Shown here one piece after another: positions 1 to 64,000 of a DNA stretch of 64,000 nt (positions within the stretch are counted from its first letter, which is position 1; every line of letters starts with the position of its first letter). The position numbers and the translations under genes were made by a program. Source of the stretch: Petrosia ficiformis (Eukaryota > Porifera > Demospongiae > Haplosclerida > Petrosiidae); contig OX345636.1 of the NCBI GenBank assembly GCA_947044365.1, forward strand, positions 1,445,501 through 1,509,500. Direction: 5' to 3'. Under the pieces are notes generated by a model. That model was not told where the DNA came from, did not search any database, and saw only the letters and a program-made list of their open reading frames with translations.

Positions 1-2382
1 CTAATTTTATATGCTGGTCATTCATCAGCACAGGTAATAAGAGTGATAAGCACTATGTATTTGTCAAAGTAACTTTGTGTAATTATATAAAATAGGTATA
101 TAGCAGACTGAATGCAATTGGTCTATCAATGTCTCATAAGTCAGTAATACGTCTGGTAACAGAGCTGGGAAGAAATCATGACAGGAAGGTGTTACAATGG
201 AAGGATCAACTTCAAGCATCTCTTCCAGATTGCAAGGCAAGACTACAATACATTTTTGTATACATACTATATCTTGACTATTATTGTTACAGGATGTAAC
301 CAGTGATCTACAAGTACAACAGGTTAACTCACTGTTATCGTTCTCTGATGAAGAGGGTGATGATATTAGCCAGTCAGAATCAGATCAATCAGAAATTACT
401 GAAATTGATGATGTTAGTGAAAATGAGATCCTGGAAGATCTATCCTCTGATTCAGAAAGCGAATGCAACAGTACAGAAGGTGAATATATGGATATTGATG
501 ATCAATCGCAACATCGAATTTTGCCAGATATTCCAACAGCAGTTGATGAAATATCTGACAAAACTACAAAGTTCACTGGATCAGATCCTCCATGTCAGTC
601 GTATCATAGCTACAAGTTGGTAGGTGATAATATTGATTTGAGTATTAAGCCTAGATACATGAGATATGACCGATTCAAGCATCAGTCACTTCACTATTTT
701 CACATGTATGCAGTCCAGAACAGAATCAATGTTAGTGACCTATGTAGACAGAGAAAGGGAACACTACCAGTTCCAATAAGTGAAATTGCCAGTTCCCTTC
801 TTCCATCAAAAGCTGATGATGATGTACTTCATGAAAACATTGCAATATTCATTGCCTGTACGCTTGTGGATCACCTAAGTTTCTTCTCTGTAACCTTTAG
901 TGGTATTTCAATACATCACACTCCCCATAAATATCCTAAGGAAATGTTGCATAAATCTATTGTGGTTACTAATATAATTATCACATGCATATACATGTTT
1001 AATTCTTATTTTATATAATAGGTTCCTTTAGGTATCTTGACAAAGAATGAGAATAAATCCAGTGAAATGGTTGATATTATGCACCACATTCACAAATATG
1101 TTCCTCTTTGTTCGTATTCTGAAAAAGAAGATGTAATAGATTTAGATGAAGCTGTTGATGTCCCCAAAGCAAATATTCATACAATTCAATTTGGTGGTGA
1201 TCATTTGACTGCTTGTAGAGCACGATGGTAATGGCCAATGGCAATGATCCAATACAGAGGTTAGAAGGACTCATGCCAACAGTGGAAGACTGGCATACCA
1301 AAGTTGTATTACTTGAGGTAAATACAATTTTATATATTATAATTATATAATATGCATGGATACAAGATCTATTATTATGTTAATTTATTTTTCATGCTTA
1401 ATAGATAATTTGGAAATATTTTTACTCAGTAAAGTCATCAACTGAGCATGGTACGTTGTTTCAAATTCGAAATCTTCTCCACCGTTCTAACGTCAGAATG
1501 CATCCGGGAAAGGACTTCAATGCTAGTGAAGATTTTTTAACTGTAGTTGTGAAGTCCATGATCATTACTGCAGCTTGTAAAGTTCTTGGAATGTCAAGTA
1601 CTTCTGATAATCCCCAAGAAAGCGTAGTTCCATACTCAACTTGGCTTGAAGCAACTGATGCTGAAAGGAAAGCATTACTGATTTCAGTGTCAAAAAAGAT
1701 AGTTAGCGATTCTGTATTTTTCTGTTTTACAACACCTTGTTTAAGATCTCAAGATAAAGTAATGGAATATTCAAAATTCTTATTGGGATTAGGATGTTTC
1801 TACATGGAATTTAGTGATGGCATACGACAAGGTGATGGCACACGTGTGTTAAGATGTTGGCGATGTATGCTTCCAATATTTCATAGCTCCCGACGTACTA
1901 ATTATCGAAATGAGGCCATCCTGCTGCTCTATCAGCATGACTTCTTGCTTTCTCCAGCAGATGCAGAAACATTGATATGGAATAAATTTATTAATGTGCA
2001 TGGGAAACCTGGGTGCAACATCCCACAAGATTTGCATATGGAGCATTTAAATATGATTGTTAAAGAAGCAGTGAAGGGATTAGGTTCTAACAAGACAGCT
2101 GAGGCCATATGCAGAGTTGCTAGAGCACTAGGAACAATTGCTCCAGTGTTAGACAATTTTGATACAGTTAACAATACAGCTCATCAACATAGTAGTCATT
2201 CTGTTGTATCAGCAGATAGAGATATACAAGTTGTAGTGAAAGATCTTTTAAAGTACAATATCTTTGAGTGTGTTGAACCTCGATCACATACCACATACTC
2301 AAACCCTAAAGATGTTCTTAGCTGCATGAATCTTCATGATTGGATCAAATCAAAAATACCCAAACTTCATCATACACATTAA
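1..2382 (+). CDS. DUF6589 protein, putative transposase (5' partial)
   Basis: Multi-exon gene running in from the left edge. I place exons at 1-33, 96-236, 293-964, 1022-~1228, ~1232-1317 and 1405-2382 (stop TAA); all junctions I can check are phase 0. The intron at 237-292 starts with GC (AAG|GCAAG) instead of GT. The product has an acidic Ser/Asp/Glu-rich stretch (~residues 70-125) and then the conserved core of the DUF6589 family: FGGDHLTACRAR, EGLMPTVEDWHT, QGDGTRV, NVHGKPGCNIPQDLHMEHLN. The Asp of GGD, the Asp of SDG or GDG and the Glu of MEHLN are candidate DDE residues (inference). The frame shifts by one base near 1228, between TACRAR and the downstream EGLMP exon, so this copy is broken or carries a sequence error. 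The gene converges on the RecQ gene at 2459 and probably shares a transposon with it. Family call is strong; transposase role is inferred. Confidence 0.8.
237..292 (+). other. GC-AG intron
   Basis: The intron between exons 2 and 3 of the DUF6589 gene has donor AAG|GCAAG and acceptor TTACAG|GAT. Both exons join in phase 0 (Asp-Cys-Lys then Asp-Val-Thr). GC-AG is the usual minor donor variant of the major spliceosome, and the rest of the donor matches consensus. Confidence 0.65.
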
Positions 2383-2458
2383 AAATACTTTGTTATATAT
2401 TATGTTTAATGAAATGATTATCCTCAAACAATTATATATACTATTAATATAACAATAA

Positions 2459-4079
2459 TTAAACAAAAACAAACCTACTTTGATTAATGGAACATTTTTG
2501 ACATACACATCTACTCATACAAATGTCACAGCACAGGCACAATCTCTGTAGAATGATGTGTTCAAAACCAGCAAATCCTTCGAATAATACTTTACGACGA
2601 CATACACTTGTATTATCCATGTACTGCAGCATTGCATTATCTACATATCGTTTGCACCCTTTCGTTTTCAGTAAAACTGCACAAGTAGGTTGCTCATCCC
2701 TCCCTCCTCTCCCAGTTTCTTGTATGTATGATTCTGCATCATCAGAAGGTCCTACATGGATTATCTGCCGTACATCATCACAGTTTATCCCCATACCAAA
2801 TGCAATTGTTGCACATACAATACGAGAGGAGAGTTCTCAGTAAATGACTTAATAATCTGTTCTTTCACAGATTCATCAGTTGCACTGGTGAACATTTCCA
2901 CAAGTCTGAACTTTGACAAGTCTGGTGCACCTGGTGGTTCTGTGAATTCCTTTCCCATATGGCTTCTGAAATGCAGGTAAATATCAGCACATTCTTCATA
3001 CCGCCTACAGTATATAATTGTACGTGGGAAATTTACTCGGTTTCTCCAAAACAGGGGCAAAGGTTACATCAATAGATACAAAAGACGCCACGCATAACAT
3101 TAAATTCTGTTTACAGGGTGACAGAATTACTCTCACTGGATCTTTCATTGACAAAAGGCGTTCCACTGACATTCTCACATCACAACTGGCAGTTGCAGTT
3201 AAAGCCATTACTCTGACTCCTTCACGTAAAATACTACGAACCTCCCCGACACGTAACAAACTCTCTCGAAAGGTATCTCCCTTGTTAATATGAGAATATA
3301 ATTTAAAACAATTACTATATTACAACTGTTGTAACTATAATATACTGCATACCATTTTTTCACACAGTGAGCCTCATCGATAACAAATGCACATAGTCTC
3401 TTTTGGTATGCATCTCCACCAAGAAGATGCCGCCAATGTCTACTGAGTAGTAGTTCTGGTGTAAAATACACAAGCTGAAAATATCCTTCAGTGACTTTAG
3501 ATTTGATCTCTTTATCATCCATATCACCACATATGCATACACATCTTAAGCCTCTCAATCGCCATCCTTCAACCTGAAGATCATAAATATTTCTGATTAT
3601 GAAACTTTACTATAATTTATAATTATATAATAATTGTTTATAATATAATAATATATAATTATCATATATAATTATATCTAACTGTTATAATTATGTGATG
3701 AAAAGATACTTGTTTTACATTGTATCTTGTAGTAGTCTCATAGTGTTTTTGTATTATGTAACCTATTATTTAGTCTTGTCATTGTTCTGTAACAATATTA
3801 TCTATTATTATTATATCAGATCATTAATTAGCATACCTGATCTTTCATTATAGCTGTGAGAGGAGTGATCACAACAACAACAGAATCTTTCCTACCCAGC
3901 AAACTATCAAAGGCAAATGGCAAACAAGCGTAGCATAGTGATTTGCCAAATCCTGTAGGAAGGATTGCAAATACATCTCTTCCCTTCAAAAAACTCGTCA
4001 CTACTTCCAACTGTTTTGCTCTCAATTTCTTATATCCCAATCGTTCTACTGCTGTTCTCACTGCCAACTCGTACTCCAT
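2459..4079 (-). pseudogene. RecQ-family helicase of a transposon (broken copy)
   Basis: Read on the minus strand: exon 1 4079-3837, exon 2 3573-3353, exon 3 3280-2459 (stop TAA). Visible SF2/RecQ motifs in order: zero-motif region (LGYKKLRAKQLEVV), Walker A LPTGFGKS, Ia VITPLTAIMKDQ, Walker B DEAHCV, III ALTATAS, IV PRTIIYCR, V ATIAFGMGIN, VI YIQETGRGGRD, then a Cys-rich zinc-binding end (CLCCDICMSRC). Exon 1 to exon 2 splices cleanly (MKDQ|VEGW). The reading frame changes near 3040 (after FAPVLEK) and near 2805 (before the IVCATIAFGMG motif), and the exon 2-3 junction at the conserved DEAHCVKKW does not join in frame with canonical sites. It is therefore a decayed copy or has indel errors. 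No HRDC or long N-terminal region is present, so it is not a host BLM/WRN gene. Confidence 0.85.
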
Positions 4080-4228
4080 CTTTATTCCGCTATCTGTGAC
4101 GTTAAATACTTGTGGTTGAACAACTTAATCTGATTGGCCTGCAATATTTCTCCAGAGTCCACAACTAGTGAATATGCGTGTCCCCAGACCCTCCGCCTCT
4201 TACCGCGAGGGTCTGGCTTGTCAGACTA
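4080..4228 (-). promoter_or_regulatory. 5' region of the RecQ gene, including a transposon end
   Basis: 149 bp separate the helicase ATG from an end reading TAGTCTGACAAGCCAGACCC inward from 4228. A CCAAT-type motif (AATCTGATTGGCC, 4127-4139) lies 48 bp upstream of the ATG. The same motif lies 47 bp upstream of the ATG remnant in the copy at 16366 and 63 bp upstream of the ATG at 13130. The terminal part can fold on itself (CAGACCCTC...GAGGGTCTG, 4185-4215). Confidence 0.6.
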
Positions 4229-4239
4229 CCCTTTCCTTG

Positions 4240-4411
4240 GATTAACTCTCCATAAAGGGTGGTTATTAAAATTAAATTAATAACATTATTAATTAATTTT
4301 ATTATTTTCGCGGACGGCGGGAGACAGTTCAGTCGATCTTTTGTGTGGGCGTCCCATAGACGGACAACGTGCTTGATTCTATCAGTCTACTATCCGTTAT
4401 GACGAGTAATG
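4240..4411. other. AT-rich spacer between two elements
   Basis: 172 bases with an AAATTAAATTAATAAC-rich tract (about 4268-4310), then a GC-richer piece. On the minus strand this follows the endonuclease fragment ending at 4412 and could be its 3' tail. No gene is visible. Confidence 0.35.
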
Positions 4412-4767
4412 TCAGAACCGTCCACAGGGAGCTGTTTTCCTGTGTGATGCACGTGAGAGGAATTGCGACTGAAATGAATTCCTCACACTGACATCGAAAT
4501 AACCTGGCTTGCCAAAACTGAAATCAGGATGAAACACATCGCTAGGACGATTATTGTTATTTGTACCACACTGTTGTTCCCTTAACGCACCTTTGTTGTC
4601 CATCAACAAAGTGTGCCAGACCACTTCACTCAGAGCATCGTGATGTTTGATTCTAAGTGGGCCGTATCCGAGGACATTGTCACCATAATTATCAATGGTC
4701 TGCCGACAAACACATCTAACTGGGTGAGGAAAATGTGACACCCAAGCCACACTGACACATTCATATT
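4412..4767 (-). pseudogene. Retroelement endonuclease C-terminal fragment
   Basis: The C-terminal half of an open frame ending at 4412 contains VRCVCRQTIDNYGDN, RIKHHDAL and a RPSDVFHPDF...GKPGYFDVSVRN block. This resembles the Cys/His-plus-nuclease tail (RPgDv-PDf-G-p-FDvtvrN, PD-(D/E)XK-like) found at the end of some reverse-transcriptase proteins and related uncharacterised invertebrate proteins. No RT domain precedes it. Instead it is joined without a stop to the C2H2 transposase remnant at ~4768. It could be a 5'-truncated retroelement insertion or a captured domain. Family assignment is from motif memory. Confidence 0.45.
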
Positions 4768-6525
4768 GAAGAGCTCCCTCTAAGATGTCATGTATAACAT
4801 CTGGAACTAGGCATTGACAAACATGAAAGTACTGCAAATCCATCAGAATACTTCGACCATTGACACCATACTCTGTTGACTTGGAGCCATCATTATGTAG
4901 CCCCTCTACATGAGTTAGGTGACTTTCAAGAGTGCGTAAGTGAAGATTTTCTTCAATAAACTGGAGCAACAGTCAAAAATAATAGTTCAGCAAGAAATAC
5001 AAATGTTTAACTCACAATACTCTTAGTTTCATAAACAGTAGCGAAACACTGCTGACAGTACCGATATGCAGTACTGCCTTTTTTTGAAACCACTGCAGGC
5101 ACTACTAGCAGGATTACCTGCCGATATGTGCAATGGTTCCAAAAATCATTGATTCGACACCTTGTATATTCATCATAATACCAGACTCCTATTATAAATA
5201 TAAACGGTTACACCAGCACAAATCATCACAATAATAAACAAGTGTACATGTACCTACCAATTTCTTAACATCCTTGATGAATGATTCCAGCACCTTACTA
5301 ATTGAATACTTCTTAATTAATTTATGCCGACATATTGCCACTAAATAATATTCCTTAGTTTTGATTGGTACTTAGGGTGAAGATTTCCAAGAGTGAAATA
5401 AAACAGTCCTACAGGTATGTATGTACATTGTACAGTAATTACAAATAGTATAATTACTACCTCAAAAATGTACACTACCTTGCTTATGTTTTGTTCTACT
5501 AGAACCCAGTAGGCTGCACATCTCAACATCGTCATAGTAGAAAAGAAGTTGGAGTGCTTTGTGGTTAACAGAAAAAATTTCATGACTTATATAATAGTCG
5601 CCATCACAAAAATCACTCAAAATTCCAAGATGGCGTTTTTTATGGCCCCTTTCAATCTCAATTACATTTGCAATAGCACATAAAATTAATTTTGTAATGA
5701 CTTACTGTACCTCAGTGATAACTGTATCATTATTAAGCAGAACTTCCAATGTTTGAAGAAGTGGAATATAAACCATGGTTTTGTTCTTTTCTATTATTCG
5801 TCTCTTTGATCCATAGCATCAAGGAGTCACCTTTGTATCCAAAACAACTTAAATAGGTTCCTGGGAGTGTTAGAATTACATATCATAGTACAAATGAAAT
5901 TTATAGAACAAGTGAATTACCACGAGTCCAAAATTTGAACGAAAATACTGCATTTGCTCTGCTTGTGAGGATAGACTCTTGAAAATATTACTACATGGAC
6001 TAGAATCACTAAATGCTGACAAAACTGCTTCAGTTGTGGAATCGTCAATTCCAGCCTGTTGCAGATGGAACTTACACGATTACCAACATGTAACAGAGAA
6101 ACATTAAAGAGGGACTGAATATCTGTGATAAGACTATCCATGACAGCTAAAGGAAGGTGGTGATGTTCTCTGTTTTTAAAAATCCAAATAGCAGCTGCTA
6201 TTTGAAGATCATCCAAACTTAATAGTGGATATAAACAATCTTCGTTATCATTCAAGACACTGCTAATGTCATTTTCTCCCAAATCATAGGTAAAGTTTGT
6301 TGTTGTTGATACTGCACTTTCACCGCTTTCTTCCAGTTTACCAATATCATGGAAATTATAAATATAATTTCGATAAGTTGAAAACTTTTTAAAAGTTCAT
6401 TTACATTTCTGTAGGGAACACTGTATCTGAATGTTTTCAGCATCAGCATGGGCAATTCTAATATGACTTAACAACTTTGATACTGTCTTGAATTGGCTGG
6501 AAGAACAAAGAGGACAATTCACCAT
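4768..6525 (-). pseudogene. C2H2-type transposase gene, decayed
   Basis: Minus-strand remnants of one protein in order: start ATG at 6525, N-terminal C2H2 finger (NCPLCSSSQFKTVSKLLSHIRIAH), linker with acidic region, IAAAIWIFKNREHHHLPLAVM (~6170), IIEKNKTMVYIPLLQTLEVLL (~5760), DFCDGDYY...HKALQLLFYYDDVEMCSLLGS (~5580-5490), VGLFYFTLGNLHPKY (~5400), Cys pairs RYCQQCFATVYE (~5060), EYGVNGRSILMDLQYFHVC..LVPDVIHDILEGALQYE (~4880-4770). I recognise this order from widespread uncharacterised metazoan proteins linked to cut-and-paste elements, tentatively CACTA/Plavaka-like. An in-frame TGA at 6399-6397 in the finger linker (a CGA>TGA type change) and frame changes near 6005 show decay. A CACTA pentamer begins at 6569 (-), 44 bp before the ATG. 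Confidence 0.6.
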
Positions 6526-6656
6526 TGCTATATACCCCCAAACACCTATTTTTTTCTCCTACTTTAGTGCACGTTTATTTGCGCATGCGCAGTAAGTCTG
6601 AGTACGATTCTTCACACTTCAGTACTGGCAAGATAGTGAAGTAAAAAGTTGTAGTT

Positions 6657-8097
6657 ATGTCTAGTAGAGCTGAAGTCGAGAGCTTTTCCAATGATGAGAC
6701 TTGTGATTTCCTGAGTCAGCAGATAAAAGAGATAGACCCAACAACTGTTTCTTCATTTTGGTCGAGTAAAATCAATGGAAAGGTATTTCTGTCACTTTCT
6801 GAGGAGGATATCAAAGAGATTGGCTGTACACTTGGCGAGCGAAAGAGTATATTGCTGCTTGTTAACTCGTATGAATCAAAAGAAGTAAATGCTGTACATT
6901 TTATACATCACATATAGTTGTTCTTGTTCTCCATTTAGATAGGTTCTTACTTGAAATCACCAGTAGTTACTCACATTGTGGGTGAAAGTGACTGGTTAAG
7001 AAGCTTCAGTATTCCTCAATTTTCTCGACACTGTATGGAAGACATCCCATCCAAGGAAGTTAAGAAGTCTACTAGAACTGAAATTATTCATACAATTGCC
7101 CAGTTGGTATGCAAACCAATTTCCCAACATCAACTGAATACACTGAAGTGTGTAGGAAACTAGTTTCTTGTCACCCTGTTTTAAAGGATGCAATTGGCAA
7201 TGGGATTGTAAGTTTTGTGTGTGAAAAAAAAAGTGCTATGTATGTCTGACAATTTTATACCATTTTAATAACTTTTACATTGATATTTTTGTAATGTAAG
7301 TGTATATCCAATCAAATAATTATCATGTATTGTTCATTAATTTACTGGTGCAGCTGTCTTGATATGAGATAAAATATAAATGCAGGTGCAGCTGCCCAGA
7401 ATCTGTGTGTATGCACCTATCTTTAGTTCATTGATATTCACTCTCCTGTAATTGACTACTTACATTATGTTTAATGATTATCTTGTGTAGGGTTCTTGGA
7501 AGACACAATTGAAGCAAAGGTTCTCAAACATGAGACGTTCATCGGATCAAAGAAGAAGTTGTTAGAACCAAGTGATGAAAACAAGGTATGTCAATTGATT
7601 AAATGATACTTTTAAATGATCTGTGTTCAGTCCCAAAAGAGTACACATGAAGAGGAAGACTACGATACTTTTCTATTGAAACTACAAAGTCATTTAGTGC
7701 ATGAGAGTCCTGACAAGAAAGTGACCAAAAATTTAATGAAGAAAACATTTTTGGGACGGTTTAAATGGATAGCTGAAGACTTGCCAACAGTCTATGATGT
7801 CATGGATGTCTTTCCGCCCTTAAAAGAGATTAAATATGTAAGATTTAAATTGGTAATAAATAATAAAATAATATTACTTTTTGATTTCAATGTCATAGCT
7901 GATCTATGAGATCAAAAGGATAGTAGTCAATGACACAACAATAGAAGTGATGGACACAAACTTTTTGGCGAAAGCAAGGCATTTATGGGAGGAGCTCCAG
8001 CCAAAGATCCTTAAGTTTTCAGAAATACAGGCAAAAACATCGTCAGTCCTGCAAAAGATCATTGACAAGCATGAAATTGAATTGTCCATGGTTGAAG
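6657..8097 (+). CDS. SAM-domain protein, SAMD3-like (frame interrupted)
   Basis: Exon 1 (6657-6884) starts with ATG and encodes a SAM domain, about residues 10-75 (TCDFLSQQI..., KINGKVFLSLSEEDIKEIGCTLGERKSILLLV). Intron 6885-6938 (54 bp); exon 2 6939-~7206 (IGSYLKSPVVTHIVGES...VCRKLVSCHPVLKDAIGNGI); exon 3 ~7492-7585 (GSWKTQLKQRFSNMRR); exon 4 ~7631-7840 (SQKSTHEEEDYDTF...LMKKTFLGRFKWIAEDLPTVYDVMDVFPPLKEI); exon 5 7899-8097 (LIYEIKRIVVNDTT...IDKHEIELSMVE). The layout fits SAMD3-like invertebrate proteins, with SAM followed by a YPT/EYTEV helical region. The frame breaks by one base near 7113 and again near 7550. The 3' end beyond 8097 is not visible. It is either a decaying gene or one with indel errors. 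Function unknown; SAM domains mediate protein-protein contacts. Confidence 0.65.
7207..7491 (+). other. Intron of the SAM-domain gene
   Basis: 285-bp intron with donor ATT|GTAAGT and acceptor TTGTGTAG|GG. No separate feature was seen in it. Confidence 0.5.
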
Positions 8098-8142
8098 GTA
8101 TTGTAATAATAGTATACTTATTATTTGACATAGGGATAGTTT

Positions 8143-8196
8143 GATAACAATCTGTACCCGCTCTGATAACAATCTGTACCCACTCTGATAACAAGA
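8143..8196. repeat. 22-bp tandem repeat
   Basis: About 2.5 copies of TCTGATAACAATCTGTACCC plus two bases, directly after the last recognisable SAM-gene exon. Its GATAACA steps also read through the minus strand as a spurious open frame. Confidence 0.7.
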
Positions 8197-8339
8197 GTCT
8201 ATAGTTCTATAACAAAGACAGAATGAATAAATAGAGAGACTTATTACTGGTACTGTCAATATAGTTTCATTATGTATTTTATAGGTTTTATTCCTTTTTA
8301 AATTCATTCATTCAGTTCTATAGTGTTTAAAAAAAATTG

Positions 8340-8580
8340 TATATTGTTCCTCTTTTGTAAATAGAAACAACTTTCCAGTCATTATAAGTGATGGTCTTTT
8401 GTTCCACCAACAACCCCATGGTTGTTAATGTTTACAACAGAAACAACTTATGGATTAACAATGTTGTATTGTTCCTCCAACAATTCCAAGGTTGTTAACT
8501 TCAACAACCCTCAAGTTGTTAAATTTAAACTATTGTACGAACAACCCTAATTTTACAGTGTGGTATGTATCATATTCATG
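8340..8580. repeat. Cluster of GGTTGTTAA / TTAACAACC inverted motifs
   Basis: Repeated CAACAACC, GGTTGTTAA and AAACAACTT words in both orientations, spaced roughly 20-40 bp (e.g. 8405-8430, 8480-8500, 8505-8525). They can form several alternative hairpins. Probably a remnant of an old foldback or MITE. Confidence 0.4.
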
Positions 8581-9542
8581 TATTAGAATTGCTTCATCAA
8601 TACTTTAATCAACTGTAATAATTATGGTTGATCAATACTTTATCAATAATAGTAATATCCATCAGCAAAAATGTATGAAACGTAATAGCAATTCTGCTAA
8701 GTTGAACATCACTCTTCTTTTAAACATAAAGTTGGAAGTGTGTTGATTATTATAAAAGACTTTTCTTGTATCACAATAACTGGAGTAGTGTAAGATGGTT
8801 GACACCACCAATTTCAGGATTGCCTTCTGGACTTTCTTAAACAATCTATTATCTGTTCTAGACTTTTGAAAGAACAGAAGTGTTTCGTCATCACTTTTTA
8901 TCTCTTCAACAATGTAGTAAAAGTTTTGTTCAGAGTCCTATACTACAAAGTGTGCAACACTATTCTGCTTTCTGATACTGACTTGAGACTTGTCGTTGTT
9001 GCTTCTTGTTTGTGGGTAATTGAGCATCCAAGTGACTTCTAGTGATCCAGGTTGAATTTCACCTTAGGGGTTGGTGCTGTGTAGTGAATTTATTCATTTG
9101 CGTAATATTAAAATTTTGGTCAGAAAACATGTTTGTGGGGACTTTGAATATTTGCTACTTTTGTACATTGGTAAGGCATAGTACAGCTATTTACATTGTA
9201 GTTGTATACAATACATTATCACTAGTGAATAGTTTTTTTTTTCTTTCAGGCTCATTGTAATTGAGACCATTATCTGAGTGTACCTCTCGCTTCCTGCTAG
9301 TTTCTCTTCTCTTTCTTGAATACATATCGGTGAATAATTTGTTTGAGGCAACGTCACAACAATTATATAACAAAGAAATTTGTACTTCTTCAACATGATG
9401 ACGACAGATCTTCCTGCAGAACTGGTTGTTCATGCATTAATAATTACCAATATTTAAAAAATATCGATAAATTGAAATTCTAAATCCAACAGTTAGTTTT
9501 TTAAATGTATAAATCAAACTAAGTCAAAATTGGGTTCTTCCG
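8581..9542. other. No recognised gene
   Basis: AT-rich sequence. The short open frames here, including 9191-9433 on the minus strand, have no recognisable motif. No repeat boundary was seen. Confidence 0.3.
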
Positions 9543-9653
9543 CTATATACATTTCATTATATTGCCTTTATTACTAACTGCAGAATACTTCTCCAGCTTC
9601 TCAACTTTCCCTTTTTTTGGTGGTGGAGAAGTTCCACTGTTTCCCTCTGCCAT
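9543..9653 (-). CDS. Small ORF with basic/proline-rich N-terminus
   Basis: ATG at 9653, 36 codons, stop TAG at 9543. The peptide starts MAEGNSGTSPPPKKGKVEKL, which looks like a nuclear-protein or transposase N-terminus (a PKKGKV basic patch). It may be a first exon; no continuing exon could be assigned. Not recognised. Confidence 0.2.
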   Translation of the reverse strand: MAEGNSGTSPPPKKGKVEKLEKYSAVSNKGNIMKCI

Positions 9654-9965
9654 GTTAAAGAAATTATATTTATAACTTTAGATATTTATAAAGAGACCAT
9701 TTTAATGAATCCATAGAACACTGATGTTGCATATATGTTACATTTGGATTATTTTGATGCTGGTTGTTAGAAATGTCCAAAAAAATTTAAAAAGATTTGC
9801 TCTGTGCTCTATAAGGGATAAAGATGTTCTACCAAGCATCTCAACTTTTATTGGTATGTCACACAAACGGATTCTACTACACAAAATGAAAAGTGCAATC
9901 ACAAAACAAATGAGGGAGAGAGAGAGCGAGAGAGAAAAGATAATCAGCAAGACTTGCTGAAAAAG

Positions 9966-10020
9966 AGCTAATAACTCTGTGACGCCCCATGGCCATGTGC
10001 AGTTTAATAGTTATTAGCTC
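9966..10020. repeat. Hairpin with 12-bp perfect arms
   Basis: GAGCTAATAACT (from 9966) and its complement AGTTATTAGCTC (to 10019) enclose about 30 bp. It lies just beyond the 3' end of the minus-strand LINE and next to a short GA tract (9914-9935). It could be part of the LINE 3' UTR. Confidence 0.5.
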
Positions 10021-10119
10021 AGAAACAAACAAAACATATATTGTACATTACACAAACACTCATACATGTACACACAAAGATTAGTTGGCCAGTCATCAGC
10101 AGGATACCTAATGTCATCC

Positions 10120-11037
10120 TTACATAGAAAATTGTTTCGACCACTGACCTGGACAATTTAAAATGCTAGGCAAAAAAATAGCAGACCTGGCATAAGAACC
10201 TAACTGCTCAAGTACATGTAAAACATTATTATTTATATAGCCTCTACAGCCTATTTCTAAGGTTAAAAGAATAGCTTTCCATCCATTAGATTGGCACTCT
10301 CGTATAAGACTATCGTATCTTTTGAATTTTATAAATTTTGCCATTATAACATGATCTTCGATAGGGACTGTAAGCTCAAGAAGTGTGACAATTTTAAGCT
10401 TATACGTGAATATCACTCCATCTGGTCTTAAGGTCGTGAAAGCAAACTCTGAAGGAAATATTAAACTTTCTTCAAGATCAAACAGAAAAACCCAGTCCAG
10501 TTATCCTGATAGAAGAGAGCCCAATAGTTGCTTGTGAGGATGTCCTTTAGATGGCTTGAGCCCAGGTTTAACAAACTCAATGTATGGTAAACTTAATGTA
10601 TTAGCATAAACATCTTTCTGTGCATTCCAAGATTTTATCATTGATTGTTGAATGACGGAAAGTACTGAGTTGTGCCGCAAAGTGTACCTCCCCTGATGCA
10701 ATGCCACAGGACAACCAGTCGGAATATGGCTCAAAGTGGAAACCCTGTGACACAAAGCACAGGAAAGCTCAACTCTAGACACACCCCAACATCAAAGATT
10801 ATCAAGTGTTGGCAAAGTATTTGTGGTTGAATTAAGCAGAAATCTAAGTACGCCATCTGAAGTGCCATAAATTAATTTGTTCCATGAGAAATCGGTGTTC
10901 ATTATATTATTCCAGCAACCCTGCATTTGTAGACTAGATAGGTGGGTGAGTTGCTGAGTCACGTCAACATCATGAATGTATCTGGAGATGTGGGATTTTC
11001 TCACAGACTCCAGGTTATATGTACTAACATGCATCAC
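10120..11037 (-). pseudogene. LINE linker, zinc knuckle and restriction-like endonuclease
   Basis: Continuing from the RT: DGVLRFLLNSTTNTLP, then CALCHRVSTLSHIPTGC (the C-x2-C...H-x4-C knuckle typical of RLE LINEs) followed by QGRYTLRHNSVL. Next come ELTVPIEDHVIMA, ...RECQSNGWKAILLTLEIGCRG and the C-terminus near 10120. This knuckle, RHxxVL and ELTVP-ED order identifies the restriction-like endonuclease that nicks the target. The frame is broken at a TGA just before the knuckle (NL-stop-CWGVSR, ~10792) and again between 10500 and 10420. Confidence 0.75.
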
Positions 11038-11064
11038 ATTATATCCTAGACAAGCTAAATGAGG

Positions 11065-12293
11065 TCACAGAGTGTGGTACTGAAGCCTCAGCACATTCAA
11101 GCTCAATACAACGAGCACACTTATTATTCCAGGAAGGCACTTTTCCTCAACTTCCAGTTTTCCTTTGAAAACTGAACGTACTCTGGTATCCCTAGAGTAT
11201 TTCAGCAACTGCCACATTGATGCCTGAGATTGCTTCCAGACTGTAGGGATTCTCTTCAGTCTCAAATCTGGCCTGGATTTACTACCACAGAAAAGAATAG
11301 AGGGGTTTGCAGCCCTAGGAAGGCCACACCATTTTGTAACTAATGGTAGGACCAAACTATGAAGATGCTTAGCAAAAGATAAAGACAGTTCTAAAGTGGT
11401 AAACCACCATGACAGACAAGCAACAATATGATGGTTATATAACCACAGTTTGGCTGTATTGGCTACATGAGTACTATTAACTAAGTTTATTAAATTAATA
11501 AGAATCTCTTTGATTCTGCCACGTGATTGCTTCTCGTGTAATGTCCATTCGATACTGACACCTAGATATTTAAACTCCTCGTCAGTAATAGGTGTGATAC
11601 GTTCACCTGATAGAAAAAGATTTGGATCATAGTGAGAATATCCATCATTACTGAGTAGAGTTAAAGTTTTATTTATATAACGATGATCAAATTTCTTCAT
11701 TGCTAAGGTGCAGCACTTTGAAGGCTTTGCCTCCATAGTCCTGGAACAGTTCAGGAATTTGTCAACATAATTTAATAATTTTTGATTATATTCAGGCTTA
11801 GATGTAGTGATTTGTATATCATCAGCATATGCTGAAGTTAAGAGAAATAGCATATTTTGCATTAAAAGTATAAGATAAAGGATGAAATTTTGTTTGATTT
11901 ATATAATCTAAAAGTAGCTGTATTGTAACATTGAAAAGAGTGGGAGACATAGTACACCCTTGGAAAATGCCAATACTGTAATGGAAAGGCTTCGAGATAA
12001 AAAATTTAGTTATGATGCGAGCAGTAAGAGATTCATAATAGTTAAAAATTAATTCTTTAAATTTAAAAAGTAGGTGGTATTAAGTAAGAGCGAATTGTAG
12101 CAGAGACAGATAGAGTTAGATTGGAGTGCTCAACATAACCAGCAACGTTAGGTAGAAAGCCCTTCTGCACCTGAGTACACATATAATTATTTGATATGAG
12201 AAATTCAAGTAATCATTTGGAGAGCTCGAGCAGTGTGAAAAACACTTTACCATCACAATTACCCAAAGCTAGGCCTAAATTGAGATGGATCAT
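11065..12293 (-). pseudogene. LINE reverse transcriptase, central and C-terminal part
   Basis: Contains NCDGKVFFTLL and QKGFLPNVAGYVEHS (~12240-12120), QGCTMSPTLFN (~11950) and YADD (in SAYADDIQI, ~11825), i.e. RT motifs up to the catalytic YxDD. Then follows KPSKCCTLAMKK and the region TDEEFKYLGVSIEW, equivalent to the 'YLG' motif after the fingers/palm. A 265-codon open frame (11862-11065) covers YADD onward. The part 11865-12290 has stops (e.g. after ELSK at ~12208) and frame changes. Confidence 0.75.
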
Positions 12294-12733
12294 TTAAAAC
12301 ATCAGACTTTGGGATGACAGTAATAATGGCTTGTTGCATGATGATGGTACTTTGCCAGAAGACCAAACCCTACATACAATGGTATATAACATGAGTGCCA
12401 AAGAAGGGCAACATTTCCATACCAAGTATGTGATACCATTATGGCCTGGAGAAGGGCCGTTTCTATATTTCCTAAGTACTAAACTAAATTCCTTAAACGA
12501 AGGGATTTCAAGATGTAAACATTTTTGTGGGAGAGAAGTTTCAGGAAAGTCAAGATCATCTGTGTAGCTATAGCTTCTGTTAGAGTCAAAGTAGGTCTTA
12601 GCAAAAGAAGGATTACCACTTTCAGGTGGATTAAATAAATGCTTGGCAAACTTATGAGGGTCAGCACGAAAATTTTTATTGTTAACATATTCTTTCTGTT
12701 GCATTATTCTCAAGTCTTCTAACTTACGCTGTC
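12294..12733 (-). pseudogene. LINE reverse transcriptase, N-terminal part
   Basis: Reads RQRKLEDLRIMQQKEYV, then KFAKHLFNPPESGNPSF, CLHLEIPSFKEFSLVLRK and GPSPGHNGITYLVWKCCP, the early RT region of RLE LINEs. Its 5' boundary at 12733/12734 is the TTAA target of the inserted element. Removing the insert (and one TTAA) joins this frame without a shift to KHFL at 15207. Confidence 0.75.
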
Positions 12734-12965
12734 TTAAAGGGAGGCTCCAGTAAAAATTAAACATGATATTTTTTGTTGGTTTGCATCATTTTCATCACTG
12801 TTTCGCATCTCAATGAGACATATAATCAAAGGAATTTTAGTAAAAACTATTTTGAATAACTTTCCTGAACAAAAAAAAATTTTACTTCCTGTTATGGGCG
12901 GAGTTACGAATGACGTACAAGGGGGACATGAAAAAACGTGCAAAGCATGGAAAGACGGCTGGATG

Positions 12966-13530
12966 TAGTCTCGCGGGCCACGACCTAATCCGAACGAGGA
13001 AACGGTCTGGTGACTCTCGTTGAAAGGTCGTTGGCTACAACCGATTTTGGTTGTGACCAATCAGATTTAGTGATTGCTATTTACCGCATTTCACGCTTCG
13101 GTGTCAGTTTTCACACTTCTGTATGGAAAATGTCGTCAAAGAAGTTTGGTATAAAGAAATCTATTGAAATAGCAGTAAGGAAGCTAGGTTATAGTGAAGT
13201 TCGCCCTATCCAGGTGACCGTGATACAGAGGTTCATGGAAGGCCATGATATTTTTGTAAGTCTGCCGACAGGGAGTGGAAAGTCTCTTTGTTACTGGTCT
13301 CTGCCAGGAGCCTTTGATTATATCGCTCGCTTCTCCACACTCACTGAGCAACACAAACAAATATCTCCATCCATATTTTCACAGCTATACAATAATAATT
13401 ATTAACCACTAATAATTGAAAGTGTTAAACTAACTGGCGGATGTAATTATCATTCCATTGTGTAACGACCTTTCAACGAGAGTCACCAGACCGTTTCCTT
13501 TTTCGGATTAGGTCGTGGCCCGCGAGACTA
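12966..13530 (+). mobile_element. 565-bp RecQ-exon TIR element with 9-bp target duplication
   Basis: Ends read TAGTCTCGCGGGCCACGACC; the TIRs are about 67 bp (12966-13032 and 13464-13530) with about three mismatches, all around one CGAACG/CGAAAA site. It is flanked by perfect 9-bp repeats GGCTGGATG at 12957-12965 and 13531-13539. The interior is the first exon of a RecQ-like helicase (ATG 13130) and little else, so it is a nonautonomous derivative of the DUF6589/RecQ transposon. It lies inside the TTAA element. Confidence 0.9.
13130..13405 (+). pseudogene. RecQ helicase first exon, captured fragment
   Basis: ATG at 13130, 164 bp from the left TIR end. The peptide has KLGYSEVRPIQVTVIQRF (RecQ zero motif) and an intact Walker A, SLPTGSGKSLCYW, then diverges after GAFDYIA and stops at 13405. 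No motif II-VI follows, so no helicase activity is possible. The exon and its upstream CCAAT motif (GACCAATCAGATT, 13055-13067) are arranged as in the longer copy at 4079-4228. Confidence 0.85.
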
Positions 13531-13555
13531 GGCTGGATGCAGCAAAAAGCATTCT

Positions 13556-14375
13556 GATGGAGTTAGTTTGTTCCTTTTTCCAACTGATCATCACATTCCT
13601 GAAATATAAAAAGGTGGTCATGTTGTTAAAAAGGTTGTAGAGCAAACTTTCAGTAAGTTGTTGCAGTGTGCTGTGGAAATATAATAATAATTTTTAAACA
13701 CACAATGTTTATGAAGAGTTCAGAGCCAGTGTCCATGCATAGTGCATCAAACTTATATGTACAAAGAAATGATTGTCAATTTAATAGCTGAAGAAAGAAG
13801 GCACTTTGGCTGAAATGCTTTGTTTCCAAAACGTAATTTTACACTTCAAAAAAATCCCACCAATAATGTAAATTATTATCAATAAAATAATTAAATGAAA
13901 AGAACTTTACTATATAGAATGATCAAAATAAATATGCTGCTGTTAATTAAATCTTGTTGAAACTTCTGCTGGTCTTTACACCGTTGAATGACTGTTTCAA
14001 ATTGAATCCAATGTTGTTACAAAGTTACTATGAACTTTATCCAATATGTGTATAATTCACTAACAGATTACGTAGCTGAATTAATGAAGGTAACATTACA
14101 ACTCTGTGAAAGTGAAGGGAACATTGTGGAATTACTGCTCTAGCCACCTCCACTGTCAATTTCATGTGAAAGACCAGAGAAAGCAGAAGCAATCCTACAA
14201 CACACTAGCAGATTTAACATGTAAATATAATACTAATTAAATAAAAAATTTTCTGTGTCACCACTTCAATTTCACAGCAGCACAAAAAACTCTTTGACTG
14301 TCAGCATAATCACACAATTACCACATGAGCACCTGTATTATGTACAATGATCAATAAACATTTACTGTATAACAA
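13556..14375. other. Interior of the TTAA element without recognisable coding
   Basis: AT-rich sequence between the RecQ insert and the palindromic block. No ORF or motif I recognise; presumably an eroded transposase region or deletion derivative. Confidence 0.3.
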
Positions 14376-14762
14376 AAAAAGGATCAAGTGTAAAGAACGG
14401 CACCAGCGTAGAATTGAAATGGGAGTGACCATTAACTTTTCTATTGCACTGATAGGGACCCTACCGATACAAAGCTAACCCTAGGATGTACGACCAAGGG
14501 ACCCTATTTCCTGGGTTTTACATTAAACGGGAGGCGAATATTACAGTTGATCTGTCGAGGAGAAATGTAAAACACAGGAAATAGGGTCCCTTGGTCGTAC
14601 ATCCTAGGGTTAGCTTTGTATCGGTAGGGTCCCCATCAGTTTAATAGAGAAGTTGGATGCGGTACAGAACACACAGGTCAATTTTCCCAAATCGTATTGT
14701 GTACGCGCCGTAATGGGTGTGTTCTTCGCTGGTGCCATTCTTTACACTTGATCCCAAAAAAA
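14376..14762. repeat. Large imperfect inverted repeat inside the TTAA element
   Basis: The inner arms 14447-14520 and 14570-14640 are near-perfect complements (e.g. GGGACCCTACCGATACAAAG with CTTTGTATCGGTAGGGTCCC). Complementarity resumes outward: GATCAAGTGTAAAG at 14386 pairs with CTTTACACTTGATC ending at 14755. The right half has about 60 extra bp. No target duplication is obvious. It may be a foldback MITE or the palindromic core of the host element. Confidence 0.7.
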
Positions 14763-15206
14763 TATACCAGTTCAAGTTTGACAGCCTCTCCAGATTCTCT
14801 ACATCACTACTGCAACTCTCTTGTGTATCAATTGTATCTTGCAATGATTCATAAAGGTATGGTTCTAAGCCACCGTTCATGATTATTATCACCTTCAAAC
14901 TAAGAAGAGGAATATGGCAAGTCTAAACAGGAAGTTTCTGACTCTGAAGAAGGAGTTCCAATTTCAGTCATTTTAGCTAGCTGATTTTAACACTTCTGCA
15001 TGCAAGCCCCTATGTGCGTCATTGCGTGACAGCGCCCACAACAGGAAGTAAATTTTTCAGTAAAACAAAAATCAGTTTCAGTAAATTACAGTTCAATAAT
15101 GCATAATATTTGAAAACAAGACGTTACATATCATTATTAAAGGTGTAAACATTGGAATAAAAATGAAAAACAAGATTGTTTAACTTTCACTGGAGCCTCC
15201 CTTTAA

Positions 15207-15920
15207 GAAATGCTTCCTAGTGTTATGATATTCATGAGGAAGAGGTTTTGTGATTTCCAAAGATTCCTGAGCATTCTTTCTAAGTTGCTTTCTTACTTCC
15301 CTCATTTTAGATTTAAGGTTGTTGAAACCACCTTTACCAGAATGCTTATTAGTATGCTTATAATTAACCTTACTTGTAGGCTTATAAAAAAATGGGATTG
15401 TCAGGCTGATTTCTTTCAAAGTACCAATATACATATGAAGTGATTTTCATCAGTATAAACTCAACAGGTTTATTATGTAGATCGTGTTGTGTGATATGCT
15501 GTCTAAGTTCATCTCTTAATTCATTATCTATCTTAAGCCACTCCTCACTATTAGCAGGAGGGAAAAGGAGCTTAGGTAAGCGCCGAAGATCGGTATAATC
15601 ATTATTGGCATACTGCCGAGCATTGCATGGAATTAACTAAAACCTGATGCTCACCCTCAGCACTGTGCGTGATAAGCTGGCATTCATCAGGTGAGGTTGA
15701 CTTACTGAGGAAGATGTCCTCAGGCATCGAAACAGGTTGTTCAATCATAACAGATCCATCAGGTTCTACAAGAGAGGACTCAGAAAGCAACTCAGACTGG
15801 AGTGAAATTGGATTTGTGGGAGACTTTGTGCCTGAGATGTTGTAAGAGGACCTCTGTTCCTAGGTGCTTGTACAGGCAAATCAAGTGGTTTACTGACTCC
15901 TTTTTGAGTGTCATCATATG
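15207..15920 (-). pseudogene. LINE N-terminal region
   Basis: Minus-strand reading with minor frame changes: KGVSKPLDLPVQAPRNRGP, SSLVEPDGSVMIEQPVSMPED, DLRRLPKLLFPPANSEEWLK, then the basic stretch NLKSKMREVRKQLRKNAQES and NTRKHFL up to the TTAA. LLFPPA-S-EW followed by a basic coiled-coil-like segment matches the N-terminal region of animal RLE LINE proteins as I remember them. It shows the LINE continues on the far side of the inserted element. Confidence 0.65.
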
Positions 15921-15937
15921 CTGCAACAGGACATGAA

Positions 15938-15938
15938 C

Positions 15939-16010
<72 letters not shown>
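15938..16010. repeat. (GA)n microsatellite
   Basis: About 36 GA units. It produces the poly-Leu/Ser open frames on the minus strand here, which are not genes. Confidence 0.95.
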
Positions 16011-16013
<3 letters not shown>

Positions 16014-16140
16014 TATGATACTCATGCATGAGAGAATGAGAAAACTGAACTGGGAGCACGCAGATGAATGTAAAGTTTGTGGTCCATGCCAGAGAACACA
16101 TGGTGATTGCATACTAATTAATTATAATATTACAATTATA

Positions 16141-16513
16141 AGATTCATTTTGGCAGTCAGAGGAATGATCACAACAACAATCTTTCCTAACTAGGTAATT
16201 GTCAAAGGCACATACCACATTGATTTGCCAAATCCAGTGGAAAGGATGGAAAATACATCTCTTCCCTTCAAAATGATTGTCACTACTTTAAGCATTTGCA
16301 CCTTCAATTTCTTGTATCCCAATCATTCTGCTGTTCTCACAGTGCTCACAGGTAGTTGTGCTTCATCTTTATTACACAATTGGTCATTGAAACTCTTGTG
16401 GCTAAACAACTTAATCTGATTGGTCTGCAATATTTCTGCAGATTCCACAACTAGTGAATGTGTGTGCCCAGACCCTCCCGGAGGGCCTATTACTGCGAGG
16501 GTCTGTCAGACTA
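16141..16513 (-). pseudogene. Decayed RecQ first exon with transposon end
   Basis: Aligns by eye over its whole length with 3850-4228: same minus-strand exon-1 sequence (GATTTGCCAAATCC on the plus strand marks the Walker A region), same upstream AATCTGATTGG box (16413-16425) and same terminal GAGGGTCTG..CAGACTA ending at 16513. ATG remnant at 16366, 147 bp from the end. Many small indels, so it is dead. The other end of this copy is not found; it appears truncated near 16141. Confidence 0.75.
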
Positions 16514-16629
16514 CATGCATGGTATAAACAGGAAATAACAATGCTTCTAAATTTTGAAAAAGAATTCATAATTTTATCAAAAATTAAGTAATAGTTAGAA
16601 CACACTTTACCGTGATTACGTGTTTTAAT

Positions 16630-16740
16630 GTAGCACGAGGGCGGGTCAATAAAGGTTGAGTTTACATAATGCACGAGCCGAAGGCGAGTGCGTTATGTAA
16701 ACAAGACCTTTATTGACCGCCCAAGTGCTGCATTGAAACA
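16630..16740. repeat. Foldback hairpin, about 42-bp arms
   Basis: The left arm (16633-16675) and right arm (16693-16736) are imperfect complements: GGGCGGGTCAATAAAGG pairs with CCTTTATTGACCGCCC, and TTTACATAATGCAC pairs with GTGCGTTATGTAAAC. The loop is short and CG-containing (GAGCCGAAGGCGA). Probably a foldback MITE. Confidence 0.75.
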
Positions 16741-17017
16741 CACAATGCACTGTCAAGTGTGTTCTAAGTGATTTATTGACGATCTGGTAAACTACCACTG
16801 TTGTTGGAGCTGCTTCGTTAGTAGAGGTGAGCAAAGTGTGCAATAAGTGATTTAATGTTCAATCACGTGACGCATTGTCTGCACTCTGATTGGGCACAGG
16901 TCACATGATCAGCAATAATGCGCAATAATAATGAAGACGGGATATTATGACTCCAAATTAGCACCAATAATTAACTTTTTTTATTTTCTGTTTTTATATG
17001 ATATACATGTATCTTGC

Positions 17018-17023
<6 letters not shown>

Positions 17024-17060
<37 letters not shown>
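17024..17060. repeat. (AAT)n microsatellite
   Basis: About 12 AAT units; causes poly-Asn and poly-Ile shadow frames. Confidence 0.95.
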
Positions 17061-17061
<1 letters not shown>

Positions 17062-17069
17062 TATATTAA

Positions 17070-19120
17070 AATTTCTTGCTACTTTTGTATTGGTATGGAC
17101 AATGCTACATACTTATTGCCTTATTTGCATTTGTTTGTCAATATGTACACCAATGTAGCCCTGTACGTTGCCCCCTCAAATTCTTTCAAAACTAAGTTTT
17201 GCCCCTCTTTAACAAAATTTAATTTTGTACATGAAATCTGTTTTCTATTGACATCTGGTTGAAGAATGTACCAATGTATATTGAGTCTACTATACACACC
17301 ATATTGACATAAAGTTGTAGCTAAAAGTCAGCTGGAAGTCTGTTGGTGATGAACACACCACCATGAGTTCATCTTATAACAAGTGTCTATGTTGTGTGTC
17401 CATATCAGTGTGACTTTAATAAGCATGTTTGTTTTATTTAGCTTTTTAGCAAATTATAACATATTTCTTGTGATTTTGTTAGGGCAACTGTGGACAATCT
17501 GAATACACATGTACACTGATCAGATTGTTTCGACCTATTGGGTCTCATCAGCACAGTGTAGCCCTAATTCACAATAACTTGTTACATGATACAGAATAAT
17601 GTAAAATGTACATCATATAATAATTATTATCAAAATAGACAACATACATACATGCAGGGTTTATACAGAAGGGAGGGAGGAGGGGACCCCTCCCCCTACA
17701 TATATGTGCAATGTATAAAAATGTATAGGAGGAGCTTGAGACAATCTCAGGAAATCTAAGCCCATAAGGTTTCCTCATTTTGAGCGGGATAGGTCACATC
17801 CTCCTCAACACCCAGTCACCCCCTGAGGCTATCTTACGCAGCCACACCTATTGTCTCACTCTACCACACCCCCTCCACCATCCACACCACCCCAGCTGCT
17901 CCTTTACTTGTGATACACATGGCAGTCTAGTTTGGTTTTTGTTTAATTGTATAATTGCCAGCTTGCATTGTCACCATTGCTCTTTGACTAATATAACATA
18001 TGAAGATGCAATGATTACTGATGGTTGTTATACATGTAGACACTTTCCATTTAGAATTTATGCTAGCCAGTTAGCAGTATTGCTGTAATTATATTGTAAT
18101 TATAAACAACTGTATATGTAATTGTATTTGATAAGTGGTTGCCATAAATACAAGAATTGATATTGTAATTGCAATTGACCTTTTGTAATTGAACCCAGGG
18201 CTGTATACACAAATACATACTAACAAATCATACATATACATGTGTATACATTATATACATACATACTCAGCTATGATAAAAGTTTTGAAATTTCACTGTT
18301 GGTTTTCCAATCTATTCCTGAGCATGTGTCTATAATCAGTACATGTCATTTCATGATTGCATAATAATTGATCTTTAAGAAAAGCTTTTTTATTATCATA
18401 TCATATTGCATTTGTGTTAATTGTTGAATATTGAGACAGTTCTCATACATGTATACAATACATACAAGAGATGGTGCAAAACATATTAAAAAGACTTATA
18501 ATTGAAACATTATGCACTAAAAATATGCTCAAGTACAAGCATAAGCACTGATAATTAGTTTGGTTAAAGCACAAACACACATAATAACTACTTACCACAA
18601 GTTAACAATGAAATTCCTAATCCACAATGTTATTATATAATGTTTATCATGGAGGTCAGTTTCTATACAAGTATTCATAACATGATAGTTATAATGCTTT
18701 ATTTTAGATTACTTGTACAAAACATAATATACTGAACATGCACAGTGTTATACTGTAAAGCAGTTTTTAAAACCCAAATTTGAGAACAAATGTTAAGTTA
18801 TGGATTGGTATTTTGCTATTACACTTTCTCAAGCTATAAAGTAATTAATAAACCACAGGAATGCTAATCTTCAGTCAATATCTGTGGTTAATAACTATTA
18901 AAATATTAAGTAAACAAATAACACACCCTCTTTTTCCAATCTCGATATAGTACTATCACCCCAAAAGATATGTCACTACAATCACAACCACTTCCCCAAA
19001 GGCATGTAAGTTTTTGAATCACTTAAGTACTCATCCAACAAGTAGTTATACAAATTAGAAAAGGGTCAGTTATATAATTATAGTCATAGCTATATGTAAC
19101 TAAAACAAAACTAATATCGT
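17070..19120. other. No recognised gene
   Basis: AT-rich DNA with scattered short words (GTTTCGACCTATTGGGTCTC near 17525) and ORFs without motifs. I see no reliable feature. Confidence 0.3.
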
Positions 19121-19285
19121 ACATGTACATATGTACGTATATACATACATACATACATACATATGTACATACAGTACATACATATATACATAAATACACT
19201 GTATATGTACACACATACATACATACATAGATACACTGTATATGTACACACATACACACATATATACATACATACATACATAAGT
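19120..19285. repeat. CATA/TGTATA-rich microsatellite region
   Basis: Several runs of (CATA)n and GTACACACATACATACATAC-type words, imperfect. It explains the Tyr/Val/Cys-rich open frames on the minus strand. Confidence 0.9.
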
Positions 19286-19999
19286 ACTAGTCTTGTTCCT
19301 GTAACCGTTTCTACTTGGATTTAGCATCGCTTGAATGAAAATTTAGGCAGAAACAGCCAACAACTCAGCCACAACTTTTCTTGGACACACCCACAATTTT
19401 AATAACACGTTTAGATTGCAAAAGTGCACATGTGCAAACATTGAAGTGGGCGTGGCAGCGAAGCTTCGAATGTGCAGTAAACGAACGAAGGTTCGAATAT
19501 TTCAACCTTTTTCCCAGCCTTAATATGTACACACATACATACATACTTAAATACATAATTTGGTTTGATTTGCCAATTGGCTGCGTAATAGGATCCTCAT
19601 GTTGGGTTCTATGAGGTATGCCATTTCTGAACCTTATCTATTTGCAGACGTTTTCAAATTCAAAAGTATAATTGGCTTGACAGATTTATGCTCAATTTAT
19701 ATTAAAGGTTTGCTACTATGCCCTAAACTTTGTAATCATGCTTGGTATAATTCATCAGACATTCCATAAATTACGTAACTAACATTCAGAATGAAATTTC
19801 ACATTATTATTACAAGTGTTTACATATAATAGTCACAGTGTTTGATACAGTGACTTCATGTTTGTTCACTATAGATGTTTCTCATTTCTATGACTCTAGT
19901 GTTCAAGACTATTTATGGCTATTACTTAAAAATAATGTCATATTTAGTACTTTTGTATATGAAGTACAATGTACATGATAGATAGGCATTGATAGGGTT

Positions 20000-20335
20000 T
20001 AGGGATGTGTGATACAACTAAATAATAGTATTGTGTATCGCTGCCAAAAATATCACGATACGATACAGTATCACAACATATGAAATATTATTGAAACACT
20101 TATAAAATGTAAATAAATGTCCATTTGAATGTATTTGTCATGATATGGTGAAAGCAATCAGTTGAAGTTATGCACACTAGCTTGTTATAATTACTTTAGG
20201 TATAAAATTAGACAAATTAGAAAAACCATGTTTACTAAACTGTCCATTCCAGTGTATCGATACACCCAAAAGCTAATATTGTATCACAATATTGAATCAC
20301 AATATTGATATTTTGATATATATCGCACATCACTA
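20000..20335. mobile_element. hAT-type MITE, 336 bp
   Basis: Ends read TAGGGATGTGTGATA and, from the other side, TAGTGATGTGCGATA. Flanked by 8-bp repeats ATAGGGTT (19992-19999) and ATGGGGTT (20336-20343), one mismatch. Eight-base duplications and this end type indicate a hAT nonautonomous element. The interior is rich in CGATAC/GTATCG words. No coding. Confidence 0.75.
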
Positions 20336-20589
20336 ATGGGGTTATATATGTTTTCTCACTCAAGCATGTATTCTGTGGTTTGTAGAAGTATTTTGAATGA
20401 AAGAGAAAGTATTTGTTCAAATATAGGCTCTGAGTCTGACTCCATTGTTAGTCCAGAGTGACCCCACCCAATAATTATAAGTGTGTGCCAAAAATTACAA
20501 CCAAAATAGACTCAGAATGAAATGATTATTGGAATTTCCAAACATCTTTGGTTTGATTATGAAATCAACAAAAAATCTTGCATTAAGAA

Positions 20590-20635
20590 TGAATACCGTC
20601 GGGACGGGACCCTCGCCTACGTGGCAAGGTAATAC
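20590..20635. repeat. Short hairpin repeat end
   Basis: TACCGTCGGGACGGGACCCT...GGCAAGGTAATA resembles the hairpin next to the (CA)n tract at 21478-21516. Probably a fragment of the same short repeat. Confidence 0.4.
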
Positions 20636-20805
20636 AAACTATAATTTCGAAATATAATATGCCAAAAGATTATAATTATCATTGCTCGTTTGTATGGTCA
20701 TATAATAATGAGAATGTTTACTTCAGATTGTTTAGTTTGTGTATAAAACATTTTAAGTTATAAAACCGTACTGGCATGTTAGTTTTTATAATAATATTAT
20801 AATAG

Positions 20806-20813
20806 ATATAGAT

Positions 20814-20849
<36 letters not shown>

Positions 20850-20850
20850 A
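20806..20850. repeat. (TA)n microsatellite
   Basis: Runs of TATATA interrupted once near 20824. Confidence 0.9.
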
Positions 20851-21385
20851 ACTAACATTTCACTACTTATTACTTAGTATGATTATACTAGTCTCTTCCT
20901 TGTCTATACTATAAGTCTTACATTTTAGTCTCTGTATTATCTGAAAGAAGAAAGAAAGATCCCCAATTCGTCTTGTGAAATATTCCACAAAGACAGCATA
21001 GACAGGTCCTCAAAACTGCTGACGTTCGAGTAACGTGCACAGCACATGACTTGAAATTGAAATAGGCGGAGTTTGAAAGTAATGGAGAATGCTTGGAGCC
21101 AGTACTCGATGTTGTAGCAACCACTACCCAAATTTTGTTTGCTTTTATGTAGTGCTTTGCTAGCGATAGTCATGATACAGGAGTAGTTATGTTTTGATGT
21201 GTCCAGATGCCTCCACGAGTCTTCTCAAGTCTGGAAACAGTAATCGTGAGTTATAAACATTGTGATAACTTTATAACCGAAAGGTTTAAGAAGAATTCCT
21301 ACGTTATTTTTTTTCCTTGTATAATTTGAAGTCTACCAGTACCTCTTTTGAAATGTCAATGTTTTTATTTTTCCAGAAAAATTGC

Positions 21386-21449
<64 letters not shown>

Positions 21450-21520
21450 ACAGACACACAGACACACAGACAAAACGATTACCGTACCCTTCCGCCTACG
21501 CTACGCGGCGAGGGTAATAA
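21386..21520. repeat. (CA)n/(CAGACA)n tract joined to a short hairpin
   Basis: About 28 CA units, then CAGACA steps to 21472, then a hairpin (21478-21516) with ACCCTTCCGCC...GGCGAGGGT arms. A microsatellite abutting a GC-rich hairpin suggests a microsatellite-associated short mobile element. The similar hairpin at 20590 supports a repeat family. Confidence 0.6.
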
Positions 21521-22199
21521 ACAAAAGACATGTTTATAATTGTAAACCTATACATATTATTATCAGTCACCTAACCTTGTACCTCATGAGAAAGTCCACC
21601 TCCAGTCTCTGATGATGTGAGGCAAAACAAACCACCTAGGCCACAAGTTGTTTTTAGCAAGTTTCCACTCTCACATACATGTGATTATTGGCTTCCTTGG
21701 AAATGCAATATCTAAATAATGAAGTGGTATTTAATTAATGAGTTTTGAATAACTGAACATTGGAAGAAACATAACAGAACAAATAACAAACAAACAAAAA
21801 ATTAAGGTAAGAAAAGAAATGCATATAAAATAAACTATTATAAAACAAGTAACAATTTGGATACAAAAAAGCAATCTGATTATCACAGGTAATAGGAATA
21901 AGTATTATAATTATAGACATGTAAATATGTACATACTGTATATAAAATTAATCATGATTATTAAAAGCATTTACTTGATGCAAGAGGTACATGATATGGA
22001 CATCATGTTTAGCATTATCAGTCATTATTTTTAGTATTGGTATTGAATATTTCTGAAAGTGATTATAACATGATTAATTGCTTTCATGATGATCATAATT
22101 ATTGAGAAAATGTTAATTTTTCATTAAAGAATCATAAACCAGAAGGTAGATATAATATCAGATCAGTATCGGTACATATCTAAAGTAATTATCAGTTTA

Positions 22200-22237
22200 T
22201 TGGAATATCAGTAAAATCTCATATCAGTACATCACTA
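22200..22237. repeat. Possible end of another hAT-type MITE
   Basis: TATCAGTACATCACTA (22222-22237) is the reverse complement of a TAGTGATGTACTGATA end, like those at 20000 and 46732. No matching left end or 8-bp duplication was found nearby. Confidence 0.3.
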
Positions 22238-22544
22238 CTCAGGCTATATACACACAGTAATTGTTCTTGTTTCCCAATCACACTTGTGGTGAGGGTTCTG
22301 TACTACAAGTGCATTCATTTGTACATGTACTCATCTATGATAAACAACAAGTACTACACAAATTAGAAGTTGATAAAAATACTATATACATGTATCTCCA
22401 CATTGAAATGAAAATTGTGATCATGTTCACAAGACAGTAGTATTAGGATTGCTTATACTATTATACAATAGTAGTGTAATTAATTGTTTAATGTCACTGT
22501 ATGAGATCCAGTAGAATAATATTATCAGTTAATTATGAGTTATC

Positions 22545-22980
22545 AACAAAGAGAAGAGGTTGAAGTGGTACACAGAGATGAAACATAGACAGGATAAATT
22601 TCTGGATGTTATATGGATGGATGAGTACAGGGTTCAGATACAAAGACATAGCCTACATGTATGATGCTATAGGAAGAAAGCCTAACCCAAAAGATTTAAC
22701 TCACACCCAAAGTACCCTCTTAAAATACATGTACATATATGAGCAGGTATTTTTATGTCGTGGTGCTACATCAGTTACTGGTACACTGGTCGCCACGAAA
22801 ACTTACTGAGATATTTGAAGCATCACAGATTCCTTTCATATGGAAAGTGTATTCAGAGAAGCACCAATTAATGAAGAACAATGTTCCAAAACATGCGAGG
22901 AAAGTTGCAACAGAATATTTAGAATATAATGGCATCGTTTGGTGGAAACCCCATGACACTATCCTATGACACTCGTGTAC
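22545..22980 (+). pseudogene. Tc1-like transposase fragment
   Basis: Frames must be changed to follow it: KWYTEMKHRQDKFLDVIWMDEYRVQIQRHS contains the first catalytic Asp context (VIWMDE), then PKHPxKIHV-like HPKYPLKIHVHIW. Another frame gives IFEASQIPFIWKVYSEKHQLMKNNVPKHARKVATEYLEYN with EYNGIVWWK. The usual MQDNDPKH box reads MKNNVPKH, so the second catalytic Asp is lost. Several stops are also present. N- and C-termini are missing. Confidence 0.75.
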
Positions 22981-23225
22981 ACAGGAAGTGTACTTGCGTA
23001 CAACACACTTGTGCCTCATGAGTTGCATTTGTTCTATACTGTACATTGTACATGCATGTATATATGTATATGTACATATGTACATCTATATATGTACATG
23101 CGTATATGTACAGGATAACATCCTCAATACTAATAAAGAAGACCATGTGATGATAATTCTTAATTGGTAGTTCCCTTATAACAGCTGGAGACTGCTTGAG
23201 TGTTTATAATGGCTTCTTATGAGGA

Positions 23226-23982
23226 CAATATACTATGTACATCTACATGTATAGTAAGTATAGTAACATATTCACTAGTATGGATTGATACAATATACCA
23301 TGTACATGTACATGTGTAGTAAGTATAGTAACATATTCACTAGTATGGAGTGATACAATATACTATGTACATGTACATGTATAGTAAGTATAGTAACATA
23401 TTCACTAGTATGGATTGATACAATATACTATGTATATGTATAAGTATAGTAACATATTCACTAGTATGGAGTGATACAATATACTATGTACATGTACATG
23501 TATAGTAAGTATAGTAACATATTCACTAGTATGGATTGATACAATATACTATGTACATGTACATGTATAGTAAGTATAGTAACATATTCACTAGTATGGA
23601 TTGATACAATATACTATGTACATGTACATGTATAGTAAGTATAGTAACATATTCACTAGTATGGATTAATACAATATACTTTGTACATGTACATGTACAG
23701 TAAGTATAGTAACATATTCACTAGTATGGCAATATACTATGTACATGTACATGTATAGTAACATATTCACTAGTATGGATTGATACAATATACTATGTAC
23801 ATGTACATGTATAGTAAGTATAGTAACATATTCACTAGTATGGATTGATATAATATACTATGTACATGTACATGTATAGTAAGTATAGTAACATATTCAC
23901 TAGTATGGCAATATACTATGTACATGTACATGTATAGTAACATATTCACTAGTATGGATTGATACAATATACTATGTACATG
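23226..23982. repeat. 65-bp minisatellite, about 11-12 copies
   Basis: The unit contains ATACTATGTACATGTACATG, TATAGTAAGTATAGTAACAT and ATTCACTAGTATGGATTGAT in that order. Some copies lack an internal block (short copies near 23728, 23907 and 23445). The self-complementary TGTACATGTACA core can form hairpins. A further degenerate piece continues after the hAT MITE at 24309. Confidence 0.9.
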
Positions 23983-24308
23983 TAGTGCTGGAGAATATAT
24001 TCATATTTAGTTAAAACTACGATATTCATTCCTACATTTCGGTATGAAATCACAAAATGATGCGTACCGAATATCGAAATACATGGATAATCAAATGTTT
24101 TATGTTCCACACCTATAGGTTTGAGCTTATGGTCAACTGAAATAGTGTAGTGTTTAGTTTTACAAATAGATGTAGTGGTGTGTCAGACACAGTTTGATGC
24201 ATACACAATGCTTGTGGGTGTGACCAATTTTGAAACATGTTTAGTTATATCGTGATAAATTTTTCATGTAATAATTGATATAAAAATTGCCACTATCGCC
24301 GAACCCTA
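23983..24308. mobile_element. hAT-like MITE inserted in the minisatellite
   Basis: 326 bp between two TGTACATG 8-mers (23975-23982, 24309-24316). Ends: TAGTGCTGGAGAATA and, inverted, TAGGGTTCGGCGATA. The minisatellite sequence resumes after it. The target 8-mer is a repeat word here, so the duplication is less decisive than usual. Confidence 0.6.
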
Positions 24309-24480
24309 TGTACATGTACACGTATAGTAATTACAGTAACATACATGTAATTTGACAAGTACAGGTGTATCATGCAGTCACTATATTTACATGTACATGT
24401 AACTAAGTGTCTATTGTTGATCAACAGATATTACAGTTTATATTTGTGATTTATTTATAGTTTAATTAATGCCTTATTAA

Positions 24481-24708
24481 GGGGGCATCTCCAAACTGAA
24501 ATTTGTACGCTTCAACGTCACAGTGATGCTAAGGGGGTGGGGGGTTGTGCGTGTGACGCTAAACACAAGTTAGTATGATACACTGGAGTAGTCATTCATG
24601 ACGTTAATAGGAGGGGGGTAAGGGGATGGGGGGGGGGGGGGGGGGGTGGTGTCTTGCAGTAGCGTCACTGTGACATTAAATATATAAGCTTTAGTTTTGA
24701 GATGCCCC
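24481..24708. mobile_element. TTAA-flanked MITE, 228 bp
   Basis: TTAA at 24477-24480 and 24709-24712. Ends read GGGGGCATCTCCAAACTGAA and, inverted, GGGGCATCTCAAAACTAAAG. It contains GACGCT/AGCGTCAC words and a run of about 18 G's (24629-24646). TTAA indicates a piggyBac/Kolobok-type nonautonomous element distinct from the one at 12738. Confidence 0.75.
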
Positions 24709-24719
24709 TTAAAAGCTGT

Positions 24720-25600
24720 GTTAGTTACAGATAACTTAAAACAATCTGCTAAACAAATTTTTCAAAACAGAGACGCTTTTTTTTTCATGGAATACAATGG
24801 TGAAGCAATTGTCCAGTTAATACATACATAACTTTAATATCTCACCTTGTAGGGTACTATGACTAGTAGCAGATCTAGCACACTTCATTGAGAAATGGGA
24901 ACACTTATCTGTTTCAACTCCATACAGGTAGAGGAGCAAACGCTAGCACTGTGTATCTGAGGCTCTACCAGAAAGATAGTTGATAAATACAAACAGAAGG
25001 GAGGTATATTGCTAAGTAAAAATTTATATATACACACAATTTGGCAAATTATTACTAGATAGAATTAGCTATATAGTCTAGACTACATGATTTAGTATCT
25101 CACCTCAACGCTGATATGACGAGTAGAGCGAGCCAACACTATCCACAGAGAACAGCTAGCTTCTGACCCTTCACTTTAACGGAAAATGGACACCAGTACT
25201 CGTAATGATGTATATAACTGAGCATGCGTATATAAACACGTGGATAGGTAATTACAATTGTAGACAAAGAACATCCCCATGCCGAGTATTGTTACTTTAA
25301 GCCCCACCCAGAATCAATTTATGACTATCCTATAATATTGTAGTCAGTCAGAGTGTAAAATCTCTTAGAAATGACACTATAATTATTGATCAAAAATTTG
25401 TTTGTGTATTTGAGCTTTAGCTCTTACGAACAACAATTAATTTTTATGATTATTGTGAAAGTTTTTATGCTCCCAGAAATTAACAATTATATTTTTTGAT
25501 AATGGCATAGACTTGTATACATTACTAGCTATAGATAGGGGAATATAACCTCTATCTCCTGTGTTTTGTAATATATATAAATAAATAAATAAATATATAT
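24720..25600. other. No recognised gene
   Basis: AT-rich. A short AAATAAATAAAT run precedes the ORF at 25603; nothing else recognised. Confidence 0.3.
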
Positions 25601-25602
25601 AT

Positions 25603-25855
25603 ATGTGTAACCCGGATACGGCGAAACATCAAAGTAAACCACAGGGATATATACATGATATAGCACTGCGGTCAGATATAGCATCTGCCATCGAAACAGT
25701 ACTACAAGAAAACAACGCTTACCTTCTCCAAAGTGCCGACAAAAAGGTAGGAGAAGCATCACACATCAACAAAGGCTTTGTCTTTCGTGACATATATTGG
25801 TTATATCCCGCTACTCGTGCAATATCAGATATATAATAACCTTGCCCTCGGGTTA
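25603..25855 (+). other. ORF of 77 codons between TGTAACCC / GGGTTACA ends
   Basis: The sequence is bounded by TGTAACCCG (25606) and CGGGTTACA (to 25856). The frame between encodes a hydrophilic peptide (KHQSKPQGYIHDIALRSDIA, ETVLQENNAYLLQSADKKVG). I do not recognise it. Base use is less AT-rich than the surroundings, suggesting a mobile-element piece. Confidence 0.35.
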
Positions 25856-25889
25856 CACCCTCGGGCTCAGTGATTATTATGGTGGCCCA

Positions 25890-26065
25890 GAAGGTCAATC
25901 CGTTGATGGGCACGACAACGGATCCCGGCCGGATGCCGCCCGAGATCCGTTAACATGCCGTCCGTGATCCGTTAACGGACCCGCCACCCGTTCGGATCCC
26001 GGATGTACCCGTACCCGCGACCCCTGACCCGTTAACGTAGATTGGGTGTGGCATCCATCAAGTTG
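25890..26065. repeat. GC-rich patch with repeated GATCCGTTAAC words
   Basis: Contains GAT/GAC-CCGTTAAC words at about 25940, 25968 and 26025 plus CGGATCCCGG at about 25918 and 25994, followed by two GATTGGGTGTGGCA copies (26040, 26067). Strongly GC-rich inside AT-rich DNA. Nature unknown. Confidence 0.5.
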
Positions 26066-26334
26066 TGATTGGGTGTGGCAATTCATTGCACAGGCATTAT
26101 TGATGTGGGAGTTGTCAGAGAAGTAATAATTCTTATTGTCAAGTCATCAGTTTGAACCAATATTTTCTTATTCACTTATTTTTTGTACTTCATTGAACAT
26201 GTACATGTGTTTTATACTCAAAGGTAGCTCAATTACTTGACCCATAACTTACCATTCAAAAATTTGTGGTAAAATTCTTCTGTGAATTTTCTTTTTGCAT
26301 TTGTGAGCTGATTTAATTTTCCTGTAAAATGTAG

Positions 26335-27070
26335 ATAATCAAAATGAGAAGTATAACAAGCCTCTTCAAATGTTATGCGGCGCAAATTCGGATGTTGTCA
26401 TTGGAATATTGGGTCCAGAAGAAGTTGAACATGATGTTGAAAATATGATGACAAGATTCTTAAATGTGGTCGCCATATATTCAACAGTTGCATCTTGCTG
26501 TTCATTCTCACCTCAAGTAAGCTTTTGTCATTGTTGGATGTCGCTTCTACATTTGTCTATCAGCTTGGCTATAAGTTTATAGTGCGCTATTCATGGTGGT
26601 GTACGTGTGGATCCTGATAATGGACTGGACTCATGTCTTAAATTACAACTTCATGAAACAGACAATCATGAAAATGTTTATATTGAAGCTGCTATTGTTT
26701 CTCAAATTTCTACAGAAATTTCTCCATCGCTTAAGTATCGCTTTCATTTAATACTTTTTCATTGTTGTTTGAGCTCTGAATTAACCAGAAATAATCCTAA
26801 AGATCATTCAGCAAACCCTCCAAAATTTGATTTCAAAGCTCGCGGTGGATGCCTGGTTACATATGCAATATCCAGAAGCTACAAATCAAGACAACTACAG
26901 AGGAGGATTATGAACATTCCATCTTCATCAGAATTTGAAACTTCCTCTGCCGATTAGCGTTGTTCTTGACCAAACATATGATACTGTAATGAAAGAACCT
27001 ATGTCTTCAGCTGCAGGAAGAATACAAGAAAGTAACTATCACTGCTGCATGGTTGAAGTGTATTTGAAAG
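26335..27070 (+). CDS. Unrecognised multi-exon gene or remnant
   Basis: Exon 26335-26516 (acceptor TGTAG|AT, donor CAA|GTAAGC) encodes NQNEKYNKPLQMLCGANSDV, then VIGILGPEEVEHDVENMM and an ASCCSFSP end. After a 66-bp intron, exon 26583-26957 encodes CAIHGGVRVDPDNGLDSCLK, LQLHETDNHENVYIEAAIVS and KFDFKARGGCLVTYAIS, ending at TAG 26957. A different frame stays open past that point (ISVVLDQTYDTVMKEPMSS, AAGRIQESNYHCCMVEVYLK to ~27070), suggesting a frame change near 26940. The Cys-containing beta-rich character is faintly like ZU5/UPA-type regions, but I cannot assign a family. Confidence 0.4.
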
Positions 27071-27119
27071 GTAGAGAATTATGCTTTAAACAAAACCATG
27101 AGTGAAGTATTATAGAATT

Positions 27120-27215
27120 ATTATAGTTATCCCAATGTAATACATGTAATACATGTAATATATACATGTAATACATGTATTACATGTGATACATGTAATA
27201 CATGTGTTAAATGTA
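27120..27215. repeat. ATACATGTAAT-type short tandem repeat
   Basis: Repeated (ATACATGTA)n words with inverted copies (ATTACATGT), imperfect. Confidence 0.85.
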
Positions 27216-27535
27216 ATCCATTCTATTTTAAAAATTGCAGTAGCTCCTTATGTGCAACTATGATAATAGTTGCATAATCATTAATATGGAATGGCATATA
27301 CATAAAACTATGTACATAATGTTTAGTATATCCAATACAGAAACCGAGAGTGTTGTTAATCTTCAACATCTAGTGTGCAGTAAGGTGCAAAAGGTGAGTA
27401 ATATCTTCACTTAGTATTATTGGCCCCCTAATAACATAACTCCTCTTGTTGTAACAGGAACACTGATATACATACACAATTATTATATAATGTAAATTAA
27501 TCATTTATAAAAATAAGTTTCTTTGTACTTGTTCA

Positions 27536-27815
27536 AGGGTGACTGCTAAAACACTTCCCTCTATACTGAAGAAATCTCTCGAGAGGTTTGATGTTTTCAA
27601 ACCTATACTCAAAAAGAAATCAGCTTAATTGGATGACTTTGCCAGGGAGCTAAATATTGATGATAACTCGCACCAAGAGATTGCAGTTGAAGGCAATGCT
27701 GGATAAACTCGGAGACATCTGCAGTAACATGGCAAATTATCATTCATGTATTAGAAGAGCTCAAATTTATAGAATTAGCAAGAGATGTGAAAGATTTCCT
27801 AGAATAACAAGATGT
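27536..27815 (+). pseudogene. Degenerate coding remnant (helical domain)
   Basis: Fragments KSLERFDVFKPILKKKSA, LDDFARELNIDDNSHQEI and, in other frames, LDKLGDICSNMANYHS and EELKFIELARDVKDFLE suggest a helical domain broken by stops (TAA after KKKSA) and frame changes. It may be the 3' end of the gene starting at 26335. A death-fold-like assignment is conceivable but not supported by a diagnostic motif. Confidence 0.35.
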
Positions 27816-29867
27816 GGTGAAGAACTATAGTAAAAAAAACTGGATTTTGAAGTTATAAGTAATCACTTCTGGACATTGTTATCCATGCACACACATATAC
27901 ATAATTATAATTATAATTATTACACCACTTTATATGTAGTGAATACACATCAAACAATTTTTAGCTTCAATCAGTTATCTGGTTTACTTACAATTTCTTT
28001 TCCACAGACTATTGAAGTAAACACAGCTGCATATAATAGCAATTTCTAAACGATAAAGTGGTATTGCAGTAAACATTTTTGCATACTGTAATAAATTTAT
28101 TATCATGCATGAATTTGTAATATTTTGTAGTAAGTTGATTTGCTTATCTTTTCACATTTTGTACGAGTGTATGGTATGGTTTAGTCAAGTATATTGTGTC
28201 TATTTTTAGTCTTACTTTATTATTATAATTATTATTCAATTTGTATGGTTTCATTGGGATTGTTTGTATCTGTTGAATTTTATCTATTTACTAATAATTT
28301 ATACCTTTGGGATTTTCCCTCATAATATTGTGAAGCATGGGTGGTATGAGGGTATGGTGGAGCTAGCTGCAACTGGATTCTTCCTATAATTTAAACTTGA
28401 GGAACAATGCTAACTGTCATCATGATGAAAATATTTTTGTAGCATATTTGTGTTGTACATGTGAGGCTACTGATGTAATAGCCATATTTAATGATAGTTT
28501 ATGAACATCTGAAAGAACAGGAACAACACAAGAAACTCTTGTGATGTCTGTGGAAAATTTGTCACCTATTTAAATTATTTTGGTGAATTACTATAAGCTT
28601 GCTTCTACATAATTCTACAGCAGAAATGTTCTAAATTGTGTTGGAGCCCTAATGTTTTCAACTACGTTCTATGGTATCTAGATGAATACAAACCTTTTAA
28701 ATAAGGACATATCATAGACAAAACTATGGTAATGTTAACAAGCATAATTACTGTGGAGAAATTATGAGCAAATGTGAAAAACAAGTGGGAAAATGAAACA
28801 TGTGAGGTCTGAATAGATAATTATGTTAATTGACTAAAATTGCTTGTTTTAGTCTGAGGGTGTAATTGGCATTTGGGTACATATTTGTAAGGGAAGTGCA
28901 GAATATTTCCTTGTAAAAAGTTCCATTTCAGGACAAAATCCATTTTCCCTCCATATACGAGTTACTGTTCCTCGTTATAAACAAGTAAATTTGTTACAAG
29001 TAAGTTCCCCAGTCCAGATAAATCACTACCAGAGAATAGAGATCCAGGAATAACTAAATAACTATCACGATAAATGTCATAATTATCTATTATAGTGATC
29101 GAAAATAAAAATTTTGATTTATGAATGTAGCTCTAATTAGATGAAGTACGACTTGACTGATAGGTCTGAATGGCTTTCAAATTATATCATGACTTTCGAG
29201 TTTCAATGATTGATGATTGTATAATTTGTATATTTCCACTTCTGAGTATAATAATTAGTTGAAAGCAAACCATAATTACAAGTATATATATTACATTTTA
29301 GTAATGTAATTCCATTGTTTATTGGATTTCATATTTGTGATGGAATGAAATCCTGTAAGCAAATAGATAACAGACAATCATAGAACGAGAAATTATCCCT
29401 CGATTTAAAACTACTAAGTTATCAACACCATGTCCACTGGTTGACTTAGCAATGTAAAATGGCAATTCTACATTCAGCAGTGATAATTCAAACTTTATTT
29501 TCCAGATACTATTTTTAGTATTATATTATGCCAAAAAACATCAAATGACCTGATTTTTAACATGCTTTAATGATTTTTAACATGCTTTAATGTGTACCCT
29601 TTCTTTGATTTTTGATGGAGGCTTGGGACTGATATAATAAGTATTGTTTCTCTTTTTGTAAGCTCCAGGGGATAGTATTGGTAATCAAAAATAATCTCAA
29701 TTACAACATAATTTTGATAAAATAATTATTATTAAAGAATACGAAATTAATAATTGTATGTTTCTGATTACTAATAATTATCAATGATATATTTCTGAAC
29801 AAAGCAATGGGAATATAATCTCCAGATTGACATATAATTATTGCATCTGTTTGTTATCCTATTACCA
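27816..29867. other. No recognised gene
   Basis: About 2 kb of AT-rich DNA with only short motif-free frames. A small direct repeat TTTTTAACATGCTTTAATGA occurs at 29555-29590. Confidence 0.3.
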
Positions 29868-30336
29868 TGTATGTCTTTCAGTTTTCCTTGATGACCTGGA
29901 TTAATATAATTTTCTCACTGAGATGATTGTACTACTGTACTGTACTGTACTGTTCTCTACTGTCTATACCTTGTTAAATATACTATGATGTAATTTACAC
30001 CAATGCAGAATGTAGGGGTATTTAAATAGAATTTTTTGGTTTTTTTGTTCTTTGCTGGTTATCTACGAAATTTGTCATTTTTAGTGCCCACTCAAAACCA
30101 AAATGATAAATAAGACTTCTATCTTTCCTGTGGAATAAACTACAACTAGGAAAAGTGAGCAGTTATAGTAGATGAAACAAATACAAGCAACTCAGTTAAC
30201 ACTTGGTATCAAGAAGATTAAAGGTCCTCATATCAAGTTTCAAATCTGCTGCTATAACGAATGCACCAGCCAGGCTAACTTGTAAGCATTGAAAGATTGA
30301 GGTATAATAATGTGAGACTCAGACATGGGTTCAAGC

Positions 30337-31142
30337 AGGAGCTTATGAGCGCCGCGAAGCGGCGCGAAGGAGCGTCAAACTCCAATATGTTTTGCAAACC
30401 ATCTGTTGTCGAATCACACCTTTGCAAACTGCCTTATATGGAAAACCTCTGTAAACTGCGTAAGTGATTTAAGTAGGCGTGAAAAGTGTTTATTAAAATT
30501 AAGAAAATAAAAATATAATTTAAGTCGACCATTGTGTGCGTCTGACAAGATGAGTCTGTATAATCCCCAACTTATTTCCAGACAGAAAAGATACTAGTAT
30601 AGTCAGCAAAACATAGGTGCTACCAAACTCTGTAACAAGAGTGTCAAAGAGCTGTCAGTGTGCTGATTCTACAGGGTGTGCAAAAGGACTATTACTACGC
30701 AACAACAAAAGCAATATCTCTAAAGCGCATGACGATTAGTGTTTTACCTAGAGCAGAATTTGAAACCGCCTTGTATTCAAGCTTTCTTCTCGAGTTTCTT
30801 CTTGGCTTGTAGAACTTGCGTTTTGGGCTTCCAGTTAGTTTGAAGTGTCCTATTTAAAATGTTCCATCCCAGAAATCTTTGCATGGGTTGTTTCGATCGC
30901 TGTTTCATCTCTACTAAACAACGAATCTGCTTAGGACTGTGGCTTGACTGTTCTTCTGCACTAGTTCGTTCGACATTATTTTCTTGACTGGATACTAATA
31001 ATTGCCCACCCACTTCGAAACACTTATCTGAAACCCATCCTTTTGACCATATTTGGAGTTTTGTTGAAAGTGTGATTCGACAAGAGATGGTCAATGCAGT
31101 TTGACGCTCCTTCGCGCCGCTTCGCGGCGCTCATAAGCTCCT
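30337..31142. mobile_element. 806-bp TIR element with 9-bp target duplication
   Basis: Perfect TIRs of about 45 bp starting AGGAGCTTATGAGCGCCGCG. Each TIR itself contains a GCGCCGCGAAGCGGCGC hairpin. Flanks GGTTCAAGC (30328-30336) and GGTTCAAGT (31143-31151) form a 9-bp duplication with one mismatch. Nine-base duplications suggest Mutator-like or AcademH-like integration. Contains the ORF at 30777-31094. Confidence 0.8.
30777..31094 (-). CDS. 105-codon ORF inside the TIR element
   Basis: ATG at 31094 close to the right TIR. The product is basic, ending TQVLQAKKKLEKKA. No motif recognised; it could be a fragment of a captured or transposase gene. It may also be a chance frame. Confidence 0.25.
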   Translation of the reverse strand: MTISCRITLSTKLQIWSKGWVSDKCFEVGGQLLVSSQENNVERTSAEEQSSHSPKQIRCLVEMKQRSKQPMQRFLGWNILNRTLQTNWKPKTQVLQAKKKLEKKA

Positions 31143-31600
31143 GGTTCAAGTACTATTACAAGTACTTAAGCACTTTTCAAGTACATGGTGCTAGTTGTAA
31201 GTACAAGTACAATTACAAGAGCAATTAATGGTGCTGTACTTAAGTACTATCTCAAGTACATATCAAAGTACTTAAATCCATAATAAGTACCAACTATCAA
31301 AATTGATTGCAATTATATACTACATTAATTATCATTTAATTGCCAAAACCAATAATTTATTTATTACTATGTATGCATTGTTACATTAAGTACAAGTACA
31401 TCTATTTTAAACAAAAAGTACTTAAGTACAAGTACAAGTACTCCAGGGGGTTGTACTTATTGTACTTAAGTACAAGTACAAGTACTCCAGGGGGTTGTAC
31501 TTATTGTACTTAAGTACAACTACCAAATACTTGGACCCATGTCTGATGTGAGTATGTGTGCAAAAGTTAAAACTGAAAGTGTAAACTAGCTAAAATAGTC

Positions 31601-31746
31601 CTGTGAAGAGGAAATGGAATTCTAACAGTTTATATAAAAGTTAATACACACATATAATATTATAGATATTATTATATATATATACAATTATAACATATTA
31701 ATAATTTATTTATATAGAGTTGGAATTCTATTTCTTCTTCACAGGT
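31601..31746. repeat. Palindromic element CTGTGAAGAGGAAATGG
   Basis: TGTGAAGAGGAAATGGAATTC (31602 onward) pairs with GAATTCTATTTCTTCTTCACA (to 31744). A second right-hand end lies at 32760-32787, and the single copy in the other arm spans 45178-45540. The interiors are AT/CA repeats, so this is a TIR MITE whose interior has turned into microsatellite. Confidence 0.65.
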
Positions 31747-31910
31747 ACTAATAACATATTACTGAAGGTAATAAACCAATTTAATTACTATCACATCAAA
31801 ACATATGCATATGTGTATATGTGTGTGTGATATATCAATCGAGGTGCGAGGGTCTTATATTCACCATATATACTGAGAAGCCATGGTACATATAATATAT
31901 TCTATAGCTA

Positions 31911-32280
31911 ACAGAAACATCAAAGAAGAACAGGACAATGGACACGAGTAACAGGCTAACACACCTTACACTTTCAGCGATATGGGGCGAATAGTTCTTG
32001 GGAGAAACGCCCATCTATTGGTTCTTTTTTTAAGAGACAAAGAGAGCTTCTTTTGTGTGTTTACTTGTCGACATATCCTTCATTCTCTGTAGACTTTTGG
32101 TGACTAGATCGACTGCGCATGTGCATGACGTCATACCAGGGATGATAGATAGCATATATCCCTGCTGTACTCGTGAACGAACTTTGATGTGGTCGTATAA
32201 CTTCCCTGCGGTTGTATAACTGCCCTGTGGTCGCGGATATATGCCATATATACGCCCTGTCTGATGTTTCTGTTAGCTAT

Positions 32281-32290
<10 letters not shown>
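31911..32290. repeat. Insertion with ATAGCTAACAGAAACATCA ends
   Basis: TATAGCTAACAGAAACATCA at 31901-31920 pairs with TGATGTTTCTGTTAGCTAT at 32262-32280. The interior is GC-richer, with AACTTCCCTGCGGTTGTATA-type tandem words near 32195-32230. Probably a MITE; target duplication unclear. Confidence 0.5.
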
Positions 32291-32336
<46 letters not shown>

Positions 32337-32452
32337 TGTATGTGTGTGTGTGTATAAGTATATGTGTGTATTTACATTTGTATAAGTATATGTGTATGGA
32401 TATATATGCGTGTGTGTGCGTGTGTTGTGTGTGTGTTTGTACAGCATATTCA

Positions 32453-32508
<56 letters not shown>

Positions 32509-32624
32509 TGAATATGCTGTACAAACACACACACAACACACGCACACACACGCATATATATCCATACACATATACTTATACAAATGTAAATACACACATA
32601 TACTTATACACACACACACATACA

Positions 32625-32678
<54 letters not shown>

Positions 32679-32683
32679 ATAGC

Positions 32684-32685
<2 letters not shown>
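32274..32685. repeat. 412-bp near-perfect palindrome
   Basis: Starts TAGCTATGGTATA and ends TATACCATAGCTA, with the centre in a (TA)n run near 32480. Arms of about 206 bp contain, in mirrored order, TA runs, TGTGTGTATAAGTATA, TGGATATATATGCG and GTACAGCATATTCATAATTA. The same 106-residue frame can be read on both strands, which shows how exact the symmetry is. Confidence 0.9.
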
Positions 32686-32735
<50 letters not shown>

Positions 32736-33995
32736 ATATATATAATTATTATTTATATACAGTTGGAATGCCATTACCTCTTCACAGGTGCTAATAACAC
32801 ATTAATGAACATATTAAACCACTCTAATTACTACCACATCAAAACAAGGGAATTTGTCCATGTATATAATTATGTATGTATGCATGTGCATGTTTGTGCA
32901 CATGTGAATAGGTATATGTGTGTGCATGGATATATGTGTGTGTATAAGTATGTGTGTGTGTTTAAATTTGTATAAGTATATGTATGTGAGTGTACATGTG
33001 TGTGTACGAAAATGTGTAAAATACATATGTATTTTGGGTGGCAGGGGACTTGTCCATCTCTTTGAGGGGACAGAGTAGTACCATCACCTGCAAAGCATGA
33101 CCTATTCTGCCATTTAATAAAATCTGTACCTCTGGGCCTGCTCTCCTCTTACCACACAAATGCTGCATTGTGTATATGTATACAGTATATGCAGCTCCTA
33201 TTTGTAGCTATATAATTACATATGCACGTGTGTTTTACTATAGTGTTTTTTAATTTTTTAAATTATTTATTATTTATAATTTTTTGTTTTTTTTATTAGT
33301 TTAATAAAAATATATTATTATTTAATTTTATTTTAAACCGGTATCAGTAATTTAATTTAATCAGGTCATTGCAGAACCATAAGTTTCTGCCCTTTTAATC
33401 TCCCAACTTATGGATTGCTATGGAAAGGGCAGGGCCACTCCACCCTCGAAGTCCGGTATTTCAGTTTTGTTTATCATTGCACACGTGGTTATGTAATTTA
33501 ACTATCATCATACACACATACCTCATTGTTTCAGGTTGAATGGTCTAGCCTGTAATAGGCTACAGCTCCTTAGTTTAGGTGACTTGGCAAAAAAGTCTGT
33601 GTGGTTGGTTAGCTAAGTTGCTTATATAGGGTTTGTGCCATGTGCTTGCATCAAAGGTGAGCGTGAATGTATGCCACATACATGTAGATTGTTTTGCTGT
33701 CTGCACTTGATTAACTTTTCAACTGTTTACTATATTTTTTAGAAACTTTTGACTGGTGTTAATTGACCTCAGAGGTATCATATTTGCATTTGGTTATAGT
33801 TATATTAAGATTAAAACATTGTGTGATAGATATGTGTATGTTTATTATACATGTGTGCACTTGTGTGTGATTTATGTAATTGTCAATGGATCTTGCTTGT
33901 TTACTCCTCAGTTTAATTTCCTTTACATAATTTCTTTTCCTTGTTTATTGTATTTTACTGTACTTGCTCTGTTAGTTTGCTTTTGTTAAGTTCTC

Positions 33996-34316
33996 TGTGA
34001 TGGATCTACTGGGTATACGTCTTCACTTGAATAGCTTTTTTCTTTTAACTCTAATAATCTTTTACTTACACACACAGTTATATATATTAGCAACTAAGAT
34101 TACATTCTTACTGATTAACACAAACTAAATATAAGTTACACCTGCTATAGTGTAGATACACAAAATTAACAGAAACTAAATATGGTAACACAAAGGTAAA
34201 GTGACTAAGTGAGAAATCATAATTACACTAAAATAAATCACCATTAATAAAATAAGACTAACACATGAGACACAATAAGACGATTTACCTAATAAGATAG
34301 TTCTTAATCCATTACA
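33996..34316 (-). repeat. 3' LTR
   Basis: Begins TGTGATGGATC and ends ATCCATTACA on the plus strand, so in element sense it begins TG and ends CA. Differs from the other LTR by one base (GAATAGC versus GAATAAC). Confidence 0.95.
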
Positions 34317-35845
34317 CTCCTTTCCCCCTCTCCAGCAACAAACTCAGTTTGTTGTATTCTAGATAGAGCATCTGCATTTTGGTTTGTATTACCAGCACGG
34401 TGGGTGACTTCAAAGTCATATGGTTGAAGTGCCAAACTCCATCTTGTTAGTCGAGAGTTACCTTCCTTTAACCGATCAAGCCAGACGAGGGAGCGATGAT
34501 CTGTCTGGATCGTAAATTTTCTTCCCAGTAGATACACTTTAAAAGCTTGTACCCCAAGTTTTATGGCTAGGCACTCTTTCTCGACAGTAGAATATCGCTG
34601 TTCCCTAGGTAAGAGCTTTCGACTGAAATAAGATATGGGGTGGTCATAACCATTATCATCCCTCTGACTGAGAACAGCTCCAACCCAGCGTTCTGAAGCA
34701 TCTGTTTGCAGGAAGAATGGTTTGTTGAAGTCAGGACTACATAGAATAGGTGAACTGCATAGCACTTTCTTTAAGCTATGGAAGGCTTTTTCACATCCTT
34801 CATTCCATGTGACTTGATTTGGCGCTGACTTTCTTGTCAGGTCAGTAAGTGGGGCTGCAATGGAGGAATAGTTAGGTATGAACCGGCGGTAATACCCTGT
34901 TAACCCAAGGAAGGTCCTCACTTGCTTCTTGGTCTTAGGGACTCCCATTGCTGACACTGCTTCCATCTTTGACAGATCTGGAGAAACATTTCCACCTCCA
35001 ACAATGTGTCCTAGATATAGGCATTGAGATGTTCCGAACTGACATTTCTTCATCTTTGCTGTCAGTCCGGCTGCTCTTATTCGGTCCAGCACAGCAGACA
35101 GATGACGAAGATGCTCATCCCATGTTCTGCTAAAAACAATCAAATCATCCAGATAAGCTCCTGAAAATTCCTCTAACCCATTAAGTACTCTATTCATTAC
35201 TCGCTGGAAAGTTGCTGGTGCACCCTGCAGACCAAATGGCATCGCATTGAACTGGTAAAGTCCAAAAGGTGTTGCAAATGCTGTCTTAGATCGGGCTTCT
35301 TTAGCAACAGGCACCTGCCAATATCCCTTTGTCAAGTCTATGGTAGAAAAAACGGTTGCTTTCCCCAACTGATCAATTAGATCATCAATACATGGCATTG
35401 GATAAGCATCTGTTTCCGAGACAGCATTCAAACGCCTATAGTCCACACACAGTCTCAGGGATCCATCTTTTTTCTTGATTAAAACAATAGGAGCACTCCA
35501 TTCACTGCATGATGGTTCAATTATCCCGCTAGTTAACATCTCCTCCAATTCCTGCTTCACTGTGTCACGATAGGCATATGGTAATCTGTATGGTGGTAAC
35601 TTCACTGGGCTAGCTGAACCTGAAACTATGTTGTGCTGAGTCATGTTTGTTCGACCAGGTATGTTTTGAAAGACATCTTGGTAGCCTCTCAACAGCTCTT
35701 GCAGTTCAGACTGCTGCTCTGGATTCAGCTGATCACCAAATTTTGGGGTAACTTCAGCTCTACCCTCATTCCAGATTGGTACATCATCCTCTGGATCACT
35801 TTCAGAAAGCTCTTCAGCCCATAAGCTAACTGTGGGGGAAACATG
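34304..35845 (-). CDS. pol: Reverse transcriptase-RNase H part of the Gmr1-like polyprotein
   Basis: In the same frame as the upstream gag-pro-int frame and separated from it by one TGA (35848-35846). The first in-frame codons give an acidic linker (EELSESDPEDDVPIWNEGRA). Then follow the RT: LPPYRLPY, IIEPSCSEWSAPIVLIKKKDG, CVDYRRLN, STIDLTKGYWQ, FNAMPFGLQGAPATFQ and the catalytic YLDDLIVFS. The gypsy connection LGLTGYYRRFIPNYS is next, then RNase H with FLQTDAS, TVEKECLA and QTDHRSL. The stop falls near the polypurine tract, overlapping the start of the LTR. No second disruption is visible over about 510 codons. Without readthrough or another start codon, RT would not be made from the upstream ATG. 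Confidence 0.93.
   Translation of the reverse strand, partial: HVSPTVSLWAEELSESDPEDDVPIWNEGRAEVTPKFGDQLNPEQQSELQELLRGYQDVFQNIPGRTNMTQHNIVSGSASPVKLPPYRLPYAYRDTVKQELEEMLTSGIIEPSCSEWSAPIVLIKKKDGSLRLCVDYRRLNAVSETDAYPMPCIDDLIDQLGKATVFSTIDLTKGYWQVPVAKEARSKTAFATPFGLYQFNAMPFGLQGAPATFQRVMNRVLNGLEEFSGAYLDDLIVFSRTWDEHLRHLSAVLDRIRAAGLTAKMKKCQFGTSQCLYLGHIVGGGNVSPDLSKMEAVSAMGVPKTKKQVRTFLGLTGYYRRFIPNYSSIAAPLTDLTRKSAPNQVTWNEGCEKAFHSLKKVLCSSPILCSPDFNKPFFLQTDASERWVGAVLSQRDDNGYDHPISYFSRKLLPREQRYSTVEKECLAIKLGVQAFKVYLLGRKFTIQTDHRSLVWLDRLKEGNSRLTRWSLALQPYDFEVTHRAGNTNQNADALSRIQQTEFVAGEGERSVMD
34317..34333 (-). other. Polypurine tract
   Basis: On the minus strand, GGAGAGGGGGAAAGGAG lies directly before the 3' LTR: the expected primer for plus-strand synthesis. 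Confidence 0.85.
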
Positions 35846-38800
35846 TCATTTACGCAACATATTCACATGAAATACTCTCCGTCTATTTCTACAATCATGC
35901 ATATCGATAAGATAGTTTACTTTTCCTATTCGTTTTACAATTTGGTAAGGACCCTGCCATTGAGCTAGTAACTTGTTGTTGACAGTAGGTAAAAGAACCA
36001 ATACTGTCTCATTGAGTTGAAATTCCCTCTCCCGAGCATTCTGATCATACCATCGTTTCTGTGTTCTTTGAGATGTAGATAAGTTCTGTTGTACAATCTT
36101 GGACATCTTGTCTAGCTTGTCCCGCACTGACAATACATGTGAGACAACACTCTCTTTACTTCGTTTTTCGGATTCCCATGCTTCTTTTAGAACATCCAGT
36201 GGTCCACGTACAGATCTCTCATACAGTAACTCAAAGGGTGAGAAACCAGTAGATGCTTGTGGTACTTCCCTGTATGCAAATAATAAATATGGAATTAGTT
36301 TATCCCAATCTTTACCTTCACTGAGAGAAGTCTTCCTTAGCATCGCTTTCAAGGTTTGGTTGAACCTTTCCATTAGACCATCCGTTTGAGGGTGGTAAGG
36401 TGTTGTCCTGATCGGATGTACATGAAGCATTCTATAGATCTCAGTGAGTAGTTGGGAAGTGAAGTTACTTCCTTGATCTGTTAAGATTTCCTTAGGCACA
36501 CCAACCCTAGAGAATAAAGTAACTAATTCCTCAGCGATACATTCCGCATCAATGGACTTCAGTGGGATGGCCTCCGGGTACCTTGTAGCGTAGTCACACA
36601 CAACCAGTATGTATCTTTTCCCTGAACGGCTCTTTGGTAAAGGCCCCACAATGTCCATTGCGATTCTCTCAAACAGCTCAGAAATTATCGGTAAGGGTAC
36701 AAGTGGTGCATGACGAACTCTGTGATGCGCTGTCTTCTGGCAAGCTTCACATCTTCGACAGAAATCTGCTACATCTTTGTAGATAGTTGGCCAATAGAAC
36801 CTTTGGAGGATTCGACGGGCCGTCTTGTCCTTACCTAGATGACCTGAGAGTGGTATCGTATGAGCTAGGTTTAGGACAGTTTTTCGACACTGAAGTGGGA
36901 GTACCAGTTGTTCCACTGTTGATTCCCCATTCTGTTTTAATGGTGTCCATTGTCTATACATCAACCCATCTCTTTTGAAAAATCCAGTACCTGCTTTGCT
37001 GGAAGGGTGATGAATAGCTCGTCTAATGGCATCCAGAGTGCTGTCGGTTTCTTGTAGAGTCTTCAATTCCTCCAGGCTGATGTCTACCACATGGCGATTA
37101 ACTCTGGTGTCTTTGCTGTCCTTTTCTTCTGTGTCAATGCTGTCCTTTTCTTCTTCCAGACCCTGGTCCTGTCTGTACTCTTGTTTAATTGCTTGTTTCT
37201 CACTCCTCGTCAGCCTAGGCTTCTGGCGTCCCGTCACAAACAGTTCATCGTCGAATTCAAACATCCAGCTATCCTTGTCTTGAGTGCCTTCCTCTGTACA
37301 TTTGTTTTCCTCCATCTTCTCTATCGCCTTTGCCTTAACTCCAGAGTGTACTTGTTTTAGCTGACAATTTTCTTCATCCTCCATCTGTAACTTTGCCTGT
37401 GCTCTAGTCGTGGTCATTAGAGCCTCATTGCTGGATCTCTTTTCCATCTGATCTGTGTCCTTAGTGAGATCCAATAGATTCACCATCTCTGGAACATCTG
37501 TCCCAAGTAACATCGATGTAGGCAGTGTATCAGACACTGCAGCTTCAACCTCCAGACAATTTCCATCTATCTTTACTTGCACCTGGGCAAGTGGATACAA
37601 AACGGTATCTCCACGAGCACACCTTATGGCTACTACCTCTGTTTGCAAACGGCTTTTCTCAGGTACCAAATCTTGCCTTACTAATGTTCTCGAACATCCT
37701 GTGTCCAGCAAAATATCACTCACATATTTGCCCTCTATAAATCCTGGCTTAACAACTCCTGGCTTTGCCACTCCTCGCCACTCTCTCACGATGGAAGTAC
37801 CAGTGTAATTCGCCTTCCTTTCTGTACAGTACATGGCATTGTGGGGACAATTTGATGAGTAATGGCCCTTCTGGTGACAGTTGAAACATTCGATGTATTT
37901 CAAATCCCTTTTTGGCCTCTCGAATTGTCTTATATGTTCCTTGTCCCTCCCGAGATCTGGTGATGGTTTGTGAGCTGTCACAGGACAGTCCTTGACGATA
38001 TGTCCCAACTTCTGGCACTTGCAGCATCGAATGGTCTGAGGATTCTTCCTTTCAACAGTTCTCTTAAGTTCTCCGCGCCTTATCGCTGACCCTTCTTGTC
38101 TGGCCTGCATGTAATCATCTGCTAGTTGCCCCGCTTCCATGCTGGACTTGGGCTTCCTCTCTTTCATCCAAATCCGCACATCCTCTGGTGGTATGTCTAA
38201 TAACTGTTCCAATATCACCAAATCCTTCAGTTCCTCGACTGTTTTACGTCCCAGCATCCATCTACTCGCAAGATCGTATAGTCTTGCCACCAGTTCGCGG
38301 TTGGTTTCTCCTGAAATCTTTCTTGTGGATCGAAATCTTTGACGGTACGTTTCTTCGTTAATGTCGTACCGACGTAAAATTGCTGTCTTTAGCTGTGCAT
38401 AGTCCCTAGCTTCTTCCTTTCCTAAAGCAGCATATGCCTGCTGTGGTTTTCCAATAAGCTGTGGAGCCAACTTGAAGACCCATCGCTCTTCTGGTATTTC
38501 ATAGACAGTCATTAATCTTTCGAAAGTGGTTAAGTAGGCTTCGATGTCATCCTCCTCGGTTAATTTTGCAACCCTGACATCCCTATCTTTCTCAGCTCTC
38601 ATAGCTGCAGTCTCTCCCTGCTGATGAATAACTTCTATCAGACCTCTCAGCAAACCCATCTGCTGATTAACCTCTTCATCTCGACGGGTCCTCTCTCGTA
38701 GTAATTCTTCTTCACGAATTCGGCGCTCCTCTTCTCTGCACTTACGCTCCTCGGCCAGCTCCGTCTCCCGCTGTTGCCGATCCTCGAGCAATGATTGCAG

Positions 38801-38911
38801 CATTCGGGTAAGACTAGCTTCTCCAAGACCATCATGGTTTTCCTGTCTAGCTCCTTGTTGACTTTCACTGTCCATGCTTGGTTTGTAATTTACTCCTGAC
38901 CTTGTTGTCAT
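35846..38911 (-). CDS. gag-pro-int: Gag-protease-integrase polyprotein of the Gmr1-like element
   Basis: 1021 residues, ATG at 38911. Coiled coil rich in Glu/Arg (~40-85). SCAN-like capsid region (~105-275; YRQRFRSTRKISGETNREL, LVILEQLLDIPPEDVRIWM). Two CCHC knuckles at 296-310 (CCKCQKLGHIVKDCP) and 342-356 (CFNCHQKGHYSSNCP). Aspartic protease DILLDTGCS (~399-407). Integrase HHCC finger (H684, H691, C721, C724) and the D753, D812, E848 triad, i.e. D-58-D-35-E spacing. The C-terminal SH3/chromo-like end reads GPYQIVKRIGKVNYLI and ends HVNMLRK. The integrase precedes RT, unlike ordinary gypsy elements. SCAN domains of vertebrate zinc-finger proteins are thought to derive from this capsid type. 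Confidence 0.94.
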   Translation of the reverse strand: MTTRSGVNYKPSMDSESQQGARQENHDGLGEASLTRMLQSLLEDRQQRETELAEERKCREEERRIREEELLRERTRRDEEVNQQMGLLRGLIEVIHQQGETAAMRAEKDRDVRVAKLTEEDDIEAYLTTFERLMTVYEIPEERWVFKLAPQLIGKPQQAYAALGKEEARDYAQLKTAILRRYDINEETYRQRFRSTRKISGETNRELVARLYDLASRWMLGRKTVEELKDLVILEQLLDIPPEDVRIWMKERKPKSSMEAGQLADDYMQARQEGSAIRRGELKRTVERKNPQTIRCCKCQKLGHIVKDCPVTAHKPSPDLGRDKEHIRQFERPKRDLKYIECFNCHQKGHYSSNCPHNAMYCTERKANYTGTSIVREWRGVAKPGVVKPGFIEGKYVSDILLDTGCSRTLVRQDLVPEKSRLQTEVVAIRCARGDTVLYPLAQVQVKIDGNCLEVEAAVSDTLPTSMLLGTDVPEMVNLLDLTKDTDQMEKRSSNEALMTTTRAQAKLQMEDEENCQLKQVHSGVKAKAIEKMEENKCTEEGTQDKDSWMFEFDDELFVTGRQKPRLTRSEKQAIKQEYRQDQGLEEEKDSIDTEEKDSKDTRVNRHVVDISLEELKTLQETDSTLDAIRRAIHHPSSKAGTGFFKRDGLMYRQWTPLKQNGESTVEQLVLPLQCRKTVLNLAHTIPLSGHLGKDKTARRILQRFYWPTIYKDVADFCRRCEACQKTAHHRVRHAPLVPLPIISELFERIAMDIVGPLPKSRSGKRYILVVCDYATRYPEAIPLKSIDAECIAEELVTLFSRVGVPKEILTDQGSNFTSQLLTEIYRMLHVHPIRTTPYHPQTDGLMERFNQTLKAMLRKTSLSEGKDWDKLIPYLLFAYREVPQASTGFSPFELLYERSVRGPLDVLKEAWESEKRSKESVVSHVLSVRDKLDKMSKIVQQNLSTSQRTQKRWYDQNAREREFQLNETVLVLLPTVNNKLLAQWQGPYQIVKRIGKVNYLIDMHDCRNRRRVFHVNMLRK

Positions 38912-38947
38912 ACAAATTGAATTCTCTCTCTCTTTTTCGGCGCAACA

Positions 38948-38965
38948 ATCCCACCTCTGCCACCA
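38948..38965 (-). other. Primer binding site, tRNA-Leu type
   Basis: Two bases inside the 5' LTR, TGGTGGCAGAGGTGGGAT (minus strand) is complementary to a tRNA 3' end of the ATCCCAC..CTGCCACCA form, as in tRNA-Leu. Confidence 0.75.
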
Positions 38966-38967
38966 AA

Positions 38968-39288
38968 TGTGATGGATCTACTGGGTATACGTCTTCACTT
39001 GAATAACTTTTTTCTTTTAACTCTAATAATCTTTTACTTACACACACAGTTATATATATTAGCAACTAAGATTACATTCTTACTGATTAACACAAACTAA
39101 ATATAAGTTACACCTGCTATAGTGTAGATACACAAAATTAACAGAAACTAAATATGGTAACACAAAGGTAAAGTGACTAAGTGAGAAATCATAATTACAC
39201 TAAAATAAATCACCATTAATAAAATAAGACTAACACATGAGACACAATAAGACGATTTACCTAATAAGATAGTTCTTAATCCATTACA
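38968..39288 (-). repeat. 5' LTR
   Basis: 321 bp, one difference from the 3' LTR. It is expected to carry the element's promoter and polyadenylation signals; none could be pinpointed. Confidence 0.95.
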
Positions 39289-39839
39289 TTCTCTCATCTT
39301 GTGTTTATTAATTATTAACAGTTAATATTGCTTATGTGATCTTCAATGTTTAAAGGAAATGATAAATAAAGGTAATTATAAAGAAGCACTTGTAGTTAAG
39401 TATAATGAGAAAACTTATATACTTGTGCAATATTATATTACATAAATATAATTGTAATTATATAATTATTGTTAAATTATAATATTGTATATATACTTAT
39501 ATAATATACCTAATATATATAATATTATATCCACATAATTATATAATTATACATATATATTATATATGTATCATGATGATTATGCTTGAGCGAAATTTCA
39601 AGCACCAATTAAAGAGATGAAAATATGTGAATCATTGAACAACTTAGTAAGGTGACTACAGTTGGTATAGATCAGAAATAGTAGAAGTTTGATATATTCC
39701 TCAAACCAGAGATGTAAGATCCGTTAGTACCCTAGGCAAAAGTAGAGCAGTGCTCAGTGCCTGTAGAGCAATGCTAAATCTAGATTAGTATATATACATT
39801 GTACAGGTATGTTTTTTCTACTTTGATTTAGTATTATTA

Positions 39840-40386
39840 GATTGACCAATGAATTAAAAGCAATTGAAACATCCTCAAATACAAGTGAACTTTGTCACCC
39901 CAGCTTGGATAATTTTCCCCTTAATCTAGAGGGAACAGTTCCGGTAAATCAGGTGCCATCATATTCAGTCAACTGTCAAGAGCTACCGGCCTTAATTCTA
40001 CAAAAAGAACCATTTTGAAGCTAACAATATCCCGAGATTCAATCTTAGAGTGATCCAGGTATATAATTTGAAATAGACAAATAATGGATAGTTTGTTTTC
40101 ACAAATTAAGTGTAACCCCTTTGACAAACACACTACTTTCACGAGGAAACAACAGTTCCTTATCCCAAATCTCGTGAAAGGTGAAGACCCACAATCTAAG
40201 ATACATGGTAGGTACTATACTAGCGGTCTCCGCCGACGCCCAAACTTTTGGGTGTGGGCGGCTGCTGACGCGATAGAGTATTTGTTAATGAATAGGATTA
40301 ACAGTTATTGTGAAAGTTCATGCGGAAGATCAGACCTAAGAAGCAAGTTCTCATATCATCAGGTATGCCTTCTAATTTCATGTTAG
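39840..40386 (+). other. Two open stretches of unknown origin
   Basis: 39842-40018 encodes LTNELKAIETSSNTSELCHP and LEGTVPVNQVPSYSVNCQEL; 40084-40386 (ATG) encodes MDSLFSQIKCNPFDKHTTFT and LRRRPNFWVWAAADAIEYLL before a possible donor at 40361. Base use looks coding, but I do not recognise the protein. Possibly a transposon remnant in the spacer of the inverted duplication. Confidence 0.3.
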
Positions 40387-43300
40387 CTGTATTTTTTTTT
40401 GCCTATTAATTATAAATCAGTTGAGGGCTTGTGTCATATTAGGTTCTCTTTTGATACTGGTAAAGAAATTTGATTCAATAAAAATGCTCCCAGTAGATGT
40501 GATACAGTGTAATGAAATTTTACATGTATCCTTGTAATTATAACAATTATTATTATACTGCTTGAACACTAAATTCTTTCAATATGGCAGACAGGAAAAA
40601 AATGCTTGTAGTTAGTGGGAATCTATCCCAGGGCCTCTGACTTCAGCCACAAGTGCTTTCACCACTTTGCTATGACAACCACCAGCACTTGACAATCCTT
40701 TATATACTGCATGAGTTGGGTACCTCAATGTGAGGTGAGATCAGCAAAGCATCAGCAAAGCTTTATACATTTCATTCCCTATTTCACTATTTTGTAGAAT
40801 AAACTAGCTGAATTCATTACAACTGAAAACAAAGTAATTTCCACTGCTTTTATAGCAACCTCTCACTGTATATATATGAGGTTTAATCTTAAGATTGCAC
40901 TAGTTTATTTACATTAATATTGTAGCAGTTTATTAAAATTTGACTTATTCTGCAACAAGGTTGAACAATTATTCTTAGTGTGTATCTTAGCACATCACTG
41001 CAATTATTTAACAAATAATTTTGATAACATGTTGTGACCATATTTAGTAATGAGCATATTATACATTTCAATTATACAATTACCGAATTTCAGTGTCACA
41101 GAGGTAGTTTGTATTCTTAGTTTTTAGTGTTAGAATGATGTGATTCAATGAGTATAATGTATGCAAATTAATTGTGTATGATGTCTGACATGATTCCACA
41201 GTTTACAAGTCATTACTTCCATAACTACATAACTACTACTAGGCAAAAACCTGCAAACCTTACATATATACTACAGCACTTATATTATACAAATCATGTA
41301 GCTAAATAAATGTATAGTTAAAAGAGCAAACTGTTTTTAATTGTGAATATGAGTTAAAAACAAATTTTAACAGCAAATGATTGTTGAGACATTTTCTGTC
41401 TGTTGTTCTTCTACAATATGCACTCATTACAAAGCAAAAAGCTTAACACTTTTTTGATAATGTATGCTGCATGAGATTGCTGAGTACAGTACATGTGTAT
41501 GTGTGCAGTACATGTATGCAGCTATACAAGTTGACAGTACATGCGTATGTGTACAGTATATACATGGTACAGCTATGCATGAGTACAGTACATGTGTACA
41601 GCACATTTTGTATATGTACAGTTATCCTACAGTATATAGATGTAAAACTATACATGTGTATAATACATGTGTACTGAAATGTGTATACCACATGCATGTG
41701 TTTATGTACAGTACATGTGTACGGGTACAGTACATATGTATGTGCACAGTACATGTGTACAGCTATTCATGCATACAGCTATACATGTGTACAGTTATTT
41801 GTTTGCACTATGTCATTTTGAAATTATCAATACTGTCCAATTGATGTATGTGCATTCATGATTGTGATCATAAAATTCTTTTATGCTATATAGTTATATA
41901 CTTATAACCAGTTGAAATGTTAATCATACTTGTATTTCATGTACATGTACCTACTATAATTATATAGAAAATGTATTATTGTTTTTATTAAGTTATCCAA
42001 AACAGCCTCATAAGCAGTGGCGTAACTGAGTGTTTAGTGATGGCAGGGCCAAGAAATTGAGAGTTGTAAAGCAGGGGGTATGAGGGGCTGCGCCCCCCCC
42101 GAAGCTGAGGTTTTTTCACAGTTAAAAAAACCAAACTGAGGGGAAATTTTGGCTTATGGCTTTATTTCTCTTATATTTCTACTATATTACACTGGTGGAA
42201 AGAGTCAGAGTGTTAAAAAGCGGTGTACAAACACTGATCATGAATTTAGATGAGAGAATAAGTGTGTTTATTAAAAATGTAATAACAGAAATAAAATTTA
42301 AAAAAATTAGTGTTGCCCGGGCCCGGCCCAAGTGGACCCGGATTCAGTCACTCTACTGCTCATAAGTATTGAATTGATCGTCTATTAAAATAACCAATTT
42401 ATGTGTTAAACTCAGACTTATACTCAGTTAGAGGAGAATTGTCTATATAGTACAATGGATGAACGATTGAAGCAAAATACCAGATTGACCAGATTGATTC
42501 CTGATACCATTCCAATAATCATTGAAAATAGCTGAATTTCATATACCTGCATGTGTTCTCAGTATCTATCTGTTATTTAAATTCTCATCACTTGAGGACA
42601 AAGACAACATATTTCTGTGACTAAAAATAAGATGTGTTTCATTCTTGATAGCAAAAACAACACAATAAATATATTAAATCACTACTAAGCAGTAGTACTT
42701 GTTATTATAAGCACATTTCAGAATATGTAATTATGAGATTCTATAGTAGTTATATGATATCTGTTTATTCCACAAATATTTCGTTAGCAATTATCACAGC
42801 TAGGTTGCACTATATATATACACTATACATTATACATATACTGTACATTGTACTGTTTTGTTAAGTACCTGTGCTTTATTACAACACATTTTGTGTAGCC
42901 AACTGAATAAAAGAATGAACAAACAATTGTATACCACTCATCATCCTTTGGTTAAATCCAGCTCACTTACCTTGTTTTCCCTTATTTGTAACAACATGAA
43001 TATATTATTTGGAGCTGAATGTCTGTTCCCTTTATAGCATACAGCCATGTGCTATTTCAGCAACACAGTAAAACAGCCTCAGGCTTGCCTCAACAATACA
43101 TTGCATTTCATTAGTTATATACATGATATCTACTAATCCAAACTCACTTCAACTAAAAACTGTATAAGTAAAATGAATTTTGAATGACGATTCAGCTAAA
43201 CACTGCTTTTATGTCTTTCATATAAAACTATAAATGCATTGTATCTACATCTCCAGGTTCTCGCATTGAAGTGAAATAAGTTGGCTTAGTCACTGTCATC

Positions 43301-43727
43301 AGAAAGGGAATTTTTTGTGGTTTTGTAGATTATCATAGAAGTTACCATTCCATTACCTTGAACTTGGTATGTTAGCATGCCTCAATTTGAATTCATAATA
43401 ATAATAGAAACAATAATGATAATAGTTATTAATAATAATGGTGATAACAATAATAATAAGAACAATAATAGTAGTAACAATAGAAATTAACAAGATATAA
43501 TTACAGAGAAGAAAGTATCACTAGGACCTCTTTGTGGTGTCCAGCATTCAGTAATCATGGCTGATTTTATTATGCATGAACACAACAGTCTATTATTGTT
43601 ATTATTTTGGTTATATACTCACCTTACCTTTAAAGAAGCCATTAGTTCTAGTTTATACAAGCAGATTTCTTTCTGCTGTTCTGTATAGCGCGAGCGCACA
43701 TTCTATTACGAGTCGCACCCTTCACTT
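40387..43727. other. Spacer between inverted arms, no recognised gene
   Basis: AT-rich. Stretches at 40725-40800 and 42666-42790 recur in direct orientation just outside the right arm (46058-46135, 46145-46245). GC-rich fragments at 42085-42110 and 42314-42345 look like MITE ends. An (AAT/AAC)-rich tract lies at 43400-43490. Confidence 0.4.
41470..41800. repeat. GTACAGTACATGTGTAC-type degenerate repeat
   Basis: About 15 imperfect copies of a TACAGTACATGTGTA word. It creates Cys/His/Tyr/Val-rich open frames on both strands that are not genes. Confidence 0.8.
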
Positions 43728-45400
43728 GACATATATATGTATAATTATATATATTATGTATATTAAAAAAGTATATATACAATATTGTAATAATAACAAT
43801 AATTATATAATTACAATTATATTTATGTAATATAATATTGCACAAGTATACGTTTTCTGATTATACTTAACTACAAGTACTTTTTTTATAATTACCTTTA
43901 TTTATCATTTTCTTTAAACAGTGAAGATCACATAAGCAATATTAACTGTTAATAATTAATAATAACAAGATGAGAAAACGTAACAAAAACAAACTAACAG
44001 AGCAAGTACAGTAAAATACAATAAACAAGGAAAAGAAATTATGTAAACTGAGGAATAAACAAGCAAGATCCATTGACAATTACATAAATCACACACAAAT
44101 GCTCACATGTATACATACACATATCTATCACACAATGTTAAAATTCTTTTTTCTAAATATATCTATAACCAAATGCAAATATGATACCTCTGAGGTCAAT
44201 TAACACCAGTCAAAAGTTTCTAAAAAATATAGTAAACAGTTGAAAAGTTAATCAAGTGCAGACAGCAAAACAATCTACATGTATGTGGCATACATTCACG
44301 CTCACCTTTGATGCAAGCACATGGCACAAACCCTATATAAGCAACTTAGCTAACCAACCACACAGCCATTTTTGCCAAGTCACCTAAACTAAAAAGCGGT
44401 AGCCCATTACAGACTAGACCATTCAACCTGAAACAATGAGGTATATGTGTATGTTGATAGTTAAATTACATAACCACATGTGCAATGATAAACAAAACTG
44501 AAATACCGGACTCCAAGTGTGGAGTGGCCCTGTCCATTCCATAGTAATCCATAAGTTGGGAGATTAAAAGGCCGAAACTAATGGTTCTGCAATGACCGGA
44601 TTTGGAGCTCCCCTGAGGACCGGTTTAAAATAAAATTAAATAATTGATATATTTTTAAAATTAAACTAATAAAAAAAAGGAAAAAACAAAAATAATAAAT
44701 AATAAATAAATAAATAAATAAAAAAACACTATTGTAAAACATACGTGCATATGTAATTATAATTATAGCTACAAATAGGAGCTGCATATACTGTATACAT
44801 GTACACAATGCAGCATTTGTGTGGTCAGAGGAGAGCAGGCCCAGAGGTACAGATTTTATTAAATGGCAGAATAGGTCATGCTTTGTAGGTGATGGTACTG
44901 CTCTGTCCCCTCAAAGAGATGGACAAGTCCCCTGCCACCCAAAATACATATGTATTTTACACATTTTCATACACACACATGTACACTCACATACATATAC
45001 TTATACAAATGTAAACACACACACGTACTTATACACACACTTTTATCCATTCACACACATATACATATTCACATGTGCACAAATATGCACATGCATACAT
45101 ACATATACATATTCCCTTGTTTTGATGTGGTAGTAATTAGATTGGTTTAATATGTTCATTAGTGTGTTATTAGCACCTGTGAAGAGGAAATGGCATTCCA
45201 ACCGTACATAAATAATAAATATAAATAAAAATATATATATATATAATTATATATATATATAGGAATATACTGTACACACACACACACGCACACACACACA
45301 TGCACACACACACACACACAAACATATATATCCATACACATACTTATGCCAATGTAAATACACACATATACTTATACACACACTTGTATATATATATGTA

Positions 45401-45462
<62 letters not shown>

Positions 45463-46053
45463 TATATATATATATAATAATATGTATGTGTGTATTAACT
45501 TTATATGAACTGTTGGAATTCCATTTCCTCTTCACAGAACTATTATAGCTAGTTTATACTTTCAGTTTTAGCTTTTGCACACATACTCACATTATTATAC
45601 CTCATTCTTTCAATGCTTACAAGTTAGCCTGGCTGGTGCATTCGTTATAGCAGCAAATTAGAAACTTGATATCAGGACCTTTCATCTTCTTGATACCAAG
45701 TGTTAACTAAGTTGCTTGTATTTGTGTCATCTACTTTAACTGCTTACTGTTCCTAGTTGTAGTTTATTCTGCAGGTAAGATAGAAGCCTTATTTATCATT
45801 TTGGTTTTGCGTGGGCACTAAAAATGACAAATTTCGTGGATAACTAGCAATCAACGAAAAACCAAAAAATTCTATTTAAATACCCTTACATTCTGCATTG
45901 GTGTGAATTACATCATAGTACATTTATCAAGGTATAGAGAGTAGAGAACAGTACAGTACAGTACAGTACAGTACAGATTGTAGTACAATCATCTATCTCA
46001 GTGAGAAAATTATATTAATCCAGAGTCATCAAAGAATACTGAAAGACATACAT
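43728..46053. repeat. Right arm of the large inverted duplication
   Basis: Reverse complement of left-arm segments: 43868-43990 matches 39294-39400 and its upstream flank (LTR-element empty site), 43990-44850 matches 33995-33120, and 45545-46053 matches 31600-31546 and 30319-29868. It has neither the LTR retrotransposon nor the CAGACATGGG element, so both inserted after the duplication or only in the other arm. Confidence 0.85.
45178..45540. repeat. CTGTGAAGAGGAAATGG TIR element with microsatellite interior
   Basis: The left end CTGTGAAGAGGAAATGGCATT (45178) pairs with GGAATTCCATTTCCTCTTCACAG (to 45538). Between lie (CA)n and (TA)n runs. Counterpart of the copies at 31601 and 32787 in the other arm. 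Confidence 0.65.
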
Positions 46054-46603
46054 AGTAACTCAATGTGAGGCGAGATCAGCAAAGCATCAGCAAAGCTTTA
46101 TACATTTCATTCATTATTAATTTTCACTATTTTGTAGATTAAACTAAATATAATATATTATATCACTATAGCAAGTAGTTGTGAATACGTTATTATAAGT
46201 AACATGAATTTGTAGTTATATGATATCTGTTTACTCCACAGTTAGAAATAAATAAAATTATAATTATATTTTTGTTGTTAGTATCAGGCTAATTCTCAAT
46301 TTACAATCACACTTGTGGCAAGTATTCTGTCACTTCTGTGACACAAGTGGATTGATATCCTTATCCACATCTTACACCACTGAAATACATGTGTAAGGCT
46401 TAATTGTGTGTATAGAACAAAGCTTGACTTGATAATAATAATAATTTATAACAAAATAAAGATTTCCCATACCAATATGATTTAATGACACAGATAATAC
46501 TCATCAGTTTATAATTATATATCAGATGTTTTCATGGTAAATACATGTAGTTTCACTTCAAAATATAGATTACTCATCAAACTGTTGTTGCTAACAGAAA
46601 CTC

Positions 46604-46645
46604 ATGATGGCTACTGTTTTAACATTGCGTGAAAAGAATGCCCTA
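46604..46645 (+). CDS. Possible first coding exon of the ankyrin gene
   Basis: ATGATG followed by 12 codons (ATVLTLREKNAL) and a strong donor CTA|GTAAGTGAAG. It ends in phase 0, as do the ankyrin exons downstream, but the distance (6 kb) and shortness make the link uncertain. Confidence 0.3.
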
Positions 46646-46731
46646 GTAAGTGAAGTATAATAAATCATAATTATTATAATTGTGGTCTACTTATTAATGT
46701 GTGTTTTTATTATATTAATGATAGTGAATTG

Positions 46732-47041
46732 TAGTGATACACCGATAAGAGATTTTACCACTATTCCGATAAACTGATAATTACTTTAGATGTAATGTAA
46801 CGATGCCGATTCGATATTACATATATCTAGCTACCTTCTGTTTTCTGAATCTTTAATGAAAATGACCATTTCCTCAATAATTACAAGTAACATAAAAGCA
46901 ATCATTGATGGTATAATGATATCATTGGTACACTTGCTGCAATATCGATTACATCTGACAGAAATAATCGATACCAATAATAAAAATAAAGGCTGATAAT
47001 GATCGATACCAATTACCAAGCCCAATATCGATGCATCACTA
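46732..47041. mobile_element. hAT-type MITE, 310 bp
   Basis: Ends TAGTGATACACCGATAA and, inverted, TAGTGATGCATCGATA. Perfect 8-bp target duplication GTGAATTG at 46724-46731 and 47042-47049. The interior has CGATACC/GGTATCG-like words. Same end family as 20000-20335. No coding. Confidence 0.9.
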
Positions 47042-47049
47042 GTGAATTG

Positions 47050-49154
47050 CTATACCTTTTTATATCTATTACCTAATTAGCTGCTATTGTTATTGTGTGT
47101 GTAAAGTTAATTAGACCATATAATTAAGCTTTATCATGGGGTCAATACAATGGATTAAAATGAATCCTATATAATCATAACGAATAAGGAGTGTCCTGAA
47201 CAACTACTCTAACTAGTTCAATAATCAACTAAACATGGAGCTCTCAACAACAATTCTTGTTCGGCGACTTGGAGTGATTATTTTGCACTTGCACATTTCA
47301 TAGACCTAGAATGAATACCTTCCTGGGATGACATGAAGTCATGCCAGTAGGGTACTTGTTCAAAGTCTATTGTGACAGTACTTTGATAATCTTCTTAGAT
47401 TGAATTGTAACAGTAAACATTGTAGTAATTATTATTATCATTTTCCAATCATAATACTAAATTAATGTTCATGTTTGTGGTTATATTAATCGATGAGATG
47501 AGTAGAGAAACCCCTCGTCATTCAAACCATAAATGAATTCATGTATACTGAAATGAAAGTACAAAAAGGAGTAGAATAAAAAAAAACTATTTTAATTGTA
47601 GTCATAAGTTTACTAGTTGTATATATAGCTGAAGTTAGTTGGTATGATTGTGGCTTTGGTTTCATTCCCAGCAGTCCATATCACTTTGAACTTTTGACAT
47701 TTTGAGTTGCAAATTCTACATTGTGAGCTGCTAAATGCACCCATGGTCGATGGTTGGCCAATCACACCATGCATTGTACCGAATCTTTTTGGATGTCTAG
47801 GAATTGCAGAGTATCTCCACAGAACATATTTGCCCTAAAACCTATAGATCATCCCATGACTGTCTGCTCCTCTTACCATTTGTTTCAAAGTATCCAGTAT
47901 CCCTGTATACTATTATTATATAGTATAGCTGATGGTAACTGGATTGTCATACCTGCCCATCCCCTTTATGTCAGAGAATGTCTGTACACCATAGTAACTC
48001 TGGGACTGTTAGAATTATCCAAACAATTCCTGAACCTTTCAGTAAAAGCAGCATTGATTGTAATAAATGTAATGAACATTACCTAATGATAATCAATTAT
48101 AATTATGTGTATTTCATTATGTGGACTTCCAAATTATCTAGCATCATCTATGCTACATATTATATTATGTATATGATAATATTTAGTACATACATCAGAA
48201 CAGAACACATTACCCTAGCTTTCTAAATCACACCTTTAGTTATAAAAAGACATTGCTACTTAGCTAGTACATAATCATTCTGATTAGTGGCATTGTTTAT
48301 CAAGCCAGATAGCATGATAAGTTTGGAGTATGTAATGAATACTTGATTTACTAAAAATGAACTATACCTCATAAGCATTGACAACTTTATAAACCTCAAC
48401 TGTATTAATAAATTATAAATATTGACATCTATAACTACAAAGAATAAATTCATCTCCAATTTGTTATAGAATCAACAATTTTTTTAACATTTATTCCTAT
48501 ATTTAGCTGAATATTAACAAAATTTGAAATATTGTTTTCAAACTGAGTTATGAGCAACCTCATAAATGATTATACTTTATTGTTGCTTCACTTTAGTTTC
48601 ACATTTTAATATTTTGTATAGTTATCCTACAATAATATCATTTGCTGTCAATACGAATATGATTCAGTTTATAGAAACATTGGTTTCTTTCTTATGAAAC
48701 ACCCAACTACAAGAAATGGATACATAGATTTCACTACGTATATTTAAAATCCCTCACACATATTTCGGAGGGTAGATGATACAATTTTCTTCCAATTTTC
48801 TGAGTGGATGAGGTGACAAATTGTGGAGACCTAATTATTACACATTTGAGTTCCTACGAGTAGTACTCCATACTAAAAGCAATGATACACAAAAAAGTGG
48901 CGGCTTCCAGCATCATGTATGCATTTATGAAATTGAAAAAATAATCAGTCCTCTGAATTATTTGCATTTTAAAAAAATGGGAAGAAAACAACAGGGGTGT
49001 ATAGGATATCAACATAAAGTATTTCATGAATTCAATTTCCTCCATAATTACTATACTTTATTATAATTATGATGAATTTATAACATATCTCACTAGTGGA
49101 ATATAAAGTGGTAATTAAATGATAACTATTAGTATTATTACTGAATAGGAGTAA
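47050..49154. other. No recognised gene (presumed intron or intergenic)
   Basis: A 110-codon frame at 47754-48086 has no recognisable motif. A Met-rich frame at 48854-49045 is also unassigned. Confidence 0.3.
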
Positions 49155-49163
49155 TAATTACTG

Positions 49164-49747
49164 TAGTCTCGCAAGCCACACCCAACCCTGAAGTGGGGAA
49201 GGGACTGATCATAGTCTTAACATAACCTTGTAATACAGGAATGCAATTACCGTGATTATTAAAATGTGTTAGCTCCACCTAATAATGGTGAGAATTACAT
49301 TAGCAAACAAACCCAACATCCAACACTAAAATTCCAGCTTCCAATCTTTTACTCTTAAAACTCTCCACTTGACCTTTCACAAGCGCGTTCAAGGGTGACA
49401 CAACTAAGACTAAACTCCCAATATTGCCTCTTAACAGATCAAATATCAATGGTATAGTTGCATAGTAAACATGTTTAACATAACAAGCTAAGAGTAAAAT
49501 AAAAACATCTTTCCTACTAACAAATTCTATTGTGGCTTCCTTCTGCTTTGTCTCAAATCCCAAACATCTCTCTGCTACTTCTATCATCAACACCTCCATG
49601 TTAATGTTGCTGTGCTTCTGTTCTGATGTTTCATAACGTTCTGTTATTTGGTCAGAGAGCAACATACAGAGTGTCATGAACAAGCTGATGTAAAGGCCGT
49701 GTCCAGACCCTTTCCCACTTTAGAGTTGGGTCTGGCTTGCGAGATGA
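49164..49747 (-). mobile_element. 584-bp RecQ-exon TIR element with 9-bp target duplication
   Basis: Ends: TAGTCTCGCAAGCCACACCC (49164) and, inverted from 49747, TCATCTCGCAAGCCAGACCC. TIRs of about 45 bp with several mismatches. Flanks TAATTACTG (49155-49163) and TAATTAATG (49748-49756) differ by one base. Same size and layout as 12966-13530 but opposite orientation and more diverged. Confidence 0.85.
49300..49599 (-). pseudogene. RecQ helicase first exon, degenerate
   Basis: ATG at 49599, 148 bp inside the TIR end. VAERCLGFETKQKEATIEFV corresponds to the zero motif with the conserved Gln shifted. DVFILLLACYVKHVYY replaces the Walker A LPTGxGKSLCYA, so the ATP-binding lysine context is lost. 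LVLVVSPLNALVKGQVESFK matches motif Ia. Stop near 49300. Confidence 0.75.
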
Positions 49748-50202
49748 TAATTAATGTGTATAACGCTCATACAAAATTCTTGTATGAAACCCTACTGTAT
49801 GGTGGTACTAGGGAGTGGGCGGATGCGACTCCAATCAGTTTCGAAATGGAATATTATATAATATGACACTAACCTGGTGTAATGCCAACCTTCATATCTT
49901 CTGATCAGCTTTATATTGGCCTCTAATTGAGGAAAACAGGCTAAAATCCCAAACACACATAAGTACAAAACCACGAAAGCCACGCTCACCAATCATAGCG
50001 TGCACCAAGTACAATGCATTTTGAGAACACGAATAAAGTCGTTTTCTGAAAATTCATTTTACTTTTATAGTTACAAGAGGCTGAAGAAAGCTGAATTCAG
50101 TAGCTTTTCAGTGAAAGCATATAATTTACCTTTCTAGGCACTATCAAACTCCGATCTTTCTCAGAGAGCAACTACAGTTACTCTGCCAGGGTTTGCCACC
50201 CA

Positions 50203-50772
50203 CTGCCCCCTCCACCACCCGTAGGGTGTGTTTAGCTTTGTTTCTGAAAATAACCTATTCACCACCTGTAGGGTGTGTTTAGCTTTGTAACTGAAAATAA
50301 ACTATTCACCACCCGTAGGGTGTGTTTAGCTTTGTTTCTGAAAATAAACTATTCACCACCCGTAGGGTGTGTTTAGCTTTGTTTCTGAAAATAAACTATT
50401 CACCACCTGTAGGGTGTGTTTAGCTTTGTTTCTGAAAATAAACTATTCACCACCCGTAGGGTGTGTTTAGCTTTGTTTCTGAAAATAAACTATCAGTGAA
50501 AACATTTAGGCCCAATAATTATACCCTCGCACCGCCTGTAGGGTGTGTTTAGCTTTGTTTCTGAAAATAAACTATCAGTGAAAACATTTAGGCCCAATAA
50601 TTATACCCTCGCACCACCCGTAGGGTGTGTTTAGCTTTGTTTCTGAAAATAAACTGTCAGTGAATACATTTAGGCCCAATAATTATACCACCGCAACACC
50701 CGTAGGGTGTGTTTAGCTTTGTTTCTAAAAATAAACTGTCAGTGAATACATTTAGGCCCAATAATTATACTA
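50203..50772. repeat. 48/84-bp minisatellite
   Basis: Six copies of a ~48-bp unit (CACCACCCGTAGGGTGTGTT, TAGCTTTGTTTCTGAAAATA, AACTATT), then about four copies extended by CAGTGAAAACATTTAGGCCC AATAATTATACC-type sequence to ~84 bp. Sequence identity between copies is very high. CCCGTAGGGTG contains a small inverted repeat. Confidence 0.9.
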
Positions 50773-52750
50773 CCGGGTGGGTGTGGCTTCCAAAAAATAC
50801 AGAATTGTATGCAGCAAGCTGGTAAGACTAGACACTTATTGGAGTTTCTAAACCCCTCCTCCTAGTACAGCGTTTATAGTACTAACCATAATCTACCAAA
50901 AATGTAGTAACTAAAAAACAATATTTGAACTTCCTTTCAATTAGAAGCAAAACCAATAATTTTGTACTGACCAATCACATCACAGATGCCGCCCACACAT
51001 TCGCGTTTTAATTACTATGTATTCCTAGTGAAAACATGCCATCAGGGTAGTGAAATAGCGAGAAGTGTTCAATTGTGTAAAAGCAAGAAACAGTAATAAA
51101 AAACAGGCCTGATGATGAAGAAGGAAGTTCCAGAAAAGAAGTAAAAGAAGATATCCCAACTTTTAGCGACTGTATATGATTTTGATGAGGATGGAAACTT
51201 TACCTCCATTGAGGACACACTGTAATGGTACTATAGATATGTCAAACTGAGCCTTAATCTTGAACTATAATTACAGTATTCTAAGATACATACTTTACAT
51301 CAATACTCAATAATGTAGATGATAACTACTGAGATTTATATACATATCCAAGCTCAACATCTAACAGGAAGTCTGACTTACCTTGCCAACACTGAAAGGA
51401 TCATTCGGATTGAAAATTGAAGCCAAGAATACACTGGAAGACAGATGTACTGGTTGGCTCATTGGAAGTGGAACCTTTCAACTCCAGACTGACAACACAA
51501 GTACAAATATTTTGAAATTGTGAGATCCAACCCTTAAGTAGTGCCTTTCTCCAGTACTGGACAGTAATGAAAGGATTTGTGAATTCACCATCGTGCTTGA
51601 TAGGTCTTCTGTATGAGTGTGCACAACTATTTTAAAGTGTGTAGGTAACACTGGTTTAAAAATCCCTACCTTGGTATCCAGTCTTTCTGAAATATCCAAA
51701 AATAAATATATCCTATATAGATTATACTACATAACCCAGTATTGATTGGTCAGACATTATTCATACCCCAATTAGCTGTATATCATATCTCAGGAAGGGA
51801 TATACTAACAACAAACTATTGTAGTGTTTTAATGGAGTCTAAGATTTTGTATCATTTCATCAACCATATTAATTACCATTAGTTATATGTAGATATACTA
51901 ATATTGGGAATACTATAATTATTTATAAAATGAACATGTACTTAACTATCACCAAATGTATTATTACAATACATTATACTACTATCTACTATTCTATCAT
52001 CCTCTAGATACTAACATATCAATATATTATATCATTCATATTAGTGTATTATAATAATGATACAAATATTACTACATGTATGTTTACAAAAGGCATTTGT
52101 AGAGAAAAATACTCAAATACTTGTGTTAAATGCCCACTATACTCATCCACTATCCATTTACATTATACACATGAAATTGCATAATTTGAAATATGTAATT
52201 ATTAGTATATCATTAAAACTTTACTAGTAATATATGTCTTGATATGTATACGAAACAAATAAAGATTCAAAGTTTTGAGGATTTGTGTCTCATAATACAA
52301 ATTTTGTGATAATAAGTGGAAATACAATAATTGATATATTCCTTATATTATATGATTTACTATTATATATTTGATACCTCATATACTGTTCATGTGTGTG
52401 AATGATTAGTGATAGCATTTATTAGCATTTTATGAGAGACATAATAATTATTGGAATTATAAATTGATTCAACGATTTTATTAATCATGTCATTTTACTC
52501 ATAACAGATTATTTATATATCATAGCCTTTTCATTATTTGATGATTCTAATCTAACATATTACATAATCAATAATGAATATTAATAGATACAAGTGTCAT
52601 AACAATTTTATATTCATCATTGTAAAGTTAATATAATGTATAATTTTATTAATTACTTAATCATAATTTGTAATTTTAATTATGATAAGGTGTCTATCAA
52701 ATAAGTTTGTAAATGCAAGTGCTTTATATTGTTTATGTTTTATACTATAG
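50773..52750. other. No firm gene
   Basis: Short coding-like bits at 51100-51220 (RPDDEEGSSRKEVKEDIPTF, then YDFDEDGNFTSIEDTL after a one-base frame change) and a 73-codon minus-strand frame at 51478-51699 (ERLDTKVGIFKPVLPTHFKI). Both may be remnants of one transposon protein. The rest is AT-rich. Confidence 0.3.
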
Positions 52751-52840
52751 GATATCAGTCTCTATAATGCACATCATTACAGGAATATAAAAGAAGTGAA
52801 TGACATTATCTCACAATGTTCAGACCCAATATATGCTCTG
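52751..52840 (+). CDS. Ankyrin-repeat gene, exon (repeat 1 visible)
   Basis: Acceptor CTATAG|GAT and donor CTG|GTAAGT bound 30 codons: DISLYNAHHYRNIKEVNDII then SQCSDPIYAL. The A-x-x-x-x-N-I-x-x-V-x-x-I pattern is that of ankyrin helices 1 and 2. Phase 0 on both sides, as in the next exons. Confidence 0.65.
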
Positions 52841-54719
52841 GTAAGTATTTATATACACCAAAACACTTGATACTGTTGCTTGTTATTATCATACATGTTA
52901 TGTACTTTGAAATCATTGTTATTTTTATGATGGCTACTGACTACTTACAAATGTATAGTCCTTGAATAAACACAATAATGAAATATAGTAGATAGAGCTT
53001 GAAGACCTTTGTGTGGACTTTTGTTCAAGAATATTTGTGATTACTTTTGGTGTACTTTAAGTGACCAATTATCACACATAAGTGTTGTAACATTTGAGAT
53101 ACTCTTAGGAACATACTAATTTCATTATTGTATATCAATACATGGTATGTTTGACAATGTTCCATTATCATCATCATAGAAGCTGTTCAATTGTCTCTTG
53201 TATAATAATTATTATAGTTTTGGTAATCACCTAATTGTAATCTTAACATTATATTATTGATAATTGGGCTTATTGATAATTGATGACTTACACTATCAGT
53301 TTTAATATCTGCTGTTTCCCATTCTTGATATTAATGAAGATTCTATTGTAAAAGTGCTAGATGGTGATGTATTAAATGAAGTCTTAGTAATATTGTGTTA
53401 GTAGTACCACTTACAAATTTTATGAAACACAAGAATTACCAAACAATAAATACACCCATTATAAAATAACAGTTCACCTGTAGTTTACAAGTTACACTAA
53501 TCACAATACTAATATTATAATTATTATGTATAGTGTATAGTATTCACTGTTTGGATTAGTCTTACATATTCAACTCTTCCCCTCTTAACTAGAGAGAGGA
53601 TCTGATATGTATTGACCAGTTCTTTGAATTTTTGGTATACCTTCAACTACATTTTTCAGAACATGTTATTCACATGTTTTAAGTTGAATAAATAAAACTA
53701 TAAATACTGTATTCATACAACTGATAATTCCAACTGTTTTTTTTTTAAAAAAAGCCCTTCTTTCCAGTCTGACTCCTGAGTATTTTAAATTTGAAAGTTA
53801 TTTGGCAGATTATCTAAACATCCTGTATACACATAATTATATTGTTAATAAATGATTTAGTTGTTACCTTCTCTCAAGTAAAGGATAGGGACTTGGTATA
53901 TACACTAGTCTATGATTTGGTAGTTATAGGAATGATACATTATATTAATACATGGATTATGGCAGCTAATTCATTATTGATTAGGAAGTGCAACTTCTAC
54001 AAATAGGATATGCTTCAGTATGATAAGGGATACTAATAATAATAATTAATGATAATATCTCAACATGGTCTCAATAGTCATGAATTACAATGTAATTTCA
54101 TTCTCAACAATTCAATAATACCTTATATTCTTATAATTATTATGATTATGATCTGTAATGATATATACCAGTATTAATGTGATAATGAATGTTTACCATA
54201 AAGACATCTAGGTATCCACAGATGCCTTATTCTCCTAATGTGTTCCTCTATATCTTGTTGTTGTAATTTCAAATTTTCACATACTGGTAATTAAATACTA
54301 TTACAGACCAAACATGTTTTCATCTCAATGCACTCAGTGTCTGCATGGAGCCTAAATTCAAATGATAATTGTGACAGTGAAGTTGGTGACTTATCCCCAA
54401 AATGAAGAAGCAAACAAGGAACTTTCAGGCTCACTGGACATTCAATTTTCTTTAGCTGGAGTGTGACATTGTTTCTATTTATATTAATGAACTCTCTGAT
54501 GAGTAATTATCAATAATTAACACCATACACCCAGGGATGTATACCTGGGGCTAACACTGGACTAATGATCATTATAACTTATAGATAATAAAATTTAATT
54601 TTTTTGTGTTTTCATCACCAAAACATGATTATTAATAATCTCTCTTGATAATGAGAAATCAGATTATTAGTAAGGAGATCTTATTTATATTTATATTTTG
54701 TCTTTTTTATGCACTACAG
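52841..54719 (+). other. Intron of the ankyrin gene
   Basis: AT-rich with no ORF or repeat that I can identify. Confidence 0.5.
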
Positions 54720-54821
54720 CACACCAGTGTGTGGCAGGCATCTTTGTATGGCAATATAGAGTACCTGAATGAAGTATTTGCTAGCAACAAAATAGATGTT
54801 TCCTGGATGAATGATCAACAT
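54720..54821 (+). CDS. Ankyrin-repeat gene, exon (repeat 2)
   Basis: 34 codons between ACTACAG|CAC and CAT|GTAAGT: HTSVWQASLYGNIEYLNEVF and ASNKIDVSWMNDQH. TSVWQASLYGNIEYL corresponds to the TPLHxAAxxGhxevv core. Phase 0, ending one repeat unit, so it splices in frame to 57398. Confidence 0.8.
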
Positions 54822-57397
54822 GTAAGTTTCCTTTCATATTCACATGTATTAAAAAGTAGTAAGGTATCACCTGTGATGTTGTAATGACAATGATTTTTGA
54901 CCCAAATTGGAAAAACAACACTTGTGGCTTCTAGTAATTTAGAACAAATGCATACATTTAAGCACTTATATTTGTTCCTGTTGCATAGGGATCCCATAAA
55001 ATGTGGCATATTTGAAAACCAGTTAATGATCATCTTAAATATATTATTTAGTTTGCTTGTGATATAAAAAGGCTGAATCTAATCGTTAATGTGTTCACAA
55101 TTATTATGTTGCACAAAAGCAGTTTACTCAAATTGGGTCACATTCTATAATTTAAATAAATTTAGTTATGAGCAGTTTTCTAAAAGAAATTAATTTATAA
55201 ATTCCATTTGTCATGTGGTTATTTCAAATATAATTTAATTAAGAGTCATAGGATCATTTATATATAGAAAATGTAATTTTAAGTAGAAATATTTTATATA
55301 AACTAAATTGTGCAAAACCCAAAAATAATAATTATTATAAAGTGTTATACATGTTTATATTCATACATCTATTAATGTCTGAGGCTTTCTGTTCATTACT
55401 AGTGTGGTAAAGTTAAAAGTTTTATTTGTAGGCTGTATTATCTAGTGAAATACACATTAGCAGATTTATGTTAATCATGTGTTACTAATAGTTTGTATGA
55501 GTATGATTAGCATTCATGACATTTCTGAATGTAGCGTAATGGATAAGCTGTTGATTGTACAGAAGAATGTATTTTATAACTTTTCAAGATAAAATCTCTT
55601 GATTTGTATCTCAATTCACACATACCAGACATTGACCACTATTATCATTGATGATCTAATAATACTGATAATAGTCATCATGTAGATGTATGCAGCAGTT
55701 AAAATCATGAATATAAATATGTGACCTAATTGTTCATCGCACTCTTACTTCTTCAAATGAATGGCTCTTCTTCCACCAAATGAATGATGTAGTTATACTA
55801 GACTATATTATAATCCTCCTGTAATAGGATAAATGTATGTGTGGAATGTCTGTAGGAAGATGATTTGTGTTAGAAAAAGTATTAATGAATTCCCATTGTT
55901 ATCAATGTAAGTGTATTATTATTACTATATGTATTGAATATAAATAATATAACATGTTTTAAGTATATGAATCCACTGTACATATATCAGTTGTTTCATT
56001 ATGTACTTATTGTATTCTACAAACAAAATGGTCATATAAAGATGGTATTGTAGCTATATTACACATTCAAAATATTAAATATAGTATAATACTTATACAA
56101 ACCACAGAAGACAATAATATCATGCTTGAGTGAGAACAAAATTGTGTAGTGATATACTATTAGTGAAGTGACTAGATATTCATTAGATATTGTTTACTTA
56201 TTCAATAGAGATTTGTTAATTTATTCATGATATAATGATACATATGTAAAATGAAGTGTGTCTAATGTACAGTAACATACACTGATATTGAAGTGTGACT
56301 AGAAGACATGTGATAGTGTTAAATATAAAGAAACAAATTATGGGGTCTAATGTTACATCATTGTATGTGATATATTGATTGGTTATTTGTTGTTTCCTAT
56401 TTTAATTGTATCATATTTACATATTATGAATATGTTGTAGTTTAGTGTCAATAATAATAATTTACATGATTATAATTATAATAATTATTAATTCTTGTAC
56501 ATTACTAATTGAATCAATGCATACCTGTTACTATGTATAATCACACAAACTAATATAATATATAATTATACTTGTTTGAGTAATCTTTTATTAATTTCAT
56601 AACATTATTATAAAACTAATTATATAGTTATAGGTCTAGTAGTGTATTATATACTATAGAACTGTAGAGATGAGATATAGGATCATAATTATATTTAAAT
56701 ATTCTTCAGCAAACTCAAATGTTCACATGTGTTGTATCATTACTACTAAATGTATTATAGTCAGCCTCATAAACTAAAATAGTACTTTATAATAACTTAT
56801 TCATATTCTCATTTGAGCTTGTATTTAACTTTACTAGAATAAGAAAATACAAAAGAGATATTCCCATATAACATGTATTTCATACTTAATATTAAAGTGG
56901 TAGTGATATTGAACTATGAATAAAATATGACTTTGTTGTAGTATATATTTGTATGATAACTGAATGTGTATAATAATTTATAATATATAAATTATAAGTT
57001 TACTGAATAATAGATTTACTATATGATATTCAATTAAACATGTAATAAGAGGAGCTTTTGTAATATATCCTCTATTATTATAATACTAATAAGGAAATAC
57101 TACTGAAACTTGATGGGATCCTACACAAAACATGAAAAAGTTCATTTTTCTCATGATAACATGTCATTTGTATGTTTCACTAATTTTCTCTCATGTATTA
57201 TTGATGGCAACATGTTAAATATTTATTTATAATTCTTAGAAATATTTGAAATGTTTATGTACTTATGTTTGTAAAATTAGTTTATGAAATTATTAATTAT
57301 GAGAATATTATGTTTTTGTTTTACAAATTTGTGATTTATTAATGAAATATTTTATAGACTCGTGTGTGTTATTATGATATTCTATTACATTATACAG
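54822..57397 (+). other. Intron of the ankyrin gene, containing duplicated segment A
   Basis: From about 56150 to 57110 this intron is paralogous to 59440-63410 minus two insertions. No other feature recognised. Confidence 0.55.
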
Positions 57398-57496
57398 TTT
57401 GGGTACTCATTTCTTCATAGTAGTGTAGTTAATGGGAATTCAGATGTCTGCAGCTTTCTCATATCAAAAGGAGCAAACATCAATCAAGTGCAGGAG
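57398..57496 (+). CDS. Ankyrin-repeat gene, exon (repeat 3)
   Basis: 33 codons between TATACAG|TTT and GAG|GTTAGT: FGYSFLHSSVVNGNSDVCSF and LISKGANINQVQE. This is a clear ankyrin repeat (LHSS--NGNSDV--FLISKGANIN). Introns of about 1.9 and 2.6 kb separate the three exons; further exons probably lie beyond 64000. Ankyrin stacks bind partner proteins; the specific role is unknown. Confidence 0.88.
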
Positions 57497-59439
57497 GTTA
57501 GTATTGAGTTTCATTATTCATGTGTCACTACTGATAATATATATAGGATATATCCCTTCAAACAGAGATGCAAGACCTGTTATACCATGTGGGAAAGAAC
57601 ACTGCTTGAGTGAAGCCAAGGAAATCCGGAGGCTTCATCAAATCAGTGCTATTTCATGAGGTATATAACAGGACTTATATCTCTGTCATGAGGTACATAT
57701 ATAACTTCTGCAATATTTACTCTATTCTGACCAATCAGATTTGTAGTAACTTGTAGTTGTTCAAATAAATCAAATATCTTTCCTTTTCAAAGCAGGCTTG
57801 ATAATATATGCTATCATAATAAATATGATAACAATAGACAGTAATCTAACTAATTATACTATCCATCACACTAAATATTGGTACAAAACTTGAATTATAA
57901 CTCTCAATATCAGCTCACAAGCACAGAAAATTATTGTTTAGCAACAGTGTTTCATAACAACAGCTTGATAAAAGGATCTGATTGGTTGGTTATATTACCT
58001 TTCATTGTATAGAGTCAGAAATGTTATATCCCTTGGATTTGATTGGTCAGAATAGATTTAGTATTGCATATATTAGTGGTGAAATGAATAGTGTAATATT
58101 GAATATTCATTAAGAAAGCACATATTAGAATATTATAAAGCCATATTATATAATATTTGGTAGTATAAGCCATGTCCACCATGGTTGCAAGCCCTACACA
58201 TCTTGTGATTGCAAATCTTACTGTGATCGGTGAAGTTTAGTTTGCCGTCAAGTAGTGTCCAGTCGCTGTGTCAACCATTCAGTATTCCAATGCTTATCAT
58301 AGTATACAATATTATTATACAATGGCTTTATTATTAATAATTATTATATTCATTATTATAAAAATGTATTTGCTCACAAATGTTATCACTATGCTTATGC
58401 AACAAGCACTTCCACCTTTTCAGCTTCCATGTTCCGAGTACATGAATGCGCATGCGTAATTAAATTCCTCTTAGGAAGATGGTGTCCAATTCGAGATCAA
58501 ATCTTTTAGTTGTTGAGACTGTCTTATTTCATAGTATCTGTAGATATCATCTCGATACTTGTAGACCAGAATTTTACTATAAATGCGACTGGAGTGGTGC
58601 AAGAATGAATGTGATATTTCAGCAAACAAAAATGATTTGTCTGAAAAATAATAATAATAATAATTAGGAAGATTTTGCCAGTTTTGCCACTCGCCGGTTC
58701 TCTACCATTACGACAGTCTTTGGCCATCTAGAAGATTTAGGTAGTCTTAAAAACACTAGATATGATCAGGTATGAGTGTATTAAAACCTATCTGTATATT
58801 ATATTACCAGAGACCAGGTCATCACTTGTAATTGAAATGTATGGGCGGCCGTTTTTTTCCGTGCCATTCCTACATGGAGAGTACTACCATACTATCTGAT
58901 AATACATTAATATATTGTGAACCATTATTATTTGTTATAATTTTTGCTGGTCTATTTTAGAGACAGTGTATTTAGTTATAGTGCAATTTCCTGAATTACA
59001 TCTCTCCTGCTATAGTTTATAAGTACATTATATTATAACTAGTGTGTTGATTGAATTTGTGTTCATAATAATTACTATGTATAATACTGTTATCAATAAA
59101 CTACAACAGCAACAATAACTTTTATCATATTCATTAGTGAGTGTACTAAGTGTAATATAACTAGACCTGTAAGAATATCAAAAGTTGTATTGTATTTAGC
59201 AATAATTGATATATTCAATACTTTACATATTAACTATAATATGACAACTAAATATGAAATGTATAAGTAAATTATATCATAACACTTTCATTAATAAAAA
59301 TATGTATTCCATATGTTTGTATTGCGAAAATGTTATGTTTTCGAAACAGAATTCAATTTATTTCACAATTATAAATTCATTACATGAAAAGAGAATTAAG
59401 TTTAAATTACTGTGTCGTCAGTTACTCACCATTCTTAAT
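57497..59439. other. Probable intron, no recognised gene
   Basis: Includes an (AAT)n tract at 58645-58665 and GACCAATCAGATTT at 57728-57741, the same CCAAT-like word seen upstream of the RecQ exons. Short ORFs lack motifs. Confidence 0.35.
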
Positions 59440-59619
59440 CTAGTGACTAGATATTTGATAGATATTGTTTACTTATTCAATATATATTTATTAATTGATT
59501 CATAATAACATAGTATATAGTTTATAATATATAAACTGTATCTATAGTAAATGTACAGAAGCATACACAATGTACATTAATATATACTGGAAGAAAAGTG
59601 TCACATAATGGAAATATTT

Positions 59620-60614
59620 GTGACCGAGAATGAGAAAACGTGACTTGTGCGACTAAAATTCAAAATTGAGTTTTTGCTATCAGCGGATTCTCCATGTTTC
59701 AAGCTACTTACTGATGGTTTTGATTTTGCAATATGACGTTCCGTTGCTGAGTTACACGCCCTCAAAGCTTTGACAGCAATTAAAATTAAAATGCTAGAAA
59801 AAAGCAATTTATAACATTTTCACGTTTTTCCGTAAACTATCCGTTTACGCAAGCATGTGAGAGAGAAACAAGCTTTTGGTGGTTTGTAAATGCCTGGTTT
59901 TTATTGTTAATAGCCAATTTTGTCATTCATTTGGAATGGTAAACTTCACCTTTAGTTCAGAGTGTCTTGTTCTGCAATCCAAGGCCCAAATTGATGGAGG
60001 AAATCTCATAAATGGTGAGTATGATTATTGTAGATAAAATGTATTGTTTACCTTCTTGGAATGCATTTGTTGTACTTGATATAAAACTGGGATGTTATTA
60101 ACTGTAACAGTTTTATCTTGTATGCCTGTAGAGTTATGTTAACTCAGTTGGTTTTATTTGTTTCCTTTTGTTTATATTTGTTAACTAAAGTTAAAACATT
60201 ATTAACACTCTTCACACAGGTAGGGTGGCACGATTAGACATTTACCATCTTGACCTCCAGCAGTTAGAAGTACCCTAGTTGAGTTCACAGCTCGAGTAAG
60301 AGCCTTTTCTTTGTTGAAATAAAATTCGTTGCTATGCGTTGCTATGGATTTCCCATTAGCGTCAGCGTTACATTTCGTTGTCTGTGCTCCGTGTTTATAG
60401 CAATGGCTGACGTTCTCTATGATAAAACGAGTGTTTGCAGTATAGCGAGGTACTCCAGAGGACTTTAGATAGTCTCAGAGGATGAGTAAGTCACCTATAA
60501 TCATAAAGCAAGCGAAATCTCGATTTCGACAAGTGTTTGCTATGCCATCTATTTTGGCTAATAACTCAATATCAATAAAAGTCGCACAAGACACGTTTTC
60601 TCATTCGCGGTCAC
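59620..60614. mobile_element. 995-bp TIR element
   Basis: The first ~36 bp match as TIRs, GTGACCG(A/C)GAATGAGAAAACGTG with CTTGTGCGACT following, inverted at the right end; weaker similarity continues inward. Flanked by ATTT (59616-59619, 60615-60618). Absent from the paralogous segment A. No ORF of note; a nonautonomous element of undetermined superfamily. Confidence 0.75.
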
Positions 60615-60774
60615 ATTTTATGATGACTGAACATCATTGTACTTGAGATATTGATTGCTTGTTTGTTATTATATATTTCAGTTGTATCATATTTCCATAT
60701 TATGAATATGTTGTACATTATTGTGACTATATAATCATAATTTACATGATTATGTAATAGTTATAACAGCCCTT

Positions 60775-60900
60775 CCAGGGCATTATCCCGTATACACATG
60801 AAATGATATTTATAATCCCGATGGCGTAGCCCGAGGGATTAATGAATATCATTGAGTGTGTATCGATAAGGCACGAGGAAGTGGTGTTATAACTGGCTTA
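60775..60900. repeat. Foldback near the left end of the Crypton-like element
   Basis: GCATTATCCCGTATACACA pairs with TGTGTATCGATAAGGC, and ATGATATTTATAATCCC pairs with GGGATTAATGAATATCAT, around a CG-rich loop (GATGGCGTAGCCCGA). Could be a recombinase binding region or an older inserted hairpin. Confidence 0.6.
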
Positions 60901-61011
60901 TACATCGGAAGCCATACTTCACATGCGCGAATTACCATGGTTACCATTTGCGTCAGAAATGTTTCTATGGTAATTTCAGACGTCATTATTCCTACTTCCT
61001 AGCTAAGTGGT

Positions 61012-62275
61012 ATGGATAGAGAGAATAACCAGAACGTTGATAACGTGGATGATGAAGACTTTCGACCTGCGAAGCCTAAGAAGCAAAGAAAAACGCTCCC
61101 TAAAAGGTTTGGTTCCATTTCTGACGGTTCAGCTATTGAAGTGATGAAAAAAGGCTATGTTCCTGAGAATACCAAAAAAAGTACTTCCTGGGCCGTACGA
61201 GTGTTCAGTGAGTGGAGAGCGACTAGGAATTCAACATCCAGTGAAAAGGTTTGTCCAGCAAATCTATTTGAAGAGGCGAAGGGAGATGAATTGAACTACT
61301 GGCCGCCAAGATTCATCAACGAGGTACGGTGTCAGGACGGGTAGTTCAATCCTCCAAGGAGTATACACCAGCTCTTGGCAGGGCTTCAACGGCACATGTT
61401 AGACCACAATTATATGGCACTAAAGTTTTTGGATCGTTCGAATCCTTCTTTTTGGCCAGTTCATGGAGCCTGTGATTCAGTGTATCGTGACATCAATTTG
61501 GCACCAACCTGTTGTAACCGATGAGGAGGAAGAGAAGCTTTTGACTCCAGGAGTTTTCTCTATTGACAATCCAAAGAATCTCCAGCGTGCTGTGTTTTAT
61601 TACGTTGGCAAAAGATTTTGTATTAGGGGAGGATAGGAAATGCGAAAGCTGGGGCCTTCCCAAATTAAAAGGACACATCATCCTGACTGTTTTACGTACA
61701 TTGAGCATGGATCTTAAAATCATGCTGGCCGTGCTTGTGATTTACGATTACTTAACAAAGAAGTTACCATGTCCAGCAGTGCCTGAGAACAATGCAAAAT
61801 GCCTTGTGTTTTTCTAGATTTGTATTTTTCAAAATTGCCAGAGTATGTATTTAATGAAGATGTATTGTTTCTTAAAGCAAAACAGAAAGCTCCTAGTGAT
61901 AATGACCAGGCTTGGTATGAAAAAACTCCAATTGGTTAGAACACCTTGTCCAACATGTTTAAGGAAGTATGCCGTGATTGACGGTAAAACGAATCACAGC
62001 ATGCGAGCAACAGGGGCCACGATGCTTTTCCAGAATGAGATACCAGAACGTGTAATTCAAACTGTTACCGGTCACAAGTCATTGATGCTCTTAGATCATA
62101 TGAAAGAATTTCAACAAAGCAACATAAAGAAGTTAGCATTGTTATGATGGGTTGTGTGAGAGATAGCCACTCTACAAGCTCTTCTCGTACTCTTAATTTC
62201 TCATCGATTGGTATCAACAATTGTTCAATTGGACAAGTTAATATTAAGTTGGATAAACTAGATTCAGACAGTTAG
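61012..62275 (+). pseudogene. DUF3504-type tyrosine recombinase (Crypton), broken
   Basis: ATG at 61012, stop at 62275. N-terminal basic region (AKPKKQRKTLPKRF), core-binding-like domain (NTKKSTSWAVRVFSEW, NLFEEAKGDELNYW, HQLLAGLQRHMLDHN), then the catalytic domain. RFCIRGG holds the first Arg, HSMRATGATMLF the H-x2-R, TGHKS the HK box, and LRSYERIS the nucleophilic Tyr (only after a one-base frame change near 62088). In-frame stops occur near 61342, 61636, 61714, 61787 and 61939, and the frame also changes near 61500. Family: Crypton transposases, also the source of host ZMYM2/QRICH1/KCTD1-type domains. Confidence 0.85.
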
Positions 62276-63410
62276 TGAGCGGAAAATTCAACTTTGCAGA
62301 CTGAAATGTTTTCTCATTTAATCACATTTAATCACTTTTCCTCATTTAATCACTGTTTTTATTATTTCATGATGAAAGAAACAAACTTCCTCTGTTATAT
62401 TCGTATTCCCTAGTTATTATGAATAATTCCCTATTATGCTGTATATTGTGTGCACGGTGCCTTTGATTAGTATGGCTTCCATTGTATAAGTAATAATAAT
62501 TATTAATTCTTGTACATTACTAAATGAATGATCACATAATTATTGTGTATTATCATATAAACTACAAGGATATATTGCTTGTTTGAATGATCTTCTATTT
62601 TTCTAAATTTCATATTAATTATTATAATAGTGTTTATAAAACAAGTTATATATATCTAGATCTAGTAGTGTATTGTATATTATAGAACTGTATACATGAG
62701 ACATAGGATATATTAAATCTTTTTCATGAAAAAGAATTTTTCACATATATTCTCTCTATACTATTAAATCGATTATACCAAACCTCATAAATTGAAATAG
62801 TAGTTGATAATTATATAAATATATAAGCTATGCTACCATGGCAAATGTTTGATGTGGTTAGATGTGTATTTTCCATATACATTTCATCAAAAATTCAATT
62901 ATTAAATCATACTATACATAATATAAGACATTGGTATATGTTGTATATGTGAGATATTCCATGCACTGGTTTTCAAAGGTTTATGTTGATATATCATCCA
63001 GCCATACGAGCCTTGATTAGATCAAATCCACATAAACCTCTTCCACATCAGGTGATATATCTGATATATACTACTTTATCCTGTTTGTTGTTAGTGTTTG
63101 GATATTTCAGTAAGTAAAGATAAAATATTAGCTTTTGCTGAGTACAATCATGTGATCATAATTGTATAAACATATAATTAAAGTAGGTGAGGCTTTGGAA
63201 GTTTAATGAAATATAGCGTGTAATGAGGTGCCAATATTAACAGTTGAGTTCTTTAATATATCACTAGTATAATATCTCTATGTGTATAATAATTTATAAT
63301 AATATAAATAGTTTACTGAATAATTATATGATTTCCAATTAAACATGTAATAAGATGAGATATTGTAATATATCCTCTATTATTATAATAGTACTAATAC
63401 TAGTGTACTA

Positions 63411-64000
63411 TATTACAGTATTCACATAATAACATGAGGTATATTGTATTGTATTGTTTTGTATAATTATTTTCTATACTTTCTAATGAATTTTCATCAT
63501 ACAAATTCATGACATGATGAAATGTATAGCATCTTAACGAATACGAAATGTATAGCATCTTAACGAATACAATTTTGTTTCTGTATCCAATGTAACTGTT
63601 AGTTCCCACATGCTTACATACAATGGAATACTACATCTTGTTTGTTATATATATTATGTTTGTAGTATATAGTCCTGACTACTATTGGTGCTATTGTTAA
63701 CAGAACAATGTACTTGTAGTAATCATGTGTAATTTTCATGTATCTTGCTCCTTTGATTCTAATAGTTTGTGTTATTGCTGTAAAAGTATACATTGCTGTG
63801 TCTATTCTGTTACATATATAATCTTTCCCTTTGTTTTCTATACTGGTGATTATTTTCACACTTGTCAAATCATTTATGAGGTACAAAGTTTATAGTCAAA
63901 TACAACAACCTTCTCCTTTCACACACATGTGTATAAATGTAGCTAGATATATCAGTTACATACATGTGTACTCACAAACACACACACACATGCACACACA
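63411..64000. other. AT-rich end of window
   Basis: A local direct repeat (GAAATGTATAGCATCTTAAC twice, 63519-63560) and a final (CA)n run from 63978. No gene seen. Confidence 0.35.

What the first reader, a model, noticed from the sequence alone, without database searches (positions are those of the whole stretch)
1..4228. DUF6589 gene and RecQ helicase gene packaged in one TIR transposon
A DUF6589 gene and a RecQ-type helicase gene converge (77 bp between stops). The helicase side is closed by an end (4228) matching TIR ends of two short elements that carry the same helicase exon and 9-bp target duplications. Seen: both genes and the shared end. Inferred: DUF6589 is the DDE-type transposase and the helicase is an accessory. 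From memory, the helicase-bearing Academ lineage (AcademH) is the nearest described relative; the DUF6589 identity of its transposase would be worth establishing.
Basis: partly seen in the sequence, partly recalled or inferred. Interest (0 to 1): 0.88.

Follow-up and report, generated by a model that had tools for sequence, protein, structure and literature searches.

The report
Helicase-carrying AcademH-type DNA transposon
A jumping gene of about 5.3 kb that carries a cutting enzyme and a DNA-unwinding helicase; it very probably belongs to a type already described, but the protein family of unknown function (DUF6589) in it can now be read as the cutting enzyme.

Summary
An exact left end with the duplication CCCTTTCCT lies 1,039 bp left of the window. 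The element is 5,267 bp with 71-bp perfect TIRs, a DUF6589 gene and a convergent RecQ-family helicase gene. Copies of the surrounding repeat without the insertion exist. Across the genome 50 of 73 DUF6589 loci have a RecQ locus just downstream, all 50 convergent, against 0.16 expected. The two genes' distance matrices agree over 17 loci (r 0.80, 0 of 5000 permutations). AlphaFold models of two diverged DUF6589 proteins resemble DDE transposases, Hermes in both and RAG1 and Transib in one, with modest scores. By helicase and 9-bp duplications this is an AcademH element, a described kind (PMC10045372, passages). No reference Academ transposase was at hand for direct comparison. The window copy is broken in both genes. 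New here: the DUF6589 assignment (absent from the held papers searched) and a possible stem-loop in 8 of 8 terminal repeats examined.

The parts
1..4228 (.). Part of the transposon inside the window; whole element is G000:C1:1444462-1449728 (5,267 bp), starting 1,039 bp left of the window
4158..4228 (-). Right terminal inverted repeat, 71 bp, identical to the left one at L009:7463-7533; contains an inner inverted repeat CCAGACCCTC/GAGGGTCTGG
4229..4237 (.). Target-site duplication CCCTTTCCT (left copy at L009:7454-7462)
1..2382 (+). DUF6589 transposase gene, 3' part; exons in window read as up to ~34, 96-236, 293-964, 1022-1317, 1405-2382 (splice sites inferred by eye); exon 1 and most of exon 2 lie left of the window; frame broken in exons 1 and 5 of this copy
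623..637 (+). GDNID motif, proposed first catalytic Asp (outside the Pfam DUF6589 match)
1193..1210 (+). GGDHLT motif, proposed second catalytic Asp
1288..1296 (+). DWH motif, conserved in both DUF6589 lineages
2038..2052 (+). MEHLN motif, proposed catalytic Glu
2459..4124 (-). RecQ-family helicase gene (open frames 3828-4124, 3208-3606, 2785-3063, 2459-2836); frame shift between the last two frames in this copy
3939..3962 (-). Walker A, LPTGFGKS
3367..3378 (-). DEAH box
2696..2713 (-). Helicase motif VI region, GRGGRD (motif name recalled)
12966..13530 (+). 565-bp non-autonomous element with helicase exon 1 and exact 9-bp TSD GGCTGGATG
49164..49747 (.). 584-bp non-autonomous element with helicase exon 1; TSD 8 of 9 bases equal
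16144..16513 (-). Right-end relic with helicase exon 1, 75% identical to this family; left end not found

Best explanation
This is a copy of a cut-and-paste DNA transposon of the AcademH type. SHOWN: TIR-bounded unit with 9-bp target duplication, DUF6589 and convergent RecQ-family helicase genes, long-lasting partnership of the two, shrunken derivatives that keep both ends. INFERRED: the DUF6589 protein binds the TIRs and, with an RNase H-like core interrupted by a mostly helical insertion (as in hAT, RAG1 and Transib transposases), cuts and joins DNA with a DDE triad (Asp of GDNID, Asp of GGD, Glu of MEHLN), joining to target strands 9 bp apart. INFERRED, less sure: the RecQ helicase unwinds DNA at the ends or helps repair and copy the gap. 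The window copy itself is dead: both genes carry frame breaks.
For: Left and right ends with the same 9-bp flank and 71-bp perfect TIRs. Nine of 20 other fetched DUF6589 loci have TAGTCT...AGACTA ends enclosing the genes; eight of the nine have exact 9-bp duplications and L028 an 8-bp one with a mismatch; L023 and L030 share the window's insertion site and are not independent. Empty sites in L032-L034, the three loci aligned; both L034 copies hold a single exact CCCTTTCCT, L032 and L033 one altered copy. 50 of 73 DUF6589 loci have a downstream RecQ locus, 50 of 50 convergent, 0.16 expected. Gene distances agree over 17 loci, r 0.80, 0 of 5000 permutations reach it. AlphaFold of an AcademH-type DUF6589 protein (P0001): 23 of the 24 best structural rows are Hermes, RAG1 or RAG-like, and HzTransib; the other is Spt6. 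Of a second DUF6589 lineage (L031): the seven best rows are Hermes (six) and ISCth4. Motif columns in A2, rows with a residue: D401 22 of 22, D398 21 of 22 (one E), D566 16 of 18 (two E), E818 19 of 19; in A3: D23 37 of 37, D20 35 of 37, D267 46 of 46, E520 45 of 45. The helicase frame of the relative L016 matches human RECQ4 4.3e-23, RecQ 1.4e-22, BLM 6.5e-21. AcademH is described as making 9- or 10-bp TSDs (PMC10045372, passages).
Confidence: 0.9

Rival explanations
1. It is a TIR transposon with a hAT/RAG-like transposase of a superfamily other than Academ, which acquired a RecQ helicase on its own.
For: No Academ reference was compared; structure hits are Hermes, RAG1, Transib and ISCth4.
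Against: Helicase plus 9-bp duplications is what is reported for AcademH. hAT makes 8-bp duplications (recalled). A second DUF6589 lineage in the same genome with a long single reading frame resembles AcademX by eye, not confirmed by searches.
Confidence: 0.08
2. DUF6589 and RecQ are host genes or a domesticated pair that happened to be flanked by repeats.
For: Relatives that carry a name are called uncharacterised, hypothetical or DUF6589 proteins.
Against: TIRs, target duplications, empty sites, dozens of dispersed and often interrupted copies, shrunken derivatives.
Confidence: 0.01
3. The helicase was captured and is a passenger without a role in transposition.
For: The helicase has no tested function; the short derivatives have moved without an intact helicase of their own, as they have without a transposase.
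Against: Pairing across families with 32-97% helicase identity and matching distances; helicase motifs kept.
Confidence: 0.1

Closest known systems
AcademH transposons (Kojima 2020, Mob DNA 11:15; paper not held, known here through passages of PMC10045372 and PMC10799480)
   Same: Transposase plus helicase, 9-bp TSDs (9 or 10 reported)
   Different: Nothing that could be tested differs; the stem-loop in each TIR could not be checked against the original description
AcademX transposons
   Same: Candidate L031 is the same DUF6589 family by Pfam and by profile comparison, probability 92.9 over 407 columns, 14% identity
   Different: The L031 and L036 proteins are one long frame with a C-terminal part that looks FEN/XPG-like by eye plus a CXC-like end; no helicase locus beside them. 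AcademX is reported with 3-4 bp TSDs; I could not find the ends of L031 or L036
hAT transposases (Hermes)
   Different: 7-12% identity; 9-bp rather than 8-bp TSD (the 8 is recalled)
RAG1 and Transib
   Different: TSD is 9 bp, not 5 bp (the 5 is recalled); 7-12% identity
Kolobok with helicase (KolobokH)
   Same: DNA transposon named with AcademH as a helicase carrier in PMC10799480 (passages)
   Different: Kolobok targets TTAA (recalled); TSDs here are varied 9-mers

Membership tests
AcademH | Encodes a helicase | tested here: met
   RecQ-family helicase
AcademH | 9- or 10-bp target-site duplications (PMC10045372) | tested here: met
   Exact 9-bp at the window element and at 8 of 9 other fetched full-length elements, and at 12966-13530, L039, L040, L043, L045; not found at L037, L038, L041, L044
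AcademH | Terminal inverted repeats | tested here: met
   71 bp perfect
AcademH | Transposase homologous to Academ transposases | not testable with these tools
   No Repbase Academ protein at hand; Kojima 2020 not held
AcademX | XPG nuclease instead of helicase (L031, L036) | tested here: inconclusive
   Motifs seen by eye only; Pfam and PDB searches with L031 or A3 gave no XPG match
AcademX | 3- or 4-bp TSD (L031, L036) | tested here: inconclusive
   Element ends not found
DDE/RNase H-like transposase | RNase H-like fold | tested here: met
   Two models with core-wide matches to Hermes, one also to RAG1 and Transib; Z modest, Foldseek alone gave no match for L031
DDE/RNase H-like transposase | Three acidic residues at the fold's active-site places | tested here: inconclusive
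   Conserved columns; positions agree with Hermes and RAG1 only by counting from the ends of some aligned ranges; coordinates were not inspected
DDE/RNase H-like transposase | Catalytic activity | not tested
   Needs experiment
hAT | 8-bp TSD (recalled) | tested here: not met
   9-bp at the window element and 8 of 9 other fetched elements; only L028 has 8, with a mismatch

The most novel reading that the evidence does not exclude
The RecQ helicase works on the transposon's own ends. Each of the 8 terminal repeats folded here holds an inner inverted repeat that can form a stem-loop, and palindromic 51-72 bp derivatives look like products of copying that turned round in that loop. The helicase would open these hairpins, or cruciforms, so that the DUF6589 transposase can act or the gap can be copied correctly.
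Probability: 0.2. Interest if true: 0.65.

Novelty: new member of a known kind. Interest (0 to 1): 0.4.

Why it matters
DUF6589 is a Pfam family of unknown function. Reading it as the Academ-type DDE transposase would turn DUF6589 annotations into transposons or their remnants, place the superfamily structurally near hAT, RAG1 and Transib, and give a triad to test. The conserved helicase partner and stem-loop ends make the open question of why some transposons carry a helicase testable. The transposon type itself is already described.

Tried and rejected
Its Asp is invariant in AcademH-type rows (22 of 22) but D in 21 and N in 20 of 46 rows at the aligned position of the second lineage.

CCCTTTCCT as a preferred target: the window copy, L023 and L030 share this 9-mer, but their flanks are 97-99% alike over the flank held, so one insertion was duplicated with its surroundings. 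One search shows five pairs of exact ends about 5.2 kb apart; four of the five, the window's included, have this left flank. Independent sites have other 9-mers.

End search: it asked for a 9-base exact seed and an 8-10 bp duplication with at most one mismatch. Candidate pairs that did not start TAGTCT (in L015, L018-L021, L024-L026) were in simple or other repeats and were dropped, also those of L020 and L021 that scored well.

AcademX identity of L031/L036: motifs by eye only; Pfam at E<=10, PDB by sequence and by profile gave no XPG match, and ends were not found. Left as likely, not used as proof.

Left end of the relic at 16513: not found. TAGTCT/AGACTA pairs at 19288, 38279, 20889, 28207 and 53557 gave no convincing TIR or TSD and were dropped.

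Foldseek on the L031 model gave only low-probability unrelated rows among those shown, and the viral library gave none for the P0001 model at E<=0.001. Transposase families absent from the lists are not excluded by that.

Alignments: A2 used P0001-P0008 (of nine found; P0009 left out) and 51 of 52 exon pieces, each cut to its longest stop-free part where needed; A3 used L031 and P0010-P0054 (P0055 and P0056 left out).

Literature: 'DUF6589' in 0 held papers, 'PF20231' in one unrelated paper, Academ with XPG and transposase in none, Academ with helicase and target site duplication in one unrelated mosquito paper; listings also. The held library lacks the key AcademH paper, so absence from print is not claimed beyond these searches.

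Organism: not named by any tool; named protein relatives are from sponges (Amphimedon queenslandica, Ephydatia muelleri), so a sponge is my inference.

Full report
Where it is. The window is G000:C1:1445501-1509500 of a 191-Mb, 29-contig assembly.

The element. Searching left of the window gave an exact copy of the right end's sequence, TAGTCTGACAAGCCAGA..., at L009:7463, preceded by CCCTTTCCT; the right end at window 4228 is followed by CCCTTTCCT. The element is 5,267 bp with a perfect 71-bp TIR. A joined-flank query found the same surroundings without the insertion at several places. I aligned three of the loci, L032-L034: both L034 copies carry one exact CCCTTTCCT; L032 and L033 have one altered copy at that spot.

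The genes. DUF6589 is at 1408-2379 (E 1e-28) with further exons upstream. The helicase exons are on the other strand, with one DEAD piece and Helicase_C above cut-off and RecQ_Zn_bind below it. There are 76 bp between stop codons. The helicase frame of a relative (L016) matches human RECQ4, bacterial RecQ and BLM best. Against its siblings the window copy has an inserted and a missing stretch in exon 1, a stop there that L023 shares, and a 10-base gap in exon 5 that L023 and L030 share. Its helicase is split by a frame shift where sibling copies are open. It is therefore a dead copy; it is 98.7-99.3% identical to the three siblings.

Pairing across the genome. DUF6589 gave 105 matches (a lower bound), which I merged into 73 loci; the L016 helicase frame gave 138 matches, merged into 96 loci. 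50 of 73 DUF6589 loci have a helicase locus downstream, all 50 on the opposite strand, against 0.16 expected from random placement on one side, strand not counted. 23 have none. Of the 20 best-scoring other loci, fetched in 10-kb stretches, 19 carry the convergent helicase; L026 does not, and in L015 one helicase piece is inverted. In 17 paired loci (window family counted once) the two genes' distances correlate, r 0.80, and no permutation of 5000 exceeds 0.54. Identity goes down to about 32% in both genes. The trees agree on several groups (L013-L028-L015, L011-L021, L019-L022, L014-L020-L027, L016-L025) and differ in deeper branches and in the places of L012, L017, L018 and L024.

Ends across families. 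My script found TAGTCT...AGACTA ends with duplications in 9 of the 20 loci, 5,053-5,336 bp long. Eight have an exact 9-bp duplication and L028 an 8-bp one with a mismatch. L023 and L030 share the window's flanks.

Stem-loops. All 8 terminal repeats folded (six full-length families, the 12966 element, the 16513 relic; the 49164 element was found later and not folded) can form a stem around an inner inverted repeat. Longest perfect stems are 6-10 bp; in 4 of 8 no mononucleotide shuffle of 200 reached them, and in the other four 2, 5, 8 and 27 of 200 did. The stem sequence varies between families. This is suggestive, not proof of function.

Derivatives. The six pairs of ends about 0.5 kb apart were fetched. 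All six consist of left-end sequence from the first 130 bp or so and the last 325-396 bp of the element, with helicase exon 1; four have 9-bp duplications with at most one mismatch, L041 and L044 do not. Four fetched elements of 51-72 bp are nearly pure palindromes made of the outermost ends; two of the four, L039 and L040, have exact 9-bp duplications.

Compared with what is known. PMC10045372 (passages) states that AcademH makes 9- or 10-bp and AcademX 3- or 4-bp duplications and relates this to helicase versus nuclease. PMC10799480 (passages) names AcademH as a helicase source found in fungi and cites Kojima 2020, which is not held. PMC10294476 (passages) uses Academ as one of 17 DDE/D superfamilies. 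The element is therefore, very probably, a new member of a described kind. The link DUF6589 = Academ transposase was found in no held paper.

Verdict. Observation confirmed, interpretation supported with one catalytic motif probably wrong, membership in AcademH very likely but not tested against a reference, mechanism of the helicase open.

Noticed in passing
L009:5083-7462 and window 4229 onward (about 2.6 kb): The element sits inside a larger repeated unit, 97-99% identical in L023 and L030, so this insertion was copied with its surroundings; flank copies next to the insertion lie near both ends of the 63-Mb contig C1 (0.67, 1.2, 1.44, 1.57, 62.85, 62.97 Mb).
   Followed up: partly
window 4412-4972 (-): Open frame with a weak, below cut-off match to the Plavaka transposase family (E 0.13), perhaps the host unit's own gene.
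   Followed up: no
L037-L040: Palindromic elements of 51-72 bp made only of the outermost ends; two of four have exact 9-bp duplications.
   Followed up: partly
L031:790-6186(+), L036: DUF6589-lineage proteins of 1,799 and 1,830 aa in single open frames, with a C-terminal part that looks FEN/XPG-like by eye and a CXC-like end (in L031 TCR E 0.012, below cut-off): AcademX candidates.
   Followed up: partly
Exon 1 of the elements in L016, L022 and L013: DUF6589 proteins begin with a CxxC ... CxxC pattern that looks like a zinc-binding, perhaps DNA-binding, domain (by eye).
   Followed up: no
G000:C3:6196686-7064638: Eight copies of a one-base variant of the TIR start (TAGTCTCACAAGCCAGACCC), all on the plus strand within 0.9 Mb and without an inverted partner in the list.
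   Followed up: no
window 16144-16513: Right-end relic of the same family with helicase exon 1.
   Followed up: yes
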